Positions 1-64,000 of a stretch of DNA of 64,000 nucleotides are shown here, piece by piece. The position numbers and the translations under genes are program-made. The stretch's first letter is position 1; every line of letters starts with the position of its first letter. The DNA is from Sinorhizobium sp. RAC02 (GTDB lineage Bacteria > Pseudomonadota > Alphaproteobacteria > Rhizobiales > Rhizobiaceae), in contig NZ_CP016452.1 in NCBI RefSeq assembly GCF_001713395.1, forward strand, positions 744,001 through 808,000, in the 5' to 3' direction. The notes below the pieces were generated by a model. The model was not told the DNA's origin and did no database searches. It saw only the letters and a program-made list of their open reading frames with translations.

Positions 1-483
1 GGCACGTTCCTTGGCATCAATGCCGCCTTCATCTGGATCGTGCTCTTCGTCATCGGCTTCCACCTGCTCCTGCACCGCCACCGCTTCGGCAATCACGTCT
101 TCGCGACGGGTGGCAATCCCGGTGCCGCGACCGCAATCGGCATCAACACCAATCGTGTCAAGCTCATCGCCTTCGCGATTGCCGGCGGCATGGCGGCGGT
201 CGCGGGCATTCTCGCCACGGCCCGCGTCGGCAGCGTGCAGCCGGGACAGGGCGCAGGCCTCGAACTCCAGGCGATTGCCGCCTGCGTCATCGGCGGCCTG
301 TCGCTGCGCGGCGGCCGCGGCTCGATCATCGGCGTCTTCCTCGGCGTGCTGCTCATCCACACCATGACGGACGTTCTGTTGCTGTTGCGCGCGCCGGGCT
401 TCTATCTCGACATGTTCATCGCGACGCTGATCGTTCTGGCCGCCATCTTCAACCATCTCATCGAGCGGCGAGGTCTAGCGTGA
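1..483 (+). CDS. Sugar ABC transporter permease, RbsC/FrcC type (5' end missing)
   Basis: This is the C-terminal part (about 160 residues) of an inner-membrane permease for a ribose/fructose-type sugar ABC importer; the frame is open to the window edge, so the start is outside. Several hydrophobic segments are visible, with the glycine-rich stretch IGGLSLRGGRGS followed by IIGVFLGVLLIH, typical of the BPD_transp_2 family near its C-terminus. Its TGA overlaps the ATG of the ATPase gene by one base, so the two are translationally coupled. The kduI-kduD-kdgF genes downstream suggest a uronate or oligogalacturonide-derived sugar as substrate, but that is inferred from context only. Confidence 0.88.
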   Translation, partial: GTFLGINAAFIWIVLFVIGFHLLLHRHRFGNHVFATGGNPGAATAIGINTNRVKLIAFAIAGGMAAVAGILATARVGSVQPGQGAGLELQAIAACVIGGLSLRGGRGSIIGVFLGVLLIHTMTDVLLLLRAPGFYLDMFIATLIVLAAIFNHLIERRGLA

Positions 484-1214
484 TGTCGAACCTTCTCGAA
501 CTGCACAATATCTCCAAAAGTTTTGGTGCGCTGACGGCGCTCCGAAACCTCAGCTTCCACATCGGCGAAGGCGAAGTGGTGGGCCTGCTCGGCGACAACG
601 GCGCCGGCAAGTCGACGACCGTCAACCTGATCTCCGGCATCCACAAGCCAACCGAGGGTTACCTCAGCGTCGACGGCAAGAAGACCGCCTTCACCTGCCG
701 CTCGGATTCGGCCGATGCCGGTATCGAGACGATCTACCAGCATACCGCGCTGGTGGATTCCCTCTCGATCACCCGCAACATCTTCATGGGCCGCGAACTG
801 ACGGACCGCTTCGGCTTCCTTCGGCAGGCCGAGATGCGTGAGATCGCCATGGACGTGCTGCAGAACGCCGTGCACATTTCGGGCATCGATTCCCCGGATA
901 CGCTGGTCGGCAATCTTTCGGGCGGCCAGAAGCAGGCTGTGGCGATTGCCCGCGCCGTCTATTTCAAGAAACGCGTGCTGTTGCTCGACGAGCCGACCTC
1001 GGCACTCTCGGTGCGCGAGACGGAAGCGCTCCTCAATCAAGTGCTGAAGCTCAAGGCGGAGAACGTCTCCAGCGTGCTGGTGACGCACAATATCTATCAC
1101 GCCTACCAGGTCTGCGACCGCTTCGTGATCATGAGCCACGGCACCAAGGTGTTCGACGTCGACAAGGCCGACACCACGATCAACCAGTTGACCGAATATG
1201 TCGTGCTCACCTGA
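483..1214 (+). CDS. Sugar ABC transporter ATP-binding protein (single ABC domain)
   Basis: This 243-residue protein is the ATPase that would energise the permease encoded just upstream. Walker A (GDNGAGKST) lies at about residues 37-45, the signature LSGGQ at 145-149, Walker B (VLLLDE) at 165-170 and the switch histidine at 202. It has one nucleotide-binding domain, about half the length of the fused RbsA-type proteins, so it resembles the FrcA-type ATPases common in rhizobia. The ATG at 483 overlaps the permease stop; a GTG three bases earlier is possible but less likely. A 33-base gap separates it from kduI. Confidence 0.9.
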   Translation: MSNLLELHNISKSFGALTALRNLSFHIGEGEVVGLLGDNGAGKSTTVNLISGIHKPTEGYLSVDGKKTAFTCRSDSADAGIETIYQHTALVDSLSITRNIFMGRELTDRFGFLRQAEMREIAMDVLQNAVHISGIDSPDTLVGNLSGGQKQAVAIARAVYFKKRVLLLDEPTSALSVRETEALLNQVLKLKAENVSSVLVTHNIYHAYQVCDRFVIMSHGTKVFDVDKADTTINQLTEYVVLT

Positions 1215-1247
1215 CCCCAGAAAACCTGAAAGCAAGAGGCATATGCC

Positions 1248-2090
1248 GTGACAATTTCCGTATCAGTACGACAGGTCGTCGGGCCGCAGGACGCCGCAAG
1301 GCGCGACACACAGGGCCTGCGCGACGGTTTCGTCATCGAGGCGCTGTTCCGTCCAGGCGAGATCAACCTCACTTATAGCCACCTTGACCGCATGATCGTC
1401 GGCGGCATCGCGCCGCTTTCCGAAGCGCTGGTGATTGACCGTGTTGCCGAGACGGGCACGGAGCAGTTCCTTGAACGCCGAGAAGTGGCTGTCGTCAACA
1501 TCGGTGGGGCGGGCACTGTCGGCGTCGGTGGAAAAGACTACGCACTCGGCTTTCAGGAGGCCGTCTATATCGGGATGGGCGAGGGGCCATTGGCCTTCTC
1601 AAGTCACAACTCGGATGAGCCGGCCCTGTTCTATTTCCTGAGTGCGCCAGCCCATCGGGTTTGCCCGACCGTGCATATAACGCGCGAGATGGCGAAGAAG
1701 GTCGTGCTCGGCTCTGCCGAAGAATCCAACGCCCGCACCATCAACCAATATGTGCATCCGGATGTGTGCGAGAGCTGCCAGTTGCTCGTTGGCCTGACGA
1801 TGTTCGAGCCGGGCTCCGTCTGGAACACCATGCCGGCGCATGTGCATGACCGGCGTATGGAGGTCTATCTCTATTTCGGTATGCAGGAGGCGACGCGCAT
1901 CTTCCACTTCCTGGGAGAGCCCGGCGAGACGCGGCATGTCGTGCTTAAGAACCATGAGGCGGTGTTGTCGCCGGGCTGGTCGATCCATTCCGGCGCGGGC
2001 ACCGGGCGTTATGCCTTCATCTGGGCGATGGCCGGTGACAATATGAGCTTCACCGACATGGACAAGGTGCCGATGGAAGCGCTTCGATGA
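1248..2090 (+). CDS. kduI: 5-dehydro-4-deoxy-D-glucuronate isomerase KduI
   Basis: KduI is a cytoplasmic metal-dependent cupin that converts 5-keto-4-deoxyuronate (DKI) to 3-deoxy-D-glycero-2,5-hexodiulosonate in pectin and glycosaminoglycan breakdown. The 280-residue length is normal for the family. The expected zinc ligands are present as His198, His200, Glu205 and His247, in the motif HVHDRRME and near the C-terminus. A GTG start at 1248 is chosen because the nearby ATG at 1243 runs into a stop after two codons; an AGAGG lies upstream. The stop overlaps the start of kduD (ATGA), so the two are coupled. Confidence 0.95.
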   Translation: MTISVSVRQVVGPQDAARRDTQGLRDGFVIEALFRPGEINLTYSHLDRMIVGGIAPLSEALVIDRVAETGTEQFLERREVAVVNIGGAGTVGVGGKDYALGFQEAVYIGMGEGPLAFSSHNSDEPALFYFLSAPAHRVCPTVHITREMAKKVVLGSAEESNARTINQYVHPDVCESCQLLVGLTMFEPGSVWNTMPAHVHDRRMEVYLYFGMQEATRIFHFLGEPGETRHVVLKNHEAVLSPGWSIHSGAGTGRYAFIWAMAGDNMSFTDMDKVPMEALR

Positions 2091-2842
2091 ACCCGTTCGA
2101 TCTTTCCGGCCGCTGGGCCATCGTCACCGGCGCCAATACCGGCATCGGCCAGGCCATCGCCGTGGGGCTCGCGAGGGCCGGCGCCGATATCGTCGGCGTC
2201 GGGCGCTCTGCGATGACGGAGACTGCGGCGGAGGTCAGGGCTTCAGGCCGAAGGTTCGTCGCCCTCACAGCTGATCTTGCGAAGCCAGGCATCGCCGGAA
2301 AGGTCCTCGCCGAGGCTTTGGAAGCGGGCGCTATGCCTGATATCCTCGTCAACAATGCCGGCATCATCCGCCGCGCCGATGCGCTGGAGTTCACCGAAGA
2401 GGACTGGGATGCGGTGCTCGACACCAATCTGAAATCCGTCTTCTTCCTCTGTCAGGCTTTTGCAAAGGCGGCGATCGCGGCGGAGCGAAAGGCCAAGATC
2501 ATCAACATCGCCTCGCTACTCTCCTTCCAGGGCGGCATCCGCGTGCCGTCCTATACCGCAGCGAAGAGCGGCCTTGCCGGCCTCACCAAGCTGATGGCGA
2601 ACGAATGGGCGGCCAAGGGCATCAACGTCAATGCCATTGCGCCCGGCTACGTCGAGACCAACAACACGGTTGCTCTGCGGGCCGATGCCGAGCGCGACGC
2701 CGATATCCTAAAGCGCATTCCTGCCGGGCGCTGGGCGCGGGCGGACGACATGGCCGGCGCCGCCGTCTTCCTTGCGGCCCCGGCATCCGATTATGTGCAT
2801 GGCACCATCCTGCCGGTCGACGGCGGATGGCTTGCCCGATGA
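2087..2842 (+). CDS. kduD: 2-dehydro-3-deoxy-D-gluconate 5-dehydrogenase KduD
   Basis: This 251-residue classical short-chain dehydrogenase would reduce the KduI product to 2-keto-3-deoxygluconate with NAD(P)H. It has the cofactor motif TGANTGIG (residues 14-21), NNAG (89-92) and the catalytic Ser143, Tyr156 and Lys160. Many SDRs share these motifs, but the four-base overlap with kduI and the KduD-like length make the assignment firm. The next gene starts nine bases after its stop. Confidence 0.93.
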   Translation: MNPFDLSGRWAIVTGANTGIGQAIAVGLARAGADIVGVGRSAMTETAAEVRASGRRFVALTADLAKPGIAGKVLAEALEAGAMPDILVNNAGIIRRADALEFTEEDWDAVLDTNLKSVFFLCQAFAKAAIAAERKAKIINIASLLSFQGGIRVPSYTAAKSGLAGLTKLMANEWAAKGINVNAIAPGYVETNNTVALRADAERDADILKRIPAGRWARADDMAGAAVFLAAPASDYVHGTILPVDGGWLAR

Positions 2843-2850
2843 GAGGTCAT

Positions 2851-3177
2851 ATGCAGCCCTATACCCTGCCCGAAAACACCGTCTGGACCGAGGTCGCCCC
2901 CGGCAACCGCCGTGCCGTGCTGAGCCATCGCCCGGAACTGATGCTCGTTGCCTTCCGCTTTGAAGAAGGCGCTATCGGTGCCTTGCATTCGCACCCCCAT
3001 ACGCAGGTGAGCTACGTTGCCGAAGGCAGCTTTGACGTCACGGTGGATGGTGAGACCACCCGGCTTGGCCCCGGAAGCAGTTTCATCGTCGCCCCGAACC
3101 TCGTTCATGGGGTAGTCGCGCTGGCCCCGGGTCTGCTGATTGACACGTTTACGCCACGCCGCGACGATTTTTTATAG
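2851..3177 (+). CDS. kdgF: KdgF-like cupin, unsaturated uronate lyase
   Basis: This 108-residue single-domain cupin resembles KdgF, which speeds conversion of 4,5-unsaturated galacturonate monomers to the open DKI form, the substrate of KduI. Metal-binding residues are visible as His46, His48 and Gln52 (HSHPHTQ) and His86 (LVHG), and the C-terminal DTFTPRRDDF stretch is like that of KdgF. Start 2851 has GAGAGG just upstream; an in-frame ATG at 2839 overlapping the kduD stop is the alternative. With kduI and kduD it gives three consecutive steps of unsaturated uronate catabolism in one operon. Confidence 0.85.
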   Translation: MQPYTLPENTVWTEVAPGNRRAVLSHRPELMLVAFRFEEGAIGALHSHPHTQVSYVAEGSFDVTVDGETTRLGPGSSFIVAPNLVHGVVALAPGLLIDTFTPRRDDFL

Positions 3178-3293
3178 GTTTTTGACGATTGGTACTCTGA
3201 ATGCCATTGCCGAGAAGCTGAAGTGGCGATCGAAGGTGATTTTTATTGCCTGCATGCCGTCGAAGCCAAACGGCTCGGAACACTCGCAAACAA

Positions 3294-3800
3294 TCACAAG
3301 GTTTGATCGCGTTGGTTTCGTCCCACGCCGGTGCGCACAGCTTGTCGTCCAAGCAGGATCGCGACAGCCAACAGAGCACCCTGGGCTGCGAGGAACGGTG
3401 GCTCGCTGCCGTTCGGTGCCAGATCGTTCAGCACCGGAACCTTCAGGAAAGCCTGCACGATCAGCACGAAGAGGTTGAGGTAGAGCCCGATCGACGCGGT
3501 GATCGCATAGAGAGGGCGTGCCCGGCCCTTGAGGCCGTAGCCGTACAGCGCTGCTAAGGCGACGGCCAGGATGGCAGTCGAGATGATGCCGACGCCAAGC
3601 GCCGGGGTGAAGGTGCTGATCGGGAAGAGGAAGCTGGTCAGCGTGGTCGCGGTGGTCGTGGCGAGGAACAGCGCCGTCATGCGCGGCATCCACCGCCCCG
3701 CGGCAAAAGCGGGCAGGGCGATGAGGCCGGCGGCGATGCCGATGAAGCTCAGCACGACATGCAAAGTGGTGAATTGGGAAATGGTAAGACCGAGGATCAT
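3294..3800 (-). CDS. Small multi-pass membrane protein, function unknown
   Basis: This 168-residue protein has four hydrophobic segments (about residues 5-30, 40-62, 68-90 and 98-118) and a short C-terminal tail, so it is probably an inner-membrane protein. I recognise no catalytic motif and no named family. It is the last gene of a minus-strand operon, starting 12 bases after the stop of the SDR gene. Its role may relate to the redox or hydrolytic chemistry of the two genes before it, but nothing in the sequence says how. It faces kdgF convergently. Confidence 0.75.
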   Translation of the reverse strand: MILGLTISQFTTLHVVLSFIGIAAGLIALPAFAAGRWMPRMTALFLATTTATTLTSFLFPISTFTPALGVGIISTAILAVALAALYGYGLKGRARPLYAITASIGLYLNLFVLIVQAFLKVPVLNDLAPNGSEPPFLAAQGALLAVAILLGRQAVRTGVGRNQRDQTL

Positions 3801-3812
3801 GATCGGCTCCCG

Positions 3813-4604
3813 TCAATTCTTGTTGTGCAGGCCGTAGCGAACGGCAGCGTGGGCGAGCGACAGATTGGGCCGGAGGGCGTCGCGGGTGGCAAGGAAGGCG
3901 TCAAGATCAGCCGATTCCGGCAGTGCGGGAACAGTCAGCACCTCACCCAGATCGAGACCTGCCAGCGCAGCATCGACCATCTCCTCGACATCCATCACCA
4001 TGGCGGCGGGTATGGTTTCGAGCTTTTCCTCCTCCCAGATCGCGGTACGGGTAATGCCCGGCAGCACGCCCTGCACCCGGACGCCGGCGGGCGAAAGCTG
4101 CGCCTGCAAGGCTTCGGTGAAGGCCAGCACGAAGGCTTTCGTGGCGGGATAGACGGCGGTGAAGGCGGCCGGCATCAGCGCGGTGACGGAGGTGATGTTG
4201 ATGATCGTGCCCTGGCCTGCGGCCGCAAGGCGCGGGGCGACGGCGGCGGCGAGCCTTGTGACGGCGAGGATGTTGAGGTTGATCATGCCGGTCACATAGG
4301 CCGGGTCGAGTTCGGTGATCATGCCTTCCCCGGCAATGCCGGCATTGTTGACGAGGCCGGTGATGGCGGCGTCTTCCCGGAGGCGCGCTTCGACCTTCGC
4401 CAGTCCCTCGGCGGCGCCGAGATCGGCGGGCAGGATTTCGACGGTGACGCCATGATCCTTCTGCAAGCGTTCGGCCAGGGCCGCCAGTTTTTCGGCACGG
4501 CGGGCGACGAGCACCAGGTTGTTGCCGCGGCGGGCGAGGCGGTCTGCATAAACGGCGCCGATGCCGTCGGATGCGCCGGTGACGAGAAATGTGGTCTTGC
4601 TCAT
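3813..4604 (-). CDS. Short-chain dehydrogenase/reductase, YdfG/DltE-like
   Basis: This 263-residue NAD(P)-dependent oxidoreductase has the cofactor motif TGASDGIG near the N-terminus, NNAG in the middle, and a catalytic set with YPATK supplying Tyr and Lys. The longer C-terminus and LVARR segment after the second strand resemble the NADPH-preferring classical SDRs. The substrate cannot be told. It starts 23 bases after the stop of the alpha/beta hydrolase gene, so it belongs to the same minus-strand operon. Confidence 0.88.
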   Translation of the reverse strand: MSKTTFLVTGASDGIGAVYADRLARRGNNLVLVARRAEKLAALAERLQKDHGVTVEILPADLGAAEGLAKVEARLREDAAITGLVNNAGIAGEGMITELDPAYVTGMINLNILAVTRLAAAVAPRLAAAGQGTIINITSVTALMPAAFTAVYPATKAFVLAFTEALQAQLSPAGVRVQGVLPGITRTAIWEEEKLETIPAAMVMDVEEMVDAALAGLDLGEVLTVPALPESADLDAFLATRDALRPNLSLAHAAVRYGLHNKN

Positions 4605-4627
4605 GTCTGTCTCCTTAGGGATGGGTT

Positions 4628-5455
4628 TCAGGCGTTGATGAAGTCGAGAAGGTCGGCATTGAACCGGTCCTGATGGGTCTGCGTCAGGCCGTGGTCGGCG
4701 CCTTCGTAAACCTTCAGCACGGCATGCTTGACGATCTGGACGGTGGAAAGCGCGGCAGCGCCAATCGGCACGATCTGGTCGTCATCGCCGTGCAGAACCA
4801 GCGTCGGCTTGTCGAAGGCTTTCAGGTCCTGATGGAAGTCGCTCTCGGAAAAGGCACGGATGCTATCGAGCTGACCCTTGAGGCCGCCCATCATGCCCTG
4901 CCGCCAAAACTCTTCGCGAATGCCCTCGGAGATCGCCGCACCCGCCCGATTGTAACCGTAGAAGGGTGTGGTCAGGTCCCTGAAGAACTGGCTGCGGTTG
5001 TCATAGGTGCCCTTGCGAATACCGTCGAAGGCGTCGATGGGCAGGCCGCCCGGATTAGCCTCGGTCTTCAGCATCAACGGCGGTACGGCGCCAATCAGCG
5101 CGATCTTGGCGACTCGGCTCGTGCCGTGGCGGCCGACATAGCGGGTGACTTCGCCGCCGCCGGTGGAGTGGCCGATGAGGATGATATCGTGAAGGTCAAG
5201 CTGCTCGATCAGTTCGGCAAGGTCATCGCCATACTGGTCCATCGTGTTGTTGTACCAGACCTGGTCGGAACGGCCGTGACTGCGGCGGTCGTGGGCAATG
5301 GTGCGAAAGCCCTGGTTGGCGAAAAACACCATCTGCGCATCCCAGGCGTCGGCGCTGAGCGGCCAGCCATGCGAAAAGATGATCGGCTGGCCGTCCTTCG
5401 AGCCCCAGTCCTTGTAGAAGATGTTCGTGCCGTCCTTGGTGGTGATCGTCGCCAT
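4628..5455 (-). CDS. Alpha/beta hydrolase, non-haem chloroperoxidase (arylesterase) family
   Basis: This 275-residue cytoplasmic hydrolase matches the cofactor-free chloroperoxidase/esterase group. The nucleophile elbow GHSTG places Ser97; Asp226 in GDDDQIVP and His255 in GADHG complete the triad, and an HGWP oxyanion motif lies near residue 29. The start at 5455 is preceded by AGAGGAGA; an upstream extension in the same frame lacks such a site. Family members hydrolyse esters and can form peracids, which could explain pairing with a regulator and a reductase, but the natural substrate is unknown. It is divergent from the GlxA-type regulator. Confidence 0.92.
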
Positions 5456-5586
5456 TGTTCTGTCTCCTCTGGTCGGGGGCTTGATTGCCTCCCGTGTGAA
5501 TAGAGATACTCTGGCAGACATCGCGGCTGAATTGGCGCTTCTGACAGAAGCCGAGCCGAAACTGACAAAGAGCGGAGAGCGTGGAC

Positions 5587-6555
5587 ATGGCGACAAAGAC
5601 ACTGGAAGTCGGGCTGGTGCTCTATCGCGATTGCCAGATTGCCATGGTGCACGGCATCACCGATCTCTTCGCCATCGCCTCGATCTTTTCACAGGAGCGC
5701 GGCGGGCCGGCCTTGCGCGTCAGCCACTGGCGAGCGGAGGAGGACGGCCGCTTTTCCCGCTGTTACGACACCGATGCGGGCGCGACCGGCCAGCCGGATA
5801 TTCTTATCGTGCCCGGCCGGCTGACGGGACCGGCCGAGGCTGAGGAAGCAAAACCCTATGCCCGCTGGCTGCTCGACCGCCACGCGCAGGGCGCGACGCT
5901 AGCGGCCACCTGCGGCGGCACCTTTATTCTCGCCGCGACGGGCCTGCTTTCCGGTCGCTCCGCCACCACGCACTGGTTGTTCGCCGAGCGGTTTCGCGAG
6001 CGCTTTCCCGAAGTGCGCATGGAGCCAGACAAGATCGTCATCGAGGATGGCGACATCATCACCGCCGGCGGGCTGATGGCCTGGACCGACCTTGGCCTTC
6101 GCATCGTTGACCGCCTGCTCGGCCCCTCGGTGACGATCGAGACGGGAAAATTCCTGCTGATCGACCCGGCCGGCCGCGAGCAGCGGCACTACAGCAATTT
6201 CTCCCCGCGACTGATGCATGGCGACGAGGCGATCCTGAAGGTGCAGCACTGGCTGCAGGAACGCGCCGGAAGGCCGACCAGCATCGCCGACATGGCCGGC
6301 CAGGCGCGGCTGGAAGAGCGCACGTTCTTGCGCCGCTTCAAGACCGCGACCGGCATGAAGCCGATCGAATATGTCCAGCATCTCAGGATCGGGAAGGCGC
6401 GGGAGCTCTTGGAATTCACCCGGCGCACCGTCGACCAGATCGCCTGGGCGGTGGGCTATGAGGACGCCGCCGCCTTCCGCCGGGTGTTCCACCGCATTCT
6501 CGGCCTGTCGCCGGGCGAATACCGCAGCCGCTTCTCTGTCGCCGCGGTGGCGTGA
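5587..6555 (+). CDS. GlxA-type AraC family regulator with DJ-1/PfpI domain
   Basis: This 322-residue protein joins an N-terminal DJ-1/PfpI-like domain (about residues 1-185, with the nucleophile-elbow-like ATCGGTF) to a C-terminal AraC double helix-turn-helix (about 220-318, ending [10 protein letters not shown]). Such GlxA/CdhR-type proteins usually control nearby catabolic genes. It is transcribed away from the hydrolase-SDR-membrane operon across 131 bases, so it is the likely regulator of that operon. A GTG six bases upstream is an alternative start. Confidence 0.9.
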
Positions 6556-7009
6556 AAAAAAACGCGCTGAGATACAATCAAGATCTACGACGACACGGCC
6601 TTCGGTATGTAACTGCTTTTCAAAACGGCCGCTTTTCAGGGCTCAGCGCAGTTCTTGTCGCTGGTTGTCGATGAGTTCATCTCAGCCGAATTACCCCCTA
6701 ACCATTAAGTTGCTTACGACGTGACATCGCCGTCCCGTCGCCTTCGTCCATTTTGGCGCCATAACGGCCCTGATCGTTGCTCGCATAGGCACGCGTTCCA
6801 ACCACTCCATGCAACAAGTCTGCACGACATCCAGTTCGCGACGCTGGAACCACTCGCGGCGAACTAAGATGCCAACCCCTTCGATATCGGCAAGCCGCCG
6901 GGCGCTCGTCGATCAAATCATAAACTTGCCCAGCGCTCGGTGAACGGGGCGACTATTCGATTTCGCTCAAGAGCCTGCCGCGCGTTTACGAGATCGCCGT
7001 TGGACTTCT
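6556..7009. other. Long intergenic stretch with no convincing gene
   Basis: I found no reading frame here with a recognisable family or a good ribosome-binding site. Together with the ATPase stub that follows, the degenerate composition suggests a graveyard of eroded genes rather than a regulatory region. Confidence 0.5.
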
Positions 7010-7165
7010 TCAGCCCTGCGTGAAGCGGGAGATGAATTGGTCGAAGCGCTGGCTGGCGCCACCGCCGAATAGTTGCTGCGGCGGACCTTCGGCATGGATG
7101 CGGCCCTGTTCCAGGAAGACGATCCGGCTGGAGACGTCCCGGGCAAACGCCTCTCTCGGGCTCGT
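7010..7165 (-). pseudogene. 3' remnant of a polar amino-acid ABC transporter ATPase
   Basis: On the minus strand this stretch reads as the last 50 or so residues of a HisP/GlnQ-type ATPase: FARDVSSRIVFLEQGRIHAE, then EGPPQQLFGG and RFDQFISRFTQG before a TGA at 7010-7012. These are the residues that follow the H-loop in that family. The frame is lost upstream (higher coordinates) and there is no Walker A, signature or Walker B. No partner permease or binding protein is nearby, so this is a dead stub left by a deletion. Confidence 0.75.
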
Positions 7166-7446
7166 TGCTTGTCCGTTTGTTCCGAAAACACCGGGTCCTG
7201 GAAACTACTATTTCGAACAATCCCGAGATCGGCCGCAGCGGACTTCGGTTGGCCGGTTGGTGCAAGCCCTTAAAGAGGCGGCACATTCATCGATGCGGAC
7301 GATTTAGCGTGGGTAGCCAGTTCGGATCCGTTCAAGACAACATCTACTTAGCCCCGTAGTCAGGCTAGGCCGCCCGGAATTAGGAGAAAAAACTACGGAC
7401 CGGCGCAAGGTTGGAATGGGTGCTCTAGAGTCGTGGTAAAATCTAT
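7166..7446. other. Noncoding region upstream of ssuA
   Basis: No supported gene is seen. The last 60 bases become AT-rich and lead into the inverted repeat upstream of ssuA, so the ssuA promoter probably lies at the right end of this stretch. Confidence 0.45.
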
Positions 7447-7465
7447 AGATTATATATTCTAATCT
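7447..7465. promoter_or_regulatory. Inverted repeat upstream of ssuA, candidate operator
   Basis: AGATTA at 7447-7452 and TAATCT at 7460-7465 form a perfect 6-base inverted repeat with a 7-base AT-only-but-one spacer. It ends 24 bases before the ssuA ATG in an AT-rich island unlike the GC-rich surroundings. Size and position suit a dimeric regulator such as the Crp/Fnr protein at the other end of the cluster. The TATTCT within it recurs upstream of that regulator (14279-14284). Confidence 0.45.
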
Positions 7466-7489
7466 GAGAATGTGCCGCAGGGGAGCGCC

Positions 7490-8443
7490 ATGAAGATTTC
7501 TCGACGCCTGTTTTCCATGACCCTGGCCGCCTCTGTCGCGCTGCCTTTCCTCAAGCTCGGTCCGGCCGCGGCCGCCGATAAGGTGGTGCGCATCGGCTAC
7601 CAGAAGTACGGCACGCTGGTGCTGCTTAAGGGCAAGGGTCTCCTGGAGCCCAAGCTTGAGAAGATCGGCTACACCGTCACCTGGGCGGAGTTCCCCGGTG
7701 GCCCGCAGCTGCTGGAAGCGCTGAACATCGGCGCGGTCGATTTCGGCGCGACCGGCGAGACGCCGCCGATCTTCGCGCAGGCCGCAGGCGCTCCGCTCGT
7801 CTACATCGCACACGAACCGCCGGCGCCGCGCGGCGAGGCGATCCTCGTTCCGAAGGACAGCCCCATCAAGACCGTCGCCGAGCTCAAGGGCAAGACGGTC
7901 GCGCTGAACAAGGGCTCGAACGTTCACTTCCTACTGGTCAAGGCGCTGGAAGAGGCGGGCCTCCAATACAGCGACGTCAAGACCTCCTTCCTGCCGCCGG
8001 CCGACGCGCGCGCCGCCTTCGAGCAGGGTGCGGTCGATGCCTGGGTGATCTGGGATCCCTTCCAGGCCGCCGCGGAAGTGGCGATCGAGGCCCGTGAACT
8101 GCGCAACGGCGAAGGCATCGTTCCGAACCACCAGTTCTACCTTGGTGCAAAGCCCTTCGTGGACGCAAATCCGGACGTCATCAGCGTCCTGATCGAAGCC
8201 ATCGCAGAGGTGGACACATGGGCTAAGTCGAACACCGCCGCCGCTGCCGCGGAGCTCGCCCCGTCCGTCGGCATTCCGGAGGACGTGCTTGCCGTTGCGC
8301 TGGAGCGCCAATCCTACGGCATCAAGCCGCTCGATGAGAGCGTGGTCCAGCAGCAGCAGGTGATCGCGGATACGTTCTTCGATCTTGGCCTCATCCCCAA
8401 CAAGATCTCGATTGCGGATGTCGTGCACAAGGGCGGTGCCTGA
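7490..8443 (+). CDS. ssuA: Aliphatic sulfonate ABC transporter substrate-binding protein
   Basis: This 317-residue periplasmic binding protein resembles SsuA, which captures alkanesulfonates. Family stretches visible are RIGYQKYGTL, EFPGGPQLLEALNIG, TGETPPIFAQAAG and PADARAAFEQG with DAWVIWDP. Residues 1-27 form a signal peptide with SRR followed by a hydrophobic run and a cleavage region near AAAAD, so Tat export is possible. The ATG at 7490 has AGGGGAG upstream; an in-frame GTG at 7472 is less likely. The stop overlaps the permease ATG by one base. Confidence 0.9.
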   Translation: MKISRRLFSMTLAASVALPFLKLGPAAAADKVVRIGYQKYGTLVLLKGKGLLEPKLEKIGYTVTWAEFPGGPQLLEALNIGAVDFGATGETPPIFAQAAGAPLVYIAHEPPAPRGEAILVPKDSPIKTVAELKGKTVALNKGSNVHFLLVKALEEAGLQYSDVKTSFLPPADARAAFEQGAVDAWVIWDPFQAAAEVAIEARELRNGEGIVPNHQFYLGAKPFVDANPDVISVLIEAIAEVDTWAKSNTAAAAAELAPSVGIPEDVLAVALERQSYGIKPLDESVVQQQQVIADTFFDLGLIPNKISIADVVHKGGA

Positions 8444-9279
8444 TGGCTGACACGTCGGTGGCCGGTTTTGCTACCGGCGAAACTCGTAAACCGAATCTGA
8501 AGGGCCTGGGGAGCGCGCTTGCGCCCTGGGCTCTTCCCATCATCCTCCTGATCGTCTGGGAAATAGCGGCCCGCACCGGTCTTGTCACGGCCCGCCTGAT
8601 GCCGGCGCCGACGACGATCGCCGCCGCCTTCTGGCGGTCGCTGCTGGATGGATCGCTGATCTTTCACACGCTCTCGTCCACGCGGCGCGCCTTCATCGGC
8701 CTCGCCATCGGCGGCGGGCTCGGCTTTGTCGCGGGCGTCGTGAACGGCCTCTGGAAACCGGCCGAGACGCTGCTCGACAGCACGATCCAGATGGTGCGCA
8801 ACATCCCGCATCTGGCGCTGATCCCGCTCGTCATCCTCTGGTTCGGCATCGACGAGACGGCCAAGATGTTCTTGGTCTCGATCGGCGTCTTCTTCCCGAT
8901 TTACATCAACACCTTCTACGGCGTGCGCACGATCGACCCCCAGCTCGTCGAGATGGCCTCGGTCTACGGCCTCGACCGTCGGGCCCTGATCCAGCGCATC
9001 ATCCTGCCGGGCGCGCTTCCGTCCATTCTCATCGGCCTGCGCTATGCGCTCGGTTTCATGTGGCTGACGCTCATCGTCGCGGAGACGATCTCGGCCACTG
9101 ACGGCATCGGCTACATGACGATGAACGCCCGCGAGTTCCTGCAGACCGACATCGTGCTGCTCGGCATCATCGTCTATGCGCTCCTCGGCAAGCTTGCCGA
9201 CGTGGCGACCCGCGCGATCGAGAAGCGCGTCCTCGTCTGGCACCCCGCTTATCAAGTGAAGGAAGGGGTCGGGCAATGA
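8443..9279 (+). CDS. ssuC: Sulfonate ABC transporter permease
   Basis: This 278-residue inner-membrane protein is the permease of the ssu system. It has about six hydrophobic segments and the BPD_transp_1 coupling motif around EMASVYGLDRRALIQRIILP, typical of SsuC/TauC. It overlaps ssuA by one base and ssuB by four, so the three are one translational unit in the order A-C-B. Confidence 0.9.
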   Translation: MADTSVAGFATGETRKPNLKGLGSALAPWALPIILLIVWEIAARTGLVTARLMPAPTTIAAAFWRSLLDGSLIFHTLSSTRRAFIGLAIGGGLGFVAGVVNGLWKPAETLLDSTIQMVRNIPHLALIPLVILWFGIDETAKMFLVSIGVFFPIYINTFYGVRTIDPQLVEMASVYGLDRRALIQRIILPGALPSILIGLRYALGFMWLTLIVAETISATDGIGYMTMNAREFLQTDIVLLGIIVYALLGKLADVATRAIEKRVLVWHPAYQVKEGVGQ

Positions 9280-10019
9280 GCGTCGCCGAACTCCACACGC
9301 TGGAAGGCACGGGCGGCTTACCAATCTCGCTCTCGCGGGTCGAAAAGTCGTTCGGCAAGCTCAACGTGCTCGGCAATTTCAACATCGAGATTCCGGCCGG
9401 CCAGTTCCTCGCAGTGGTCGGGCGCTCGGGGGGCGGCAAGTCCACGTTGATGCGGCTGATCGCCGGTCTCGATACCGCCAGCAGCGGCCGCGTGGCGATC
9501 GAGGGACGCAAGGTCGAGCGGCTGCATCCGTCCGTGCGACTGCTTTTCCAGGAAGCACGGCTGGTGCCCTGGCAGCGGGTCATCGAGAATGTCGGCATCG
9601 CGCGCGGCCCGAACTGGCAGGAAACGGCCCGCCGGGCGCTGGCGGATGTCGGGCTCGAAGGCCGCGAGAACGATTGGCCGAGCGTGCTTTCCGGTGGCCA
9701 GCGGCAGCGCGTGGCGCTGGCCCGCGCGCTGGTCAGCGAGCCGCAGATCCTGCTGCTCGACGAGCCCTTTGGCGCGCTCGACGCGTTGACCCGCATCGAG
9801 ATGCACCGCCTGCTGGAGCGGATCTGGATCGGCCGCAGATTCACCACGGTGCTGATCACCCATGACGTTGCCGAGGCCGTGGCGCTCGCCGACCGGGTGG
9901 TCGTGCTCCGGCAGGGCGCCATCGCGCTCGATATCGACATCGACCTCGACCGCCCCCGGCAGGAGCTTGCCGATCCGCGGGCCGTCGATCTCCAGCGGCG
10001 GATACTCGAAGCCGTTTAG
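9276..10019 (+). CDS. ssuB: Sulfonate ABC transporter ATP-binding protein
   Basis: This 247-residue ATPase completes the ssu transporter. Walker A is GRSGGGKST, the signature LSGGQRQR, Walker B ILLLDEPFGALD, and the switch histidine is in LITHD, so it looks fully active. The Q-loop region LLFQEARLVPW is characteristic of the SsuB/TauB/NrtD group. No sulfonate monooxygenase (SsuD/SsuE) follows; the downstream genes are a DUF971 protein and a redox pair instead. Confidence 0.9.
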   Translation: MSVAELHTLEGTGGLPISLSRVEKSFGKLNVLGNFNIEIPAGQFLAVVGRSGGGKSTLMRLIAGLDTASSGRVAIEGRKVERLHPSVRLLFQEARLVPWQRVIENVGIARGPNWQETARRALADVGLEGRENDWPSVLSGGQRQRVALARALVSEPQILLLDEPFGALDALTRIEMHRLLERIWIGRRFTTVLITHDVAEAVALADRVVVLRQGAIALDIDIDLDRPRQELADPRAVDLQRRILEAV

Positions 10020-10186
10020 CGTCGCTGACGCCTTGCACATTACAATGCTGAATGATCCGGCGCCGGTTTCGTTTCGCCCTGGCTTCGCGCCGATGCGATC
10101 GGCCCACAATGCGGAGCGTCTTGGCAATTTATTGCGTGTGCCGGTTTGCGTGATCCCTAGGATGGGGCGAACCATCAGGAAACGCC

Positions 10187-10474
10187 ATGATAGCCCTCAG
10201 TCTCAAGGTCAACGCAGCCCGCAGCAGTCTCGCCGTCACCTGGGACGATGGCGTCGTGTCTCATTTGCCGGCGCCGGTGCTGCGGGCGCACAGCCGGGCC
10301 GCCATCCAGGTGCGCGCCGATCTTTACGGTCCCGCGGGCACGTTCGACGATGTTATGCTGACCGGCGCGGAGCCGATCGGCGCCTATGCAGTCCGGCTGG
10401 TTTTCTCCGATGGCCATGATCGTGGCATCTATCCCTGGAGCTATCTGCGCACCATCGCCGAAGCCCAACTTTGA
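10187..10474 (+). CDS. DUF971 (GBBH-like N-terminal) domain protein
   Basis: This 95-residue protein is a stand-alone DUF971 domain, the small fold also found at the N-terminus of gamma-butyrobetaine hydroxylase. Diagnostic residues are WDDG near residue 19 and FSDGHDRGIYPWSYL near the C-terminus. Stand-alone forms often sit beside iron-sulfur proteins, which fits the flavoprotein and ferredoxin downstream. Its biochemical role is not established. It is 167 bases after ssuB, so it could have its own promoter, and the flavoprotein ATG is eight bases after its stop. Confidence 0.85.
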   Translation: MIALSLKVNAARSSLAVTWDDGVVSHLPAPVLRAHSRAAIQVRADLYGPAGTFDDVMLTGAEPIGAYAVRLVFSDGHDRGIYPWSYLRTIAEAQL

Positions 10475-10482
10475 GGTCAGAA

Positions 10483-12219
10483 ATGGATACCTTTGTCGAC
10501 GGGCTTTCCGAGGTCACCTGCGACGTGCTGGTGATCGGCGGCGGAACCGCCGGGCCGATGGCCGCACTCAAGGCGAAGCAGAAGAACCCCGCCCTGAATG
10601 TCGTGCTGCTGGAAAAGGCGAATGTGAAGCGGTCGGGCGCGATCTCGATGGGCATGGACGGCCTGAACAACGCCGTCGTGCCGGGCTATGCGACGCCGGA
10701 GCAATATACCAAGGAGATCACTATCGCCAACGACGGCATTGTCGACCAGGCGGCGGTCTTCAAATATGCCTCGCGCTGTTATGACGTCATCCAGGAACTG
10801 GATCGTTTCGGCATCCGCTTCCAGAAGAATGCCAATGGCGACTACGACCTCAAGAAGGTCCATCACCTCGGCACCTACGTGCTGCCGATGCCGAACGGCG
10901 ATACCGTCAAGAAGGCGCTCTATCGCCAGCTGAAACGCGAACGCATCCTGATTTCGAACCGCTTCATGGCGACGCGCCTTCTCACCGCCGTGGACGGGCG
11001 CATCGCGGGTGCCGTCGCCGTCAACACGCGCACCGCCGAATTCCTCGTGCTGCGCGCCAAGACCGTAATCCTGTGCATGGGGGCGGCGGGCAGGCTGGGG
11101 CTGCCGCACTCCGGCTACCTGTTCGGCACCTATGAGAACCCCACCAATTCGGGCGACGGCTATGCGATGGCCTATCACGCGGGTGCGGCGCTCGCCAATC
11201 TGGAGTGCTACCAGATCAACCCGCTGATCAAGGACTATAACGGTCCGGCCTGCGCCTATGTCGCCGGCCCGTTCGGCGCCTACACCGCCAACAGCGAAGG
11301 CAAGCGCTTCATTGAAAGCGACTACTGGTCGGGCCAGATGATGCAGGAGTTCTACAACGAACTGCAATCGGGCAAGGGCCCGGTCTTCCTGAAGCTCAAT
11401 CACCTGCATCCCGATACGGTCGGCGAGATCGAAGGCATTCTGCACAAGGTGGAGCGCCCGTCGCGCGGACGGTTCCATGAGGCGCGCGGTACCGATTACC
11501 GCCAGACGATGATCGAGATGCACATTTCCGAAATCGGCTTCTGCTCCGGCCACAGTGCCTCGGGCGTCTTTGTCGACGATTATGCGCGGACGACCGTGCC
11601 GGGCCTCTATGCTGCCGGCGACATGGCCAGCGTGCCGCACAACTACATGCTCGGCGCCTTCACCAACGGTGCCGTCGCTGGCGAGCACGCGGCCGAGGTG
11701 GCGCAGGAGGTGGACCTGCCGGCCTTCGACGCGGATTTCGTGCGGCTGGAGCGCGAGCGGGTTCTCGCCCCGACGCGGCGCGAGGACGGCATTCCGCCGA
11801 ACCAGCTCGAATACAAGGCCCGCCGCCTCGTCAACGACTACCTCCAGCCGCCCAAGGTGACCGCGCGGATGCGGCTCGGCCAGGCGCGGCTTGCCGAGGT
11901 GAGGGACGATCTCGAAACGGCGATGGTCGCGCGCAATGCGCACGAACTGATGCGTGCGCTCGAAGTGTCGTCCATCATCGACTGTGCCGACATGGCGGCC
12001 CATGCCTCCCTCTACCGGACGGAAAGCCGCTGGGGTCTCTACCACAATCGCGTCGACCATCCCGAAAAGGACGACGAGAACTGGTTCTGTCACACGCTTC
12101 TGCGCAAGCGTGACGGCCGGATGACCTCCGAGAAGCGCGCCATCCAGCCCTACATCGTGCCGATCGAGACCGAAGAGCGCCATGCCTACGATCGCTTGCG
12201 CGTCTCCACTCAAGCCTGA
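10483..12219 (+). CDS. AprA-like FAD-dependent oxidoreductase (fumarate reductase/succinate dehydrogenase flavoprotein family)
   Basis: This 578-residue flavoprotein belongs to the fumarate reductase/succinate dehydrogenase/APS reductase alpha superfamily. The FAD-binding dinucleotide motif (VIGGGTAGPMAALKA) is at residues 16-30, followed by KRSGAISMGMDGLN, which resembles the RSGA-x-AMG segment of AprA, and by GLYAAGDMAS near residue 370. The following gene encodes a ferredoxin in the arrangement of AprB with AprA, but no ATP sulfurylase or dissimilatory sulfite reductase is present. The likely role is a two-electron oxidoreduction linked to the sulfonate transporter; the substrate is unknown. 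The start has GAGG six bases upstream. Confidence 0.85.
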   Translation: MDTFVDGLSEVTCDVLVIGGGTAGPMAALKAKQKNPALNVVLLEKANVKRSGAISMGMDGLNNAVVPGYATPEQYTKEITIANDGIVDQAAVFKYASRCYDVIQELDRFGIRFQKNANGDYDLKKVHHLGTYVLPMPNGDTVKKALYRQLKRERILISNRFMATRLLTAVDGRIAGAVAVNTRTAEFLVLRAKTVILCMGAAGRLGLPHSGYLFGTYENPTNSGDGYAMAYHAGAALANLECYQINPLIKDYNGPACAYVAGPFGAYTANSEGKRFIESDYWSGQMMQEFYNELQSGKGPVFLKLNHLHPDTVGEIEGILHKVERPSRGRFHEARGTDYRQTMIEMHISEIGFCSGHSASGVFVDDYARTTVPGLYAAGDMASVPHNYMLGAFTNGAVAGEHAAEVAQEVDLPAFDADFVRLERERVLAPTRREDGIPPNQLEYKARRLVNDYLQPPKVTARMRLGQARLAEVRDDLETAMVARNAHELMRALEVSSIIDCADMAAHASLYRTESRWGLYHNRVDHPEKDDENWFCHTLLRKRDGRMTSEKRAIQPYIVPIETEERHAYDRLRVSTQA

Positions 12220-12230
12220 CGAGGAAAACC

Positions 12231-12464
12231 ATGCCACTTGCCTTTTCCCCCACCGCCGTTCCCGTCGTCGTGGACGATGCGAAATGCATCGCCGACAAGG
12301 GATGCACCGTCTGCGTCGACGTCTGTCCGCTCGACGTGCTGCGCATCAGCGATCTTACCGGCAAGGCCTATATGAAGTTCGACGAGTGCTGGTACTGCAT
12401 GCCCTGCGAGACCGACTGCCCGACCGGCGCGGTGAGCGTCAACATCCCCTATCTGTTGCGCTGA
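12231..12464 (+). CDS. AprB-like 2[4Fe-4S] ferredoxin
   Basis: This 77-residue iron-sulfur protein has two cysteine clusters: C-x5-C-x2-C-x3-CP around residues 19-31, and CWYCMPCETDCP near residue 55. That predicts two [4Fe-4S] clusters, and the second motif with its Trp resembles AprB (CWxCxxC). It lacks AprB's long C-terminal tail. It starts 11 bases after the flavoprotein stop and is followed after one base by the HEAT gene, so it is the probable electron-transfer partner of the flavoprotein. Confidence 0.88.
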   Translation: MPLAFSPTAVPVVVDDAKCIADKGCTVCVDVCPLDVLRISDLTGKAYMKFDECWYCMPCETDCPTGAVSVNIPYLLR

Positions 12465-12465
12465 C

Positions 12466-13422
12466 ATGAGTGCCTTCGATCCATTCGAGGATTTCGGCGA
12501 CACCGAGGAGATCGCGCCGCGCCTTGGCGATGCCGACGCGGCCGTCAGGCGCCTTGCCGTCATCGACCTTGCCGAAACCGCAAGCCCGGAGGTGCTGCCG
12601 CATCTTCTCGCCGCTGTCTCCGACGGGGATGCGAGCGTGCGCCTGCAAGTGGCCATCGTGCTCGCCGATTTCGACACGGTCGAGGCGGCGGCCGGGCTTT
12701 GCACGCTGGTGGCGGATGCGGACGCGACGGTGGCCCAGGCTGCGGCCGACAGCCTCGCGGAACTGAAGGACGCCGCGGCCGCGGCCGCCATTCTGCCGTT
12801 GGTTGCCCATGACAGCGCTTTCGTCCGGGCGGCCGGTTTTCGCGGGTTGCGCGCCTTGCGCGCGCCTGTGGCACTCGGCGCTGCGCTCGCCGCCATGCGC
12901 GACGAGAACGCCGACGTGCGGGCGGAAGCGCTCGGCGTGGTCGCCTATCTCAAGCTGGAGGAAACGCTGCCGTCGCTCATCGCTGCGACCCGTGATGCGG
13001 GCGCCGCCGTCCGCGCCGTCGCGGTCAATGCCTTGTCGTTCACGAGCCAGCTTGCAGCGGCTTCCGCGGTCGTCGCGGCCTTGCAGGATGCGAGCTGGCA
13101 GGTGAGGGCGGCGGCGGCGGAATCGCTTGGTCGGATCGGCCATGTTTCGGCCGTTGACGGCCTGGTCGCCGGGCTCGCCGACGACTTTTGGCAGGTTCGG
13201 CAGAAATGCCTGAACGCGCTCGGAAAGCTCAAGGCGCAGCCGGCGGCGCGGCAGATTGCGGCCCTGCTGGCGAGCGACATGCCGTCGCTTCGCAAGGAGG
13301 CGGCAGCCGCTCTTGGCGAAATCGCAGATCCCGCCACGCGGGACGCGCTGATGGGCCACATATCCGATGCCGATCCCGACGTGCGCAAGACCGTGCGCTG
13401 GGCTTTGACGCGGATCGGCTAG
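12466..13422 (+). CDS. HEAT-repeat protein (PBS lyase HEAT-like repeats)
   Basis: This 318-residue protein consists of about ten helical repeats of roughly 31 residues, each with a D-x-x-VR or A-x-VR pattern followed by an alanine-rich helix and L-x-x. This is the HEAT/PBS-lyase type used as a protein-binding scaffold or in cofactor attachment. Its ATG lies one base after the ferredoxin stop, so it is made with the flavoprotein-ferredoxin pair and may help assemble it or insert cofactors. No catalytic residues can be assigned. Confidence 0.88.
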   Translation: MSAFDPFEDFGDTEEIAPRLGDADAAVRRLAVIDLAETASPEVLPHLLAAVSDGDASVRLQVAIVLADFDTVEAAAGLCTLVADADATVAQAAADSLAELKDAAAAAAILPLVAHDSAFVRAAGFRGLRALRAPVALGAALAAMRDENADVRAEALGVVAYLKLEETLPSLIAATRDAGAAVRAVAVNALSFTSQLAAASAVVAALQDASWQVRAAAAESLGRIGHVSAVDGLVAGLADDFWQVRQKCLNALGKLKAQPAARQIAALLASDMPSLRKEAAAALGEIADPATRDALMGHISDADPDVRKTVRWALTRIG

Positions 13423-13431
13423 AAGGCGGCA

Positions 13432-14238
13432 TCAGCTGCCGGTCTTCGACACCATGTCCAGCAGCGCCTGCGGGCGCTCGATGCGGATGTGGCGCGGGGT
13501 CACGGTCAAAAGGCCGTCCTTATGGAATCGCTTCATCATCATGGTCACCCATTGGCGCGTCGAGCCGACCATGGCCGCGATCTGGTCATGGGTGACCTTG
13601 GCGTTGATGATGATCGCCCGGCCGTCGAGCACGCCATGCAAGTCGCCGAGGTTGATCAGGAACTGCGCCAGGCGTTCGATGACGGAGCGGGTGCCCAGCA
13701 TTTGCGCCATCGCCGAATAACATCGCCCCTTGGCGGCCAGCCCTTGCAGAAGACAGAGGGCGAAGGTCGGCATCTCGACGAGCAGGGTCTTCAGCGCCGG
13801 GGCGGGAAGGAACAGAATGCGGCAGCCGCTCAACGCCTCCGCCGACCAGATATGCGCCCCACCGCCGGTCATTTCCGGACCGCCGATGAAGTGCCCCGTC
13901 GTCCAGTAGGCCAGCGTGATCTCTCGGCCGGACGGCGCGGTGTAGAACACCCGCACTTGGCCGGCATCTATGATGAAGATTCCGCCATGCGTGTCGCCCT
14001 GGGTGAAGATCGCCTTGCCAGGCAGGAAGGAGAGCTTGCGGCCGTGCGCCCTCAGCCTTTCCCGCTCCTCGGGCGTGAGAGCGTCGAGGAAGTGCGCCCC
14101 TTCATCCAGTCCTTCGACGCTCTCGCTGAGAAAAAGCGCACGGTCGCCGGGAAGGACGACCTGTCGGGGAAGGTCGGGGGCCGGCTCGTGATTCTGGCGG
14201 GATGTTTCGCGGGCGGCCGCGCGGACGTCGAGGCTCAT
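13432..14238 (-). CDS. Crp/Fnr family transcriptional regulator
   Basis: This 268-residue regulator has a cyclic-nucleotide-binding-like domain (about residues 45-165, with GKAIFTQGD and GQVRVFY) and a C-terminal winged helix (about 180-262, recognition region MVGSTRQWVTMMMKRF). It lacks the N-terminal cysteines of Fnr. The start at 14238 has AAGGAG upstream; an extension to 14289 is less likely. It faces the ssu-flavoprotein cluster tail to tail and is the obvious candidate regulator of it. Confidence 0.9.
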   Translation of the reverse strand: MSLDVRAAARETSRQNHEPAPDLPRQVVLPGDRALFLSESVEGLDEGAHFLDALTPEERERLRAHGRKLSFLPGKAIFTQGDTHGGIFIIDAGQVRVFYTAPSGREITLAYWTTGHFIGGPEMTGGGAHIWSAEALSGCRILFLPAPALKTLLVEMPTFALCLLQGLAAKGRCYSAMAQMLGTRSVIERLAQFLINLGDLHGVLDGRAIIINAKVTHDQIAAMVGSTRQWVTMMMKRFHKDGLLTVTPRHIRIERPQALLDMVSKTGS

Positions 14239-14717
14239 GCGATCTCCTTCCCATTGTGATCGCGTTCTAAAATATATGTATTCTATCAATTAAGAAGGAA
14301 AATAATTCCGACTTCGAGGCTAAGCCTGAAAGAATGTCGCGGCCCGGGCATCTGGAGCATTTTCACCGGAGCGAGATGAGTTCGCGCGGCGGCCTGTTCA
14401 TGGTTTACACCCACCGCCAGTACCTCGTCAGTTCGAGAAAGATCGGCCGGCTGCGGCCCTCTTGGCAACAGAGCCCCCGATCTCATATCTTCCGGCAACA
14501 TAAAAACGATCAACCGCACGGCGGCCAGATACCGATTGATCGCCCCATAGAATCGCTGCATGCGCTTCTGCGCGGCAGCGCTCTCAAGCAGCAACTCAAT
14601 CGGCGATCTCACCTTAACTTGAATCCGGATGCGCGTTGAACATGCTGGCCCACAATGGATCTGTGAAAAGCAGTCCGAACGCGGTCCGTGGCAAGACCGG
14701 CCGCATCGTCATTTTGG
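14239..14717. other. Intergenic region between two minus-strand regulators
   Basis: The part next to the Crp/Fnr start (14260-14310) is AT-rich and contains TATTCT (14279-14284), also found inside the ssuA upstream repeat, so the regulator's promoter is probably here. A GTG-initiated frame of 108 codons at 14286-14612 on the minus strand has no recognisable family or good ribosome site and is not called. Confidence 0.45.
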
Positions 14718-15437
14718 CTACTGGCTGCTCAAGATCATCTTCGACGTTTCGGACGCGCCGACGTTCAGAATAGCGACGAAGTCCCTGAGCATCTGAACCC
14801 GGCGCGGACGGAAGCTCTCCTCAGCCATCTGGATATCGGCGATCCGATCGACGCGGAACTTTCGGAAATCCTGGCGCAGACAACACCAGGCAAGCAGAAC
14901 CAACACCCGCTCCAGATAGACGATCGCCAGCGGCAGCACTTGCCGGTCGGTTCGTTGCTGTTCTGCGTCCACATAGCCTATCACCACGGCGCGCTCTTGC
15001 CAGCAGGCCTCGCGCAAAAGGCCGACATCGGTAATTGGCGGATCGCGGCGTCCGAAGCGATAGACCTGGGAGGCGGTATGCAGCGCCTGGCGTTGTAGTC
15101 GGTCGGGCAGCGTTGCCGTGACCTTCGAAAGCACGGCACCTGCGGCCGCCGCGAGGGCGGGTTCACCCATATGCTGCACCTCGGCAAGGCCGAGCACCAG
15201 AGCTTCGATTTCAAGCCGTGTGAATGTCTGCGGCGGCAAGGCGATGTCTTCCGTCAGCCGGTAGCCGAAGCCGCGCTCGCCATCGATGACGGCGCCTGCG
15301 GCGCGCAGGCTGTCGATGTCCCTATAGAGCGAACGCAACGATACGCCGGTCTCCTCGGCAAGGCGCGCGGCCGTCACCGGGGAGGGGAGAGTGCGAAGCG
15401 CCTGAAGCAGGCGGAACAGACGATCACTGCGGGCCAT
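14718..15437 (-). CDS. YafY-type transcriptional regulator (HTH_11 plus WYL domain)
   Basis: This 239-residue protein starts with a DeoR-like winged helix (residues 2-60, SLRSLYRDIDSLRAAG) and ends with a WYL domain (about 135-225). The WYL region reads as VIGYVDAEQQRTDRQVLPLA, then CLRQDFRKFRVDRI. WYL regulators sense ligands or nucleic acids. It is divergent from the glutathione S-transferase gene across 93 bases and probably controls it. Confidence 0.9.
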   Translation of the reverse strand: MARSDRLFRLLQALRTLPSPVTAARLAEETGVSLRSLYRDIDSLRAAGAVIDGERGFGYRLTEDIALPPQTFTRLEIEALVLGLAEVQHMGEPALAAAAGAVLSKVTATLPDRLQRQALHTASQVYRFGRRDPPITDVGLLREACWQERAVVIGYVDAEQQRTDRQVLPLAIVYLERVLVLLAWCCLRQDFRKFRVDRIADIQMAEESFRPRRVQMLRDFVAILNVGASETSKMILSSQ

Positions 15438-15530
15438 GACGAAGAGAATAAACGAAGCCTACTGACGGAAAATGGCAGTTGGCCGACTGTACAAGATCCC
15501 CATTGCCAAACGCAATCGAGGATCCAGACT

Positions 15531-16142
15531 ATGCTGACGCTCTTTCACGCCCCCCGCTCGCGCTCGTCGCGTATCGTCACCCTGCTTCGCGAACTCGACG
15601 CCATCGACAAGGTCGCGATCGAGATCGTCGACATCACCCGTGGCGATGGCAGCGGCCACAAGGATCCGAGGAACCCGCATCCGGAAGGCAAGGTGCCGCT
15701 GGTCGTCCATGACGGCGTCGTGATCTGGGAGAGCATCGCGATCATTCAGTACCTGACGGATCTCTTCCCGGAAAAGAAAATGGCGCCGGTTGCGGGCGAC
15801 CCGCAGCGCGGTCGGTATCTCAGCTGGCTCGCCTGGTATGCTGGTGTGGTCGAACCGGTGCTGATCGCACAGGCAGCCGGGCTCTCGCATCCTTTTGTGG
15901 ATGCTACCTTCCGTGGCCCGGCGGAACTGGCGGCACGCCTTGAGGCCGCGCTTACGGATAGCCCCTATCTGATGGGAGAGCGGTACACAGCTGTAGATCT
16001 GCTGCTGCATTCGCCCTTTGCCTGGTACCCTGCAGCGGCGCCGGATAGCCACGTGGTCAAGGCCTGGGTGCAACGGTGCGGCGAGCGGCCTTCGCTGCAA
16101 TGGACCACCGACTATGAAACCCGCACCGTGGTTGCGGCCTGA
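15531..16142 (+). CDS. Glutathione S-transferase family protein
   Basis: This 203-residue protein has an N-terminal thioredoxin-like domain (LFHAPRSRSSR at residues 4-14 and the cis-Pro region GKVPLVV followed by WESIAI, where glutathione would bind) and an all-helical C-terminal domain. It probably conjugates or isomerises electrophiles with glutathione. The start ATG at 15531 has GAGGA upstream. The frame is open well before this, but that part shows no family similarity. Confidence 0.88.
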   Translation: MLTLFHAPRSRSSRIVTLLRELDAIDKVAIEIVDITRGDGSGHKDPRNPHPEGKVPLVVHDGVVIWESIAIIQYLTDLFPEKKMAPVAGDPQRGRYLSWLAWYAGVVEPVLIAQAAGLSHPFVDATFRGPAELAARLEAALTDSPYLMGERYTAVDLLLHSPFAWYPAAAPDSHVVKAWVQRCGERPSLQWTTDYETRTVVAA

Positions 16143-16330
16143 TCGCTGGCACTGGCCGCTCCGACCGCGCGGGCATCGTGGTGCCTGTGTCGATCGGCGC
16201 GGCTCTGTTGGGCGTCGGCTCTGTGGCGGCGGCTTTCACCAGCAATATCTGGCAGTTCGCCACGATTTCGGCGGTGATCGGCCTCGGCTCTGCCGCCAGC
16301 TTCTCGCCGTCACCTTCGCCGCCTCGGGCG
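16143..16330 (+). pseudogene. Remnant of an MFS transporter
   Basis: Directly after the GST stop, one frame reads VVPVSIGAALLGVGSVAAAF and then TSNIWQFATISAVIGLGSAA, like the transmembrane helix pair of a major-facilitator permease. After about 16320 the frame degenerates into proline- and arginine-rich nonsense, and a different frame picks up weakly similar residues, so there is at least one frameshift. No start or other MFS helices are present. Confidence 0.55.
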
Positions 16331-16552
16331 CGGCCAGATTGGCGGCCTGTCGCCACGCGGCATTGTCGCCGACCGGCGCTGTTGCGCCGCCAGCCGGCCC
16401 GAAGGCACCGAATATCGAAGGGCCAGCGGGTTTAGCTGTGGGCAATGCCGGTTTTGCCATCATACGGCCGTTACCGACTGCGATTGGTAGTCGCGAAACG
16501 ACGAACACAGATCGCGCCCGTGATTACTTGGCGGATCGGAAAGAGAACATCG

Positions 16553-17647
16553 ATGCGGCGGTTTGGACGCGGGCGCGTTGCCCGTCGTATTGGCGTCGGC
16601 GCGCTGTTGGCTGCGGCTGTGTCGCTGGCCTCGGGCGCAGCGTATGAAGCAATCGCACGCCGGGGTGCCGCCACGGCGTTCCCGCCGCCCGGCAAGCTGG
16701 CCAAGATTGGCGGTCGTCGCATCCATATCGATTGCAGGGGCGACGGCTCGCCAACCGTCATCTTGGAGGCTGGTGCGGACACGAGCGGATCAACGCTCTG
16801 GTATTCCGTGATGCAAGCCGTTTCGCAGACCACCCGTGTCTGCTCCTATGATCGCGCCGGTCTCATGTGGAGCGATTCCGGCCCACGACCTCGCGACGGC
16901 GAGGCCATCGTCGCCGATCTGCAAAAGGCTCTCACCGCGATGAACGAGCATGGTCCATACGTTATGGTTGGCGCATCGCTCGGCGGTCCTCTCGTCATGC
17001 TCTACACCAAACACCACCCCGCCGACGTTGCCGGCGTCGTGCTTGTCGATAGCGCGCATCCCGACCAGATCACCCGGCTTGAAGAAGCATCCGGCGTCAA
17101 AGACGATCCGGCGCCCTTCCTCTTTCGGGTTATCGCGAGTCTTGCATGGACGGGTTTGCCCCGCTTGCTCTTGCCGGTTCCCGAACTGCCCGAGCTACCT
17201 AACCGCGTAGCGGCCGAGGTCGACGCCTATCAAGCTTCGTCGCTGCGCGCCGCGCTTGACGAGGCCGTCGCGATGCCGGCGATCTTCCAGCAGGCCGGCA
17301 CCTTTCGCGATTTAGGGAGCCGGCCGCTTGCCGTCCTTTCGCACGGCAAGCAGTGGCAGGACTACACTGCCGACCAGCAAGCCGTCGCCGGCATGGGCCG
17401 GGAGCAATTTGAGCGCCATGAGGCCGCATGGGCGAAAATGCAAGACGAGTTAACGGCGTGGTCGCGCGACAGCACCCACCAGATCTTGCGCGATTCAAGC
17501 CATGTCGTGCAGTTGGAACGGCCCAACGCGGTGATCGCAGCAATCACCGAAGTCGTCGGAAAAGTGCGCGATGAACGCAATGGATCCGATCCAGTCTGCG
17601 CGTCGTCTGGCCTTGCCGTTGTGCCGAGAAATAGATTGTGTCTTTGA
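16553..17647 (+). CDS. Alpha/beta hydrolase with N-terminal membrane anchor
   Basis: This 364-residue protein begins with basic residues and a hydrophobic segment (about 12-32), which suggests a membrane anchor or signal sequence. The rest is an alpha/beta-hydrolase core: CSYDRAGLMWSD is the usual segment before the catalytic elbow, GASLGG carries the probable nucleophilic serine, and VDSAHPDQ and DSSHVVQLERP are family-like, the latter giving the catalytic histidine. The start at 16553 is preceded by AAAGAGA; a longer frame from 16445 exists. Substrate unknown; no operon partner. Confidence 0.8.
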   Translation: MRRFGRGRVARRIGVGALLAAAVSLASGAAYEAIARRGAATAFPPPGKLAKIGGRRIHIDCRGDGSPTVILEAGADTSGSTLWYSVMQAVSQTTRVCSYDRAGLMWSDSGPRPRDGEAIVADLQKALTAMNEHGPYVMVGASLGGPLVMLYTKHHPADVAGVVLVDSAHPDQITRLEEASGVKDDPAPFLFRVIASLAWTGLPRLLLPVPELPELPNRVAAEVDAYQASSLRAALDEAVAMPAIFQQAGTFRDLGSRPLAVLSHGKQWQDYTADQQAVAGMGREQFERHEAAWAKMQDELTAWSRDSTHQILRDSSHVVQLERPNAVIAAITEVVGKVRDERNGSDPVCASSGLAVVPRNRLCL

Positions 17648-17915
17648 GCGGGCGCCAGGCCAAGCTCAGGCTTGATGATCTGATTTTCCCTTCATGCGTA
17701 AGCAGCCTTGCTTGGCCGATCGCCTTGTGGCCAGAGTATGCCGTTCTACCGTCGCACGTGCGCGACGGCTCCTCAATTGGCTCAAGGAGGGCTGGCTAAA
17801 CGGCTTTGTCCACCGTTCACCCGGCTGAGGAAAACGACGAGAGACTTCGCTCGCGATGGCCTGCCAAGATCTTTTCTCTATGATACTGGCGATCCGTTGA
17901 CCGAGGAACCGGGTA

Positions 17916-19055
17916 ATGTTGCTTAAGAAGCTCGCTTATGAACCATTCGAAATGATGGATTTGGACCGAAGCGGGGCCGAGCCTTCTCCGATGGTGGTCA
18001 AGCTGATGCTGGGGTTCTGGGCGACAGAGTTTTTGATGTCCATGGCGCTCTGGATACTTCTCGGCGTCAATCCGTTGAATTACGTGCCGATCAAGATGGC
18101 GGTGTTGCTGATATCGCTCCTGTTGACGTTTACCTTGACCTGGGTTCTCGCGTCCGTTGGAACGCCAAGCATCATCTCTAAGATATTTCTATCATTCCCT
18201 ATATCCATCCTGGCAGCATTGGTGGCGGCGTCAGCGGAGTTTGGGCTCTTCCATGCTGTCGATCCATCGGTTGCGGTTGAGTATGATCAGGAAAACTTCT
18301 GCTATACGCTTTTTTATGAGATATCGCTGTTCCTTGGTTGGTGCTGCTTCTTCATTGCCCATATGTATAATCAGGAAGCCCGTGCCCATCAGCGGCGGTC
18401 CGCCATATCGCGTGAAGAGGCTTTGAACGCCAAGCTTCAAGCCTTGCACTATCAGATCAACCCGCATTTCCTGTTCAACACCCTCAATTCCATCGTCGGC
18501 CTGATCGAAGAAGGTGCCTCGACGCATGCCAGCCTCATGGTCGTCTCGCTCTCGTCGTTCCTGCGCAAAGTGCTCGAGCTCGACCCGCTCCGCGATCTGA
18601 CATTGGCCGAGGAGGTTGCGCTGGAAACAGAGTATCTCAGGATTGAGCAGGAGCGCTTTTCGGATCGGATGAGCGTCTCGCTCCAGATACCCAGAGAGCT
18701 TGGAGATGCGCTTGTTCCTAGCCTCATCTTGCAACCCTTGATCGAGAATGCGATCAAGCATGGGCTCCACTTTTCATCCGGATTCTTGAAAATAACGATC
18801 GCAGCCGCGCAAAAAGGGGAAACCCTGGTTCTCTTCATCGACAATGTGACACAGGCGCCGATGCCGTTTCATACGGCCCCTCGCTCGGACCTGGGGATTG
18901 GTCTTGCCAATGTCGAGCAGCGCATTCGCGCCCGCTTTCCACAGATGGGATCACTGATCGCCGGCCCGATCTCCCCGACGCATTTTCGCGCAACGCTTAC
19001 CATGCCTTTACGTACGGCCAAACGCCCAGACACATCCAGCGAGCTCGCATCTTGA
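17916..19055 (+). CDS. LytS/YehU-type sensor histidine kinase, orphan
   Basis: This 379-residue kinase has four predicted transmembrane segments (about residues 29-50, 60-80, 88-113 and 128-150), a His_kinase domain with the phosphoacceptor region HYQINPHFLFN (His184), and a HATPase domain with PLIENAIKHGL and DLGIGLANVEQRI. Such kinases normally pair with a LytTR response regulator encoded immediately downstream, but none is present here. The region after it holds only eroded coding fragments, so the partner may have been lost or lie elsewhere. Confidence 0.88.
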   Translation: MLLKKLAYEPFEMMDLDRSGAEPSPMVVKLMLGFWATEFLMSMALWILLGVNPLNYVPIKMAVLLISLLLTFTLTWVLASVGTPSIISKIFLSFPISILAALVAASAEFGLFHAVDPSVAVEYDQENFCYTLFYEISLFLGWCCFFIAHMYNQEARAHQRRSAISREEALNAKLQALHYQINPHFLFNTLNSIVGLIEEGASTHASLMVVSLSSFLRKVLELDPLRDLTLAEEVALETEYLRIEQERFSDRMSVSLQIPRELGDALVPSLILQPLIENAIKHGLHFSSGFLKITIAAAQKGETLVLFIDNVTQAPMPFHTAPRSDLGIGLANVEQRIRARFPQMGSLIAGPISPTHFRATLTMPLRTAKRPDTSSELAS

Positions 19056-19606
19056 TGGTCGCCGCCAGATTGGCCTGATCGAGAAGGAGGAGCCGTTGGG
19101 ATCTTTGACGATCCCTCGACTTCGTGGACACCTTTGCTAAGCCTGTAGGGGCGTGGAGGTGTTTGATGTGAATAGGCATGGAATAAGGCCCCTGCAAATG
19201 GGATGATCGGCATCCAAGCGGGGCTCTGGCGCAATCTCGATGACATCAGCGCGCGTAGCGGTAAGCGACGGTCCAATCCTTATCCTGCAGGATAGGATAG
19301 AGTTTATCTACAGCCGCGCGCGGCCGGGCAAAATCGGCTTCACCAAGACCATCATCGAACTTGGCCATCACGCTCACCGGCACCCCACTCGGTCTGGCGG
19401 AGTGAATTTCTGGACAGGGAGGAAACCTCTCGCCGACTCGACCAGATCGCATGGCCCACGTTTTTGCGCTACGGCCGAGGCGCCTATCATCCACTGTATA
19501 AAGCGGCTTACGCCAAATACATCGATTTTCTAAGTGCTTATGTCAGGTGATAGAGTGCCGGCGGTTCCAACCTCTTCAAGGGCTTTAAAAACAAGTCATA
19601 TCCGTG
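19056..19606. other. Eroded coding region between kinase and AraC remnant
   Basis: One frame at 19395-19550 reads like protein (FLDREETSRRLDQIAWPTFL, then RYGRGAYHPLYKAAYAK) and ends in TGA at 19548-19550. A neighbouring frame upstream supplies LAITLTGTPLGLAE, so a single frameshift near 19402 appears to have broken one gene. I cannot name the family. No intact gene is supported. Confidence 0.4.
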
Positions 19607-19723
19607 CGTGGCCCACTGTCCATCGCGGAAATCGTGTATGCCACCGGCTTTACAAGCGCCGGGCATTTTTCCCGCACCTTCAAGACTGCTGATGGTGAAA
19701 TCACCGCCGGCGCCCGCCGTTGA
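19607..19723 (+). pseudogene. 3' remnant of an AraC-family regulator
   Basis: The frame reads RGPLSIAEIVYATGFTSAGH followed by FSRTFKTADGEITAGARR and a TGA at 19721-19723. This is the second helix-turn-helix of an AraC protein (the usual form is I-A-x-x-x-GF-x-S-x-x-x-FSR-x-FK). The first helix-turn-helix and the sensor domain are missing. It abuts the 3' end of the LysR gene. Confidence 0.75.
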
Positions 19724-20617
19724 CTAATTCGAAAGGCGCTCGGCGACCAGCGCTGGAATTTCCTTTAGTGCAAAGGCGCGGAATGCGGCGGCGATGGGGG
19801 AGGGTGGAACGTCGCGCCGCTCGACCAGCCCGACCCGGCGGCTTGCCGCCGCATCGGCGAGTTCCAGCGCCGCTACGCCTTCATGCGCGCCATGCATGGT
19901 CAGCGACGGCAGGATGGTGAGGCCGAGCCCTGCCTTCACTAGCGCCACCAGCGACGTGACGTTGTAGACATTGATCAGCGATTGGCCCGCCAGCCGCTTG
20001 TAGTCCTCCGCCTCGATCCTGTCGGACGCGCCATTGCGGATCAAAGTCGTTGCGTTGAGATCGTCCCATTCGATGGGCCGGTCAAGACGGCAGAGATCGT
20101 GGTCTTCCTTACAGAGCAGCATGAACCGATCGCTGAACAGCGGCGTGAACTCCACTCCACCGCCGGCACGGCTTTCGCCGGCAATCCCGATATCGGCAAC
20201 GCCGCTTTCCACCAGCCGCCGCACCTGCGCGCTGTCGATGTCGAACAGCTCCACCTGCACTTGCGGCCGGGTTTCGAGAAAGCGTTGCAGGATCGGCGGC
20301 AGCACATTCGTCGCCACCGACGGCACCGAGGCGATCGACAGGCTGCCGATGCGGCTGTGCGCGAAGGCGCGCATGATGCTGACAGACTTGTCGAAGCTGC
20401 GGATCTGCTCGCGGCCGAGATCGAGCATCAGGTTGCCGAGCGCCGTCAGGCTGTTCTTGCGGTCGGTCTGGAACAGTGGCCCACCGATCTCGTCTTCCAG
20501 TTGTTTCAGCGTCATCGACACGGCTGAGGCCGTGCGGCCAACGGCATCGGCGGCGTCCTTGATGTTTCCGCTCTCCGCCACCGTGACGAAGACCCGCAAT
20601 GCTTCCAGCTTGATCAT
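19724..20617 (-). CDS. LysR-family transcriptional regulator
   Basis: This 297-residue regulator has the LysR helix-turn-helix at residues 4-62 (LEALRVFVTVAESGNIKDAA) and a substrate-binding-protein-like effector domain from about 88. It is divergent from the aldehyde dehydrogenase operon across 99 bases, with an inverted repeat between them, so it is the likely regulator of that operon. Confidence 0.92.
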   Translation of the reverse strand: MIKLEALRVFVTVAESGNIKDAADAVGRTASAVSMTLKQLEDEIGGPLFQTDRKNSLTALGNLMLDLGREQIRSFDKSVSIMRAFAHSRIGSLSIASVPSVATNVLPPILQRFLETRPQVQVELFDIDSAQVRRLVESGVADIGIAGESRAGGGVEFTPLFSDRFMLLCKEDHDLCRLDRPIEWDDLNATTLIRNGASDRIEAEDYKRLAGQSLINVYNVTSLVALVKAGLGLTILPSLTMHGAHEGVAALELADAAASRRVGLVERRDVPPSPIAAAFRAFALKEIPALVAERLSN

Positions 20618-20627
20618 GGTACCAACT

Positions 20628-20646
20628 TCAATTCTTCTGAAATTGA
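20628..20646. promoter_or_regulatory. Candidate LysR operator
   Basis: TCAATT (20628-20633) and AATTGA (20641-20646) form a perfect inverted repeat around a 7-base spacer, and a T-N11-A pattern runs from 20628 to 20640. It lies 11 bases from the LysR start and 71 bases from the dehydrogenase start, which fits an autoregulatory and activating site shared by the divergent promoters. Confidence 0.45.
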
Positions 20647-20716
20647 TAACAGAAATATCCGCTTGATTGAAGTGCTGTGCCGGCGGATTTTCGTCTCAAC
20701 AGAATGGAGACCGCAC

Positions 20717-22168
20717 ATGGCAGAACGTTACGCCAACCTGATCGGCGGCAAATGGAGGCAGAGCGAACGCTTCCACGAGAACCGCAATCCGTCTGACCTC
20801 ACCGATCTGATCGGTCTCTATGCGCAGGCCGATGCCGCCGACGTCGACGAGGCGGTTGCTGCCGGTCGTGCCGCGATGCCGGCCTGGCGGGCCGTGGGTC
20901 TTGAGCAGCGCCAGGCAATCCTCAACCGCATCGGCATGGAACTGATGGATCGTTCCGCCGAGCTTGGCGAACTGCTCTCGCGCGAAGAGGGCAAACCGCT
21001 CGCGGAAGGTCGCGGCGAGGTGTTCCGAGCCGGTCAGTTCTTCACCTATTATGCGGCCGAGGTGCTGCGGCAGCTCGGCGAGAACGCGGATTCCGTGCGT
21101 CTGAGCATCGAGATCGACATGCGCCGTGAGCCCATGGGGCTTGTCGCCGTCGTCTCGCCCTGGAACTTCCCGACAGCGACCGCCAGCTGGAAGATCGCGC
21201 CGGCACTCGCCTATGGCAACACGGTCATCTGGAAGCCGGCCAACGAGACGCCGGCCTCCGCCTGGGCACTTGCCGACATCATCCATCGGGCTGGCCTGCC
21301 GGATGGCGCATTCCAGCTTTTGATGGGGCCGGGCGCAGTCGTCGGCAATGGACTTGCGAGCCATTGCGGGGTCGATGCGATTACCTTCACGGGGTCCTAC
21401 GAGGTTGGCTGCGAGGTCGCAGTCGCTGCCGCCGCAAACCTCACAAAGTTCCAGCTGGAACTCGGCTCGAAGAACGCGCTGCTCATCATGGATGACGCCG
21501 ATCTCCACCTCGCGGTCGCGGCCTCCATTGGCGGCGGCTATTCCGGCACGGGGCAGAAATGCACGGCCTCCTCACGCCTTGTGGTGCATGAGAAGGTCCA
21601 CGACGTTTTCGTCGAGAAGCTTGCTGCCGCCGTTGCCGCGTTGAAAGTGGGGCATGCGCTCGCGGACGGCACGCAGATCGGGCCGGTGGTGAGCGAACGC
21701 CAGCTTGCGGCGAACCTCGCCTGGGTGGACCGCGCCCGTTCCGCCGGCGCGGAGGTTGCGGTAGGGGGTGAACGCCTCCAGCTTGCCCATGACGGCTTCT
21801 ACATGGCGCCGGCACTGCTGACCGGCACGACCAACGCCATGGACTTCAATCGCGAGGAAATGTTCGCGCCCATCGCCGCGGTGCAGAAGGTCTCTTCCTA
21901 CGAGGAGGGGCTTTCCGTCGTTAACGACACGCGCTTCGGCCTCGTCGCCGGCATCTTCAGCCGCTCGCTTGCCCGCACCACGCATTTCCGACGCCATGTC
22001 GAGACCGGCTGCGTCACCATCAACTTGCCGACGGCGGGGACGGACTATCATGTGCCCTTCGGCGGGCGGAAGGATTCGAGTTTCGGTTCACGCGAGCAGG
22101 GCCGTTCGGCGGCCGAGTTCTACACCCAGGTCAAGACCGCCTACATCCGGGCGGGGGAGCCGGAGTAA
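20717..22168 (+). CDS. NAD(P)-dependent aldehyde dehydrogenase
   Basis: This 483-residue enzyme of the ALDH superfamily oxidises an aldehyde to a carboxylate. Key residues are Asn150 (SPWNFP), Glu248 (LELGSKN) and the nucleophile Cys282 (GQKCTASS). Length and motifs resemble succinate- or alpha-ketoglutarate-semialdehyde dehydrogenases. The start at 20717 has GGAG upstream; the frame extends to 20663 without similarity. It is the first gene of a long plus-strand operon and its stop lies four bases before the dipeptidase ATG. Confidence 0.92.
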   Translation: MAERYANLIGGKWRQSERFHENRNPSDLTDLIGLYAQADAADVDEAVAAGRAAMPAWRAVGLEQRQAILNRIGMELMDRSAELGELLSREEGKPLAEGRGEVFRAGQFFTYYAAEVLRQLGENADSVRLSIEIDMRREPMGLVAVVSPWNFPTATASWKIAPALAYGNTVIWKPANETPASAWALADIIHRAGLPDGAFQLLMGPGAVVGNGLASHCGVDAITFTGSYEVGCEVAVAAAANLTKFQLELGSKNALLIMDDADLHLAVAASIGGGYSGTGQKCTASSRLVVHEKVHDVFVEKLAAAVAALKVGHALADGTQIGPVVSERQLAANLAWVDRARSAGAEVAVGGERLQLAHDGFYMAPALLTGTTNAMDFNREEMFAPIAAVQKVSSYEEGLSVVNDTRFGLVAGIFSRSLARTTHFRRHVETGCVTINLPTAGTDYHVPFGGRKDSSFGSREQGRSAAEFYTQVKTAYIRAGEPE

Positions 22169-22172
22169 GGCC

Positions 22173-23168
22173 ATGGACACAAAGATCGCCAGCCCCCTCG
22201 TCGATTGCCTGCAATATGCCAACTGGAGCCCGAGCGTCTTTACCGAGATGCGGGCGGGCGGGGTGCATGCCGTGCATGCCACCATCGCCTATCACGAGAA
22301 TTTCCGCGAGACGGTGGCGAACATTATTGCCTGGAACCGCCATTTCGAGCGCCACGCGGATATCATCTTCCCCGGCCGCTCCGGCAGCGATATCGAGCGC
22401 GCGATGCGGGAAGGGCGCACGGCCATCTTCTTCGGCCTGCAGAACCCGTCGCCGATTGAGGACGACATCGGCCTGATCGAGGTCTGCCACATGCTCGGCG
22501 TGCGCTTCATGCAGCTCTCCTACAACAACCAGTCATTGCTTGCCACCGGCTGCTACGAGGGGGAAGATCCGGGCATTACCCGCTTCGGCCGGCAGGCCAT
22601 TGCCGAGATGAACCGGGTCGGCATGGTCATCGACATGAGCCATTCCGCCGAACGCTCCACTTTGGAGGCAATCGAGATTTCTACGCGCCCGATCGCCATT
22701 ACCCACGCCAATCCGCACTGGTGGCATCCGGCGCTGCGCAACAAATCCGACACCGTATTGAAGGCGCTGGCGCAGTCTGGCGGCATGCTCGGTCTGTCGC
22801 TCTATCCGCATCACCTGAAGGACGGGTCGAACTGCACACTGGAAAGCTTTTGCGCCATGGTCGCGGAGACGGCCTCGCGCTACGGCGCCGAGCATGTCGG
22901 CATCGGCAGTGATCTGTGCCAGGACCAGCCGGATTCGGTCGTGACCTGGATGCGCAACGGCCGCTGGTCGAAGGCGACGGACTACGGCGAAGGATCGGCG
23001 GCAGCGGCGGGTTTTCCCCGGCAGCCGCAATGGTTCAACAGCAATGCGGATCTCGGCAACTTGCGCCACGGCCTGCGCAATGTCGGCTTTTCCGAAGAGG
23101 AGGTCGGCGGCATCATGGGCGGCAACTGGCTGCGGTTCTACACTGCGTCCTTCGGGCCGATGCCATGA
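22173..23168 (+). CDS. Membrane dipeptidase (peptidase family M19)
   Basis: This 331-residue metal-dependent hydrolase belongs to the renal-dipeptidase family. Recognisable parts are LVDCLQYANW near the N-terminus, ATGCYEGEDPGITRFGR, DMSHS with the metal-binding histidine, THANP, and the C-terminal GIMGGNWLRFY. It has no signal peptide. From memory, a similar M19 gene accompanies dimethylglycine catabolism in pseudomonads, which is one reason to link this operon to methylated amines. Its true substrate is not evident. It overlaps the next gene (ATGA). Confidence 0.88.
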   Translation: MDTKIASPLVDCLQYANWSPSVFTEMRAGGVHAVHATIAYHENFRETVANIIAWNRHFERHADIIFPGRSGSDIERAMREGRTAIFFGLQNPSPIEDDIGLIEVCHMLGVRFMQLSYNNQSLLATGCYEGEDPGITRFGRQAIAEMNRVGMVIDMSHSAERSTLEAIEISTRPIAITHANPHWWHPALRNKSDTVLKALAQSGGMLGLSLYPHHLKDGSNCTLESFCAMVAETASRYGAEHVGIGSDLCQDQPDSVVTWMRNGRWSKATDYGEGSAAAAGFPRQPQWFNSNADLGNLRHGLRNVGFSEEEVGGIMGGNWLRFYTASFGPMP

Positions 23169-24859
23169 CCAGCCGGGCGCTCGACCTCACCACAGGACCG
23201 GCGCTGGCGCTGCGTTCGCCGGACGTCGTCATGCGTCTGCGGCGGATGGGCGCCTCCTTCCCGACGCGGCTCAGCTTCCTGCGCAGCCTGATCCGCCATC
23301 TTGCCGCAAGCGGCACGACGGTCCGCCGCCCGGTCTGGAGCATGGACGATGCAGGTTTCGGTGATGCCATCTATACGCTCACGCTCGGCGGGCATGATTA
23401 CAGCCTTGTCGCCTTCTCCTGCCCGCTTCCCGACGACCAGCGCTCCGACCGCGTGATCGCGGAAGCCTGGGATACGAGCTACGTGCTCTATGACGGCATT
23501 CCCGACGCCGCCGAGATCGACCGGCTGCGGGCGAATGCCCCGCGGCAGGAGGCGGGCCGGTTCGGTGCGCGCGATCTGGTGCTGAGCCGCGCCAACAAGT
23601 CCGTGCGTTTCTTCGAGCATGTCGCCGACAGCCTCGCCCACGGCCGACAGCCGGATCGGCAACGCCTCGGCGAGGTCGGCTACCTGCTGCGCACCACCGC
23701 CGTCTACGGCAACGGCAAGTTCGGCATTGCCGATCGTTTTGTGCTGGCGGAACGCGACGGGCTCGACAGTCCTTTCCAGGCGGAGATGCTGACCGTCTGG
23801 CTGATTCGCGAATTCTCCCATGACCTCGTCGAACATGTCGCCCGGTGCAGAGCGCCGGAAACCTTCGTGCCACTTGCGCCGGACCTGCGCCGCCATATCG
23901 GTGTCGGCAATTCCACCGGCCTCGGCATGGCGCCGTTCCTGGCGAACCATCCGGTGCTTTTGAACAACTGGGTCCTCGCCCGCGAGACCGCCTTGGCGCG
24001 GGTGCGGGCGAAGCCCTGTCTGGATGCGGCGGCGCTGAACCGGCTCGCCGATCTCTGGCGGCAGGCGGCGCTGCATCTCGATCAATGGTCGGTTGAAGAT
24101 AGTGCATTGATGGCGCGCATCCTGCTTCTCCGAGGGGAATGGGTGCAAGCCGAAGGCTGGATTGATCCGGCAAGGCTGCTCGCCACCTCGTTCCCGGTCG
24201 CGTCATTGCTGGATCGTTCGCAATCGCTGTCCGAGGACTTCCAAGAGCTGCTGGCCGCGCTCGTCATCGAAATGGTGGGCGCGGAGAACGACGACCTTGC
24301 GGACGGCATGGCAGCCGCGCGGGAAGGCGCGCTTGAACCGGGCATGCGGGCCGCAGCCCTCCGCGGTCTCCTGCACGACCACTACGGCTGGGCCATGGCC
24401 ATCGCCTTCGACGCGCCAGCCGAAACCGCCCAGTTCTGGTATGTCTCGGAGGAGAAGCTGGAACCCCGCCTCGGTCGTCGCGACGCGGAGCCCGGTGCGG
24501 ATCTGGAGCTGCCGCTTGATATCGCCCGGCAAGTGCAGTGGCTAGCCGCCGACCTTGCGGATGCGCCGGGCGAGCAGACCGTCGCCGCCTTCCTTGCCCG
24601 TTTCCCGCAGCACCGTCACATGGTTCGCCGCATCCAGACGACGGTGGCCGCGCCCTATGCGGAAATCCGCGACAACCTGCTGTCGGATCGCTGCCTGCCG
24701 ATCGATATGTTGCGCTGCAAGCTCGCCTTCTTCGGCGCTTCGAAGTTCGACCCGCGCTCGGACCGCTGGACCCGCATCACGCTCTTCCAGGGCGCCCCGA
24801 CGGCTGGCGAGATCACGGCCGGCGAAACCGACGATTGCTGGCTTCCGGTGCTGCCATGA
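23165..24859 (+). CDS. Conserved protein of unknown function, 564 residues
   Basis: I do not recognise this family. The protein is soluble, rich in Leu, Ala and Arg, without signal peptide or membrane segments. Distinctive stretches are FGARDLVLSRANKSVRFFEH (about residue 135), RTTAVYGNGKFGIADR (about 175) and VGNSTGLGMAPFLANHPVLL (about 245), which look like conserved active-site or cofactor loops. Translational coupling on both sides (ATGA with the dipeptidase and with the DUF3726 gene) shows it is a stoichiometric member of the pathway, possibly an enzyme subunit. Confidence 0.85.
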   Translation: MTSRALDLTTGPALALRSPDVVMRLRRMGASFPTRLSFLRSLIRHLAASGTTVRRPVWSMDDAGFGDAIYTLTLGGHDYSLVAFSCPLPDDQRSDRVIAEAWDTSYVLYDGIPDAAEIDRLRANAPRQEAGRFGARDLVLSRANKSVRFFEHVADSLAHGRQPDRQRLGEVGYLLRTTAVYGNGKFGIADRFVLAERDGLDSPFQAEMLTVWLIREFSHDLVEHVARCRAPETFVPLAPDLRRHIGVGNSTGLGMAPFLANHPVLLNNWVLARETALARVRAKPCLDAAALNRLADLWRQAALHLDQWSVEDSALMARILLLRGEWVQAEGWIDPARLLATSFPVASLLDRSQSLSEDFQELLAALVIEMVGAENDDLADGMAAAREGALEPGMRAAALRGLLHDHYGWAMAIAFDAPAETAQFWYVSEEKLEPRLGRRDAEPGADLELPLDIARQVQWLAADLADAPGEQTVAAFLARFPQHRHMVRRIQTTVAAPYAEIRDNLLSDRCLPIDMLRCKLAFFGASKFDPRSDRWTRITLFQGAPTAGEITAGETDDCWLPVLP

Positions 24860-25434
24860 AGACGATCCTTCTTTCCTACAACGAAGTGCAGTCGCTGGCC
24901 CGCAAGGCGGCCAGTGGCGCGGGACTGCCCCATGGCGTCGCGGAGGAGATCGGCCACGCAGCCATCTGGCTCTCGGCACGCGGCGTCGATGCCATCAGGA
25001 TCGTCGTCGATGCCCTTGGTGACGATGCGCGGGGCAGGCAGGCGGTTCTCCGGGATCAAGCGGCCGTTGACGCGCTGTGCTGCGGCGAAGCCGAGCAAGT
25101 CTGGCTCCGGGATCGTGAATACGGACTGCTGCTGATCGGCCTTGCCGGCGCGGCGGCGATTGACACAGGGCTGAGCCTCGCCGTGCAGCAGGGAAATGGC
25201 GATCTCATGCCGCTCGCCCGGGTGAGCGATGCCGGCGGCCTGCTACCCGCTATGAAGACCTTGCGTCTTATGCCTGACGATGACGCGCCCGCCTGCTCCG
25301 GAACGCCGCGTCCAACGGCGACCGATGCCGCTGCCTACGCGACAGCGCTTAGACTGGCAGCCAGGACCTACGTGCCGGCTTCGGACCTGTCGCGCACCCA
25401 GGGCGCCGGCGCCGGTACTACCGACAACGATTGA
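24856..25434 (+). CDS. DUF3726 family protein
   Basis: This 192-residue protein resembles DUF3726 in its N-terminal third (LSYNEVQSLARKAASGAGLP, then EEIGHAAIWL). The C-terminal part is alanine-rich and less conserved. No catalytic motif is visible. It overlaps the 564-residue gene by four bases and is followed after ten bases by the Ldh-family dehydrogenase, so it belongs to the same pathway. Confidence 0.8.
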   Translation: MKTILLSYNEVQSLARKAASGAGLPHGVAEEIGHAAIWLSARGVDAIRIVVDALGDDARGRQAVLRDQAAVDALCCGEAEQVWLRDREYGLLLIGLAGAAAIDTGLSLAVQQGNGDLMPLARVSDAGGLLPAMKTLRLMPDDDAPACSGTPRPTATDAAAYATALRLAARTYVPASDLSRTQGAGAGTTDND

Positions 25435-25444
25435 GGATGTTTCC

Positions 25445-26449
25445 ATGACGGACCGGATAATGACGCTCGCCGCGATCGAGCACCTGTGCCTGCGCGCCTT
25501 GATGGCCGCGGGCGCCAGCGAGGCCAATGCCGCCGCCGTTGCCCGCTCGACGATGCTGGCGGAGCGCGACGGTATCCGCAGCCACGGCCTGCTCTATGTG
25601 CCGATCTATGCGGAGCATGTGCGCGCTGGCAAGGTCGATGGCATGGCGCAACCCGTCGTGTCGCGCCCGCGCCCCGGCGCGGTCGTCGTTGACGCAGCAA
25701 CCGGCTTCTCCCATCCGGCAATCGATGCCGGCTGGGAGAAGTTCATCACCGCCGCGCGCGAAAATGGCGTCGCCGTGATGACGGTGTTCAACTCCTACAA
25801 TTGCGGCGTGCTCGGCCACCACGCCGAGCGCATCGCCGAAGCCGGCCTGGTCGGTCTTTGCACCACCCATGCGCCGGCCTCTATCGCTCCACCCGGCGGC
25901 CGCGCACCGGTCATCGGCACCAATCCTTTCGCCCTCGGCGTTCCCGATGGCGGGGGCGGGGCGGCACTCGTGCTCGACCAGTCGGCGAGCGTGGTCGCGA
26001 AATCGGAAATCCTACTGCGGTCCCGCGAGGGCAGGCCCATCGAGCCCGGCTGGGCGCTCGATGCGGAGGGCGCGCCGACGGTGGATCCGGCCGCCGCACT
26101 TAAAGGATCGATGTTACCCGCCGGCGGGCACAAGGGCTTCGGCGCCGGATTGCTTGTCGAAATCCTGGCCTCCTGCCTGTCGGGGGCGGTCCTCAGCAAG
26201 GATGCCAGCCCGTTTTCCGGCACGGCGGGCGGCCCGCCGAAAACCGGCCAGTGTTTTATCACCTTCGACCCTTCAGCCTTCTCCGAAGGGTTTTCGCAGC
26301 AGGTCGCAAGCCTCCTTGGCGCCATCGCCTTGCAGGACGGCGCGCGGCTTCCCGGTGGTCGCCGGAAGGCGGCACGCGAGCGGACCGAGCGCGACGGCGT
26401 GCCTGTCGATCCGGTGCTGATCGAACGGATCGAAGCGCTGTTCAACTAA
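25445..26449 (+). CDS. Ldh-family (malate/L-lactate dehydrogenase-like) NAD(P)-dependent oxidoreductase
   Basis: This 334-residue enzyme belongs to the LDH2/malate dehydrogenase-like family, which includes ureidoglycolate dehydrogenase and delta-1-pyrroline-2-carboxylate reductase. Family features are AERDGIRSHGLLYVPIY (about residue 40), NSYNCGVLGHHAERIAE (about 120), GTNPFALGVP (about 160) and GGHKGFG (about 235). In the operon it probably reduces or oxidises a 2-oxo/imino acid intermediate. The ATG at 25445 has GAGGA upstream. Confidence 0.88.
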   Translation: MTDRIMTLAAIEHLCLRALMAAGASEANAAAVARSTMLAERDGIRSHGLLYVPIYAEHVRAGKVDGMAQPVVSRPRPGAVVVDAATGFSHPAIDAGWEKFITAARENGVAVMTVFNSYNCGVLGHHAERIAEAGLVGLCTTHAPASIAPPGGRAPVIGTNPFALGVPDGGGGAALVLDQSASVVAKSEILLRSREGRPIEPGWALDAEGAPTVDPAAALKGSMLPAGGHKGFGAGLLVEILASCLSGAVLSKDASPFSGTAGGPPKTGQCFITFDPSAFSEGFSQQVASLLGAIALQDGARLPGGRRKAARERTERDGVPVDPVLIERIEALFN

Positions 26450-26551
26450 AGTTTTTCTGAAGTCCGGATCAGTTATTTCGGTTTGATAAAAGTCGCCGCT
26501 TTCGACATCGTAACCATTAAGACCACGATAACCACAACAAAGGGAACGGAC

Positions 26552-27556
26552 ATGAAGATCAAGACATCCATTCTTGCGGGCGCCTGCCTGTCCTGCATGG
26601 TTCTCGGCGGCAACACCGCACAGGCTGCGGAATGCGGCACGACCGACCCCATTACCGTCGCCGAAATGACCTGGCTTTCCGCCGGCACGCTCGCCTATGT
26701 GACCAAGGCGATCCTGGCCGAAGGCTACGGCTGCACCGTCCAGATCGTGCCGGGCGATACGGTGCCGACCGCATCCTCCATGCTGGCCAAGGGCGAGCCG
26801 GATATTGCGCCGGAGCTCTGGGTCTCCACCGTCAAATCGACCTGGGACCAGATGCTGGCGAAGGGCACCGTCTACAAGGCGGGCGATATCTTTGCGAGTG
26901 GCGGCCAGGAGGGTTGGTGGATTCCGGACTATGTCGCCGAGGCGCATCCAGAAATTCGCTCCGTCACTGACCTTAAGGACAATTGGCAAGTGTTCGAGGA
27001 TGCCTCGGCCACCGGCAAGGGTCGCTTCTATGCCTGCCCACCCGGCTGGGGCTGTGAGATCATCACCAACAACCTCGTCAAGGCGCTGGGCCTGGAAGAG
27101 ACCTACGAGGTCTATCCGACCGGTTCCGGCGCCAACCTGAAGGCGACCATCGCCCGCCAGGTGTCGCGCAAAAAACCCTTCATCGGCTGGTACTGGGGGC
27201 CGACCGAGGTGATCGGCAAGTACAAGCTGAAGGTGCTCGAGATGCCGGCCTATGATGCGGCCAAGTTCACCTGCCTCACCGATGCGAAGTGCGAGAAGCC
27301 GGAACTCACCGGCTGGGCGGTCGGCGAAGTCGCAGTTGCAGCGACGACCAGCCTCAAGGAAAAGGCCCCTCCTGTCGCCGAGTTCCTGTCGAAGATGCAG
27401 GTTCCGAATGCCGAGATCAGCGACGTGCTGGCCTGGGGCGACGACAACAAAGCCTCGCCGGAAGAGGTCGCGGCATATTTCTTCAAAAACTACGAAGCGA
27501 TCTGGACCAAGTGGGTGCCAGCCGATGTCGCCGAGAAGGTCAAGGCCTCGCTCTGA
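26552..27556 (+). CDS. Glycine betaine/proline-type ABC transporter substrate-binding protein
   Basis: This 334-residue periplasmic protein of the OpuAC/ProX family has a signal peptide (residues 1-25, ending TAQAAE) and then ITVAEMTWLSAGTLAYVTKA, the usual first strand and aromatic region. Cysteine pairs at about 28/56 and 160/166 may form disulfides. It likely binds a quaternary amine. The start ATG at 26552 has AGGGA upstream. A strong hairpin follows the stop before the permease gene, which would let the binding protein be made in excess. Confidence 0.88.
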   Translation: MKIKTSILAGACLSCMVLGGNTAQAAECGTTDPITVAEMTWLSAGTLAYVTKAILAEGYGCTVQIVPGDTVPTASSMLAKGEPDIAPELWVSTVKSTWDQMLAKGTVYKAGDIFASGGQEGWWIPDYVAEAHPEIRSVTDLKDNWQVFEDASATGKGRFYACPPGWGCEIITNNLVKALGLEETYEVYPTGSGANLKATIARQVSRKKPFIGWYWGPTEVIGKYKLKVLEMPAYDAAKFTCLTDAKCEKPELTGWAVGEVAVAATTSLKEKAPPVAEFLSKMQVPNAEISDVLAWGDDNKASPEEVAAYFFKNYEAIWTKWVPADVAEKVKASL

Positions 27557-27570
27557 GGCCCACCTTGTGG

Positions 27571-27600
27571 GGACGGCGCAATCCCCCGGTTGCGCCGTCC
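27571..27600 (+). terminator. Strong hairpin after the betaine-binding-protein gene
   Basis: GGACGGCGCAA (27571-27581) and TTGCGCCGTCC (27590-27600) form a perfect 11-base-pair stem with an 8-base loop, 14 bases after the stop codon. No T-run follows, so it may act as an RNA-stabilising or partial-termination element within the operon rather than a full terminator. Confidence 0.6.
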
Positions 27601-27673
27601 TTGCAGCCTCCCTTTGCCGATGGCTTGCGCCGCGGTGTGGCCGGCAAGAGACGTATCCTGAAAGGCTTGTGCC

Positions 27674-28546
27674 GTGGCAGACAATTTCCCCGAGCTCATT
27701 GACACCCGCGGCCTGCGCTTCGCCATCGACGATGGCTTCAGCTGGATCGTGGCGAACTACGGCGACATGTTCGAACGGCTGCTGATGCCGCTGCTCAAGC
27801 TGCTCAGCGGCATGGAGACCTTCCTGCAATGGCTGCCCTGGTACGTCACCATCGCCGTCATCGCCGCCTTGACCTATTCCGCATCGCGCAGCCTGAAGGC
27901 GACTGCCGGCGCGGCAGTCATGCTTGTCTTCATCGGTGCGCTGGGTCTGTGGAACGACGCCATGGCGACGATCGCGCTCATGCTTGCCGCGACCGTCGTG
28001 GCCGTCGTGATTGGCATTCCACTCGGCATCGCGATGGCGCGCTCGGACTGGCTGCGCTCGATGGCCCTGCCGCTGCTCGACATCATGCAGACGCTGCCGA
28101 TCTTCGTCTATCTCATCCCCTTCGTCATGTTGTTCGGTCCCGGAAAGATCCCGGCCATCCTCGCCACCGTGTTCTTCGCCATTCCGCCGGTCATCCGGCT
28201 CACCGATCTCGGCATCCGCCAGGTCGATAGCGAGGTGGTCGAGGCGATCGTCGCCTTCGGTGCCACGCCCCGGCAAAAGCTCTTCAAGGTGCAGATCCCG
28301 CTCGCCCTGCCGACGATCATGGCCGGCATCAACCAGACGACGATGATGGCGCTTTCAATGGTGGTCATTGCGTCGATGATCGGTGCAGGCGGTCTCGGCT
28401 ATCAGGTGTTGCAGGGCATCCAGCGGCTGGAAGTGAGCCGCGGCCTCATCGCCGGCATCGCCATCGTCTTCCTCGCCGTGATCTTTGATCGCATCGCCCA
28501 GTCCTATGGACGACGTGCCCAGAAACATCTTGCCAGCGGGGAGTGA
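27674..28546 (+). CDS. Glycine betaine/proline-type ABC transporter permease
   Basis: This 290-residue ProW-like inner-membrane permease has about six hydrophobic segments and the coupling region EAIVAFGATPRQKLFKVQIP, typical of the family. A GTG start at 27674 is used because no ATG with similarity lies upstream. Its TGA is followed after four bases by the ATPase GTG. Confidence 0.87.
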   Translation: MADNFPELIDTRGLRFAIDDGFSWIVANYGDMFERLLMPLLKLLSGMETFLQWLPWYVTIAVIAALTYSASRSLKATAGAAVMLVFIGALGLWNDAMATIALMLAATVVAVVIGIPLGIAMARSDWLRSMALPLLDIMQTLPIFVYLIPFVMLFGPGKIPAILATVFFAIPPVIRLTDLGIRQVDSEVVEAIVAFGATPRQKLFKVQIPLALPTIMAGINQTTMMALSMVVIASMIGAGGLGYQVLQGIQRLEVSRGLIAGIAIVFLAVIFDRIAQSYGRRAQKHLASGE

Positions 28547-28550
28547 GGCC

Positions 28551-29696
28551 GTGACCGCTTCCGACGTGAAAATCCAGGTCGACAAGGTCTACAAGATTTT
28601 TGGCGACCGCCCGGACGATGCGATAGCCGAGCTGCGCGCCGGGGCGCAGAAGACCGAAGTGCTGCAGAAGACCGGCTGTGTCGTCGGACTCAAAGACATC
28701 GATTTTTCGATCCGCAACGGCGAAACCTTCGTCATCATGGGCCTGTCGGGTTCGGGAAAATCGACCCTGATCCGCCACTTCAACCGGCTGATCGAGCCTA
28801 CCGCCGGCCGCATCCTGATCGATGGCCGCAACATCACGGAGATGAACGCCGGAGAGCTTCTGGCTTTCCGGCGCAACGGCATTTCCATGGTGTTCCAGCG
28901 CTTCGGCCTTCTGCCACACCAGACGGTGCTGGAGAACACGATCTGCGGGCCGATCCTGCAAGGCGTGAACCGCCGCGAGGCCGTAGCGCTCGGTATGGAG
29001 CAATTGGAACTTGTCGGGCTGAAGGGCTTCGAAAACCGTTTTCCGCGGCAGCTTTCGGGCGGCATGCAGCAGCGCGTCGGCCTTGCCAGGGCGTTGGCGA
29101 CCAAAGCGGACGTGCTCTTGATGGATGAGGCCTTCAGTGCGCTCGACCCGTTGATCAAGAGCGACATGCAGGAGCAGTTGAAGGACATCCAGGCGCGGCT
29201 GAAGAAGACGATCATCTTCATCACCCACGATCTCGACGAGGCGCTGCATCTCGGCGATCGCATCGCCATCCTGAAGGACGGCGAGTTGCGCCAGGTCGGC
29301 ACTGGCGAGGAAATCCTGTTCCGCCCGGCCGACGATTATGTCGAGCGCTTCGTGCGCAAGGTCGACCTGTCGCGGGCGATGTATGCGCATGAAGCCTTCA
29401 CGAAGGTTCCGGTCCTGACAAGTGCTGAGGCGACCCCCGAACGGTCGGCTGCGCTGCTGCGGGAGCATCCGGGCGTCGTCGTCACTAACGGTGTCGCGCC
29501 GCGCCTTCTCGCGCGGGGAGCATCGGGCGAGGCGATCGCGGTGGCGTCGGTCGATGCCGCTGTCGCCATCGGCCAGTGCTTTCCGCTACTCGCCACGCAT
29601 GACGCGATTGTCGTTACGGAGGGCGGGGCGGCGACGGGTATGCTGACGCGTGAAATGGCCTTCAGGGCGCTGGCGCGCTCGGCACGCCCGATCTGA
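28551..29696 (+). CDS. Glycine betaine/proline-type ABC transporter ATP-binding protein
   Basis: This 381-residue ATPase is ProV-like. Walker A is GLSGSGKST, the signature LSGGMQQR, Walker B VLLMDEAFSALD, and the switch histidine is in FITHD; the substitution of P by A in the Walker B tail is common in ProV. A C-terminal extension of about 100 residues takes the place of the CBS domains that sense ionic strength in ProV. The GTG at 28551 is chosen for the GGGGAG upstream; an ATG at 28506 inside the permease gene is an alternative. Confidence 0.87.
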   Translation: MTASDVKIQVDKVYKIFGDRPDDAIAELRAGAQKTEVLQKTGCVVGLKDIDFSIRNGETFVIMGLSGSGKSTLIRHFNRLIEPTAGRILIDGRNITEMNAGELLAFRRNGISMVFQRFGLLPHQTVLENTICGPILQGVNRREAVALGMEQLELVGLKGFENRFPRQLSGGMQQRVGLARALATKADVLLMDEAFSALDPLIKSDMQEQLKDIQARLKKTIIFITHDLDEALHLGDRIAILKDGELRQVGTGEEILFRPADDYVERFVRKVDLSRAMYAHEAFTKVPVLTSAEATPERSAALLREHPGVVVTNGVAPRLLARGASGEAIAVASVDAAVAIGQCFPLLATHDAIVVTEGGAATGMLTREMAFRALARSARPI

Positions 29697-29729
29697 AGCG
29701 GCCGCGTTACATCCGAGAGAAAAGAACCG

Positions 29730-30614
29730 ATGAAAAGCCACGTCCTAACAGTATCGTGCCAATCGACCCGCGGCATCGTCGCCGCGATCACCGGCTACCT
29801 CGCCGAGAAGGGGTGTTACATCTCGGATTCGTCGCAGTTCGACGACCTCGAAACCGGCCTGTTCTTCATGCGCCTCACCTTCCTGTCCCAGGAAGGCGTA
29901 TCGGAGGAGGACATCAAGGCTGAATTCGCCCCGGTCGCCAAGCCCTTCGGCATGAACTATCGCTTCAACGACAGCGACGAGCGCATGAAGGTTCTGCTGA
30001 TGGTGTCGCGCTTCGGCCATTGCCTGAACGACCTGCTCTACCGCTGGAAGATCGGCGCGCTGCCGATCGACATCGTCGGCGTGGTGTCGAACCACTTCGA
30101 TTACCAGAAGGTCATCGTCAACCACGACATCCCCTTCTACCACATCAAGGTAACGAAGGAGAACAAGCCGCAGGCAGAAGCCCGCCTGATGGAGGTGGTG
30201 GAACAGTCCGGTGCGGAACTGATCGTGCTCGCCCGCTACATGCAGGTGCTGTCGGATGCGGTGTGCAAGAAGATGTCGGGCCGGATCATCAACATCCACC
30301 ACTCGTTCCTGCCGTCGTTCAAGGGTGCGAACCCGTACAAGCAGGCCTTCGAGCGCGGGGTGAAGCTGATCGGCGCGACGGCGCACTATGTGACGGAGGA
30401 CCTCGACGAGGGTCCGATCATCGAGCAGGACGTGGCGCGCATCACGCATGCGCAGTCTGCGGAGGACTACGTGTCGATCGGTCGCGACGTGGAGAGCCAG
30501 GTGCTTGCCCGCGCCGTGCATGCCCACATCCACCACCGTACCTTCATGAACGGCAACAAGACCATCGTCTTCCCGCCCAGCCCCGGCTCGTACGCGTCAG
30601 AGCGTATGGGTTGA
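29730..30614 (+). CDS. purU: Formyltetrahydrofolate deformylase PurU
   Basis: This 294-residue enzyme hydrolyses 10-formyltetrahydrofolate to formate and tetrahydrofolate. It has an N-terminal ACT domain (residues 1-80, SCQSTRGIVAAITGYLAEKG) and a C-terminal formyltransferase-like domain with the NIHHSFLPSF motif and the catalytic Asp in the following stretch. PurU commonly accompanies demethylation pathways that load one-carbon units on tetrahydrofolate, as in glycine betaine and sarcosine catabolism. It lies 33 bases after the ATPase gene. Confidence 0.95.
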   Translation: MKSHVLTVSCQSTRGIVAAITGYLAEKGCYISDSSQFDDLETGLFFMRLTFLSQEGVSEEDIKAEFAPVAKPFGMNYRFNDSDERMKVLLMVSRFGHCLNDLLYRWKIGALPIDIVGVVSNHFDYQKVIVNHDIPFYHIKVTKENKPQAEARLMEVVEQSGAELIVLARYMQVLSDAVCKKMSGRIINIHHSFLPSFKGANPYKQAFERGVKLIGATAHYVTEDLDEGPIIEQDVARITHAQSAEDYVSIGRDVESQVLARAVHAHIHHRTFMNGNKTIVFPPSPGSYASERMG

Positions 30615-30617
30615 ACC

Positions 30618-30936
30618 ATGGGGATCGCGGCGCGTATTGACGGGAAGAAAGTCGCGGCGTCGGTGATCGAGGCTGTGAAGGCTGCGAGCTCGGCGCTCGA
30701 AAATGAGGCAGGGGCGAGGACCGGGCTTGCGGTCGTCATCGTCGGCGATGATCCGGCAAGCCACACCTATGTCGGCGCCAAGGGTCGTCTGGCCAAGGAA
30801 TGCGGCTTCAACTCCACCCAGCACGCTGCCGGAGGAGACCACGCAAGGGGACCTCGCAAGCCTGGTGGCGTCGCTGAACGCGGATCCCGCCGTGCACGGT
30901 ATCCTCGTGCAACTGCCCCTGCCCATGAAAAGTTGA
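30618..30936 (+). pseudogene. folD: Broken folD (methylenetetrahydrofolate dehydrogenase/cyclohydrolase)
   Basis: The ATG is three bases after the purU stop. The first frame gives the FolD N-terminus ([40 protein letters not shown]), then shifts near 30822. The continuation [20 protein letters not shown] and [10 protein letters not shown] is in the +1 frame, consistent with loss of two bases. The second frame ends at a TGA at 30934-30936, about 105 codons in, so the last two thirds of FolD are also missing. The remnant cannot encode a working enzyme. Confidence 0.88.
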
Positions 30937-31020
30937 GGACAAGACCATCCGACCGAACGAGAGGTGGCAGACTGACCTCACTTACCTGATGGACATTGGT
31001 TGCGGAAAAATCCGCCCTTT

Positions 31021-31977
31021 TCAGCGCCGTTTCTGGCATTCAGCTCGGAACTCTCCCGGCGGCACGCCGAACTGCGCCTTGAAGACGCGGGAGAACTGCG
31101 TCTGGTCGCCAAAACCCCAGCGGTAAGCGATCTCGGCGGCGGTCTGGACGTTGTCCGGGTCTTCCAGCGCCTCGCGGCAGGCGGCCAGCCGCTGGTCACG
31201 GATCCAGCTCCTTACCGTCTCGTTGGTGTCGCGAAACAACTCGTGAAGGTAGCGGGTGGAGATGCCGCAGGCGCGCGCGATGCGATCGGGGTCGAGGCGG
31301 AAATCCTGGAGATTGGCGCGGATATAGGCCTCGATGCGAGCGAGGTGAGCGGTGCGCACGGTCGAGTTGCCGGAGGCGAGCACCCTGTCGTCGGCCTTGA
31401 TCGCCAGCACGAGCAGGTCCACCAGCTGGCGGCCGACCGTCACCCGCGCTTCCTGCGTCATCCCGTCGAAACGGGCAGGCAGGAGATGCAGCATGTCGGT
31501 GAACAGGCCGCCGGCACCGTTGTTTGCCTCGAATTGCAAGGTGCAGAAGCGGTCGGGCGCGCGCATACGCCCGCCAAGTGCATCGGCCTCGACCTTCAGC
31601 ACCCACATGTCGGCGGCTTCCGCATGGCTGAACTGGTAGGGCTCGCTGCTGCGCTCCAGGAAGAACCCGCCGGGCCTGCATTTGACTTCGCGGCCGCCCT
31701 GGGAAAAAAACACTTCCGCCTTGGCTGGCACGGTGACGAGGAATTCCTCCTCGCGCGCGGCGCGGAAGTGATGCGGTAGCCGCAGATATTGCAGCGCATC
31801 GCAGGTGAGCCGCGAGATAGAAACGTCGCCGAATTCCCAAGTCGTCAGGTCACCGGAAAACTCGTCGGCATCGCGAAAGCGAAGGTCGAGCGGAAAATAG
31901 GCCGAGGCGATGGCCTCGTGCCAGTGGCGGCTGCGGTCCGGTGCGCGCGTCGCGCTTGTGGTGATGCTCGTCTTCAT
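31021..31977 (-). CDS. AraC-family transcriptional regulator
   Basis: This 318-residue regulator has an AraC_binding_2-like N-terminal domain and a C-terminal AraC helix-turn-helix pair (about residues 215-315, ending RWGFGDQTQFSRVFKAQFG and PPGEFR). The start at 31977 has AGGGGAA upstream; the frame is open to 32217 without similarity. It is divergent from hyuB across 241 bases and is the likely regulator of hyuB-hyuA. Confidence 0.9.
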   Translation of the reverse strand: MKTSITTSATRAPDRSRHWHEAIASAYFPLDLRFRDADEFSGDLTTWEFGDVSISRLTCDALQYLRLPHHFRAAREEEFLVTVPAKAEVFFSQGGREVKCRPGGFFLERSSEPYQFSHAEAADMWVLKVEADALGGRMRAPDRFCTLQFEANNGAGGLFTDMLHLLPARFDGMTQEARVTVGRQLVDLLVLAIKADDRVLASGNSTVRTAHLARIEAYIRANLQDFRLDPDRIARACGISTRYLHELFRDTNETVRSWIRDQRLAACREALEDPDNVQTAAEIAYRWGFGDQTQFSRVFKAQFGVPPGEFRAECQKRR

Positions 31978-32218
31978 GCGGCTTCCCCTCTTGCAATAAA
32001 GGTATGCACATGGCCGCTGCCCGGCAATGAAAATGGCAGACTGTGCGTTCTGACGCAATTTATTGTTCCCGCGCTGCAAAGACCGCTGCGGAAAACTCTG
32101 CCTAGATTGCGCCAGCTTCAACGGTGCGACAGATGCCGGCGGCTCCGGGAACAGACATTTCGACCTATCCACGCGGTTTCCAGACCGTCGGTTCTCGCCC
32201 TCAACCAGCGTGAACACG

Positions 32219-33979
32219 ATGCTTCATACCCAGACTTCGAAAGTAGACCCGATCACGCTCTCGGTCGTGCGCGGCATGCTCGAGACGACCCAGCGCGAAA
32301 TGACGCTCGCGCTGGAAAAGACCGCGCGCTCGTCGGTCTTCAACCTGGCGCACGACTATTCGACGGCGCTGTTCAATGCGCGGCCGGAAATGATCCTGCA
32401 GGGCCAGGACATCCCGATCCATCTCGGCTCGCTTATTCCCGCGATGAAGGCGGTTGCAGGCTTCTTCGGCGACGATATCCACGAGGGTGACCTGATCCTC
32501 CACAACGACCCGGCCTTCGGCGGCAGCCATGCCATCGATACCTGCATGTACAAGCCGGTTTTCTACAAGGGCGAGCTTGTCTACTGGACCGTCTGCAAGG
32601 GCCATCTCACCGATATCGGCGGACCGGTGCCGGCCGGCTACAATCCCAATGCGACCGAGATCTACGCCGAGTGCCTGCGTATTCCGCCGGTCAAGATCTG
32701 GGACCGCGGCAAGCCGCGCAACGACGTGCTCAACATGATCTTCACCAACATGCGGGCACGACGCGACCAGGAGGGCGATTTCCGCGCCCTTATCGGTGCC
32801 TGCCAGGTCGGCGAGCGCAACCTCATCGCCATGCTCGACAAATATGGCAAGGAGCAGGTGGACACCTGCGTCGACACGCTGCTCGACATGGCCGACCGTC
32901 ACATGCGCACGCTGATCGCCACCGTGCCGGATGGAACGTATGAAGGTGCAGCCATCCTGGAGGATGCCGGCCACGGTTTTGGCGATTTCGAGATCAAGGC
33001 GACGGTCACGATCACGGGAGACAGCTGCCATATCGCCATCGATAGCCCACCGCAGATCCCCTATTTCATCAACTCCTACGAGGGCAATTCCCATTCCGGC
33101 GTCTATCTCGGCCTGATGATGTTTGCCGCCCTGCCGCCGCCCTACAACGAAGGGCTCTATCGCTGCGTCAGCGTCGATTTCGGACCGAAGGGCACGCTGT
33201 GCAATGCGCAGGAGCCGGCGCCGCACATGAACTGCACGACGACGCCGATGGAGACGCTGACGGATGCCGTGCGCCTCGCCTTCGAAAAGGCCGTACCCTC
33301 CAAGGTCTCCGCCTCCTGGGGCCATGCCAACGGCCTCAACATCGCCGGCCGCGACGCCCGCACCAACGAAGAGTTCGTGACCATGGTGCTCGCCACGATC
33401 ATTTCCGGCGGCGGTGCGACGCCCAAGCAGGACGGCTGGCATGCGGTCGGCCCGGAATGCTGCTTCGGGGCGCTCACCTCCGGCGATGTGGAACTCCTCG
33501 AATATTCCTATCCGATCATCATCCACCGCTATTCGCTGATGACCGATTCCGGTGGTGCCGGCAAATTCCGCGGCGGCTCGGGCACGGCCTGGGAAGTGGA
33601 GCCGCTCAACGGCGACATGCTGTGCATTGGTTTTGGCGAGGGGCGCCGTATCCCGGCCATGGGCGCTGCTGGCGCCAAATCGGCAGTGGTCGATACCAAG
33701 GTCGGCCGCGTCGAGCTGCGCCGCGACGGCGCCGTGCAGGTGGAACGCAAGAACATCATCGAGACCATCAAGCCCGGCCAGACGATCACCAACCTCAATC
33801 CGGGCGGCGGCGGCTACGGCAATCCCTTCGAGCGCCCCGTGGAGAAGGTGGTCTCCGACGTGCTGAACGGCCTCGTCTCGATTGCCGGTGCGCGCGCCGA
33901 CTACGGCGTGGCGATCGCGGACCGGGAGACCCTCGAGGTCGACCGGGCGGAAACCGAACGGCTCAGAGCCACTGCGTAA
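32219..33979 (+). CDS. hyuB: Hydantoinase B/oxoprolinase family protein (first set)
   Basis: This 586-residue protein is the HyuB subunit of an ATP-dependent cyclic amide hydrolase such as N-methylhydantoinase or 5-oxoprolinase. It shows typical HyuB segments: ITLSVVRGMLETTQREM near the N-terminus, NDPAFGGSHAIDTCMYKP, GHLTDIGGPVPAGYNPNATE, and the C-terminal NLNPGGGGYGNPFERP. A weak ribosome site precedes the ATG at 32219. Here B precedes A, the reverse of the second set at 56521-60260. The ring substrate cannot be told from the sequence. Confidence 0.9.
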   Translation: MLHTQTSKVDPITLSVVRGMLETTQREMTLALEKTARSSVFNLAHDYSTALFNARPEMILQGQDIPIHLGSLIPAMKAVAGFFGDDIHEGDLILHNDPAFGGSHAIDTCMYKPVFYKGELVYWTVCKGHLTDIGGPVPAGYNPNATEIYAECLRIPPVKIWDRGKPRNDVLNMIFTNMRARRDQEGDFRALIGACQVGERNLIAMLDKYGKEQVDTCVDTLLDMADRHMRTLIATVPDGTYEGAAILEDAGHGFGDFEIKATVTITGDSCHIAIDSPPQIPYFINSYEGNSHSGVYLGLMMFAALPPPYNEGLYRCVSVDFGPKGTLCNAQEPAPHMNCTTTPMETLTDAVRLAFEKAVPSKVSASWGHANGLNIAGRDARTNEEFVTMVLATIISGGGATPKQDGWHAVGPECCFGALTSGDVELLEYSYPIIIHRYSLMTDSGGAGKFRGGSGTAWEVEPLNGDMLCIGFGEGRRIPAMGAAGAKSAVVDTKVGRVELRRDGAVQVERKNIIETIKPGQTITNLNPGGGGYGNPFERPVEKVVSDVLNGLVSIAGARADYGVAIADRETLEVDRAETERLRATA

Positions 33980-33991
33980 GGAAGACGAAAC

Positions 33992-36073
33992 ATGACTCTA
34001 CATTCCTATCGTCTCGGCATCGACGCCGGCGGCACCTTCACCGACTTCGTGATCGCTGACCGCGCCAGCGGAGAGGTCAAGCTGTTCAAGGCGCTCTCCA
34101 CGCCGTCCGATCCCACACGGGCGATCGAGAACGGTCTCGGCCTGATCGCCGCCGATCTGGCCCGGCCGATCGAGGAAATCATCGCCAACTGCGACCTCTG
34201 CATCAACGGCACCACCGTCGGCCTCAACGCGCTCATCACGCATCGCGGCGGCAAGACGGGGCTGATCTGCACCGCGGGCCACGAGGATTCCATCGAGATC
34301 CGTAACGGGCATAAGGAAGACGGCTTCCGATACGATCCGGAATATCCGGCAGCGACCATGCTCGTGCCGCGGTATCTCCGGCGCGGCGTGCGCGAGCGCA
34401 TCCTCTCCGATGGCTCGGTGCGCACGCCGCTGCAGGAGGAAGACGTGCGCGACGCCTGCCGGCTCTTCCTGGAGGAGGACATCGAGACCGTCGCCATTTC
34501 CTTCGTCTGGTCGGTGCTTGATCCGCGGCATGAGGTGCGGGCGGCCGAGATCGTGCGCGAGATGATGCCGGATGCGATCCTGACCGTCGGCAGCGAGCTC
34601 TATCCTCAGGTCCGCGAATATACGCGCACCTCGACCGCCGTGACCAATGCCTATCTGGCGCCGGTCATGCGCCGCTATGTTTCCGCCGTGGACACCTATT
34701 TCCGCAAGCTCGGCGCCAAGCAGCCGGTGCGGTACTTCCAGTCGAACGGCGGGCTGGCGGTCGGCCAGGTCATGACCGACCGCTCCGTCTACGCGATCAA
34801 TTCCGGCCCGGCATCGGCACCGCAGGCCGGGCTCTATGCCGGTGCGCCCTTCGACCAGAAGAACGTCATCACCGTCGACATGGGCGGCACGTCCTTCGAC
34901 ATCACGCTGACGCGCAACGGACAGACCAACCTCAACAAGAACATCGACTTCCTGCGTTATCGCATTGGCGTACCGATGATCCAGGTCGAGACGCTGGGGG
35001 CGGGGGGCGGCTCGATCGGCTGGATCGATCCACTCGGCCTGCTCCAGGTCGGCCCGCAATCGGCGGGCTCCGAACCCGGCCCCGCCTGCTACGGCCAGGG
35101 CGGCGTGGAGCCGACGACGTCGGATGCGAACCTCGTGCTCGGCTACCTCAATCCCGATGGCCTGCTTGGCGGAAAGCTGCCGCTCGATATCGAAAATGCG
35201 CGCACGGCCGTGGCAAGGGTCGCGGAGCCGCTCGGCATTTCCGTCGAGCAGGCGGCCTATGGCATGTTCGCGATCGTCAACAACAGCATGGTCAACGGCA
35301 TCCGCCGCGTCTCGGTCGAGCGGGGCTATGATCCGCGGGATTTCGTGCTGGTGGGGGCAGGCGGCGCCACGGCTGCGCATATCACCGCGCTGGCGCGGGA
35401 GATGGGTATCGACACCATCATCCTGCCGAAACTCGCCTCGGGGCTCTGCGCCTTCGGCCAGATCATCTCCGACGTGAAATACAACTACATGGCGCCGGCG
35501 CCGGTGCGGCTCGATAATGCGGCCGTCTACGAACGTCTCGACTGCCTCTTTCGGGATATCGAGGCGAAGGGCGTCGCGCATCTGGAGGCCGATGGCTTTG
35601 CACCTGCGGCGATCGATATCAAGCGCTCGATCGACATGCGTTATGTCGGTCAGGTGCATGAATGCACGGTGGATATCGGCACCTTCGCCATCGACGAAAG
35701 CACGATCGACCAAGTGAAGGATGCTTTCCACGCCCGACACGAGGAACTTTACACCTATGCCGAACGCCATAGTGCCGTCGAAGTGGTCAATCTCGAATCA
35801 ACCATCTACGGCCGCATTGAGAAAGTCCGCCCGCCAAAATTCGCCGAGGGCGGCGGCGCGGAACAGGCGCTGAAGGGGTTTCGCGAGGCGATCTTCGACC
35901 CGTCCGGCAAGGCCACATCCACGCCGATCTACGACGGCGGAAAGCTCGGGGCGGGTGTCCGCATCCATGGCCCTGCCATCATCGAGGAGGTGACGACGAC
36001 CATCGTTATCGAGCCCGGCTGGACGAGCGCGCTGCATGAAAGCGGCAGCTATCTGCTGACCAGAGAAAACTGA
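33992..36073 (+). CDS. hyuA: Hydantoinase A/oxoprolinase family protein (first set)
   Basis: This 693-residue HyuA subunit carries the ATP-binding fold: the phosphate-1 motif GIDAGGTFTDFV at residues 9-20, VDMGGTSFDI near 298 and GAGGGSIGWID near 334. It would phosphorylate the ring carbonyl for hydrolysis with the HyuB partner. It starts 12 bases after hyuB. A hairpin after its stop probably ends the transcript before the convergent GntR gene. Confidence 0.9.
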   Translation: MTLHSYRLGIDAGGTFTDFVIADRASGEVKLFKALSTPSDPTRAIENGLGLIAADLARPIEEIIANCDLCINGTTVGLNALITHRGGKTGLICTAGHEDSIEIRNGHKEDGFRYDPEYPAATMLVPRYLRRGVRERILSDGSVRTPLQEEDVRDACRLFLEEDIETVAISFVWSVLDPRHEVRAAEIVREMMPDAILTVGSELYPQVREYTRTSTAVTNAYLAPVMRRYVSAVDTYFRKLGAKQPVRYFQSNGGLAVGQVMTDRSVYAINSGPASAPQAGLYAGAPFDQKNVITVDMGGTSFDITLTRNGQTNLNKNIDFLRYRIGVPMIQVETLGAGGGSIGWIDPLGLLQVGPQSAGSEPGPACYGQGGVEPTTSDANLVLGYLNPDGLLGGKLPLDIENARTAVARVAEPLGISVEQAAYGMFAIVNNSMVNGIRRVSVERGYDPRDFVLVGAGGATAAHITALAREMGIDTIILPKLASGLCAFGQIISDVKYNYMAPAPVRLDNAAVYERLDCLFRDIEAKGVAHLEADGFAPAAIDIKRSIDMRYVGQVHECTVDIGTFAIDESTIDQVKDAFHARHEELYTYAERHSAVEVVNLESTIYGRIEKVRPPKFAEGGGAEQALKGFREAIFDPSGKATSTPIYDGGKLGAGVRIHGPAIIEEVTTTIVIEPGWTSALHESGSYLLTREN

Positions 36074-36081
36074 GATTCATC

Positions 36082-36107
36082 CCGGTCGATCGGAAGCCGT
36101 CGACCGG
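36082..36107. terminator. Hairpin between hyuA and the convergent GntR gene
   Basis: CCGGTCGA (36082-36089) and TCGACCGG (36100-36107) pair perfectly around a 10-base loop, eight bases after the hyuA stop. The gene on the other strand ends about 100 bases further on, so the element could serve the plus-strand transcript. Confidence 0.45.
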
Positions 36108-36208
36108 ACCTGATCAGCTAAGGGGGTGCAATGGCAGGGTCGCCACTCTTCGCAAAACGTGAACCCGGAAGAGAGGGCGCCGGTGGCGGCGCCCCGCTTG
36201 GTGGCCGA

Positions 36209-37219
36209 TCAGTCGGGCATTGGTGTCAGATAGGCGGCCGTGACGCTGGGGCCAGGTATGATCGCGACGATCTTCATCTGAGCGATGGTGCGATTGAGCG
36301 AGGCCTCGATGTGGGTCTCCAGCATCGAGGCGGCCGCTTCCGTCGCGCCGCGCAGCAGAAGCTCCACGATCAGCCGCAGCTCCGTGATGATCGCCGGATC
36401 TCCCGGCAGGCCGAGACGACGCAGCAAACGATCGGTCGCGGTGACCGGAAGCAGGTTGTTGCGAACAAGGTCCTTCAACCGTTCGTTCGGTGCGGCCAGC
36501 ACGCAGTGCTCGATGAACTCTGCCTGCATGATTTCGATACCCCGCAAGGATCCGGAGGAGCCATCCGCCTCTGCCACGAGCAGTCGCTGAAGCAGGACCT
36601 CCAGCCGGGTCTGGCTTACCGTCCGTGCGCCAAGCCGAATCGCGGGCGGCTCCAGGATTTTTCGCAGCACGAAGTGGTCTTTCACCATTTGCGCCGTGAG
36701 CGGGCCGGCAATCCAATGCGAACTTTGGTTCTTTCGGACCAGCCCGCGCTCGCGCAACCGGGTCAGGACATCCCGCACCACTGTGCGGCTGACATTGAAA
36801 TGGTTGGCAAGTTCCATCTCGACGATGCGGTAGCGGCCGAAGACCACGCAACCGGCGACATCCGCCTCCACCTCGTTGTAGATCCGTTCCCAGGAGGACC
36901 GGCTCTGCAGCGCTTCGTCGGCATGGCGCGGCACGATCAGGCCCAGCGCCTTGATGTCGGTCCTGTTCGGTTCGATACCGGCGCCCGGTGGGCCGACGAG
37001 AAAACCGCGGCCCGCAAAGCGATGCACCAGTCCTTCTGCCTCGATCGTTTGCAGGGCTCTTTGCACGGGTGCACGCGAAATCTGCAGGATATCGGCGATG
37101 GGACCTTCAAGAAGCACGAGCCCCGGTGGCAGGACGCCAGCCTCAATATTGCTGCGCAGCACGTCTTCGGCGATCTCGTAGAGCTTCTGCGTGCCGGTGG
37201 CTGTCTGTTCGTCCTTCAT
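36209..37219 (-). CDS. GntR/FCD-family regulator with two winged-helix domains
   Basis: This 336-residue regulator is unusual: two GntR winged helices in tandem, at about residues 12-75 (ILQISRAPVQRALQTIEAEG) and 109-173 (HFNVSRTVVRDVLTRLRERG), followed by one FCD effector domain (about 174-325). Ordinary FadR-type proteins have one winged helix and about 230 residues. The start at 37219 is an ATG; a GTG at 37273 would add 18 residues. It is divergent from the Pot-type operon, with repeated operator-like motifs in between. Confidence 0.9.
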   Translation of the reverse strand: MKDEQTATGTQKLYEIAEDVLRSNIEAGVLPPGLVLLEGPIADILQISRAPVQRALQTIEAEGLVHRFAGRGFLVGPPGAGIEPNRTDIKALGLIVPRHADEALQSRSSWERIYNEVEADVAGCVVFGRYRIVEMELANHFNVSRTVVRDVLTRLRERGLVRKNQSSHWIAGPLTAQMVKDHFVLRKILEPPAIRLGARTVSQTRLEVLLQRLLVAEADGSSGSLRGIEIMQAEFIEHCVLAAPNERLKDLVRNNLLPVTATDRLLRRLGLPGDPAIITELRLIVELLLRGATEAAASMLETHIEASLNRTIAQMKIVAIIPGPSVTAAYLTPMPD

Positions 37220-37298
37220 GGTTCCATCGTCTCTGGCAGAGGTGGGAAGGCCGCACTCTGACGCATTCTCCACGGGAATGAAAGCGACGTAGGAATGA

Positions 37299-37312
37299 GT
37301 ATTGAATACAAA
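37299..37312. promoter_or_regulatory. Candidate GntR operator, copy 1
   Basis: GTATTGAATAC (37299-37309) is a palindrome around one central base, and TATTGAATACAAA recurs exactly at 37547. It lies 80 bases upstream of the GntR start. TTGnATACAA-type palindromes are usual for GntR/FCD regulators. Confidence 0.5.
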
Positions 37313-37531
37313 GTTTGAAATATTTTAGGCCATTCGTTGGCGCCCTACATTAGCCTCACGGCTTTGGTGGTTGCGGGTCGCCGCTCGGTAGAGTGCTGCT
37401 TTCGGCGAGAAGTGGCAGTTGCAGGCGAAATATGCGAGAGTACCGCCAAGTTTCGTAAAAAAAGAAAATGGGAAATCTTCCACTGTTGCGTAAATCGGCG
37501 CCGCATCATGGCGAAACGCCCGGTCGCAAAA

Positions 37532-37559
37532 ATTCAATAAAAAGCCTATTGAATACAAA
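37532..37559. promoter_or_regulatory. Candidate GntR operator, copy 2 with extended inverted repeat
   Basis: ATTCAATA (37532-37539) and TATTGAAT (37547-37554) form a perfect 8-base inverted repeat with a 7-base spacer, and the right arm continues as the second copy of TATTGAATACAAA. It lies about 160 bases before the first gene of the Pot-type operon. Confidence 0.55.
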
Positions 37560-37721
37560 AGACATTCATGCCATGCTTTTTACACCAAGGCGCCAGGAAG
37601 AGTTGCCGCAGGTGGAACGAAACGAAATGCCAAGGAACATCGCTGCAGCCTTCGCCTGATCTCAGGGTGAGAGGGTAGCCTGCTGCGCCGGGATGCCATT
37701 GCATCCGGCGGGTGCGGAGCT

Positions 37722-38837
37722 ATGCGCGGAGACGTTCCCGGCTTCAAACTGGCAGGAACAGACGTGTCATCCGTCCTCCAACTGAAAAATGTCCGGAAGT
37801 CGTTTGCAGGCGTGCCCGCGCTGGCAGGCATCGACGCCGCGCTTCCCAGGGATGCGTATATCTCACTGCTCGGGCCGAGCGGTTCGGGTAAGACGACTCT
37901 GCTGCGTGTCATAGCAGGCTTCGAACAGCCGGATGGCGGGGAGATTGTCTTCGCTGGGCGGCGCATCGACGGCGTGCCGCCCCATGAGCGCGGCATCGGC
38001 TTCGTCTTCCAGAATTTTGCGCTTTTCCCGCATCTGAGCGTTGCGCAGAACATCGCATTCGGGCTTGAGAACAGGGCGATCGACGCCATAGTTGACCAGA
38101 GGGTTGTTGCGGCCAAAGTGCGCGACATGATTGCGCTGGTCGGCCTTTCCGGTCTGGAGGACCGCGCGGTCACGCAGATTTCCGGCGGTCAGAAGCAGCG
38201 AGTGGCCCTCGCGCGCACTCTGGTGACGGAGCCGAGCATGGTGCTTCTCGATGAGCCGCTCGGCGCACTGGATGCCAACTTACGCACGCGTATGCGCAGC
38301 GAACTTCGGACGATCCGCGAACGCTGTGGCGTGACCTTTCTGCACGTGACGGGCAGCGAAACCGAGGCGCTTGCCATGGGCGATACGGTGCTCGTGCTCG
38401 ATAGCGGGCGTATCGCCCAGTCCGCCGATGCCGGTACACTCTACAGCCAGCCCGCGTCTGCGGACGTGGCACGCTTCCTCAACTGCTACAACATTTTTCC
38501 CGGCGATGTTGCGGAGGAGGGGTTTGAAAGCCCCGTCGGCATGTTCGTACTCGGCGGCGCATGCCAGCCCTCCGGCAAGCCGGCCTATGCCATCCGCTAT
38601 GACCGCGTTGCGATCCTTCCCGTAGACGCGGTGGCGGCTGGCGACGAAGTTCGCATCGAGGGCAGCTTCGTCGCCAGCGAATATTCCGGGGCCGCAATCA
38701 ACTCCTTCTTCACGCTCGACGATGGCCGTGTCTTCGAGGTCGAGACGCATCTGAGCCACGCGGCGCCGGAAGCCTATGAGGAGCGCGGTCGCTACGCCCT
38801 CGTCTGGAAGCGGGAGGACGCCCTTGTCTTCGTCTGA
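37722..38837 (+). CDS. Pot-type ABC transporter ATP-binding protein lacking the H-loop histidine
   Basis: This 371-residue protein is a PotA/FbpC-type ATPase with a C-terminal TOBE-like region from about 250. Walker A is GPSGSGKTT, the signature ISGGQKQR and Walker [13 protein letters not shown], but the switch motif reads VTGSETEALA where [10 protein letters not shown] is found in the second ATPase of the operon. Gly211 thus replaces the histidine needed for normal hydrolysis. It may work as the degenerate half of a heterodimer with the ATPase at 43530. The ATG at 37722 or a GTG at 37764 could be the start. Confidence 0.88.
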   Translation: MRGDVPGFKLAGTDVSSVLQLKNVRKSFAGVPALAGIDAALPRDAYISLLGPSGSGKTTLLRVIAGFEQPDGGEIVFAGRRIDGVPPHERGIGFVFQNFALFPHLSVAQNIAFGLENRAIDAIVDQRVVAAKVRDMIALVGLSGLEDRAVTQISGGQKQRVALARTLVTEPSMVLLDEPLGALDANLRTRMRSELRTIRERCGVTFLHVTGSETEALAMGDTVLVLDSGRIAQSADAGTLYSQPASADVARFLNCYNIFPGDVAEEGFESPVGMFVLGGACQPSGKPAYAIRYDRVAILPVDAVAAGDEVRIEGSFVASEYSGAAINSFFTLDDGRVFEVETHLSHAAPEAYEERGRYALVWKREDALVFV

Positions 38838-38882
38838 ACCCCGGCGTCCCGCACCCGTCCTTGCCCCATCGGAGAACGAGAG

Positions 38883-39788
38883 ATGACGATGGCCGCCACC
38901 AGCCGTGATACGCCTGTCGAAACCACGCAAACGCCCACGCGCAAACAACCGGATCGCACATTCTGGCTGCTCGCTCCCGGCGTTCTTTGGATGCTGCTCT
39001 TCCTCGTCGCGCCGATCCTGATGATGGTCTACGTCTCGTTCTGGACGCAAACGACCTTCAAGATCGAGCCGACGCTGACGCTGAAGAGCTGGGTCACCTT
39101 TTTCTCCAGCGACACCTATCTCGGCGCGCTCTGGACGACGATCCGCATCTGGCTGATCGTGCTGGTCTCCACCGTTCTCGTCGGCTATCCGGCGGCGCTC
39201 TTTGTCGGGCTTTTCGTGAAGAACAAGACGCTCTCGACGGCGCTGCTGGTTCTCTGCGTCATTCCTTTCTGGACCTCCTTCCTCCTACGCGTGCTGGCCT
39301 GGCGGCCCATGCTAGGCAAGGAGGGAGCGATCAACATGATCCTCGCGTCTCTGGGCATCATCGACCAGCCGATCGAGGTGCTGCTGTTTTCCGAATTGTC
39401 GGTGATCATCGGTATGACGCAGATCTACTGCGTCTTCATGGTCGGCCCGATCGCCTTCATGCTGGGGCGCATCGATCCGTCGGTGATCGAGGCGGCGCAG
39501 GATCTCGGTGCCAGCTCCTGGCGAATCTTCCGCACCATCATCCTGCCGCTCTCCATGCCGGGTGTGGTGGTTGGCGCGATCTTCGTCTCCGTCATGGTGC
39601 TCGGCGAGTTCGCCACCTCCGCAGCGCTCTCTGGCCGCAAGGTCAATCTGCTCGGCAACATCATCGTCACCCAGGTCGGTTCGCTGAAATGGGCGTTCGC
39701 CGCTGTCGCCGGCGTCGTGCTCACCATCCTGATGGGCGCTGTCGTCGCTGCTCTGTTGCGGGTCGTCGATCTCAGGAAGGAGCTCTGA
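38883..39788 (+). CDS. Pot-type ABC transporter permease (PotB-like)
   Basis: This 301-residue inner-membrane permease has six hydrophobic segments after a polar N-terminus of about 30 residues, and the coupling motif EAAQDLGASSWRIFRTIILP. It is PotB/YnjC-like. It forms the first half of the membrane channel together with the next gene, starting 45 bases after the first ATPase. Confidence 0.9.
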   Translation: MTMAATSRDTPVETTQTPTRKQPDRTFWLLAPGVLWMLLFLVAPILMMVYVSFWTQTTFKIEPTLTLKSWVTFFSSDTYLGALWTTIRIWLIVLVSTVLVGYPAALFVGLFVKNKTLSTALLVLCVIPFWTSFLLRVLAWRPMLGKEGAINMILASLGIIDQPIEVLLFSELSVIIGMTQIYCVFMVGPIAFMLGRIDPSVIEAAQDLGASSWRIFRTIILPLSMPGVVVGAIFVSVMVLGEFATSAALSGRKVNLLGNIIVTQVGSLKWAFAAVAGVVLTILMGAVVAALLRVVDLRKEL

Positions 39789-39790
39789 TC

Positions 39791-40636
39791 ATGAATGCTA
39801 TCGGCACCAAGTTCGGCCTCGGCCTCTACACGACGCTCTTCATCGTCTTCCTCTATGGTCCGCTCGTCGTGCTTTCCATCCTCTCCTTCCAGACGGGACC
39901 GGAGGGCGGGCCGCAATTCCCGATCATCGAATGGTCGACCTACTGGTATAAACATCTTTTTGGCTTAACTCCGCCGTCACGCATTGCTCCGCTGCCGATC
40001 GAACAGGCGCTGGTGCGCTCGCTGGCGCTCGCCGTCATGACCATGATCGTCTCGACCGTGCTCGGCGTTACCGCCGCCCAGGCCTTCCGCAAAAAATTCC
40101 GCGGCTCGGGCATCGTCTTCTACCTCATCGTGCTTGGCATGATGGTGCCTGGCGTGCTGGTCGGCCTCGGCATGGCACTCGTTGCCAATACACTCGGCAT
40201 CGACCGGCATTGGTGGGGCACAGCCTTCGTGCTGCACGTTGTCTACACTTTTCCCTTCGCCTTCCTGGTGATGCTCGCGATCTTTAACCGCTTCGATCCA
40301 AGCGTCGAGGAAGCCGCCTGGTCGCTCGGCGTCACTCCGGCGCGCACCTTCCGCAAGATCACCTTTCCGCTGATCTTTCCCGGTGTGCTCTCGGCCATGC
40401 TGTTTGCCTTCACGCTCTCCTATGACGAATTTTCGCGCACGCTGTTTGCCTCGGGCCGTGATCTGACACTGCCGCTAGCGATCTACGGTACCTTTTCCGT
40501 GGAGGTGCATCCCAACGTCTTTGCCTTCGGCGTGCTTACGACGATCTTCTCCTTCGCGCTGCTCGGCACCTACGCGTTTCTGATGGCGCTCTCGGTTCGC
40601 CGCGCCAAGCGCCTCGCGATACAGGAGGAGGCGTGA
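39791..40636 (+). CDS. Pot-type ABC transporter permease (PotC-like)
   Basis: This 281-residue permease has six membrane segments and the coupling motif EEAAWSLGVTPARTFRKITFP. AAGGAG precedes the ATG at 39791, two bases after the stop of the first permease gene; the frame extends upstream but without similarity. It overlaps the first SDR gene by one base. Confidence 0.9.
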   Translation: MNAIGTKFGLGLYTTLFIVFLYGPLVVLSILSFQTGPEGGPQFPIIEWSTYWYKHLFGLTPPSRIAPLPIEQALVRSLALAVMTMIVSTVLGVTAAQAFRKKFRGSGIVFYLIVLGMMVPGVLVGLGMALVANTLGIDRHWWGTAFVLHVVYTFPFAFLVMLAIFNRFDPSVEEAAWSLGVTPARTFRKITFPLIFPGVLSAMLFAFTLSYDEFSRTLFASGRDLTLPLAIYGTFSVEVHPNVFAFGVLTTIFSFALLGTYAFLMALSVRRAKRLAIQEEA

Positions 40637-41373
40637 TGGCGGCTCGCTCTGCAATCGTCACCGGCGCCGGTTCCGGCATCGGGTGCGCCATCGCCATCAA
40701 ATTCGCTGCCATCGGCTATGCCGTGACGGTCAACGACCTTTCTCTCGAGCGTGCCGAAGCCGTAGCCCTTGGAATCCGGACAACGGGTGGAACCGCTGTG
40801 GCTGTCGCGGGCGACGTTTCCCGCGAAGCCGATGTCGCTGCCATCTACGCCGCCGCCGTCGCGGTACACGGGGAGGCCTCGCTGCTCGTCAACAATGCCG
40901 GAATCGCCCATCAGGCTTTGTTCGAGAACCTGACGGTGGAGGATTTCGACCGGATGTTCGCCGTCCATGTGCGCGGTACCTTCCTGATGACCAAGGCCGT
41001 GCTGCCGGCCATGCTTTCCGCAGGCGAAGGCGTGATCATCAACATCGCCTCACAGCTCGGCCAGATCGGTGGCGTCGAACTCGTGCATTATTCCGCCGCC
41101 AAGGCGGCGATCATCGGCATGACCAAGGCGCTTGCCCGCGAGGTTTCGGCCCGCGGCGTGCGCGTCAATGCCGTCGCACCCGGCCCGATCAACACGCCAT
41201 TGGTCATGGAGCTTTCCGAGGACTGGCGCGCTGCCAAGCGCGCGGGCCTTCCACTTGGCCGATTCGGCGAGCCGGAAGAGGTGGCCGAGACGGTCGCATT
41301 CCTCGCGTCGCCCGGCGCCAGCCTCTTCGTTGGCCAGACGCTTGGACCCAATTCCGGCGATGTGATGCTTTGA
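40636..41373 (+). CDS. Short-chain dehydrogenase/reductase (first of tandem pair)
   Basis: This 245-residue SDR of the FabG type has TGAGSGIG, NNAG, and the YSAAK catalytic segment with the Ser a little earlier, and would use NAD(P). It starts on the last base of the permease stop, so it is coupled to transport, and would act on the imported compound or a product of it. Its specificity is unknown. Confidence 0.88.
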   Translation: MAARSAIVTGAGSGIGCAIAIKFAAIGYAVTVNDLSLERAEAVALGIRTTGGTAVAVAGDVSREADVAAIYAAAVAVHGEASLLVNNAGIAHQALFENLTVEDFDRMFAVHVRGTFLMTKAVLPAMLSAGEGVIINIASQLGQIGGVELVHYSAAKAAIIGMTKALAREVSARGVRVNAVAPGPINTPLVMELSEDWRAAKRAGLPLGRFGEPEEVAETVAFLASPGASLFVGQTLGPNSGDVML

Positions 41374-41375
41374 AC

Positions 41376-42155
41376 ATGGAGCAACCCGTGACCGCAGAGA
41401 AAAAACGGATCGTTATCGTTACAGGTGCCGGCATCGGCATCGGTCGGGCAATGGTGAAGGCGTTCGGAGCGCTGGGCGACCACGTCGTCGTCACCGACGT
41501 CCTCGAAAGAGAGGGCCGCGAAACGGCCGAGGCTATCATCGCGGCAGGCGGCTCAGCGGAGTTCCGCTTCTACGATGTGCGGTCGACGGAGGAGACCGAC
41601 CGGCTCGTCGCCCATGTCGAGGAACGCCATGGGCGGATCGACGTGGTCGTCGCCAATGCCGGCATCGCGCACCGCGTGCCGCTGGCAACCCTCACCGACG
41701 AGAAGTGGGACCTTACCTTCGACATAGACCTCAAGGGCATCTTCCGCCTCGTGCGTGCGGTCGCTCCTGGCATGCGTGCCCGCCGTTCAGGCGCTGTCAT
41801 CGCACTCTCATCGATTATGGGCGTCGCCTATGGATGGGATGAGCATGTTCACTATTCCGCCGCCAAATCCGGCGTGGTGGGTCTTGTGCGCGGCCTTGCA
41901 GTGGAGATGGCGCGCGACGGCGTCAGGGTGAACGGCATCGCGCCGGGCTACATCCGCACCGCACAGCTTCTCTCCGAAGAAAACTCCCTCGGGCCGGCGG
42001 GTGCGGAGAAGGCTGCCGAATTCATTCCGATGGGACGGCTCGGGACGCCGGAGGACATTGCCGATGTCGCCACGTTCCTCGCCTCCGACAGCGCGAGATA
42101 CGTGACCGGCCAGGTGCTGGTCGTGGATGGCGGCCTGCTCGTGGGCCGGTACTGA
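41376..42155 (+). CDS. Short-chain dehydrogenase/reductase (second of tandem pair)
   Basis: This 259-residue SDR has TGAGIGIG, ANAG (in place of the usual NNAG) and YSAAK. It begins two bases after the first SDR stop but is only distantly similar to it, so the pair is not a recent duplication and may catalyse two steps or form a hetero-oligomer. The frame is open upstream without similarity. Confidence 0.88.
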   Translation: MEQPVTAEKKRIVIVTGAGIGIGRAMVKAFGALGDHVVVTDVLEREGRETAEAIIAAGGSAEFRFYDVRSTEETDRLVAHVEERHGRIDVVVANAGIAHRVPLATLTDEKWDLTFDIDLKGIFRLVRAVAPGMRARRSGAVIALSSIMGVAYGWDEHVHYSAAKSGVVGLVRGLAVEMARDGVRVNGIAPGYIRTAQLLSEENSLGPAGAEKAAEFIPMGRLGTPEDIADVATFLASDSARYVTGQVLVVDGGLLVGRY

Positions 42156-42233
42156 AACGTCCCGCCGTAATGGGGCGAAAACAAGGGGTCGCGGAGCGGC
42201 TCCGGGGAACGATAAACAAACTGGAGAAGAGAT

Positions 42234-43466
42234 ATGATCAAGTCGGAAATCAATCGCCGCTCGCTCCTGAAGCGCTCGGCCGGCGTGATGGCGCTGGCGA
42301 TCGGCGGTGGCGCGCCATTCCTGTCGTCGCGGATGGCCTTCGCACAGGCGGCGGACCTCGCCGGACAACAGTTGCGCACCATTGGCCTCTCGGTCACGGT
42401 GCAGGAACGCATCCTCGACGAATTCAAGAAAGTGTCCGGAGTCGGCACCACCTCGGGCACTGCCGCGACCTTTCCGGACGCGCAGACCAAGATCCTCTCC
42501 GGCTCGAAGGATTATGACTGCTGGGAGATCATCGCCGAGCGCCTGCCCTCCATCGTCATGACCGACAACGTCGAGACGATCCCAGCCGCTTCTCTCAAGA
42601 ACTGGGCAAACATCCGCGACACGTTCACCACCGCAAGCGAGAAATGGGACCGGGCTTCGCAGATCGTCGGCCAGATTTGGGCGGACGAGGCTCAGACCGT
42701 GCTGAACATGGTGCCCGCCGTCTACAACTACGATTCCATCGGCTATAATCCGGATGTGCTCTCCGACGAGGAGGCCAACACCTGGACGGCGATCTTCGAT
42801 GCGAAGTGGAAGGGCAAGTCCGGTCTCAATACCGATCCGCTGATCGCCTTCGGCCAGGCCATCATGGCGATGAACACGCTCGGCCTTTCCGACGTAAAGA
42901 ATCCCGGCAACCCCACCGTTGCCGAAATCGACGAGGCCGCCGCCTTCCTCGTCTCCAAGAAGAAGGAAGGTCAGTTCCGTGCGCTCTGGGGCGATTTCGG
43001 CGAACTGGTCAACCTCATGGCTTCCGGCGAAATGGTCGTCTGCGACGCCTGGCAGCCCGCCGTCATGGCCGTCAAGGCGCAGGGAAAACCCTGCAAATAT
43101 GCCGTGCCAAAGGAAGGTTATCGCGGCTGGGCAATCGGCCCCTCCATGATCGCCGGCACGGCGAACCGGGACGCCGTCATCGCCTATGCTGACTACTGGC
43201 TCTCGGGCGAGCCGGGCATCACCGTTTCCGAGCAGGGTTACTATTCGCCCTCCACCAAAATCAAGGATGTGATGGCGCCGGAGAAATATGCCTTCTGGTA
43301 CGAGGGCAAGCCCTGGGTCGGTGCCGAGGAGCGTGGCATTAAGGAAGGCGACCTGCGCGACGGTGGCTCGCTCGAAGAGCGCGCCAAGAACGTCGCCTAC
43401 TGGCACCAGTGGCCGGAAGAATACGATCACCTCATCCAGAAGTGGGACGAGTTTCTCAACGCATGA
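42234..43466 (+). CDS. Pot-type ABC transporter substrate-binding protein (PotD-like, Tat signal)
   Basis: This 410-residue extracytoplasmic binding protein has an N-terminal NRRSLLKRS motif followed by a hydrophobic stretch ending AFAQA near residue 39, a probable twin-arginine signal. The mature part is PotD-like (SBP_bac family), with VYNYDSIGYNPD and EQGYYSPSTK. A hairpin follows its stop. It has a homologue at 47010 in the same operon that lacks any signal peptide. Confidence 0.9.
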   Translation: MIKSEINRRSLLKRSAGVMALAIGGGAPFLSSRMAFAQAADLAGQQLRTIGLSVTVQERILDEFKKVSGVGTTSGTAATFPDAQTKILSGSKDYDCWEIIAERLPSIVMTDNVETIPAASLKNWANIRDTFTTASEKWDRASQIVGQIWADEAQTVLNMVPAVYNYDSIGYNPDVLSDEEANTWTAIFDAKWKGKSGLNTDPLIAFGQAIMAMNTLGLSDVKNPGNPTVAEIDEAAAFLVSKKKEGQFRALWGDFGELVNLMASGEMVVCDAWQPAVMAVKAQGKPCKYAVPKEGYRGWAIGPSMIAGTANRDAVIAYADYWLSGEPGITVSEQGYYSPSTKIKDVMAPEKYAFWYEGKPWVGAEERGIKEGDLRDGGSLEERAKNVAYWHQWPEEYDHLIQKWDEFLNA

Positions 43467-43478
43467 TCCTAAGACTGC

Positions 43479-43503
43479 GGACCGGGGCTCGATGCCCCGG
43501 TCC
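43479..43503 (+). terminator. Hairpin after the Pot-type binding-protein gene
   Basis: GGACCGGGGC (43479-43488) and GCCCCGGTCC (43494-43503) form a perfect 10-base-pair stem with a 5-base loop, 12 bases after the stop and 26 before the ATPase ATG. There is no T-run, so partial termination or mRNA protection is more likely than full termination. Confidence 0.6.
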
Positions 43504-43529
43504 CGACCGATCCTCCGGGAGACGCCCCC

Positions 43530-44633
43530 ATGATATTCGATCTGGAACTCAACACTGTCGGCAAGGTTTATGACAACGGCACGCCGGCGGTCATCGACTT
43601 CAACCTGTCGGTCGCCAAGGGTGAGTTCATCGCCTTCCTTGGCCCGTCAGGCTGCGGCAAGACGACGACGCTTCGCATGATAGCCGGCTTCGAGAGCATT
43701 TCCTCGGGCGACATGCTGATCCGCGGCGAACGCATGAACGATGTGCCGCCGCAACGCCGCCCGACCTCAACGATCTTCCAGAACTACGCGCTCTTCCCGC
43801 ACATGTCCGTGCGTCGCAACATCGGCTACGGGTTGGAAGTGAAGGGAATAGCCAGGGCTGAACGCGACGCGAAGGTGGATCGCATCCTCGCAACACTAGG
43901 CCTGGAGGATATCGCGGAACGCAAGCCGGACAGGCTTTCAGGCGGCCAGCGCCAGCGCATCGCGCTTGCGCGCGGCCTCGTCGTGGAACCGGACATCCTG
44001 CTACTCGATGAGCCGCTCGGCGCTCTCGACGCCAATCTGCGCAAGGCGATCCAGAACGAGCTGAAGCTGTTGCAGAAGCGCCTCGGCGTTACCTTCATCT
44101 TCGTCACGCATGCCCAGTCGGAGGCGCTGGCGCTTTCCGACCGCATCGTGGTGATGAACCAGGGCCGCGTGGAGCAGGTAAGCCCGCCGCACCAGCTCTA
44201 TACGCGGCCCAACACGCCCTTCGTGGCGCAGTTTATAGGCCGCAACACCGTGCTCTCGGGCGAGGTTGCCGGCAACGATGGCGCCGACATCGTGGTGGCG
44301 ACGGGGATCGGCACGCTTGCCGGTCGCGCCAACGGCACGCTTGCCGGCAACAGCCGCGTCAACCTCGTCATTCCGGCCGAAGCCATCGAGGTGCACGCGG
44401 TGGCACGGCGCGAAGCGCTCGCCGCAGCCGGCACACGCAACCTCGTCGATGCCTGCATCGAGCGTTCCGAGGTAGTGGGGCATATCGCCCACCTGACGGC
44501 GCGCCTCGGCGACGGGCGCTCCGTTTCTCTGGAAGCCCATGTCGACAAGTACCGTCCGGGCGATTTTCCGGCCGGAAGCAACGTGTTCCTGAGCTGGAAC
44601 CCCGCCGAGGCGACGGTCATTCCCGCTCACTGA
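43530..44633 (+). CDS. Pot-type ABC transporter ATP-binding protein (canonical)
   Basis: This 367-residue PotA-type ATPase has Walker [10 protein letters not shown], signature LSGGQRQR, Walker [13 protein letters not shown] and an intact switch histidine in [10 protein letters not shown], then a TOBE-like C-terminal region. It is a second ATPase for a single PotB/PotC permease pair in this operon; the first (37722) lacks the switch histidine. Confidence 0.9.
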
Positions 44634-44674
44634 CAATCCTAGAAGACCCAAGGAAACCAAAGGAGAGACACCCA

Positions 44675-45556
44675 ATGGCGAAAGAGATATTGTGTAGTTT
44701 CGGCGTCGATGTCGATGCCGTGGCCGGATGGATCGGCTCTTATGGCGGCGAGGACTCGCCCGACGACATTTCGCGCGGCATCTTTGCCGGAGAGGTCGGC
44801 AGCCTGCGGCTCTTGAAGCTGTTCGAACGCTTCGGGATCAAGACGACGTGGTTCATCCCGGGCCATTCGATCGAGACCTTCCCCGAGCAGATGCAGGCCG
44901 TGGCCGATGCCGGGCACGAGATCGGCATCCATGGTTATACCCACGAAAACCCGATCGCAATGACGCGCGAGCAGGAGACGGAAGTGCTCGACAAGAGCAT
45001 CGAACTCGTCACCAAACTGTCCGGCAAGCGGCCGACCGGCTATGTCGCGCCGTGGTGGGAGTTTTCCAACGTCACCAACGAACTGCTGCTGGAACGCGGC
45101 ATCAAGTACGATCACTCGCTGATGCACAACGACTTCACACCTTACTATGTGCGTGTCGGCGACAGCTGGACCAAGATCGACTATTCGCGCAAGCCCTCCG
45201 ACTGGATGATCCCGTTGAAGAGGGGCAAGGAAACCGACCTGATCGAAATCCCGGCCTCATGGTATCTCGACGACCTGCCGCCGATGATGTTCATGAAGAA
45301 GGCGCCGAACAGCCACGGCTTCGTCAACCCGCGCGATATCGAGCAGATGTGGCGTGACCAGTTCGACTGGGTCTATCGCGAGATGGACTATGCCGTCTTC
45401 CCGCTCACCATCCATCCGGATGTGGCCGGTCGCCCGCAGGTGCTGATGATGCTCGAACGCCTCTATGCGCATATGATCAAGCATCCTGGCGTGAAATTCG
45501 TGACGATGAACGAGATGGCAGACGACTTCGCCAAGCGCGCGCCGCGCAAGGCGTAA
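44675..45556 (+). CDS. Polysaccharide-deacetylase-family protein, likely cyclic imidase (HpPgdA-like)
   Basis: This 293-residue protein belongs to the NodB-homology/polysaccharide deacetylase family and is strikingly close, from memory, to Helicobacter HP0310/PgdA and to bacterial cyclic imide hydrolases. Metal ligands are Asp14, His86 and His90 (IHGYTHENP); [27 protein letters not shown] and TIHPDV are also family hallmarks. It has no signal peptide, so a cytoplasmic small-molecule substrate is likelier than peptidoglycan. With the amidase at 48245 it could degrade a cyclic imide through a half-amide to a dicarboxylate. A strong hairpin follows. Confidence 0.85.
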
Positions 45557-45562
45557 GGGCAG

Positions 45563-45589
45563 GAGGGAGCGGGTTTTGCCCGCTCCCTC
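45563..45589 (+). terminator. Strong hairpin after the imidase gene
   Basis: GAGGGAGCGGG (45563-45573) and CCCGCTCCCTC (45579-45589) form a perfect 11-base-pair stem with the loop TTTTG, six bases after the stop. No T-run follows. It would reduce expression of the small Cys protein and CobW genes relative to the imidase. Confidence 0.6.
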
Positions 45590-45611
45590 GAACGATTGGA
45601 AAGGGAGTGCC

Positions 45612-45941
45612 ATGTGTTCGCTTTGCGGTGTGCTCGGTGGAAACGAGCACTGGACGGATGCCGTTGCACGGCCCGGCGTCTTCACACGTAATGTCGAGCG
45701 GCTCGACCGGCGCCGTGAGCGGGCGCGGCGGGTGACGGTCGCCAACCGCACACTCGCGGCCTTCGGCATGAGCCTGTCCGATTGGCAGGGCTCGTCCTTC
45801 GTTCTTTCCACGCAGACCGGCAAGAGCGAGGTGATCGAGGATCTCGGTCATCTGTGGCCGGCGGCCGAACGGCTTTCGGGTCGTCTGTGTGACCCACTCG
45901 ATCCGCTCCTCATTGCGCGTATGGAGGGCAGGGATGGTTGA
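45612..45941 (+). CDS. Small Cys-containing protein of unknown function
   Basis: This 109-residue protein starts MCSLCGVLGG, a C-x2-C pair at the extreme N-terminus, with a further Cys at 93. It has basic stretches (residues 29-40, RRRERARR) and no membrane segment. GGGAG lies upstream of the ATG and its stop overlaps the CobW ATG by eight bases, so translation is coupled to the metal-handling GTPase. I recognise no family; a role as a metal-binding accessory to the imidase or GTPase is inference. Confidence 0.75.
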   Translation: MCSLCGVLGGNEHWTDAVARPGVFTRNVERLDRRRERARRVTVANRTLAAFGMSLSDWQGSSFVLSTQTGKSEVIEDLGHLWPAAERLSGRLCDPLDPLLIARMEGRDG

Positions 45942-47010
45942 TGCACCGGTCTTCACGCCCGTCCACCTGCTGACCGGCTTTCTCGGCTCCGGCAAGACGA
46001 CACTGCTGAAACGGCTGCTTGCCGATCCGGCACTTGCCGACACCGCCGTGCTGATCAACGAGTTCGGCGAGGTCGGCCTCGACCACCACCTCGTCGAACG
46101 CATCGATGACACGGTGGTGTTGCTGCAATCCGGCTGCGTCTGCTGCACCGTGCGCGGCGAGCTTGCCGATTCCCTACGCGAACTGCACTCGAAGCGTGAA
46201 CGCGGTCTCGTGCCGCCGTTCACGCGCGTGGTGATCGAGAGCACCGGACTTGCCGATCCCTTTCCGGTTCTCTCGACCCTCAAGTCCGATCCGGTACTGC
46301 GCCACCATTTCCGGGCGGGCAGCGTGGTGGCGACGGTCGATGCCGTCAACGGCCTTGCCCAGCTCGCCACCTATGTCGAATCCAATCGCCAGGCGGCCAT
46401 CGCCGACCGGATCGTCATCACCAAGGCGGATCTTTGCGAGGGCGCGACCGTCTCCGCGGCGCTTGTCGAGCGACTGGCACAGCTCAACCCGGATGCGATC
46501 CGCCATATCGCGACAACGGACGGCCCCGACGCCGAAACGTTGCTCGGTGCCGGAGAGGCACAGCGCGCGGCACAACTGCAATCGGCGAGCGGCTTCTACT
46601 GCGATGCCGCTGCGACGCTGCTGACGGCAGACGGCACGACGCATCAGACGGCAATCTCTTCTTTCGTGATCGCCGTCGACGAGTCGATCGACTGGACCGG
46701 TTTCGGGGTGTGGCTCACCATGCTCCTCAACCGCCACGGCGAACGGGTGCTGCGGGTGAAGGGCATTCTCGACATTGCAGGCGAGGAGCGACCCGTGGCC
46801 ATTCACGGCGTGCAGCATCTCGTCCATCCACCGGTGCATCTGGACGCCTGGCCCACGACGGAACGCGTGTCGCGGATCGTCTTTATTGTTGACGGTCTCG
46901 ACGCGAACCTGTTGAAACGGTCATTCAGCGCCTTCTCGCTTGCCGGGAAGGCAGCTGGCAATCCGCAGCCAGAGGCGGCAGCGCAGGCCCGTAACGCCCA
47001 GAGCACTTGA
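45934..47010 (+). CDS. CobW/COG0523-family GTPase (metallochaperone)
   Basis: This 358-residue G3E-family GTPase has Walker A GFLGSGKTT at residues 15-23, the CVCC metal-binding motif at 68-71, the guanine-specificity motif TKAD and a CobW_C domain from about 245. Such proteins deliver zinc or other metals to enzymes. Placed between the imidase and the amidase, it is a good candidate for metallating the imidase. The ATG at 45934 has GGAGGG upstream. Confidence 0.92.
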   Translation: MVDAPVFTPVHLLTGFLGSGKTTLLKRLLADPALADTAVLINEFGEVGLDHHLVERIDDTVVLLQSGCVCCTVRGELADSLRELHSKRERGLVPPFTRVVIESTGLADPFPVLSTLKSDPVLRHHFRAGSVVATVDAVNGLAQLATYVESNRQAAIADRIVITKADLCEGATVSAALVERLAQLNPDAIRHIATTDGPDAETLLGAGEAQRAAQLQSASGFYCDAAATLLTADGTTHQTAISSFVIAVDESIDWTGFGVWLTMLLNRHGERVLRVKGILDIAGEERPVAIHGVQHLVHPPVHLDAWPTTERVSRIVFIVDGLDANLLKRSFSAFSLAGKAAGNPQPEAAAQARNAQST

Positions 47011-48242
47011 TGAACAAACATTCCCCGAAACCGGAACCTGCAGCACCGGCCATCCACACGGCTGGCCGGCCGAAATTGCGCGTGCTCGGCACCGCAATCT
47101 CCCTGCTGGAAGAGTTGCGGGTAAAGGCTGAGACCGATCTCGGTATTGATGTCAGTTTCGACAACAATGATTTCATCGTCACCCAGCACAAGGCCGCGCA
47201 GGAGCCGGACAGCTACGACATCTACGACCAGTGTTTCCACAACCTGGACATCGTCTGGTACTGGCGCGCGATTCAGCCGATCGAGATTTCCCGCATCGCG
47301 CTGTGGGACGAGATCAACGACCTGACGAAGATCGGCCAGATCAGTCCGAGCGCCCGCATGGGACAGGGCGACGTGCCGGCCCGCAAGCTCTACGTCCAGC
47401 CGAGCCTTGCCCTTGGCGATACGCCGACCGGACGGATTTCGATGCTGCCGACGACGCATAATTTCGACAGTTTCGCCTATCGCAGCGATGCCGTCGAGCA
47501 CCTGCCATCGATGAACAGCTGGGCAGCCCTTTTCGACGAGCGCTGGAGCGGCCGCGCTGCCCTCGTCGACGAGCCGGCGATCGGCATCTTCGATGCGGCG
47601 CTCGCTGCGCAGGCGTCTGGCCTTATGACCTTCGGCAATATCGGCAACATGACCGTCGCCGAAATCGACCAGCTGGTGGACATTCTGGAGGCTAGGCGCA
47701 AGGTGGGCTTCTTCCGCGGCTTCTGGCGCACGGCGGAAGACGCCGCCGCGCTGATGATCGACGGCGAGACCGACATCCAGAGCATGTGGTCGACGGGCAT
47801 CGGCATCCTTAACGGCCGCGGCTTCCCCGTCGAACAGGCGGCGCCTGCTGAAGGCTATCGCGCCTGGCACGGCGGTCTCTGCCTCTCCAGGCATCTCAGC
47901 GGCCGCATGCTCGACGTCGCCTACGAGTACCTCAACTGGTGGATTTCCGGCTGGCCCGGCGCGGTGGTCGCGCGGCAGGGTTATTACATCTCGACGCCTG
48001 AACGCTCGCGCCGCTACATGACGGCCGCTGAATGGGATTACTGGTATGAGGGTCTTCCGGCGCGCGAAGACCTTGCCGGCCCCGACGGTGCCATCCGCGT
48101 CAAGCGTGGTTCCGTGCGCAGCGGTGGCTCCTATTGGCAGCGCGCCAACGGTATCGCGGTGTGGAACACCACCATGGATGAACACAACTACCTCGTTCGC
48201 CGCTGGATGCAGCTTGTCGGGCGTGCAGAGAAGGACATTTGA
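47010..48242 (+). CDS. PotD-like solute-binding protein without a signal peptide
   Basis: This 410-residue protein is homologous to the binding protein at 42234, sharing the TTHNFDSFAYR/VYNYDSIGYN region and RQGYYISTPERS/EQGYYSPSTK. However, its N-terminus is polar and proline-rich (MNKHSPKPEPAAP) with no hydrophobic core. No longer start exists, because an in-frame stop lies just upstream and the ATG overlaps the CobW stop. It is therefore predicted to stay in the cytoplasm, perhaps as a ligand sensor or a trap for the imported compound. Confidence 0.85.
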   Translation: MNKHSPKPEPAAPAIHTAGRPKLRVLGTAISLLEELRVKAETDLGIDVSFDNNDFIVTQHKAAQEPDSYDIYDQCFHNLDIVWYWRAIQPIEISRIALWDEINDLTKIGQISPSARMGQGDVPARKLYVQPSLALGDTPTGRISMLPTTHNFDSFAYRSDAVEHLPSMNSWAALFDERWSGRAALVDEPAIGIFDAALAAQASGLMTFGNIGNMTVAEIDQLVDILEARRKVGFFRGFWRTAEDAAALMIDGETDIQSMWSTGIGILNGRGFPVEQAAPAEGYRAWHGGLCLSRHLSGRMLDVAYEYLNWWISGWPGAVVARQGYYISTPERSRRYMTAAEWDYWYEGLPAREDLAGPDGAIRVKRGSVRSGGSYWQRANGIAVWNTTMDEHNYLVRRWMQLVGRAEKDI

Positions 48243-48244
48243 CG

Positions 48245-49606
48245 ATGTCGAGACGACCCCGGTCGGTCGCCCAGCTTTCCGTTCTCCTCCAGTCCGGCAC
48301 GCTGGATCCCGTGGAGCTTGCGGAAGAGACGCTGAAGGCGATCGAAGGCAATACGGACACCGCGATCTTTACCTATCTGTTGAAGGACCGGGCGAAAGCC
48401 GAGGCGGAAGCCTCCCGCCGGCGCATTCGCAAAGGCCGTTCGCTCGGCGTGCTCGATGGCGTGCCGATTGCCTGGAAAGACCTTTTCGATATCGAGGGCC
48501 TGCCGACGACGGCCGGCTCCCGCGTGTTTGCCAGCAATGAGCCGGCGCACACGGACGCTGCCGTGGTGCGGGCGCTTGCGGGTGCGGGCATGGTCAACGT
48601 CGGGCGCGTGAACATGAGCGAATTCGCCTTTTCCGGCCTCGGCATCAACCCGCATTACGGCACGCCGCGCAATCCGGCCTCGCCCGCCGGCGAGCATCGT
48701 ATTCCCGGCGGCTCGTCGTCCGGTTCCGGGGTTGCTGTGGCCACGGGCCTTGTGCCTGTTTCCATCGGCACGGATACCGGTGGCTCCGTGCGCATCCCCG
48801 CAACCTTCAACGGTACCGTCGGCTACAAGGCGACCCGGGGCCGATATGCCATGGACGGCGTGTTCCCGCTCTCGAAGAGCCTCGATTCTCTGGGGTCGCT
48901 GTGCCACACCGTGCAGGATGCGATCTGGATTGACGCCGCCATGCGCGGCCTGCCGGCAGCCGACGCACTCCCGCGCCCCAGCCCAACCGATCTTTCGTTC
49001 GTCATTCCGGAGACCGTGTTCTTCGATGACGCCGAACCGGAGGTCGTTGCGGCGTTCGAGGCCGCGGTCGAGCGGCTGGAAAGGGCTGGCGCCGATATCA
49101 GGCGCATGGCTTTCCCGGAATTCACCGCGATCTTCGATCTCATGGCAAAACATGGCGCACTCGTCACGGCCGAAGCCTTCGTCCTGCACCGCGAGCGCCT
49201 CAAGGGACCGGCCGCTGCCGGCATGGACCCTCGCGTCGTCAAGCGGGCGGCCCTGGGCGCAAAGATCTCGCTGGCCGACTATATAGAGACGCTGAACGCG
49301 CGAGAAAGACTGATCGCGTCCTTCGAGACGCGGCTTGGCCGGGATAGCGTCCTGATCAGCCCAACGCTGCCCCATGTCGCCCCGCCGCTCCAGCCGCTCG
49401 TGGATGACGAGGACCTGTTCTTTCGGGTGAACGCGAAGACACTCCGCAATCCCCTTATCGGCAATTTCCTGGATTGGTGCGGCGTGTCGCTCCCCTGCTG
49501 CGTCGGCGCCGGCGGCATGCCCGCCGGGCTTCTGGTCTCGGCGCCGAGGGGAAGCGATACGCGCCTCCTGGCTATCGCCTCGGCAGTGGAAAGCCTGTTG
49601 GGCTAG
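48245..49606 (+). CDS. Amidase signature family protein, possible half-amidase
   Basis: This 453-residue cytoplasmic amidase has the Ser-cisSer-Lys triad as Lys78 (IAWKDLF), Ser157 (GGSSSGS) and Ser181 (TDTGGSVRIPA). In cyclic imide degradation a half-amidase follows the imidase and releases ammonia and a dicarboxylate, which suits its position as the last gene of the operon. General AS-family substrates are too varied to be sure. It starts two bases after the stop of the solute-binding protein. Confidence 0.9.
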   Translation: MSRRPRSVAQLSVLLQSGTLDPVELAEETLKAIEGNTDTAIFTYLLKDRAKAEAEASRRRIRKGRSLGVLDGVPIAWKDLFDIEGLPTTAGSRVFASNEPAHTDAAVVRALAGAGMVNVGRVNMSEFAFSGLGINPHYGTPRNPASPAGEHRIPGGSSSGSGVAVATGLVPVSIGTDTGGSVRIPATFNGTVGYKATRGRYAMDGVFPLSKSLDSLGSLCHTVQDAIWIDAAMRGLPAADALPRPSPTDLSFVIPETVFFDDAEPEVVAAFEAAVERLERAGADIRRMAFPEFTAIFDLMAKHGALVTAEAFVLHRERLKGPAAAGMDPRVVKRAALGAKISLADYIETLNARERLIASFETRLGRDSVLISPTLPHVAPPLQPLVDDEDLFFRVNAKTLRNPLIGNFLDWCGVSLPCCVGAGGMPAGLLVSAPRGSDTRLLAIASAVESLLG

Positions 49607-49627
49607 TCCGTCCCTGGCATCTGCGCA

Positions 49628-50836
49628 CTACGAGACCTGCAAGCGGTGTTCCTGCGTCATGCGGTCGATGATCATCTCCGCAATCGGGATCGCTGATGTC
49701 GCGGCAGGTGAGGGGGCGTTGCAGACGTGCAGCATGCGGTCCGTCTGCGCGAAGAGGAAATCGTGGATGAGTGCGCCATCTTTGCCCACGGCCTGCGCGC
49801 GAATGCCCGCCTCGTGCGGCAACAGGTCGGCGAGCTCGAGGCTCGGGCAGTATTTCCGGCACTCCTCCAGATAGCCTCGCTTCCAGAGAGAGTTTTTGAG
49901 CTCCGTCACGGCTGATCCGCGGTGGGCGAACACGGTTTTCCAGAAGCCGGGAAACAGCGCGTAGTCTGCCATATCGGCGAAATTGACGGAAAGGCGTGGG
50001 TAGCCCTCGCGGGCAAAACCGATCACGGCATTCGGCCCGACGGTCACGCTGCCGTCGATCATCCGTGTCAGATGCACGCCGAGGAAGGGTAGGGTGGGAT
50101 CCGGAATAGGGTAGATCAGGTGGCGGACGATGTCGTTCTTCGCTGCCGGAAGGCGATAGTACTCGCCACGGAAGGGAACGATGCGATGCTCGATCGCAAG
50201 TCCGGCAATCACAGCCAGCCGGTCCGACTGAAGGCCGCCGCAGATCACCAGCCTTTTCGCCTGCCAGCTTTCGCCAGCCGCTGCGATATCGACGGAATCG
50301 ATGGCTTCGCGAATGCCGGTGATGCGCGTCGAGAGGCGGACTTCGCCACCGAGCGCCTTGATGCGTCGCCCCATGGCCTGGCAGATTTCGGCATAACTAA
50401 CGATGCCGGTCGATGGCACGAAAAGCGCGCCGAGACCGCGGATGTTCGGTTCCCGTTCCTTCAATTCGCCTTCGCTGACGCGTTGAACCTCGATCGTGTT
50501 CTCTCGAGAACGTTCGTAGAGGGCCTCCATGCGCGACACTTCGAGCGCTGAGGTCGCGACGAGCAGCTTGCCGCATACCTCGAAACGGATACCGTTTTCC
50601 GCGCAGAAGGTCTTGGTGGCATCCGCGCCCTTGCGGCATAACTCGGCCTTCAGGCTACCCGGTGGATAGTAGATGCCGGCGTGGATGACGCCGCTGTTGT
50701 GACCGGTCTGGTGCTTGCCGAGTGCATCCTCTTTTTCGATAAGGATCAGGCTGCTACCGGGATATGTCTCAAGCAGCCGCATGGCGGTCGCCAGGCCGAC
50801 GATGCCTCCGCCGATGACGCAATAGTCGAAAATCAT
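49628..50836 (-). CDS. lhgO: L-2-hydroxyglutarate oxidase/dehydrogenase
   Basis: This 402-residue FAD-dependent oxidoreductase of the DAO family converts L-2-hydroxyglutarate to 2-oxoglutarate. The FAD motif GGGIVGLATA is near residue 9, followed by KHQTGHNSGVIHAGIYYPPG, a hallmark of LhgO, and later RGEYYRL. In E. coli lhgO sits in the csiD-lhgO-gabDTP operon for glutarate and GABA use. Here livF is upstream on the same strand and gabT/gabD are about 10 kb away on the other strand. Confidence 0.9.
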   Translation of the reverse strand: MIFDYCVIGGGIVGLATAMRLLETYPGSSLILIEKEDALGKHQTGHNSGVIHAGIYYPPGSLKAELCRKGADATKTFCAENGIRFEVCGKLLVATSALEVSRMEALYERSRENTIEVQRVSEGELKEREPNIRGLGALFVPSTGIVSYAEICQAMGRRIKALGGEVRLSTRITGIREAIDSVDIAAAGESWQAKRLVICGGLQSDRLAVIAGLAIEHRIVPFRGEYYRLPAAKNDIVRHLIYPIPDPTLPFLGVHLTRMIDGSVTVGPNAVIGFAREGYPRLSVNFADMADYALFPGFWKTVFAHRGSAVTELKNSLWKRGYLEECRKYCPSLELADLLPHEAGIRAQAVGKDGALIHDFLFAQTDRMLHVCNAPSPAATSAIPIAEMIIDRMTQEHRLQVS

Positions 50837-50859
50837 CTGTCCTGCCCTTGTCTGCCGGA

Positions 50860-51588
50860 TTATGCGTGCGCGGACTGGCGGCCGCTGTAACCGAAATAAG
50901 CCTCTTCCAGCGCATGCCCATCGGCAAGTTCGCTTGCCGATCCCTCCAGAGCGACGTGGCCGTTGCGAAGCACGTAGATACGGGACGCGAGGTCGAGAAT
51001 ACGGGCGGTGGACTGTTCGACGACGAGCAGGGTCAGTCCGCCGGCATTGAGCTGGCGGATGCTTTCGTAAACCTGGTCGATCACCAGCGGCGCAAGGCCG
51101 AGCGACGGTTCGTCGATCATCATCAGCGACGGGCGTTGCAGGATGGCGCGGGCGATGGCGAGCTGCTGCTGTTCGCCGCCGGAAAGGTGGCCGGCAACGC
51201 CGCGATAGCGACTTCTCAGGATCGGAAAAATCTCCAGCACTCGTTCCAGATCGGCAGCCGCTTCGGCCTTGTCCTTGCGGATCATGCCGCCGAGCAGCAA
51301 ATTTTCCTGAACCGTCAGCGTGCGAAAAATACTGCGACCTTCCGGCACCAGGGCCAAACCTTTCCGGCAGAGCTTTTCCGGCGCCTGACCGGCGATCGGC
51401 TCGCCATTGAAGGCGAGTGTGCCTGCGGTGGGCGCCATCAGCCCGGAAATCGTCTTCAGGAGCGTGGATTTGCCGGCGCCGTTCGGCCCGACGACGAAGA
51501 CGATCTCGCCTTTCCTTACCTCGAGGTCGATCGATTTCAAGGCAGCAAGCCGGCCATAGCCGGCAGTGAGGCCGCGTACTTCAAGCAT
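50860..51588 (-). CDS. livF: Branched-chain-type ABC transporter ATP-binding protein LivF
   Basis: This 242-residue ATPase of the LivF type has Walker A GPNGAGKST, the typical GLALVPEGRSIFRTLTV segment, signature LSGGEQQQ and Walker B LMMIDEPSLGL. The usual switch histidine position reads VVEQ, as is normal for LivF. It belongs with livK/livG/livH/livM but lies on the opposite strand, in an operon with lhgO 23 bases downstream. The start at 51588 has AAGGGGAA upstream. Confidence 0.9.
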   Translation of the reverse strand: MLEVRGLTAGYGRLAALKSIDLEVRKGEIVFVVGPNGAGKSTLLKTISGLMAPTAGTLAFNGEPIAGQAPEKLCRKGLALVPEGRSIFRTLTVQENLLLGGMIRKDKAEAAADLERVLEIFPILRSRYRGVAGHLSGGEQQQLAIARAILQRPSLMMIDEPSLGLAPLVIDQVYESIRQLNAGGLTLLVVEQSTARILDLASRIYVLRNGHVALEGSASELADGHALEEAYFGYSGRQSAHA

Positions 51589-51653
51589 GTCGTTCCCCTT
51601 TAGCGCGGCTGATACCACCGATCGAAATCGGAAAGGCTCGCCGTTTTTTGCCG

Positions 51654-51659
51654 TTGACA
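51654..51659 (+). promoter_or_regulatory. Possible -35 element for livK
   Basis: TTGACA lies in an AT-rich stretch 93 bases before the livK ATG, in the 164-base gap between divergent livF and livK. The expected -10 region 16-18 bases on reads CATTCT or TTCTGT, a weak match, so this is tentative. Confidence 0.3.
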
Positions 51660-51752
51660 AAAAAAATCTAACCCGCATTCTGTCTTCTGTCCACAGAGGA
51701 CTATGTGCAAATAATTATGGCGGTGCATCGTTCATCGCCAAGGGGAACGACG

Positions 51753-52949
51753 ATGAGATCTGTTGCTGTGGCCGCCTCGGCCGCAATTGCCCTTCTGTTG
51801 CCTGTGACCAGCGTGCGTGCCGAAGAGCCGATCAAGATCGGCTTTGCCATCGCGGAATCCGGCTGGCTCTCGAACTACGACAGCGCGCCCTTCAAGGCGG
51901 CCGTCATGAAGATCGAGGAAATCAACAAGGCTGGCGGCCTGCTGGGGCGCCAGATCGAATATTCCGTCATGGACACCAAGACGGAGCAGGCGCGTGCCGC
52001 ATCCGTCGGCGCGCAGCTCGTTGATGGTGGCGTCGACATGCTGGTCGTATCCTGCGACTACGATTTCGGTGCGCCAGCGGCTCTAGCCGCCAAGCAGGCG
52101 GGGAAAATAGCCTTCAGCCTTTGCGCGGCGGATCCGAAGATGGGCGTTCAGGGCGTTGGTCCGCTGACCTTCACCGCCAACAGCGCGGCACAATCGGAAG
52201 GCATCGCGATTGCCGAATATGCTCAGAAGAAGATGAACCTGAAGTCGGTCTACGTGCTCGAAGACCTGACGATCGAATACAACAAGTCGGCCTGCGCCGG
52301 GTTCCGTGCGGCTTGGGCCGCGGGTGGTGGCGAGGAAACGATCCTCGGCAACGACACGTTCAAGAACGACGACCCGTCGATCGCCTCGCAGATCACCCGC
52401 CTCAAGGGGCTCGCAACGCAACCGGAAGCGGTTTTCGTCTGCTCGTTCACGCCGGGCGGGGCTTCCGCCGTGCGCCAGTTGCGCGCCGCTGGCATCGACC
52501 TTCCGATCCTCGCCAACACGGCGATGGTCGACAATTACTGGCTGAACGCCGTGCCGGGCCTGAAAGACTTCTACCTGCCCGCCTTCATGTCGCTTTACGG
52601 CGATGATCCGCGCCCGGAAATGAACAAATTCCTCGAAAGCCACAAGGCGCGTTACGGCGAGCCGCCGGTCTCTTCCTACTCGGTTCTCGGCTATAGCCTC
52701 ATCGAGCAGTGGGCCTATGCCGTCGATCAAGCGAAGACGACGGAATCCGAAGCGGTGGTTGGCGTCATGAACACCTTCAAGGACCAGCCGTTCACCGCCG
52801 GCCCGACGTCGTTTACCGATCAGCTGCATATCCAGGTCGACCGTCCCTGGCTTATCATGAAGGTCGAGAACGACTCCTTCCGTGCTGTCGAGGTCTACCG
52901 GAACTCGTTCAAGCCGGACATGAAGCTCCTGTTCCGCGTCGGGCAGTAA
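51753..52949 (+). CDS. livK: Branched-chain-type ABC transporter substrate-binding protein
   Basis: This 398-residue periplasmic binding protein of the Peripla_BP_6 family has a signal peptide (residues 1-24, ending SVRAE) and then IKIGFAIAESGWLSNYD and INKAGGLLGRQIE, family hallmarks. Such systems import amino acids, amides and lactam- or urea-like compounds. The ATG at 51753 has AAGGGGAA upstream. A hairpin follows before livG. Confidence 0.9.
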   Translation: MRSVAVAASAAIALLLPVTSVRAEEPIKIGFAIAESGWLSNYDSAPFKAAVMKIEEINKAGGLLGRQIEYSVMDTKTEQARAASVGAQLVDGGVDMLVVSCDYDFGAPAALAAKQAGKIAFSLCAADPKMGVQGVGPLTFTANSAAQSEGIAIAEYAQKKMNLKSVYVLEDLTIEYNKSACAGFRAAWAAGGGEETILGNDTFKNDDPSIASQITRLKGLATQPEAVFVCSFTPGGASAVRQLRAAGIDLPILANTAMVDNYWLNAVPGLKDFYLPAFMSLYGDDPRPEMNKFLESHKARYGEPPVSSYSVLGYSLIEQWAYAVDQAKTTESEAVVGVMNTFKDQPFTAGPTSFTDQLHIQVDRPWLIMKVENDSFRAVEVYRNSFKPDMKLLFRVGQ

Positions 52950-52960
52950 CCGGCAGCGAT

Positions 52961-52990
52961 CCGCCGGCCGCATGGCGGTGCGGCTGGCGG
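52961..52990 (+). terminator. Hairpin after livK
   Basis: CCGCCGGCCGCA (52961-52972) and TGCGGCTGGCGG (52979-52990) form a 12-base-pair stem with one G-U pair and a 6-base loop, 11 bases after the livK stop. An A-rich rather than T-rich stretch follows, so it may adjust the ratio of binding protein to membrane components. Confidence 0.55.
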
Positions 52991-53043
52991 AACCAATCTC
53001 CTGAAAAATTTACCGTCGAGCTTACGAATAGGTCTCGTCCGAT

Positions 53044-53814
53044 ATGTCACGTCCATTGAAAAGATCGGCTCCGAAGGAGCGGCTTGAAGCCCGCGGTGTT
53101 GCCGTCGCCTTTGGCGGTATCCGGGCGCTCAGCGGTGTCGACCTCGAACTCCGGCGCGGCGAAGTTCTCGGCCTTATCGGTCCGAACGGCGCCGGCAAGA
53201 CGACCATGGTCAATGTGCTGAGCGGCTTCCAGCGACCGACCAGCGGCAGCATCCAGCTTGACGGCGTCGATGTTTCGAAACTGACGGCCCGCAAGATCGC
53301 CCAGGCCGGTGTCGGTCGCAGTTTCCAGGCGGCGCGCCTCTTCCGGGCGATGACGATGGAGCAGAACCTCTCCGTCGCGGCCATCGGCAGCGGGCTTTCG
53401 CTGAGGGCCGCCCGGGAGCGGGCGCTTGATATCCTTGACTGGATGGGCCTAGCCAAAAAGGCCGATCACCGCTGCGACAGCCTTTCCTATGGCGATGAGC
53501 GGCGCGTCAGCATTGCCCGGGCGCTTGCCTTGCAGCCGTCCTTCGCGCTGCTCGATGAGCCCGCCTCCGGCATGAACGATGCTGAATGTGAGGCACTGAT
53601 GGAAATCATCGCCGAGCTGCCGGCCCGCTTCGGCTGCGGCGTACTGCTGATCGAACACAATATGAAGGTGATCATGGGGGTGTGCCAACGCATCCATGTG
53701 CTCGATGGCGGGCAGAGCCTCGCCGAGGGCTCACCACAGGATATCCAGATGAATCCCGCCGTCCGCCGCGCCTATCTGGGCGAAAAGGCGGGCGACAGCA
53801 CCCTCGCGATCTAG
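53044..53814 (+). CDS. livG: Branched-chain-type ABC transporter ATP-binding protein LivG
   Basis: This 256-residue LivG-type ATPase has Walker A GPNGAGKTT, the LivG-type GVGRSFQAARLFRAMT segment, signature LSYGDERR and Walker B FALLDEPASGM. The following segment has LLIEHNMK with the switch histidine. Ten bases separate it from livH. Confidence 0.9.
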   Translation: MSRPLKRSAPKERLEARGVAVAFGGIRALSGVDLELRRGEVLGLIGPNGAGKTTMVNVLSGFQRPTSGSIQLDGVDVSKLTARKIAQAGVGRSFQAARLFRAMTMEQNLSVAAIGSGLSLRAARERALDILDWMGLAKKADHRCDSLSYGDERRVSIARALALQPSFALLDEPASGMNDAECEALMEIIAELPARFGCGVLLIEHNMKVIMGVCQRIHVLDGGQSLAEGSPQDIQMNPAVRRAYLGEKAGDSTLAI

Positions 53815-53824
53815 GACCGACGCC

Positions 53825-54739
53825 ATGGCCAACATCGTTCAAGTTCTCGTCGATGCGATTGCGCTGGGCAGCCTTTATGCTCTTGTCGCACTGGCGATCG
53901 GCCTCGTCTTCGGCGTCATGCGGCTCGTCAATTTCGCGCAGGCCGACTACATCACCATTGGCGCCTATGCGCTGGTGGTGCCGACCGCGAGTGTCACGCC
54001 ACCGCTGTTGCTCGGTGCGTTGCCGTCTGCGTTGATGATCGGTGGCGTGCTCGTCGTCGTGATGGCTCTGGCGCTTCTGACCGAGCGTGTTGCGTTCCGG
54101 CCGTTGCGCAATTCCAACCCGTCGACCCTGCTCATCTCCTCCTTCGCCGTCAGCTATTTCCTGCAGAACCTCGTCATGCTCGTCCATACCGGCCGGCCGA
54201 AATCGGTCGGCATCGGACAGGGCCTTGCCAATGCGGTGGAGATCGGCGGCGTGCGTGTTCCCGGCATTCAGCTCCTGACCATGGTCGTCACTGCCGGACT
54301 GCTCGTTGCGCTCGTGCTCTTCCTCAAGAAGACGCCGCTCGGCATCCAGATGCGGGCGGCGGCGGAAAACTTCCAGATGGCCCGCCTGCTCGGCATGCCG
54401 GCAAATCGGGTGATCGCGCTCGCCTTCGCCATCTCCGGCCTGCTCGGCGGTGCGGTCTCGCTGCTCTTGACGATCCAGACAGGCACGCTCGATCTGCGCA
54501 TGGGCCTGATGCCTGTCGTCTACGCTTTCTTCGCCACCGTCATCGGCGGCATGGGCTCGCTGCCGGGCGCTGCACTCGGCGGGTTCCTCGTCGGTGTCGT
54601 AAGCGTGCTCCTGCAAACCTACCTGCCGGCCGATCTGCGCCCCTTCCGCGACGCCGGCGTGTTCATGATGGTCATCCTGATCCTCCTCGTGCGCCCGCAG
54701 GGCCTGATCGTCACCAGCGCCGCGAAGGAGCGCGTATAA
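53825..54739 (+). CDS. livH: Branched-chain-type ABC transporter permease LivH
   Basis: This 304-residue inner-membrane permease of the LivH type has about eight hydrophobic segments and the typical GSLYALVALAIGLVFGVMRL and NFAQADYITIGAY stretches near its N-terminus, and the IRPQGL-like end (VRPQGLIVT). Its stop overlaps the livM ATG by one base. Confidence 0.9.
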   Translation: MANIVQVLVDAIALGSLYALVALAIGLVFGVMRLVNFAQADYITIGAYALVVPTASVTPPLLLGALPSALMIGGVLVVVMALALLTERVAFRPLRNSNPSTLLISSFAVSYFLQNLVMLVHTGRPKSVGIGQGLANAVEIGGVRVPGIQLLTMVVTAGLLVALVLFLKKTPLGIQMRAAAENFQMARLLGMPANRVIALAFAISGLLGGAVSLLLTIQTGTLDLRMGLMPVVYAFFATVIGGMGSLPGAALGGFLVGVVSVLLQTYLPADLRPFRDAGVFMMVILILLVRPQGLIVTSAAKERV

Positions 54740-55797
54740 TGAAGAGCGATACCATGTCCTTCGCAACGATCGGCCGTTTCTGGTTTCCGGTGCTGGCGCT
54801 GATTGTGCCGCTTGCGCTCATCGTCATGGTGACGGGCGAGTTCGGCGGCCTGTCCATCCAGCGCACCGTCATTGAAATGCTGATCAGCATCGTCATCGTC
54901 GTCGGGCTTTACGTCTTTGTTGGTAACTCCGGCATCATTTCCTTCGGCCACGCAACTTTCATGGCGATTGCCGCTTACGCCTCGGCTTGGCAGACCTGCT
55001 GCGAGATGCTGAAGCCGATCACCATGTCCGGCCTGCCGCCCTTCCTGCGCGACCAGAGCATCCCGCTGCTGCCGTCGGCCGTGGTCTCGGTGCTGCTCGC
55101 GGGTGCCGCCGCTTTCTTCACTGGCCTCGTCATCATGCGGCTCACCGGTCTGGCGGCCTCGATTTCCACGCTTGCTGTGCTGTTCATCCTGAACGTCGTC
55201 TATTCCAACTGGGATAGTGTCACGATGGGCTCCGCCTCGATCGTCGGCCTGCCGACCTATGTGACGGCCTGGCTGGCGCTCGGCTGCGCCGTCGTCGCCA
55301 TCGTCGTCGCCTATCTCTACCAGGTCTCCGCCTTCGGCCTGGCGATCCGGGCGACGCGCGAAGACGAGGTGGCGGCCGCCGCGTCGGGCATCTCGCTCTA
55401 TTGGTCGCGGCTCATCGCCTTCACGCTCTCGGGCTTTATGGTTGGTCTCGGCGGCGTCCTCCAGGCGCACTACCTTGGCACGGTGTCGATAAATAGCTTC
55501 TTCCTCAGCTTCACCTTCCTCGCACTCGCCATGCTCATCGTCGGCGGCATGGGTAGCCTTGCAGGCGCGGTCACCGGCGTCGTCGTCATCACGGCGATGG
55601 TCGATGTCTTCCGCCGGCTCGAAGCCGGAATTTCGATCGGTGGGGAGCAATGGTCGCTGCCGGCGGGTACGCAGGAGCTTATCATCGCGGCCTTTATGCT
55701 GTTGATACTGGCCTTCCGCAAAGACGGAATCATGGCAGGGCGAGAAATAGGCCTGCCGGAGCAGGCACAGCGCGAGAAAGGGCTCATCAATGGCTAA
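54739..55797 (+). CDS. livM: Branched-chain-type ABC transporter permease LivM
   Basis: This 352-residue permease of the LivM type has eight to ten hydrophobic segments, including GNSGIISFGHATFMAIAAYA, and the coupling motif AIRATREDEVAAAASGIS. It overlaps the downstream regulator gene by eight bases, so transporter and regulator are co-transcribed. Confidence 0.9.
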   Translation: MKSDTMSFATIGRFWFPVLALIVPLALIVMVTGEFGGLSIQRTVIEMLISIVIVVGLYVFVGNSGIISFGHATFMAIAAYASAWQTCCEMLKPITMSGLPPFLRDQSIPLLPSAVVSVLLAGAAAFFTGLVIMRLTGLAASISTLAVLFILNVVYSNWDSVTMGSASIVGLPTYVTAWLALGCAVVAIVVAYLYQVSAFGLAIRATREDEVAAAASGISLYWSRLIAFTLSGFMVGLGGVLQAHYLGTVSINSFFLSFTFLALAMLIVGGMGSLAGAVTGVVVITAMVDVFRRLEAGISIGGEQWSLPAGTQELIIAAFMLLILAFRKDGIMAGREIGLPEQAQREKGLING

Positions 55798-56494
55798 CAA
55801 TCTACTCTTCAATACCGACGAGCCGGTCGGCATTATCGACCACCGGATGCTCTCCGACCAGGTTTCGACTTTTCTTGTGCGGGAACTGATCTTCGGTCGG
55901 CTCCAGCCCGGTCAGCGTATCAACGAGGCGGAACTCGCCCGCCAGCTCGGTATCAGCCGCAATCCCATCCGTGAGGCGATCCGCCGGCTGGAGGAGCGCG
56001 GACTGCTCGTCGCGGTTCCCCGCAAGGGCACCTTCGTTCGCACCTTTCTGCACAGCGATATCGATGAGATTTTTTCGTTTCGCGTCGTGGTCGAGCGCTT
56101 TGCCGTCGAGCAGGCGCTGCCGCAGATGACCGATGCCGATATCGAGCGCATTGCCGGCTTCGTCGATGCGATGGTCGCGGCCGCCAATGCCAATGACGAA
56201 ATCGCGCTGGTCGAAAACGACCTCGCCTTCCACCTCGAAATCTGCCGGCTCTCGAAGAACCGCCAGACGTTGCACGCCTTCACCAACATCCAGGCGGAAG
56301 TGCAGATGCTCATCACCATGGCCGAGCGCCAGTTCGAGAGCCAGATGGCGGCGGCCGTCGATCACTGGCCGGTCGTCGAGGCGCTGCGCACCCGCAACCC
56401 CGAAAAGGCGATGGACGCCATCCGCGATCACATCCGCGATTCCTGGCGCCATCTGCTTGAAGCTTACGAGCGGGAAAAACCCCGTTCGTCCTGA
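55790..56494 (+). CDS. GntR/FCD-family transcriptional regulator
   Basis: This 234-residue FadR-type regulator has one winged helix (residues 20-85, LGISRNPIREAIRRLEERG) and an FCD effector domain (about 95-225, with the metal/ligand segment NDLAFHLEICRLS). It lies inside the operon between livM and hyuA, which suggests feedback control by the substrate or an intermediate. Confidence 0.92.
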   Translation: MANNLLFNTDEPVGIIDHRMLSDQVSTFLVRELIFGRLQPGQRINEAELARQLGISRNPIREAIRRLEERGLLVAVPRKGTFVRTFLHSDIDEIFSFRVVVERFAVEQALPQMTDADIERIAGFVDAMVAAANANDEIALVENDLAFHLEICRLSKNRQTLHAFTNIQAEVQMLITMAERQFESQMAAAVDHWPVVEALRTRNPEKAMDAIRDHIRDSWRHLLEAYEREKPRSS

Positions 56495-56520
56495 TCCTAT
56501 CCATGAGAAAAGAGGGAACA

Positions 56521-58551
56521 ATGCCTGACAGAAAAATCATCGGCATCGACATTGGGGGAACGTTCACCGACTTCGTTTCCTACGATGCGGCGACCGGCAC
56601 CATCGAGAACTGGAAGAACCTCACGACGCCCTCCGAACCGATCGAAGGTGTGCTCCAGGGGCTCGGACAGGTGGACGATGTCGCAAGCGTTGACAAGATT
56701 CGTCTCGGCACGACGATCGCGACCAATGCACTCCTGACGCGCCGCGGCGCCAAGGTCGCCTATGTCACGACATCAGGTTTTCGCGATGTTCCCTTCATCC
56801 AGCGCGGCGACCGCCGCAGCCACTACGACATTACCTGGATCAAGACCAAGCCGCTGATGAAGCGCGCCGACACCTATGAGATCGGCGGGCGTTTCAGCGC
56901 CAAGGGCGAGCTTGTTACGGCGCTCGACGAAACGGCCGTGCGCGAGGTTGCCGCAACGATCAGGGCCGACGGCACGATCGAGGCGATCGCGGTGTGCACG
57001 CTGTTCTCCTATATCGACCCGAGCCATGAGCAGCGCATCCGAGATATCCTTGCGGAAGAACTGCCCGGCATGCCGATCTCGATTTCCTACGAGGTGCTGC
57101 CGAAGTGGAAGGAATACGACCGCGCCTCCACAACCATCGCTGACGCCTACCTGAAGCCCATCGTCTCCGACAATTTCCACCGCATGCAGAAGCGTCTCGA
57201 CGCCATCGGCATCGGCGACCGGATCGGCGTGATCAAGTCGAACGGCGGTGAATCGACCTTGAAGGGCGCTGCCGAAGCGCCCGTGCAAATGACGCTCTCC
57301 GGCCCGACCGGCGCGGTCGTCGCCACCCGCATTCTTTCTGAACTGACCGGCATCAAGAACCTCGTCACCTTCGACATGGGCGGCACCTCGACCGATTGCT
57401 CGACCGTCGTCGACGGCATGGAGCATGTGACGACCAGCTTCGAAATCGAATGGGGCCTGCCGATCCAGATCCCGATGATCGACATCCACACGATCGGCGC
57501 CGGCGGCGGCTCGATTGCCTGGATCGACAAGGGTGGCATGCTGCGCATGGGCCCGCAATCGGCCGGTGCGGCGCCGGGACCGGCATGCTACGGCCGCGGC
57601 GGCGAGAATGCCACCGTGACGGACGCGAACGTCGTGCTCGGTCGCATCAATCCCGATTACTTCCTCGGCGGCAAGATGAAGCTCGATGCCGAGGCGGCGC
57701 ATCGTGCGGTCAAGAAGATCGCCGACCAGCTTGGCCTCGAGGTCGATGCGGCGGCCTTCGCGATGGTGCAGATCGCCAACAACAACATGCTGGGCGCACT
57801 GCGTGCCGTCCTCCTCCAGCGCGGCCTCGATCCGCGCGACTTCTCGCTCGTCGCCTCGGGCGGCGCGGGTCCGGTGCATATCTGCGACCTGATGGATATC
57901 TCGGGCATTCCGCACGGCATCGTGCCGAATTATCCCGGCCAGTTCTCCGCCTTCGGCTTCATCATGACCGATGCCCGTGTGGACCGGCACCGCACCGTGC
58001 AGCAGATCTCGAAATACTTTGATGGTGCGCGTGCCACGGCGGCGATGACGGAACTGGTGGATGGCGCCATCGCCGAGCTGGTCTCGCAGGGCTACCAGCA
58101 GAAGGTGGATATCTACCGCTCGATCGAAGCCCGCTACTTCGGCCAGAACCACGAGCTGGAACTGAGCTTCCCCGCCAACCAGTTCACCGAGGAAACTATC
58201 GCAAGCCTTTGGGAGCGTTTCCACGAGGAGCACCAGAACCGCTTCGGCTTCTCCATTCCCGGCGAGACCATCGAGACGGTCAATCTCAAGGTCGTGGCCG
58301 TTGCCGTTTCGGAAAAGCCGCAGATGCGGGAGCTCGAAAAGGGCGAGGGCACGCCTGCCTCCTCCGGCAGCCGCAAGGTGCGCTTCGAGGACGGCTGGCA
58401 CGACGTCAAGACCTATGATCGCGGCACCTTCAAGCAGGGTCAGACCGTCGCCGGTCCCGCCATTGTCGAGGAAAGCGCTTCCGTCACCATTCTCCAGCCG
58501 AAACAGACGCTTCGCGTCGACCGTCTCGGCAATCTGATCATTTCGGCCTGA
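56521..58551 (+). CDS. hyuA: Hydantoinase A/oxoprolinase family protein (second set), possible lactamase subunit
   Basis: This 676-residue HyuA-type subunit has the ATP-binding motif GIDIGGTFTDFV at residues 8-19, FDMGGTSTDC near 289 and GAGGGSIAWID near 330. With the next gene it would form an ATP-dependent ring-opening amidohydrolase. Aminotransferase and semialdehyde dehydrogenase genes follow, so the substrate may be a lactam that opens to an omega-amino acid, such as 2-pyrrolidinone or delta-valerolactam. An ATG at 56503 is possible, but a purine-rich site precedes 56521. Confidence 0.88.
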   Translation: MPDRKIIGIDIGGTFTDFVSYDAATGTIENWKNLTTPSEPIEGVLQGLGQVDDVASVDKIRLGTTIATNALLTRRGAKVAYVTTSGFRDVPFIQRGDRRSHYDITWIKTKPLMKRADTYEIGGRFSAKGELVTALDETAVREVAATIRADGTIEAIAVCTLFSYIDPSHEQRIRDILAEELPGMPISISYEVLPKWKEYDRASTTIADAYLKPIVSDNFHRMQKRLDAIGIGDRIGVIKSNGGESTLKGAAEAPVQMTLSGPTGAVVATRILSELTGIKNLVTFDMGGTSTDCSTVVDGMEHVTTSFEIEWGLPIQIPMIDIHTIGAGGGSIAWIDKGGMLRMGPQSAGAAPGPACYGRGGENATVTDANVVLGRINPDYFLGGKMKLDAEAAHRAVKKIADQLGLEVDAAAFAMVQIANNNMLGALRAVLLQRGLDPRDFSLVASGGAGPVHICDLMDISGIPHGIVPNYPGQFSAFGFIMTDARVDRHRTVQQISKYFDGARATAAMTELVDGAIAELVSQGYQQKVDIYRSIEARYFGQNHELELSFPANQFTEETIASLWERFHEEHQNRFGFSIPGETIETVNLKVVAVAVSEKPQMRELEKGEGTPASSGSRKVRFEDGWHDVKTYDRGTFKQGQTVAGPAIVEESASVTILQPKQTLRVDRLGNLIISA

Positions 58552-58562
58552 GGAGTACCGTC

Positions 58563-60260
58563 ATGGACTTCGTTACGATGAACATCCTGGAATCCAGCAT
58601 GGTCTCTCTCTGCAAGGAGATGGGGATCGTGCTGATGAAGACGTCCTATTCGACGATCTTCAACGAGGCGCTCGACTTCACCTGCGGCCTCGCAGACATG
58701 AACGGCGACATGATCGCCGTCGCCGACTATTGCCCGGCGCAGATCGGCGGCATGCCGCTGCTCGTCAAGTCGTGCCTGAAGGAAATCCCGATCGACGAGA
58801 TCGAGGAGGGCGACGTCATCCTGCACAATGACCCCTACCGCGGTGGTCTGCACACGCCGGAGCACACCTTCTTCAAGCCGATCTTCGTCGATGGCGAGAT
58901 CATGGGGTTTGCGGTGGCGATCGGCCATATCGCGGAAGTCGGCGGCATGGCGCCGGGCGGCTTCTGCGGTGAGGCGACGGAAATCTTCCAGGAGGGGCTT
59001 CGCATTCCGCCGGTGAAGATCAAGAAGCGCGGCCAAGACAATATCGAGGTTTGGAAGCTGCTTCTCGCCAATGTGCGCACCCCACGAGTCAACTATGGCG
59101 ACCTTCGCGCCCTCATCGCCGCTGTCGATCTCGGCGAAAAGCAGATGACGCAGATCTACAAGAAATACGGCAAGGAGAAGATCAAGGAGACCGTCAACGA
59201 TCTGCTGCTCTATTCGGAACGCCGCATGCGCGCCGAACTGGAATTGATCCCGGACGGCATTTACGCCTTCTCCGATACGATCGAGAGCGACGGCATCGAT
59301 GCCGAGCGCACCTACACGGTCGCCGTGGAAGTGCACAAGCGCGGCGGCGAGATCATCGTCGATTACCACGGCTCCTCGCCGCAGGCTTCCGGCCCAATCA
59401 ACGCGACGCTCGGCGTTGCCACCTCGGCCGCCTACAATGCCGTGCTGCACATGACGGACCCGACGATCCCGCGCAATTCCGGCTGCTTCCGGCCGATCCG
59501 CGTGATGGCGCCGCCCGGCACCATCGTCAACGTGGATTTCCCGGCACCGGAAGTCGGCGGCAACACCGAAACCCATCCGCGTATCGTCGGTACTATCCTT
59601 GGCGCCATGGCGCCAGCCATTCCGAACCGCGTCATGGCGGCGGAAGGGGCGACACACTGCAACTTCGTCTTCGGTGGCGTCGATGCGGATACCGGCGAAT
59701 ATTTCGCCTGCTACGACCTCGAAGCCGTCGGCTGGGGCGGCCGCGCCTTTGCCGATGGCAATGACGGCGTCGACTCGATCAACGGCAATTGCCGTATCAC
59801 GCCGGTGGAAGTCTACGAGACGCGCTTCCCCTGGCGTATCGAAAGCCTCGCCTTCAACGTCGATGCCGGCGGTGCCGGCGAATTCCGTGGCGGGGTGGGA
59901 TATTCCAAGCAGATGCTGTGCCTCAACGACGAGATCATCTGCTCGCAGATGACCGACCGCCACCTGCTCGCCCCCTGGGGTCTGAACGGCGGCACGGAAG
60001 GCGGCGTCGGCGCGACGCTGGTCATGAAGAACGGCCGCGAGGACTGGCAGACGATGCGCGAAGCCTATGGCAAGGCCTCGACCAGCCGCTATTCCAACGT
60101 CTCGATCCGCCGCGGCGACCGTGTGCGGCTCGTCACTCCCGGCGGCGGCGGCTACGGCGAACCGGCAAAGCGCGACCCGGCAGCGGTCGCGGAGGATGTC
60201 CGCGAGGGCTACGTCTCCAAGGCGGCCGCCCAGAAACACTACGGCTACCAGGAGGCCTGA
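58563..60260 (+). CDS. hyuB: Hydantoinase B/oxoprolinase family protein (second set), possible lactamase subunit
   Basis: This 565-residue HyuB partner contains MVSLCKEMGIVLMKTSYSTI near the N-terminus, HNDPYRGGLHTPEHTFFKP, and the C-terminal TPGGGGYGEPAKRDP. It starts 11 bases after hyuA. It is clearly homologous to, but diverged from, the HyuB at 32219, so the two sets probably act on different rings. The small Cys protein follows after four bases. Confidence 0.88.
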   Translation: MDFVTMNILESSMVSLCKEMGIVLMKTSYSTIFNEALDFTCGLADMNGDMIAVADYCPAQIGGMPLLVKSCLKEIPIDEIEEGDVILHNDPYRGGLHTPEHTFFKPIFVDGEIMGFAVAIGHIAEVGGMAPGGFCGEATEIFQEGLRIPPVKIKKRGQDNIEVWKLLLANVRTPRVNYGDLRALIAAVDLGEKQMTQIYKKYGKEKIKETVNDLLLYSERRMRAELELIPDGIYAFSDTIESDGIDAERTYTVAVEVHKRGGEIIVDYHGSSPQASGPINATLGVATSAAYNAVLHMTDPTIPRNSGCFRPIRVMAPPGTIVNVDFPAPEVGGNTETHPRIVGTILGAMAPAIPNRVMAAEGATHCNFVFGGVDADTGEYFACYDLEAVGWGGRAFADGNDGVDSINGNCRITPVEVYETRFPWRIESLAFNVDAGGAGEFRGGVGYSKQMLCLNDEIICSQMTDRHLLAPWGLNGGTEGGVGATLVMKNGREDWQTMREAYGKASTSRYSNVSIRRGDRVRLVTPGGGGYGEPAKRDPAAVAEDVREGYVSKAAAQKHYGYQEA

Positions 60261-60264
60261 GACC

Positions 60265-60456
60265 ATGAAGTTTTCGCTGAACGGGCTTTACATCGAAAGC
60301 TACACCAAATGCGCCAATTGCGGCGTCTTGATCTATGAAGCCTCGGAAGAGGATTCCAGCCGCAAGAAGACGCACGATGGCAGCATCTACTGCTCGCAGG
60401 AATGCGTCGACTGGAAGCTCGAGCGGGATGCCCGCCGCGCTAAGGCGACCGTCTAG
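60265..60456 (+). CDS. Small zinc-ribbon-like protein of the hyuA-hyuB operon
   Basis: This 63-residue protein has CANC at residues 16-19 and CSQEC at 43-47, spaced to bind one metal ion (probably zinc). It starts four bases after the hyuB stop (GGAGG upstream), which suggests a third subunit of the ring-opening enzyme, by analogy with small subunits of some HyuA/HyuB-related carboxylases. I do not recognise a named family. A hairpin follows. Confidence 0.78.
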   Translation: MKFSLNGLYIESYTKCANCGVLIYEASEEDSSRKKTHDGSIYCSQECVDWKLERDARRAKATV

Positions 60457-60467
60457 GAGTTGACGAG

Positions 60468-60496
60468 CCGGTCCCGTCCATCCGGGACGGGGCCGG
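60468..60496 (+). terminator. Hairpin between the small Cys-protein gene and gabT
   Basis: CCGGTCCCGTCC (60468-60479) and GGACGGGGCCGG (60485-60496) form a 12-base-pair stem with one G-U pair and a 5-base loop, 11 bases after the stop. No T-run follows. It could separate expression of the ring-opening enzyme from gabT-gabD. Confidence 0.55.
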
Positions 60497-60553
60497 CCAT
60501 CTTGAAGCGCCGCGATAGCGCCGCACCATAACAAACTGTCCAAGGAGACATCC

Positions 60554-61858
60554 ATGTCCACGAACGCTGCCTTCACGGCGCGGCGCGCTGCCGCTATTCC
60601 GGCTGGCCTGTCGAAACATCTCGACGTCTATATCGAGAAGGCGGAAAACGCCGAACTGTGGGACGTCGAAGGCAAGCGCTACATCGATTTTGCCGCCGGT
60701 ATTGCCGTTAACAACACGGGTCATCGCCATCCGAAAGTGGTCGAGCGCGTGCGCAACCAACTCGACAAGGTCACCCACACCTCGTTCCAGACCACGCCCT
60801 ATATCGACTATGTCACGGTCTGCGAGAAGCTGAACGCGCTGGTGCCCGGCGACTTCCCAAAGAAGACGTTTCTCGTCTCCACCGGCGCTGAAGCCATCGA
60901 AAACGCTGCCAAGATTGCCCGCGCCGCGACCGGCCGGTCGGCCTTCGTCGCCTTTTCCGGCGCCTTCCACGGCCGCACGCTGATGGCGATGACGCTGACC
61001 GGCAAGACCACGCCTTACAAAGCCGGCTTCGGCCCGCTGGTGCCTGATGTCTTCCACCTGCCGTTCCCGATCCCCTATCACGGCATTTCCGAGCAGGAAT
61101 CGCTAACTGCGCTCGACCGCTTCTTCCGCTCGGAGGTCGATCCGACGCGCGTCGCCGGCATTTTCGTCGAGCCGGTGCAGGGCGAGGGCGGTTTCTATCC
61201 CGCGCCCGTTGCCTTCCTGCGCACGCTGCGTGAGATCTGCGACAAACACGGTATCCTGCTGATCGCCGACGAAATCCAGACGGGTTTTGCCCGCACGGGG
61301 AAAATGTTCGCGATGGAACATGCCGGCGTCGCCGCCGATATCGTCACCATGGCCAAGGGGCTCGGCGGCGGTTTTCCGATCGCCGCCGTCACCGGCCGCG
61401 CCGATATCATGGACAAGATCCCAATGGGCGGCGTCGGCTCCACCTTCGCCGGCAATCCGCTGTCCTGCGCGGCATCGCTCGCCGTGATGGAGATCATCGA
61501 GGACGAAAAGCTGATCGACCGTGCCAACGAGGTCGGCAGCCGGCTGAAGGCGGTCTTCAAGGACTGGCAGGAGGGCAACGAGTTTGCCTGCATCGGCGAG
61601 GTGCGCGGCCTCGGCGCCATGGTGGCGATCGAGTTCGTGCGTGACCGCGAGACGCGCCAGCCCTGGCCGGAATTGGTGAAGGCCATCACCCACACCGCCG
61701 CCGAAAAAGGCCTGCTGCTGCTCTCCTGCGGCGTGCATGGCAATGTCGTGCGTGTGCTGACGCCGCTGACCATCCCCTTCGACCATCTCGACGAAGGCAT
61801 CGCCATCCTCAAGGACAGCCTTCGGGCGGCGCTGGAAAAGGTGGAGGCCGGGCAATGA
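60554..61858 (+). CDS. gabT: 4-aminobutyrate (or 5-aminovalerate) aminotransferase
   Basis: This 434-residue class III PLP-dependent aminotransferase moves the omega-amino group to 2-oxoglutarate, giving succinate or glutarate semialdehyde. PLP residues are Asp239 (IADEIQTGFARTGKMFAMEH region) and Lys268 (TMAKGLGGG); STGAEAIENAAKIAR binds the phosphate. Length and motifs match GabT/DavT. Its stop overlaps gabD (ATGA). Confidence 0.93.
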   Translation: MSTNAAFTARRAAAIPAGLSKHLDVYIEKAENAELWDVEGKRYIDFAAGIAVNNTGHRHPKVVERVRNQLDKVTHTSFQTTPYIDYVTVCEKLNALVPGDFPKKTFLVSTGAEAIENAAKIARAATGRSAFVAFSGAFHGRTLMAMTLTGKTTPYKAGFGPLVPDVFHLPFPIPYHGISEQESLTALDRFFRSEVDPTRVAGIFVEPVQGEGGFYPAPVAFLRTLREICDKHGILLIADEIQTGFARTGKMFAMEHAGVAADIVTMAKGLGGGFPIAAVTGRADIMDKIPMGGVGSTFAGNPLSCAASLAVMEIIEDEKLIDRANEVGSRLKAVFKDWQEGNEFACIGEVRGLGAMVAIEFVRDRETRQPWPELVKAITHTAAEKGLLLLSCGVHGNVVRVLTPLTIPFDHLDEGIAILKDSLRAALEKVEAGQ

Positions 61859-63309
61859 CGCTCGCGCTGCTGCATGATCGCGCCTTCATCGATGGTGAGT
61901 GGGTGTGTGCGGATGGGGGCACGACCTTCGAAGTGCGCAATCCGGCGACGGGCGAGGTTCTCGCCCGCGTCGCCGATCTCACGGCCGCCGATGTCGAACG
62001 CGCCATCCTTGCGGCCGAACACGCTCAGGTGGACTGGCGCAAGCGCCCGGCCAAGGAACGAGCCAAGTTGCTGCGCGCCTGGTTCGACCTGATCACCGCA
62101 CATACGGAAGACCTTGCCCGGCTGATCACCGCCGAGCAGGGCAAGCCGCTCTACGAAGCCCGCGGCGAGGTGGCGTTCGGCGCTTCCTTCGTCGACTGGT
62201 TTTCCGAAGAGGCCAAGCGCGTCTACGGCGACGTTATCCCCTCGGCCGGGCGCGACCGGCGTTTCGTGGTGCTGAAACAGCCGATCGGCGTCTGCGCCGC
62301 CATCACGCCCTGGAATTTTCCCTTGGCGATGATCACCCGCAAGGCGGCCGCCGCACTCGCCGCCGGCTGCACCATGGTCGTCAAACCTTCGGAGGAAACG
62401 CCGCTGACGGCGCTGGCCATGGCCGAGCTGGCCCGACAGGCGGGCATTCCGGCCGGCGTCCTCAACATCGTACCTTCGACGGATTCCGCCGGCATCGGTC
62501 GCCTGCTCTGCGAACATCCGGTCATCCGAAAACTCTCCTTCACCGGCTCAACCGCTGTCGGCAAGCTCCTGATGCGGCAATGCGCCGACACGCTCAAAAA
62601 ACTGTCGTTGGAACTCGGCGGCAATGCTCCCTTCATCGTCTTCGACGATGCGGACCTCGATCTCGCCGTCGCCGGCGCCATCGCCTCGAAATTCCGCAAT
62701 TCCGGCCAGACCTGCGTCTGCACCAACCGCATCTACGTGCAGGACGGCATCCACGATGCCTTCGTGGCGAAGCTGACCGAAGAGGTTGCCAGGCTGAAGG
62801 TGGGAGATGGTGCTGCGCGGGAAGTGGTGCAGGGGCCGCTCATCAATGGTAAGGCCGTAGCGAAGGTGGCGGAGCTGATCGGCGACGCCGTGGACCACGG
62901 CGCCCGCGTCGAAACCGGCGGGAAGGCGCACGCGCTTGGCGGCACCTGGTTCGAGCCGACGGTGCTGAGCGGCATGCAGTCATCGATGCGGCTCGCGCAG
63001 GAAGAGGCCTTCGGCCCAGTTGCACCGGTCTTCCGCTTCAGGGATGACGCGGAGGTTATCCGCCTCGCCAACGACACACGCTACGGCCTGATGGCCTATT
63101 TCTACGCACGCGACATCAACCGGATCTGGCATGTACTCGAAGAGTTGCAATTCGGCATGGTTGGTATCAACGAAGGACTGATCTCCACCGAGCTCGCGCC
63201 CTTCGGCGGCATCAAGGAAAGCGGTTTTGGTCGAGAGGGCTCCAAGTACGGCATCGAGGAATATGTGGAACTGAAATACGCCTGTTTCGGCGGCCTGGGG
63301 CGGGGTTGA
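61855..63309 (+). CDS. gabD: Succinate-semialdehyde dehydrogenase (NAD(P)+), also possible for glutarate semialdehyde
   Basis: This 484-residue aldehyde dehydrogenase has Asn154 (TPWNFP), Glu253 (LELGGN) and the catalytic Cys287 in TCVC, the pair with Cys289 matching the redox switch of E. coli GabD. It oxidises the GabT product to succinate or glutarate. It is translationally coupled to gabT. Confidence 0.93.
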   Translation: MTLALLHDRAFIDGEWVCADGGTTFEVRNPATGEVLARVADLTAADVERAILAAEHAQVDWRKRPAKERAKLLRAWFDLITAHTEDLARLITAEQGKPLYEARGEVAFGASFVDWFSEEAKRVYGDVIPSAGRDRRFVVLKQPIGVCAAITPWNFPLAMITRKAAAALAAGCTMVVKPSEETPLTALAMAELARQAGIPAGVLNIVPSTDSAGIGRLLCEHPVIRKLSFTGSTAVGKLLMRQCADTLKKLSLELGGNAPFIVFDDADLDLAVAGAIASKFRNSGQTCVCTNRIYVQDGIHDAFVAKLTEEVARLKVGDGAAREVVQGPLINGKAVAKVAELIGDAVDHGARVETGGKAHALGGTWFEPTVLSGMQSSMRLAQEEAFGPVAPVFRFRDDAEVIRLANDTRYGLMAYFYARDINRIWHVLEELQFGMVGINEGLISTELAPFGGIKESGFGREGSKYGIEEYVELKYACFGGLGRG

Positions 63310-63311
63310 AG

Positions 63312-64000
63312 ATGACGGATCGTAAGGTCGCCCTCGTCGTCGGCGCCTCGCGAGGGTTGGGGCTTGGGCTGGTTCACGCTTTCATGTCACGGGGATGGGA
63401 GGTGATCGCGACCGTGCGCAACGAGCATGGCCGCAGCATATTGAAACCCCTTGTCGACGAAGGTCCGGTTTCCATCGCCCATATGGACATCAACGTACCC
63501 GACGACATAAGGGTTCTTCGGAAGAAGCTCTCGGAGCGATCGCTTGACGTGTTGTTCGTCAATGCGGGCGTTGCCATTGATCCCACGATCGCGGTGGAAT
63601 CCATATCGACGCAGGACTTCGTGGACGTCATGGTCACGAACGCGCTTTCTCCTCTGCGCGTTCTTGGTGCGCTTCATGACCTGGTCGCTCCCGACGGCGT
63701 TGTCGCAGCGATGTCTTCGGGCATGGGCAGCATCAACGACAACGCCGGCGGGGGGTGGGAGATTTATCGTGCCAGCAAGGCGGCTCTCAATCAGATGATG
63801 AAGAGTTTCGCGGTCAGAAAAGCAGACGGGCGAACCTATATCACCATATCGCCGGGATGGGTGCGCACCGAGATGGGCGGCGGCGAGGCGCCGCTTGACA
63901 TAGAAACAAGCGCCGCCGGAGTTGTCGAAACATTGATCGTTCGCTCGGGCGCTCGTGGCGTTCATTTCGTCGATTTCCGCAACCAACCCATCGCTTGGTA
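63312..64000 (+). CDS. Short-chain dehydrogenase/reductase, 3' end at window edge
   Basis: The ATG two bases after the gabD stop opens a frame of 229 codons to the window end; the last two bases are TA, so the stop may be the very next base. TDRKVALVVGASRGLGLGLV is the cofactor motif, NAGVA takes the NNAG place, and YRASK supplies the catalytic Tyr and Lys, followed by ISPGWVRTEMGG. It is closest in style to CsgA-like SDRs. It is co-transcribed with gabT-gabD but its substrate is unclear. Confidence 0.85.
   Translation, partial: MTDRKVALVVGASRGLGLGLVHAFMSRGWEVIATVRNEHGRSILKPLVDEGPVSIAHMDINVPDDIRVLRKKLSERSLDVLFVNAGVAIDPTIAVESISTQDFVDVMVTNALSPLRVLGALHDLVAPDGVVAAMSSGMGSINDNAGGGWEIYRASKAALNQMMKSFAVRKADGRTYITISPGWVRTEMGGGEAPLDIETSAAGVVETLIVRSGARGVHFVDFRNQPIAW

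Follow-up and report, generated by a model that had tools for sequence, protein, structure and literature searches.

The window analysed here is a 64,000-nucleotide stretch of Sinorhizobium sp. RAC02 (contig NZ_CP016452.1, positions 744,001 to 808,000). At positions 7490–14238 it carries eight genes, all confirmed with the content and in the order given by the first-pass annotation: ssuACB, a DUF971 gene, and genes for an AprA-like flavoprotein, a ferredoxin, a HEAT-repeat protein and a Crp/Fnr regulator. On the plus strand, the transporter consists of SsuA, the aliphatic sulfonate binding protein (7490..8443; NF008588, 314.9 bits, cut-off 299), an SsuC-like permease (8443..9279; best model SsuC, 339.6 bits, below the cut-off of 347) and an SsuB-like ATPase (9276..10019; best model SsuB, 304 bits, below the cut-off of 395). 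Thus, only SsuA passes its curated cut-off, and, in contrast to the SsuABC-SsuD/SsuE system, no SsuD or SsuE is adjacent; the flavoprotein module comes next. On the same strand, this comprises a DUF971/GBBH-like N-terminal domain protein (10187..10474; PF06155, 71.3 bits, cut-off 22.8), an AprA-like FAD flavoprotein of family NF006131/PRK08275 (10483..12219; 1073.6 bits, cut-off 587), a 2[4Fe-4S] ferredoxin with an AprB-like second motif (12231..12466) and a HEAT-repeat protein (12466..13422; PF13646, 140 bits). The Crp/Fnr family regulator (13432..14238; PF00027 and PF13545) lies on the minus strand, convergent with the module.

The database name of the flavoprotein family is FrdA/SdhA, with which it has the superfamily fold in common. 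A phylogeny against AprA, FrdA/SdhA and NadB, proposed in the first-pass annotation as a check, groups the flavoprotein with AprA and PAPS reductase, away from FrdA, SdhA and NadB; the family forms a separate clade beside AprA and PAPS reductase. The closest solved structure is 8a8o_A, PAPS reductase alpha (201 bits vs 127 for AprA). This protein of Methanothermococcus thermolithotrophicus, an assimilatory enzyme of the AprBA type (PMC10322725), is the nearest to the flavoprotein in both sequence and fold, but belongs to a different clade. The score of the flavoprotein against the AprA model TIGR02061 (151.1 bits) is far below the cut-off of 641.75, and a Pfam scan matched PF02910 but not PF12139 (APS-reductase_C); a search with PF12139 gave no match in the window's own genome, nor in any of 14 control genomes. 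Of the six residues that we take to be the catalytic set of FrdA (His232, Thr244, Glu245, Arg287, His355 and Arg390), none is present in any of the 17 members aligned (17/17). At the covalent-FAD site, SdhA and FrdA have RSH, the His of which presumably binds FAD covalently, while RSG is found in 9/9 family rows aligned. The family is also without membrane subunits. The tree and the residues rule out an ordinary fumarate reductase; judged from its sequence, the flavoprotein is not a fumarate reductase.

Another line of evidence comes from the active site, for which residues were counted over 116 distinct family rows, including the window's own protein, and in a smaller alignment of 17 members made in three MAFFT modes. 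Four cysteines are invariant across the family. Cys242 (codon 11206..11208; this and the following codons are on the plus strand) is found in 116/116 members, where AprA has His or Asn and PAPS reductase has Met; invariant Cys257 (11251..11253) corresponds to Gly in both enzymes, and invariant Cys354 (11542..11544) to Met or Leu in AprA and Val in PAPS reductase. Arg265 and Arg317 of AprA, which we take to be the arginines of the APS site, are replaced by Leu248 (11224..11226) and Met286 (11338..11340), respectively, in 17/17 members under all three MAFFT modes and in 116/116 members. His357 (11551..11553), the equivalent of AprA His398, presumably also an APS-site residue, is kept in 116/116 members, and the alignment shows that Lys250 (11230..11232), the equivalent of AprA Lys267, is kept as well. 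In addition to the fold, His398 and Lys267, the family has in common with AprBA (2fja, 1jnr, 3gyx) the equivalent of Asn74 and the Trp of the second ferredoxin motif; it differs in the two arginines and in a Tyr at the place of Trp234.

In the M. thermolithotrophicus PAPS reductase, the loop Lys120-Arg121-Ser122 has been proposed to bind PAPS (PMC10322725). The corresponding places in the flavoprotein are Val126, His127 and His128, the last being Arg in 6/116 members, so that AprA Gln145 and the PAPS loop both give way to Val-His-His/Arg; the family has thus replaced both this loop and the two AprA-type arginines. Adenylylsulfate chemistry, which had been entertained for this locus, is not supported, as both arginines and the nucleotide-loop residues are replaced in every member. 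The separate clade and the residues indicate that the flavoprotein is probably not an APS or PAPS reductase.

The ferredoxin has two four-Cys motifs, the second of which, CWYCMPC, aligns with the CWECYSC motif in AprB from Desulfovibrio, as seen with the orthologue from Bradyrhizobium. Its Trp is present in 88/88 relatives (85 match the strict pattern and 3 were read by eye), which bears out the AprB-like second motif originally noted. However, the protein has only 77 aa, as opposed to about 150 aa (150–166) and a C-terminal tail in AprB, and it scores 32.5 bits against the AprB model TIGR02060, under the cut-off of 135.65. The match of the HEAT protein to PRK13800 covers the C-terminal region of that model, where the flavoprotein and HEAT repeats form a fusion; in Tsukamurella, too, HEAT and flavoprotein are fused in one protein. 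The CxxC of DUF971 is kept in 58/76 relatives and is absent from the window copy.

The flavoprotein-ferredoxin-HEAT core was found in Pseudomonadota, Cyanobacteria and Actinobacteria. Local enrichment was assessed at 21 flavoprotein loci against 40 control windows of the same genomes, the positions of which were picked by hand. HEAT and DUF971 each occur at 21/21 loci vs 0/40 control windows, and Crp at 11 vs 0, followed by Fpr (9 vs 0), YeiH (5 vs 0) and FdxA (4 vs 0); among the 80 nearest loci, Fpr is found at 43, YeiH at 25 and FdxA at 24. No clear enrichment near the flavoprotein is seen for other organosulfur genes: TauD is present at 2/21 loci vs 0/40 control windows (p 0.11), TauE at 0/21 vs 1/40, and neither LLM monooxygenases nor a sulfate binding protein at any of the 21 loci or 40 control windows. 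Marine versions of the module add SCO1 (9/80), PCu(A)C (8/80) and an invariant-CC membrane protein (9/80). The outcomes named earlier as speaking against a distinct system, grouping with ordinary fumarate reductases or lack of conservation elsewhere, were not those observed, given the placement with AprA and PAPS reductase and the strongly conserved neighbourhood. A description of the module was not found in the open-licence literature; genes Bphy_7232-37 of Paraburkholderia phymatum, considered as a candidate published case (PMC8305402), do not lie in the pBPHY02 stretch examined.

The flavoprotein is usually accompanied by a dedicated ABC transporter, whose binding protein of about 470 aa resembles SsuA and TauA. 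This binding protein is present in 19/21 flavoprotein genomes vs 0/377 others (Fisher p 1.6e-30); it is local at 72/80 nearest loci and lies elsewhere in the genome for 7 of the remaining 8. An SsuA/TauA-like transporter is accordingly the obligate partner of the flavoprotein, which supports the transporter link seen in the first-pass annotation, but ssuACB itself is an exceptional partner: an SsuA-type binding protein is near the flavoprotein at 1/21 loci (that of the window) and in 2/80 relatives, and ssuACB was rejected as the conserved partner in favour of the dedicated binding protein. The best NCBIfam model for the latter is SsuA_fam in 5/5 cases tested, all under the cut-off. Since it scores under every curated SsuA or TauA cut-off, its ligand may differ. 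The permease and ATPase of locus L013 score best against Sao models; a review places Sao among transporter selenoproteins, most of which are linked to resistance to metals or metalloids (PMC13188914). Because the dedicated binding protein has a tail resembling NosL, a nitrous-oxide or copper link was considered, but dropped; Pfam NosL was found in 2/6 binding proteins tested (L013 and L104, but not L105, L109, L033 or L108).

The window's genome is without the dedicated binding protein of about 470 aa. A true ssuACB lies upstream of the module on an Ensifer adhaerens plasmid, as in the window (SsuA 85% identical), and a genuine SsuA, above the SsuA cut-off, is found beside the flavoprotein in Hyphomicrobium (L034), Burkholderiales (L079) and Nostoc (L103), of which L034 and L079 carry the dedicated binding protein as well. 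In Shinella, the orthologous ssuACB adjoins genes for a 2OG-oxygenase, cysE and ssuD. The window's own genome encodes SsuD elsewhere on the same contig (566 bits, cut-off 518); as adjacency of ssuACB to the flavoprotein is rare, this transporter may serve the distant SsuD.

The existence of the module and its link to a transporter are, in our opinion, well supported. Our tentative reading, which we hold at somewhat less than even confidence, is that the module imports a small organic anion, in all likelihood a sulfonate, and acts on it by redox chemistry. Sulfonate as the substrate is moderately supported, while reductive desulfonation by the module is only inferred. The reading draws on the co-occurrence of flavoprotein and dedicated binding protein, on the SsuA beside the flavoprotein in several genomes, and on Fpr, FdxA and YeiH at its loci. 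Against it count the rarity of ssuACB next to the flavoprotein together with the SsuD elsewhere in the window's genome, the lack of clear enrichment of other organosulfur genes, the dedicated binding protein that L034 and L079 carry as well, and the scores of that protein under the curated cut-offs. In the proposed sequence of events, an ABC importer, its direction deduced from the presence of a binding protein, would take the substrate in through an SsuA/TauA-like protein, a role probably taken over by ssuACB in the window genome and on the Ensifer adhaerens plasmid. Homology suggests that flavoprotein and ferredoxin (77 aa) act as an AprBA-like electron-transfer pair, to which, as neighbouring genes suggest, NADPH electrons would pass via ferredoxin-NADP reductase and FdxA. 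Within a pocket reshaped by Leu248, Met286 and invariant cysteines, reduced flavin might then attack or reduce the substrate. This would break its C-S bond and yield sulfite for assimilation, any excess of which could be exported by YeiH or TauE/SafE where present. DUF971 or Mrp may support Fe-S assembly, the HEAT protein may be a scaffold or chaperone for the flavoprotein, and Crp, GntR or LysR proteins would control expression. It is possible, though doubtful, that the modules represent a new, oxygen-independent class of reductive desulfonases built on the AprBA scaffold, with active-site cysteines in place of the APS arginines, their own SsuA-like importer and a ferredoxin/NADPH supply, spread across Pseudomonadota, Cyanobacteria and Actinobacteria and often plasmid-borne.

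An unlikely reading is the use of organosulfur compounds other than simple sulfonates, such as sulfate esters, S-sulfo (thiosulfonate) compounds or sulfamates, with S-O, S-S or S-N bonds cut by attack of flavin N5 in the manner of AprA on APS. The leaving groups of these compounds are chemically easier than a carbanion, and PAPS reductase as the nearest solved structure and the retained equivalents of His398 and Lys267 agree with such S-oxyanion chemistry; the Leu and Met found in 116/116 members in place of Arg265 and Arg317 do not, and the transporter resembles SsuA/TauA rather than a sulfate-ester system. Given the loss of these arginines, the substrate could even be without any S-oxyanion. 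The same closeness to the M. thermolithotrophicus enzyme would suit a divergent APS or PAPS reductase supplying sulfite for assimilation, which we consider highly improbable: the PAPS loop and AprA Gln145 are replaced, the module's neighbours are transporter, HEAT and DUF971 genes and not cysC and cysD, in contrast to the enzyme of Ilyobacter, a sulfonate-type importer would serve no purpose, and two PAPS_reduct-family genes, read as cysH and cysD, lie in tandem in the window's genome.

We regard it as rather improbable that the enzyme works, within the fumarate reductase superfamily, as a C=C reductase or dehydrogenase on some organic acid, sulfonated or not, and leaves C-S bonds intact; the six missing fumarate reductase residues and the position of the family in the tree speak against this. 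We give an equally low chance to a substrate that is not organosulfur at all, the transporter importing another anion, e.g., a metal-bound or nitrogenous one. The varied ligands of NMT1-type binding proteins, the Sao-like permease and ATPase of L013, and SCO1, PCu(A)C and the CC membrane protein at marine loci are consistent with this, but the sulfite/sulfate exporter genes and the SsuA-type partners indicate sulfur.

SsuD and TauD, the known routes of sulfur scavenging from alkanesulfonates, require oxygen; if the sulfonate reading is true, the module would provide named genes with which oxygen-independent use of sulfonates as a sulfur source can be tested. At least 6610 family matches, which may include other subfamilies, were found among the 8000 candidates listed, and databases name thousands of family proteins as fumarate reductase or succinate dehydrogenase, a label that the residue and tree results argue is wrong. 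The gene set is widespread in bacteria yet uncharacterised, and it may handle organic sulfur by a route of its own, with an enzyme related to APS reductase but altered in its active site.

The flavoprotein module exists and is widespread; as far as our searches of open-licence papers show, it is undescribed. At 7490-14238 of the window, ssuA, ssuC, ssuB, a DUF971 gene and the genes for an AprA-like flavoprotein, a 77-aa ferredoxin and a HEAT-repeat protein follow one another in this order on the + strand, with a convergent Crp/Fnr gene. Except for the 168 bp between ssuB and the DUF971 gene, the gaps or overlaps in this run are at most 11 bp. Of the window's three Ssu proteins, SsuA alone scores above its curated cut-off; the scores of SsuC and SsuB lie below theirs. 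The flavoprotein, single-copy in this genome, is a member of NF006131/PRK08275, labeled by NCBI as fumarate reductase/succinate dehydrogenase flavoprotein. The window DUF971 protein (10187-10474) lacks a CxxC motif, which is kept in 58 of 76 relatives.

Neighbors were counted in the best 80 of 595 relatives obtained by searching genome contigs: HEAT (80), ferredoxin (79), DUF971 (72), Crp (52), ferredoxin-NADP reductase or Fpr (43), YeiH (25), FdxA (24) and GntR (23). As a control, 21 flavoprotein loci were compared with 40 arbitrary windows of the same genomes. A dedicated ABC-transporter binding protein turned up at 18 of the 21 loci and in none of the controls; the corresponding counts were 9 vs 0 for Fpr, 4 vs 0 for FdxA, 5 vs 0 for YeiH (p 0.0034), 2 vs 0 for TauD (p 0.11), 1 vs 0 for SsuA, 0 vs 1 for TauE, and 0 vs 0 for both LLM monooxygenase and sulfate binding protein. 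In Tsukamurella, flavoprotein and HEAT protein form one 893-aa chain, a fusion type also represented by NCBI model PRK13800 (898 positions), which argues that the two cooperate. Cyanobacterial plasmids carry Mrp/NBP35 in place of DUF971, and three of the four examined add TauE/SafE and YeiH-type exporter genes; the Nostoc plasmid has Mrp and neither exporter. A gene annotated as a sulfite or sulfate exporter occurs in 4 of 15 annotated plasmid stretches carrying the module. Cyanobacterial loci also encode a ~670-aa LysR regulator (L104:6388-8424; same annotation in L142 and L143), whose C-terminal part in L104 matches NMT1-type binding proteins and which possibly senses the ligand of the module's transporter. 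Marine loci (L032, L033, L036, L037, L039-L042, L066) have an extra ~220-aa membrane protein, in which a transmembrane stretch carries an invariant CC; no Pfam or NCBIfam model matched its copy in L040. Copper chaperone genes lie alongside (SCO1-like, 9/80; PCu(A)C, 8/80).

The first-pass annotation had linked the module to sulfonates through ssuACB. This link holds in kind, the transporter itself being different in almost all relatives: among the best 80 of 595 loci, an SsuA-type binding protein lies near the flavoprotein in 2 and the dedicated one in 72. The latter, of ~470 aa, is only ~25% identical to the window SsuA; its top NCBIfam model was SsuA_fam in all five proteins tested, under the cut-off, and its nearest solved structures are TauA and SsuA. 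A Pfam NosL match lies in its C-terminal part in two of six tested (L013:5602-7056, L104:2833-4344). In a one-phylum sample of 398 genomes, the flavoprotein occurs in 21 and the dedicated binding protein in 19, all among those 21. This co-occurrence is not due to chromosomal linkage, since the two genes lie 2.9 Mb apart in genome G028 (locus L168). There, a Crp gene accompanies the remote dedicated transporter, and both adjoin a separate ssu-type cluster. For seven of the eight loci without a local copy, the gene is elsewhere in the genome. The association fails in three cases: the window's own genome, genome G324 and locus L076.

The window has true ssuACB at the module and no dedicated binding protein in its genome. 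An Ensifer adhaerens plasmid shows the identical order, ssuACB-DUF971-flavoprotein-ferredoxin-HEAT-Crp, with ssu proteins 85-90% identical to those of the window; on a Nostoc plasmid, 27 bp separate the flavoprotein from a true SsuA upstream of it (308.6 bits against a cut-off of 299). The dedicated binding protein was not found on either plasmid. In Hyphomicrobium (L034) and Burkholderiales (L079), a true SsuA adjoins the module and the dedicated protein is present too. In Shinella, orthologous ssuACB (84% DNA identity) adjoins a 2OG-oxygenase, cysE and ssuD, and an FMN reductase gene lies in the vicinity; the window module thus occupies the place of Shinella's oxygen-dependent enzymes, which is the strongest point in favor of a sulfonate substrate. 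Counting against such a substrate, SsuD is encoded elsewhere in the window's genome, so that ssuACB could serve that enzyme.

The active-site residues, which we take to be Trp234, Arg265, Arg317 and His398 in AprA plus the FrdA catalytic set, were mapped by alignment, and the AprA positions match the numbering of the aligned protein. Three alignment modes agree that the flavoprotein keeps His398 (His357), Lys267 (Lys250) and Asn74 (Asn62) and replaces Arg265 (Leu248), Arg317 (Met286) and Trp234 (Tyr217). Six FrdA catalytic residues were checked in 17 family members, and none is present. Leu248, Lys250, Met286 and His357 are invariant in 116 of 116 distinct members (window included; 17 clusters at 80% identity, lowest identity 56%), as are Cys242, Cys257, Cys354 and Cys501, positions without Cys in the four AprA and two PAPS reductases compared; NadB has a Cys at the Cys354 position. 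The AprBA-like assignment stands for the fold and fails as APS chemistry, both arginines being replaced throughout. The alignments indicate that part of the APS reductase machinery is retained and neither arginine is, from which we read a changed substrate. Unlike PAPS reductase, whose loop Lys120-Arg121-Ser122 is named together with AprA Gln145 in PMC10322725, the flavoprotein has Val126-His127-His128 at these aligned positions. Separately, an Ilyobacter plasmid (L130:5396-10727) encodes cysC, an alpha subunit scoring 861 bits against that of Methanothermococcus PAPS reductase (8a8o_A), a ferredoxin, cysD and a GTP-binding protein, probably an assimilatory AprBA-type PAPS reductase outside archaea.

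Of the two 4Cys motifs in the ferredoxin, the second contains a Trp, as it does in AprB, and this Trp was found in 88 of 88 relatives (85 by strict pattern, 3 by eye). A Trp of this kind, Trp42 of PAPS reductase, is a proposed electron-transfer residue in PMC10322725. This motif and the Fpr/FdxA neighbors are consistent with electrons moving to the flavin. In Thiobacillus, Hydrogenophilales and Acidithiobacillus, the gene after the module encodes a protein of ~1150-1196 aa (L054:16754-20344, L055:16806-20345, L106:10574-14035); it has a Pyr_redox_2 domain in Acidithiobacillus and could be a further electron donor.

Beyond the conservation, co-occurrence, fold family, and lost and kept residues established for the module, a reaction may be proposed in which the substrate is a sulfonate-like anion. 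Reductive sulfonate removal from unactivated carbon is hard chemistry; an activated sulfonate, or an S-oxyanion compound with a better leaving group, is a real alternative. On the sulfonate reading, the anion would be imported, electrons would pass from NADPH through Fpr/FdxA and the ferredoxin to FAD, and the reduced flavin or a cysteine would attack the substrate; sulfite would be released and its surplus exported.
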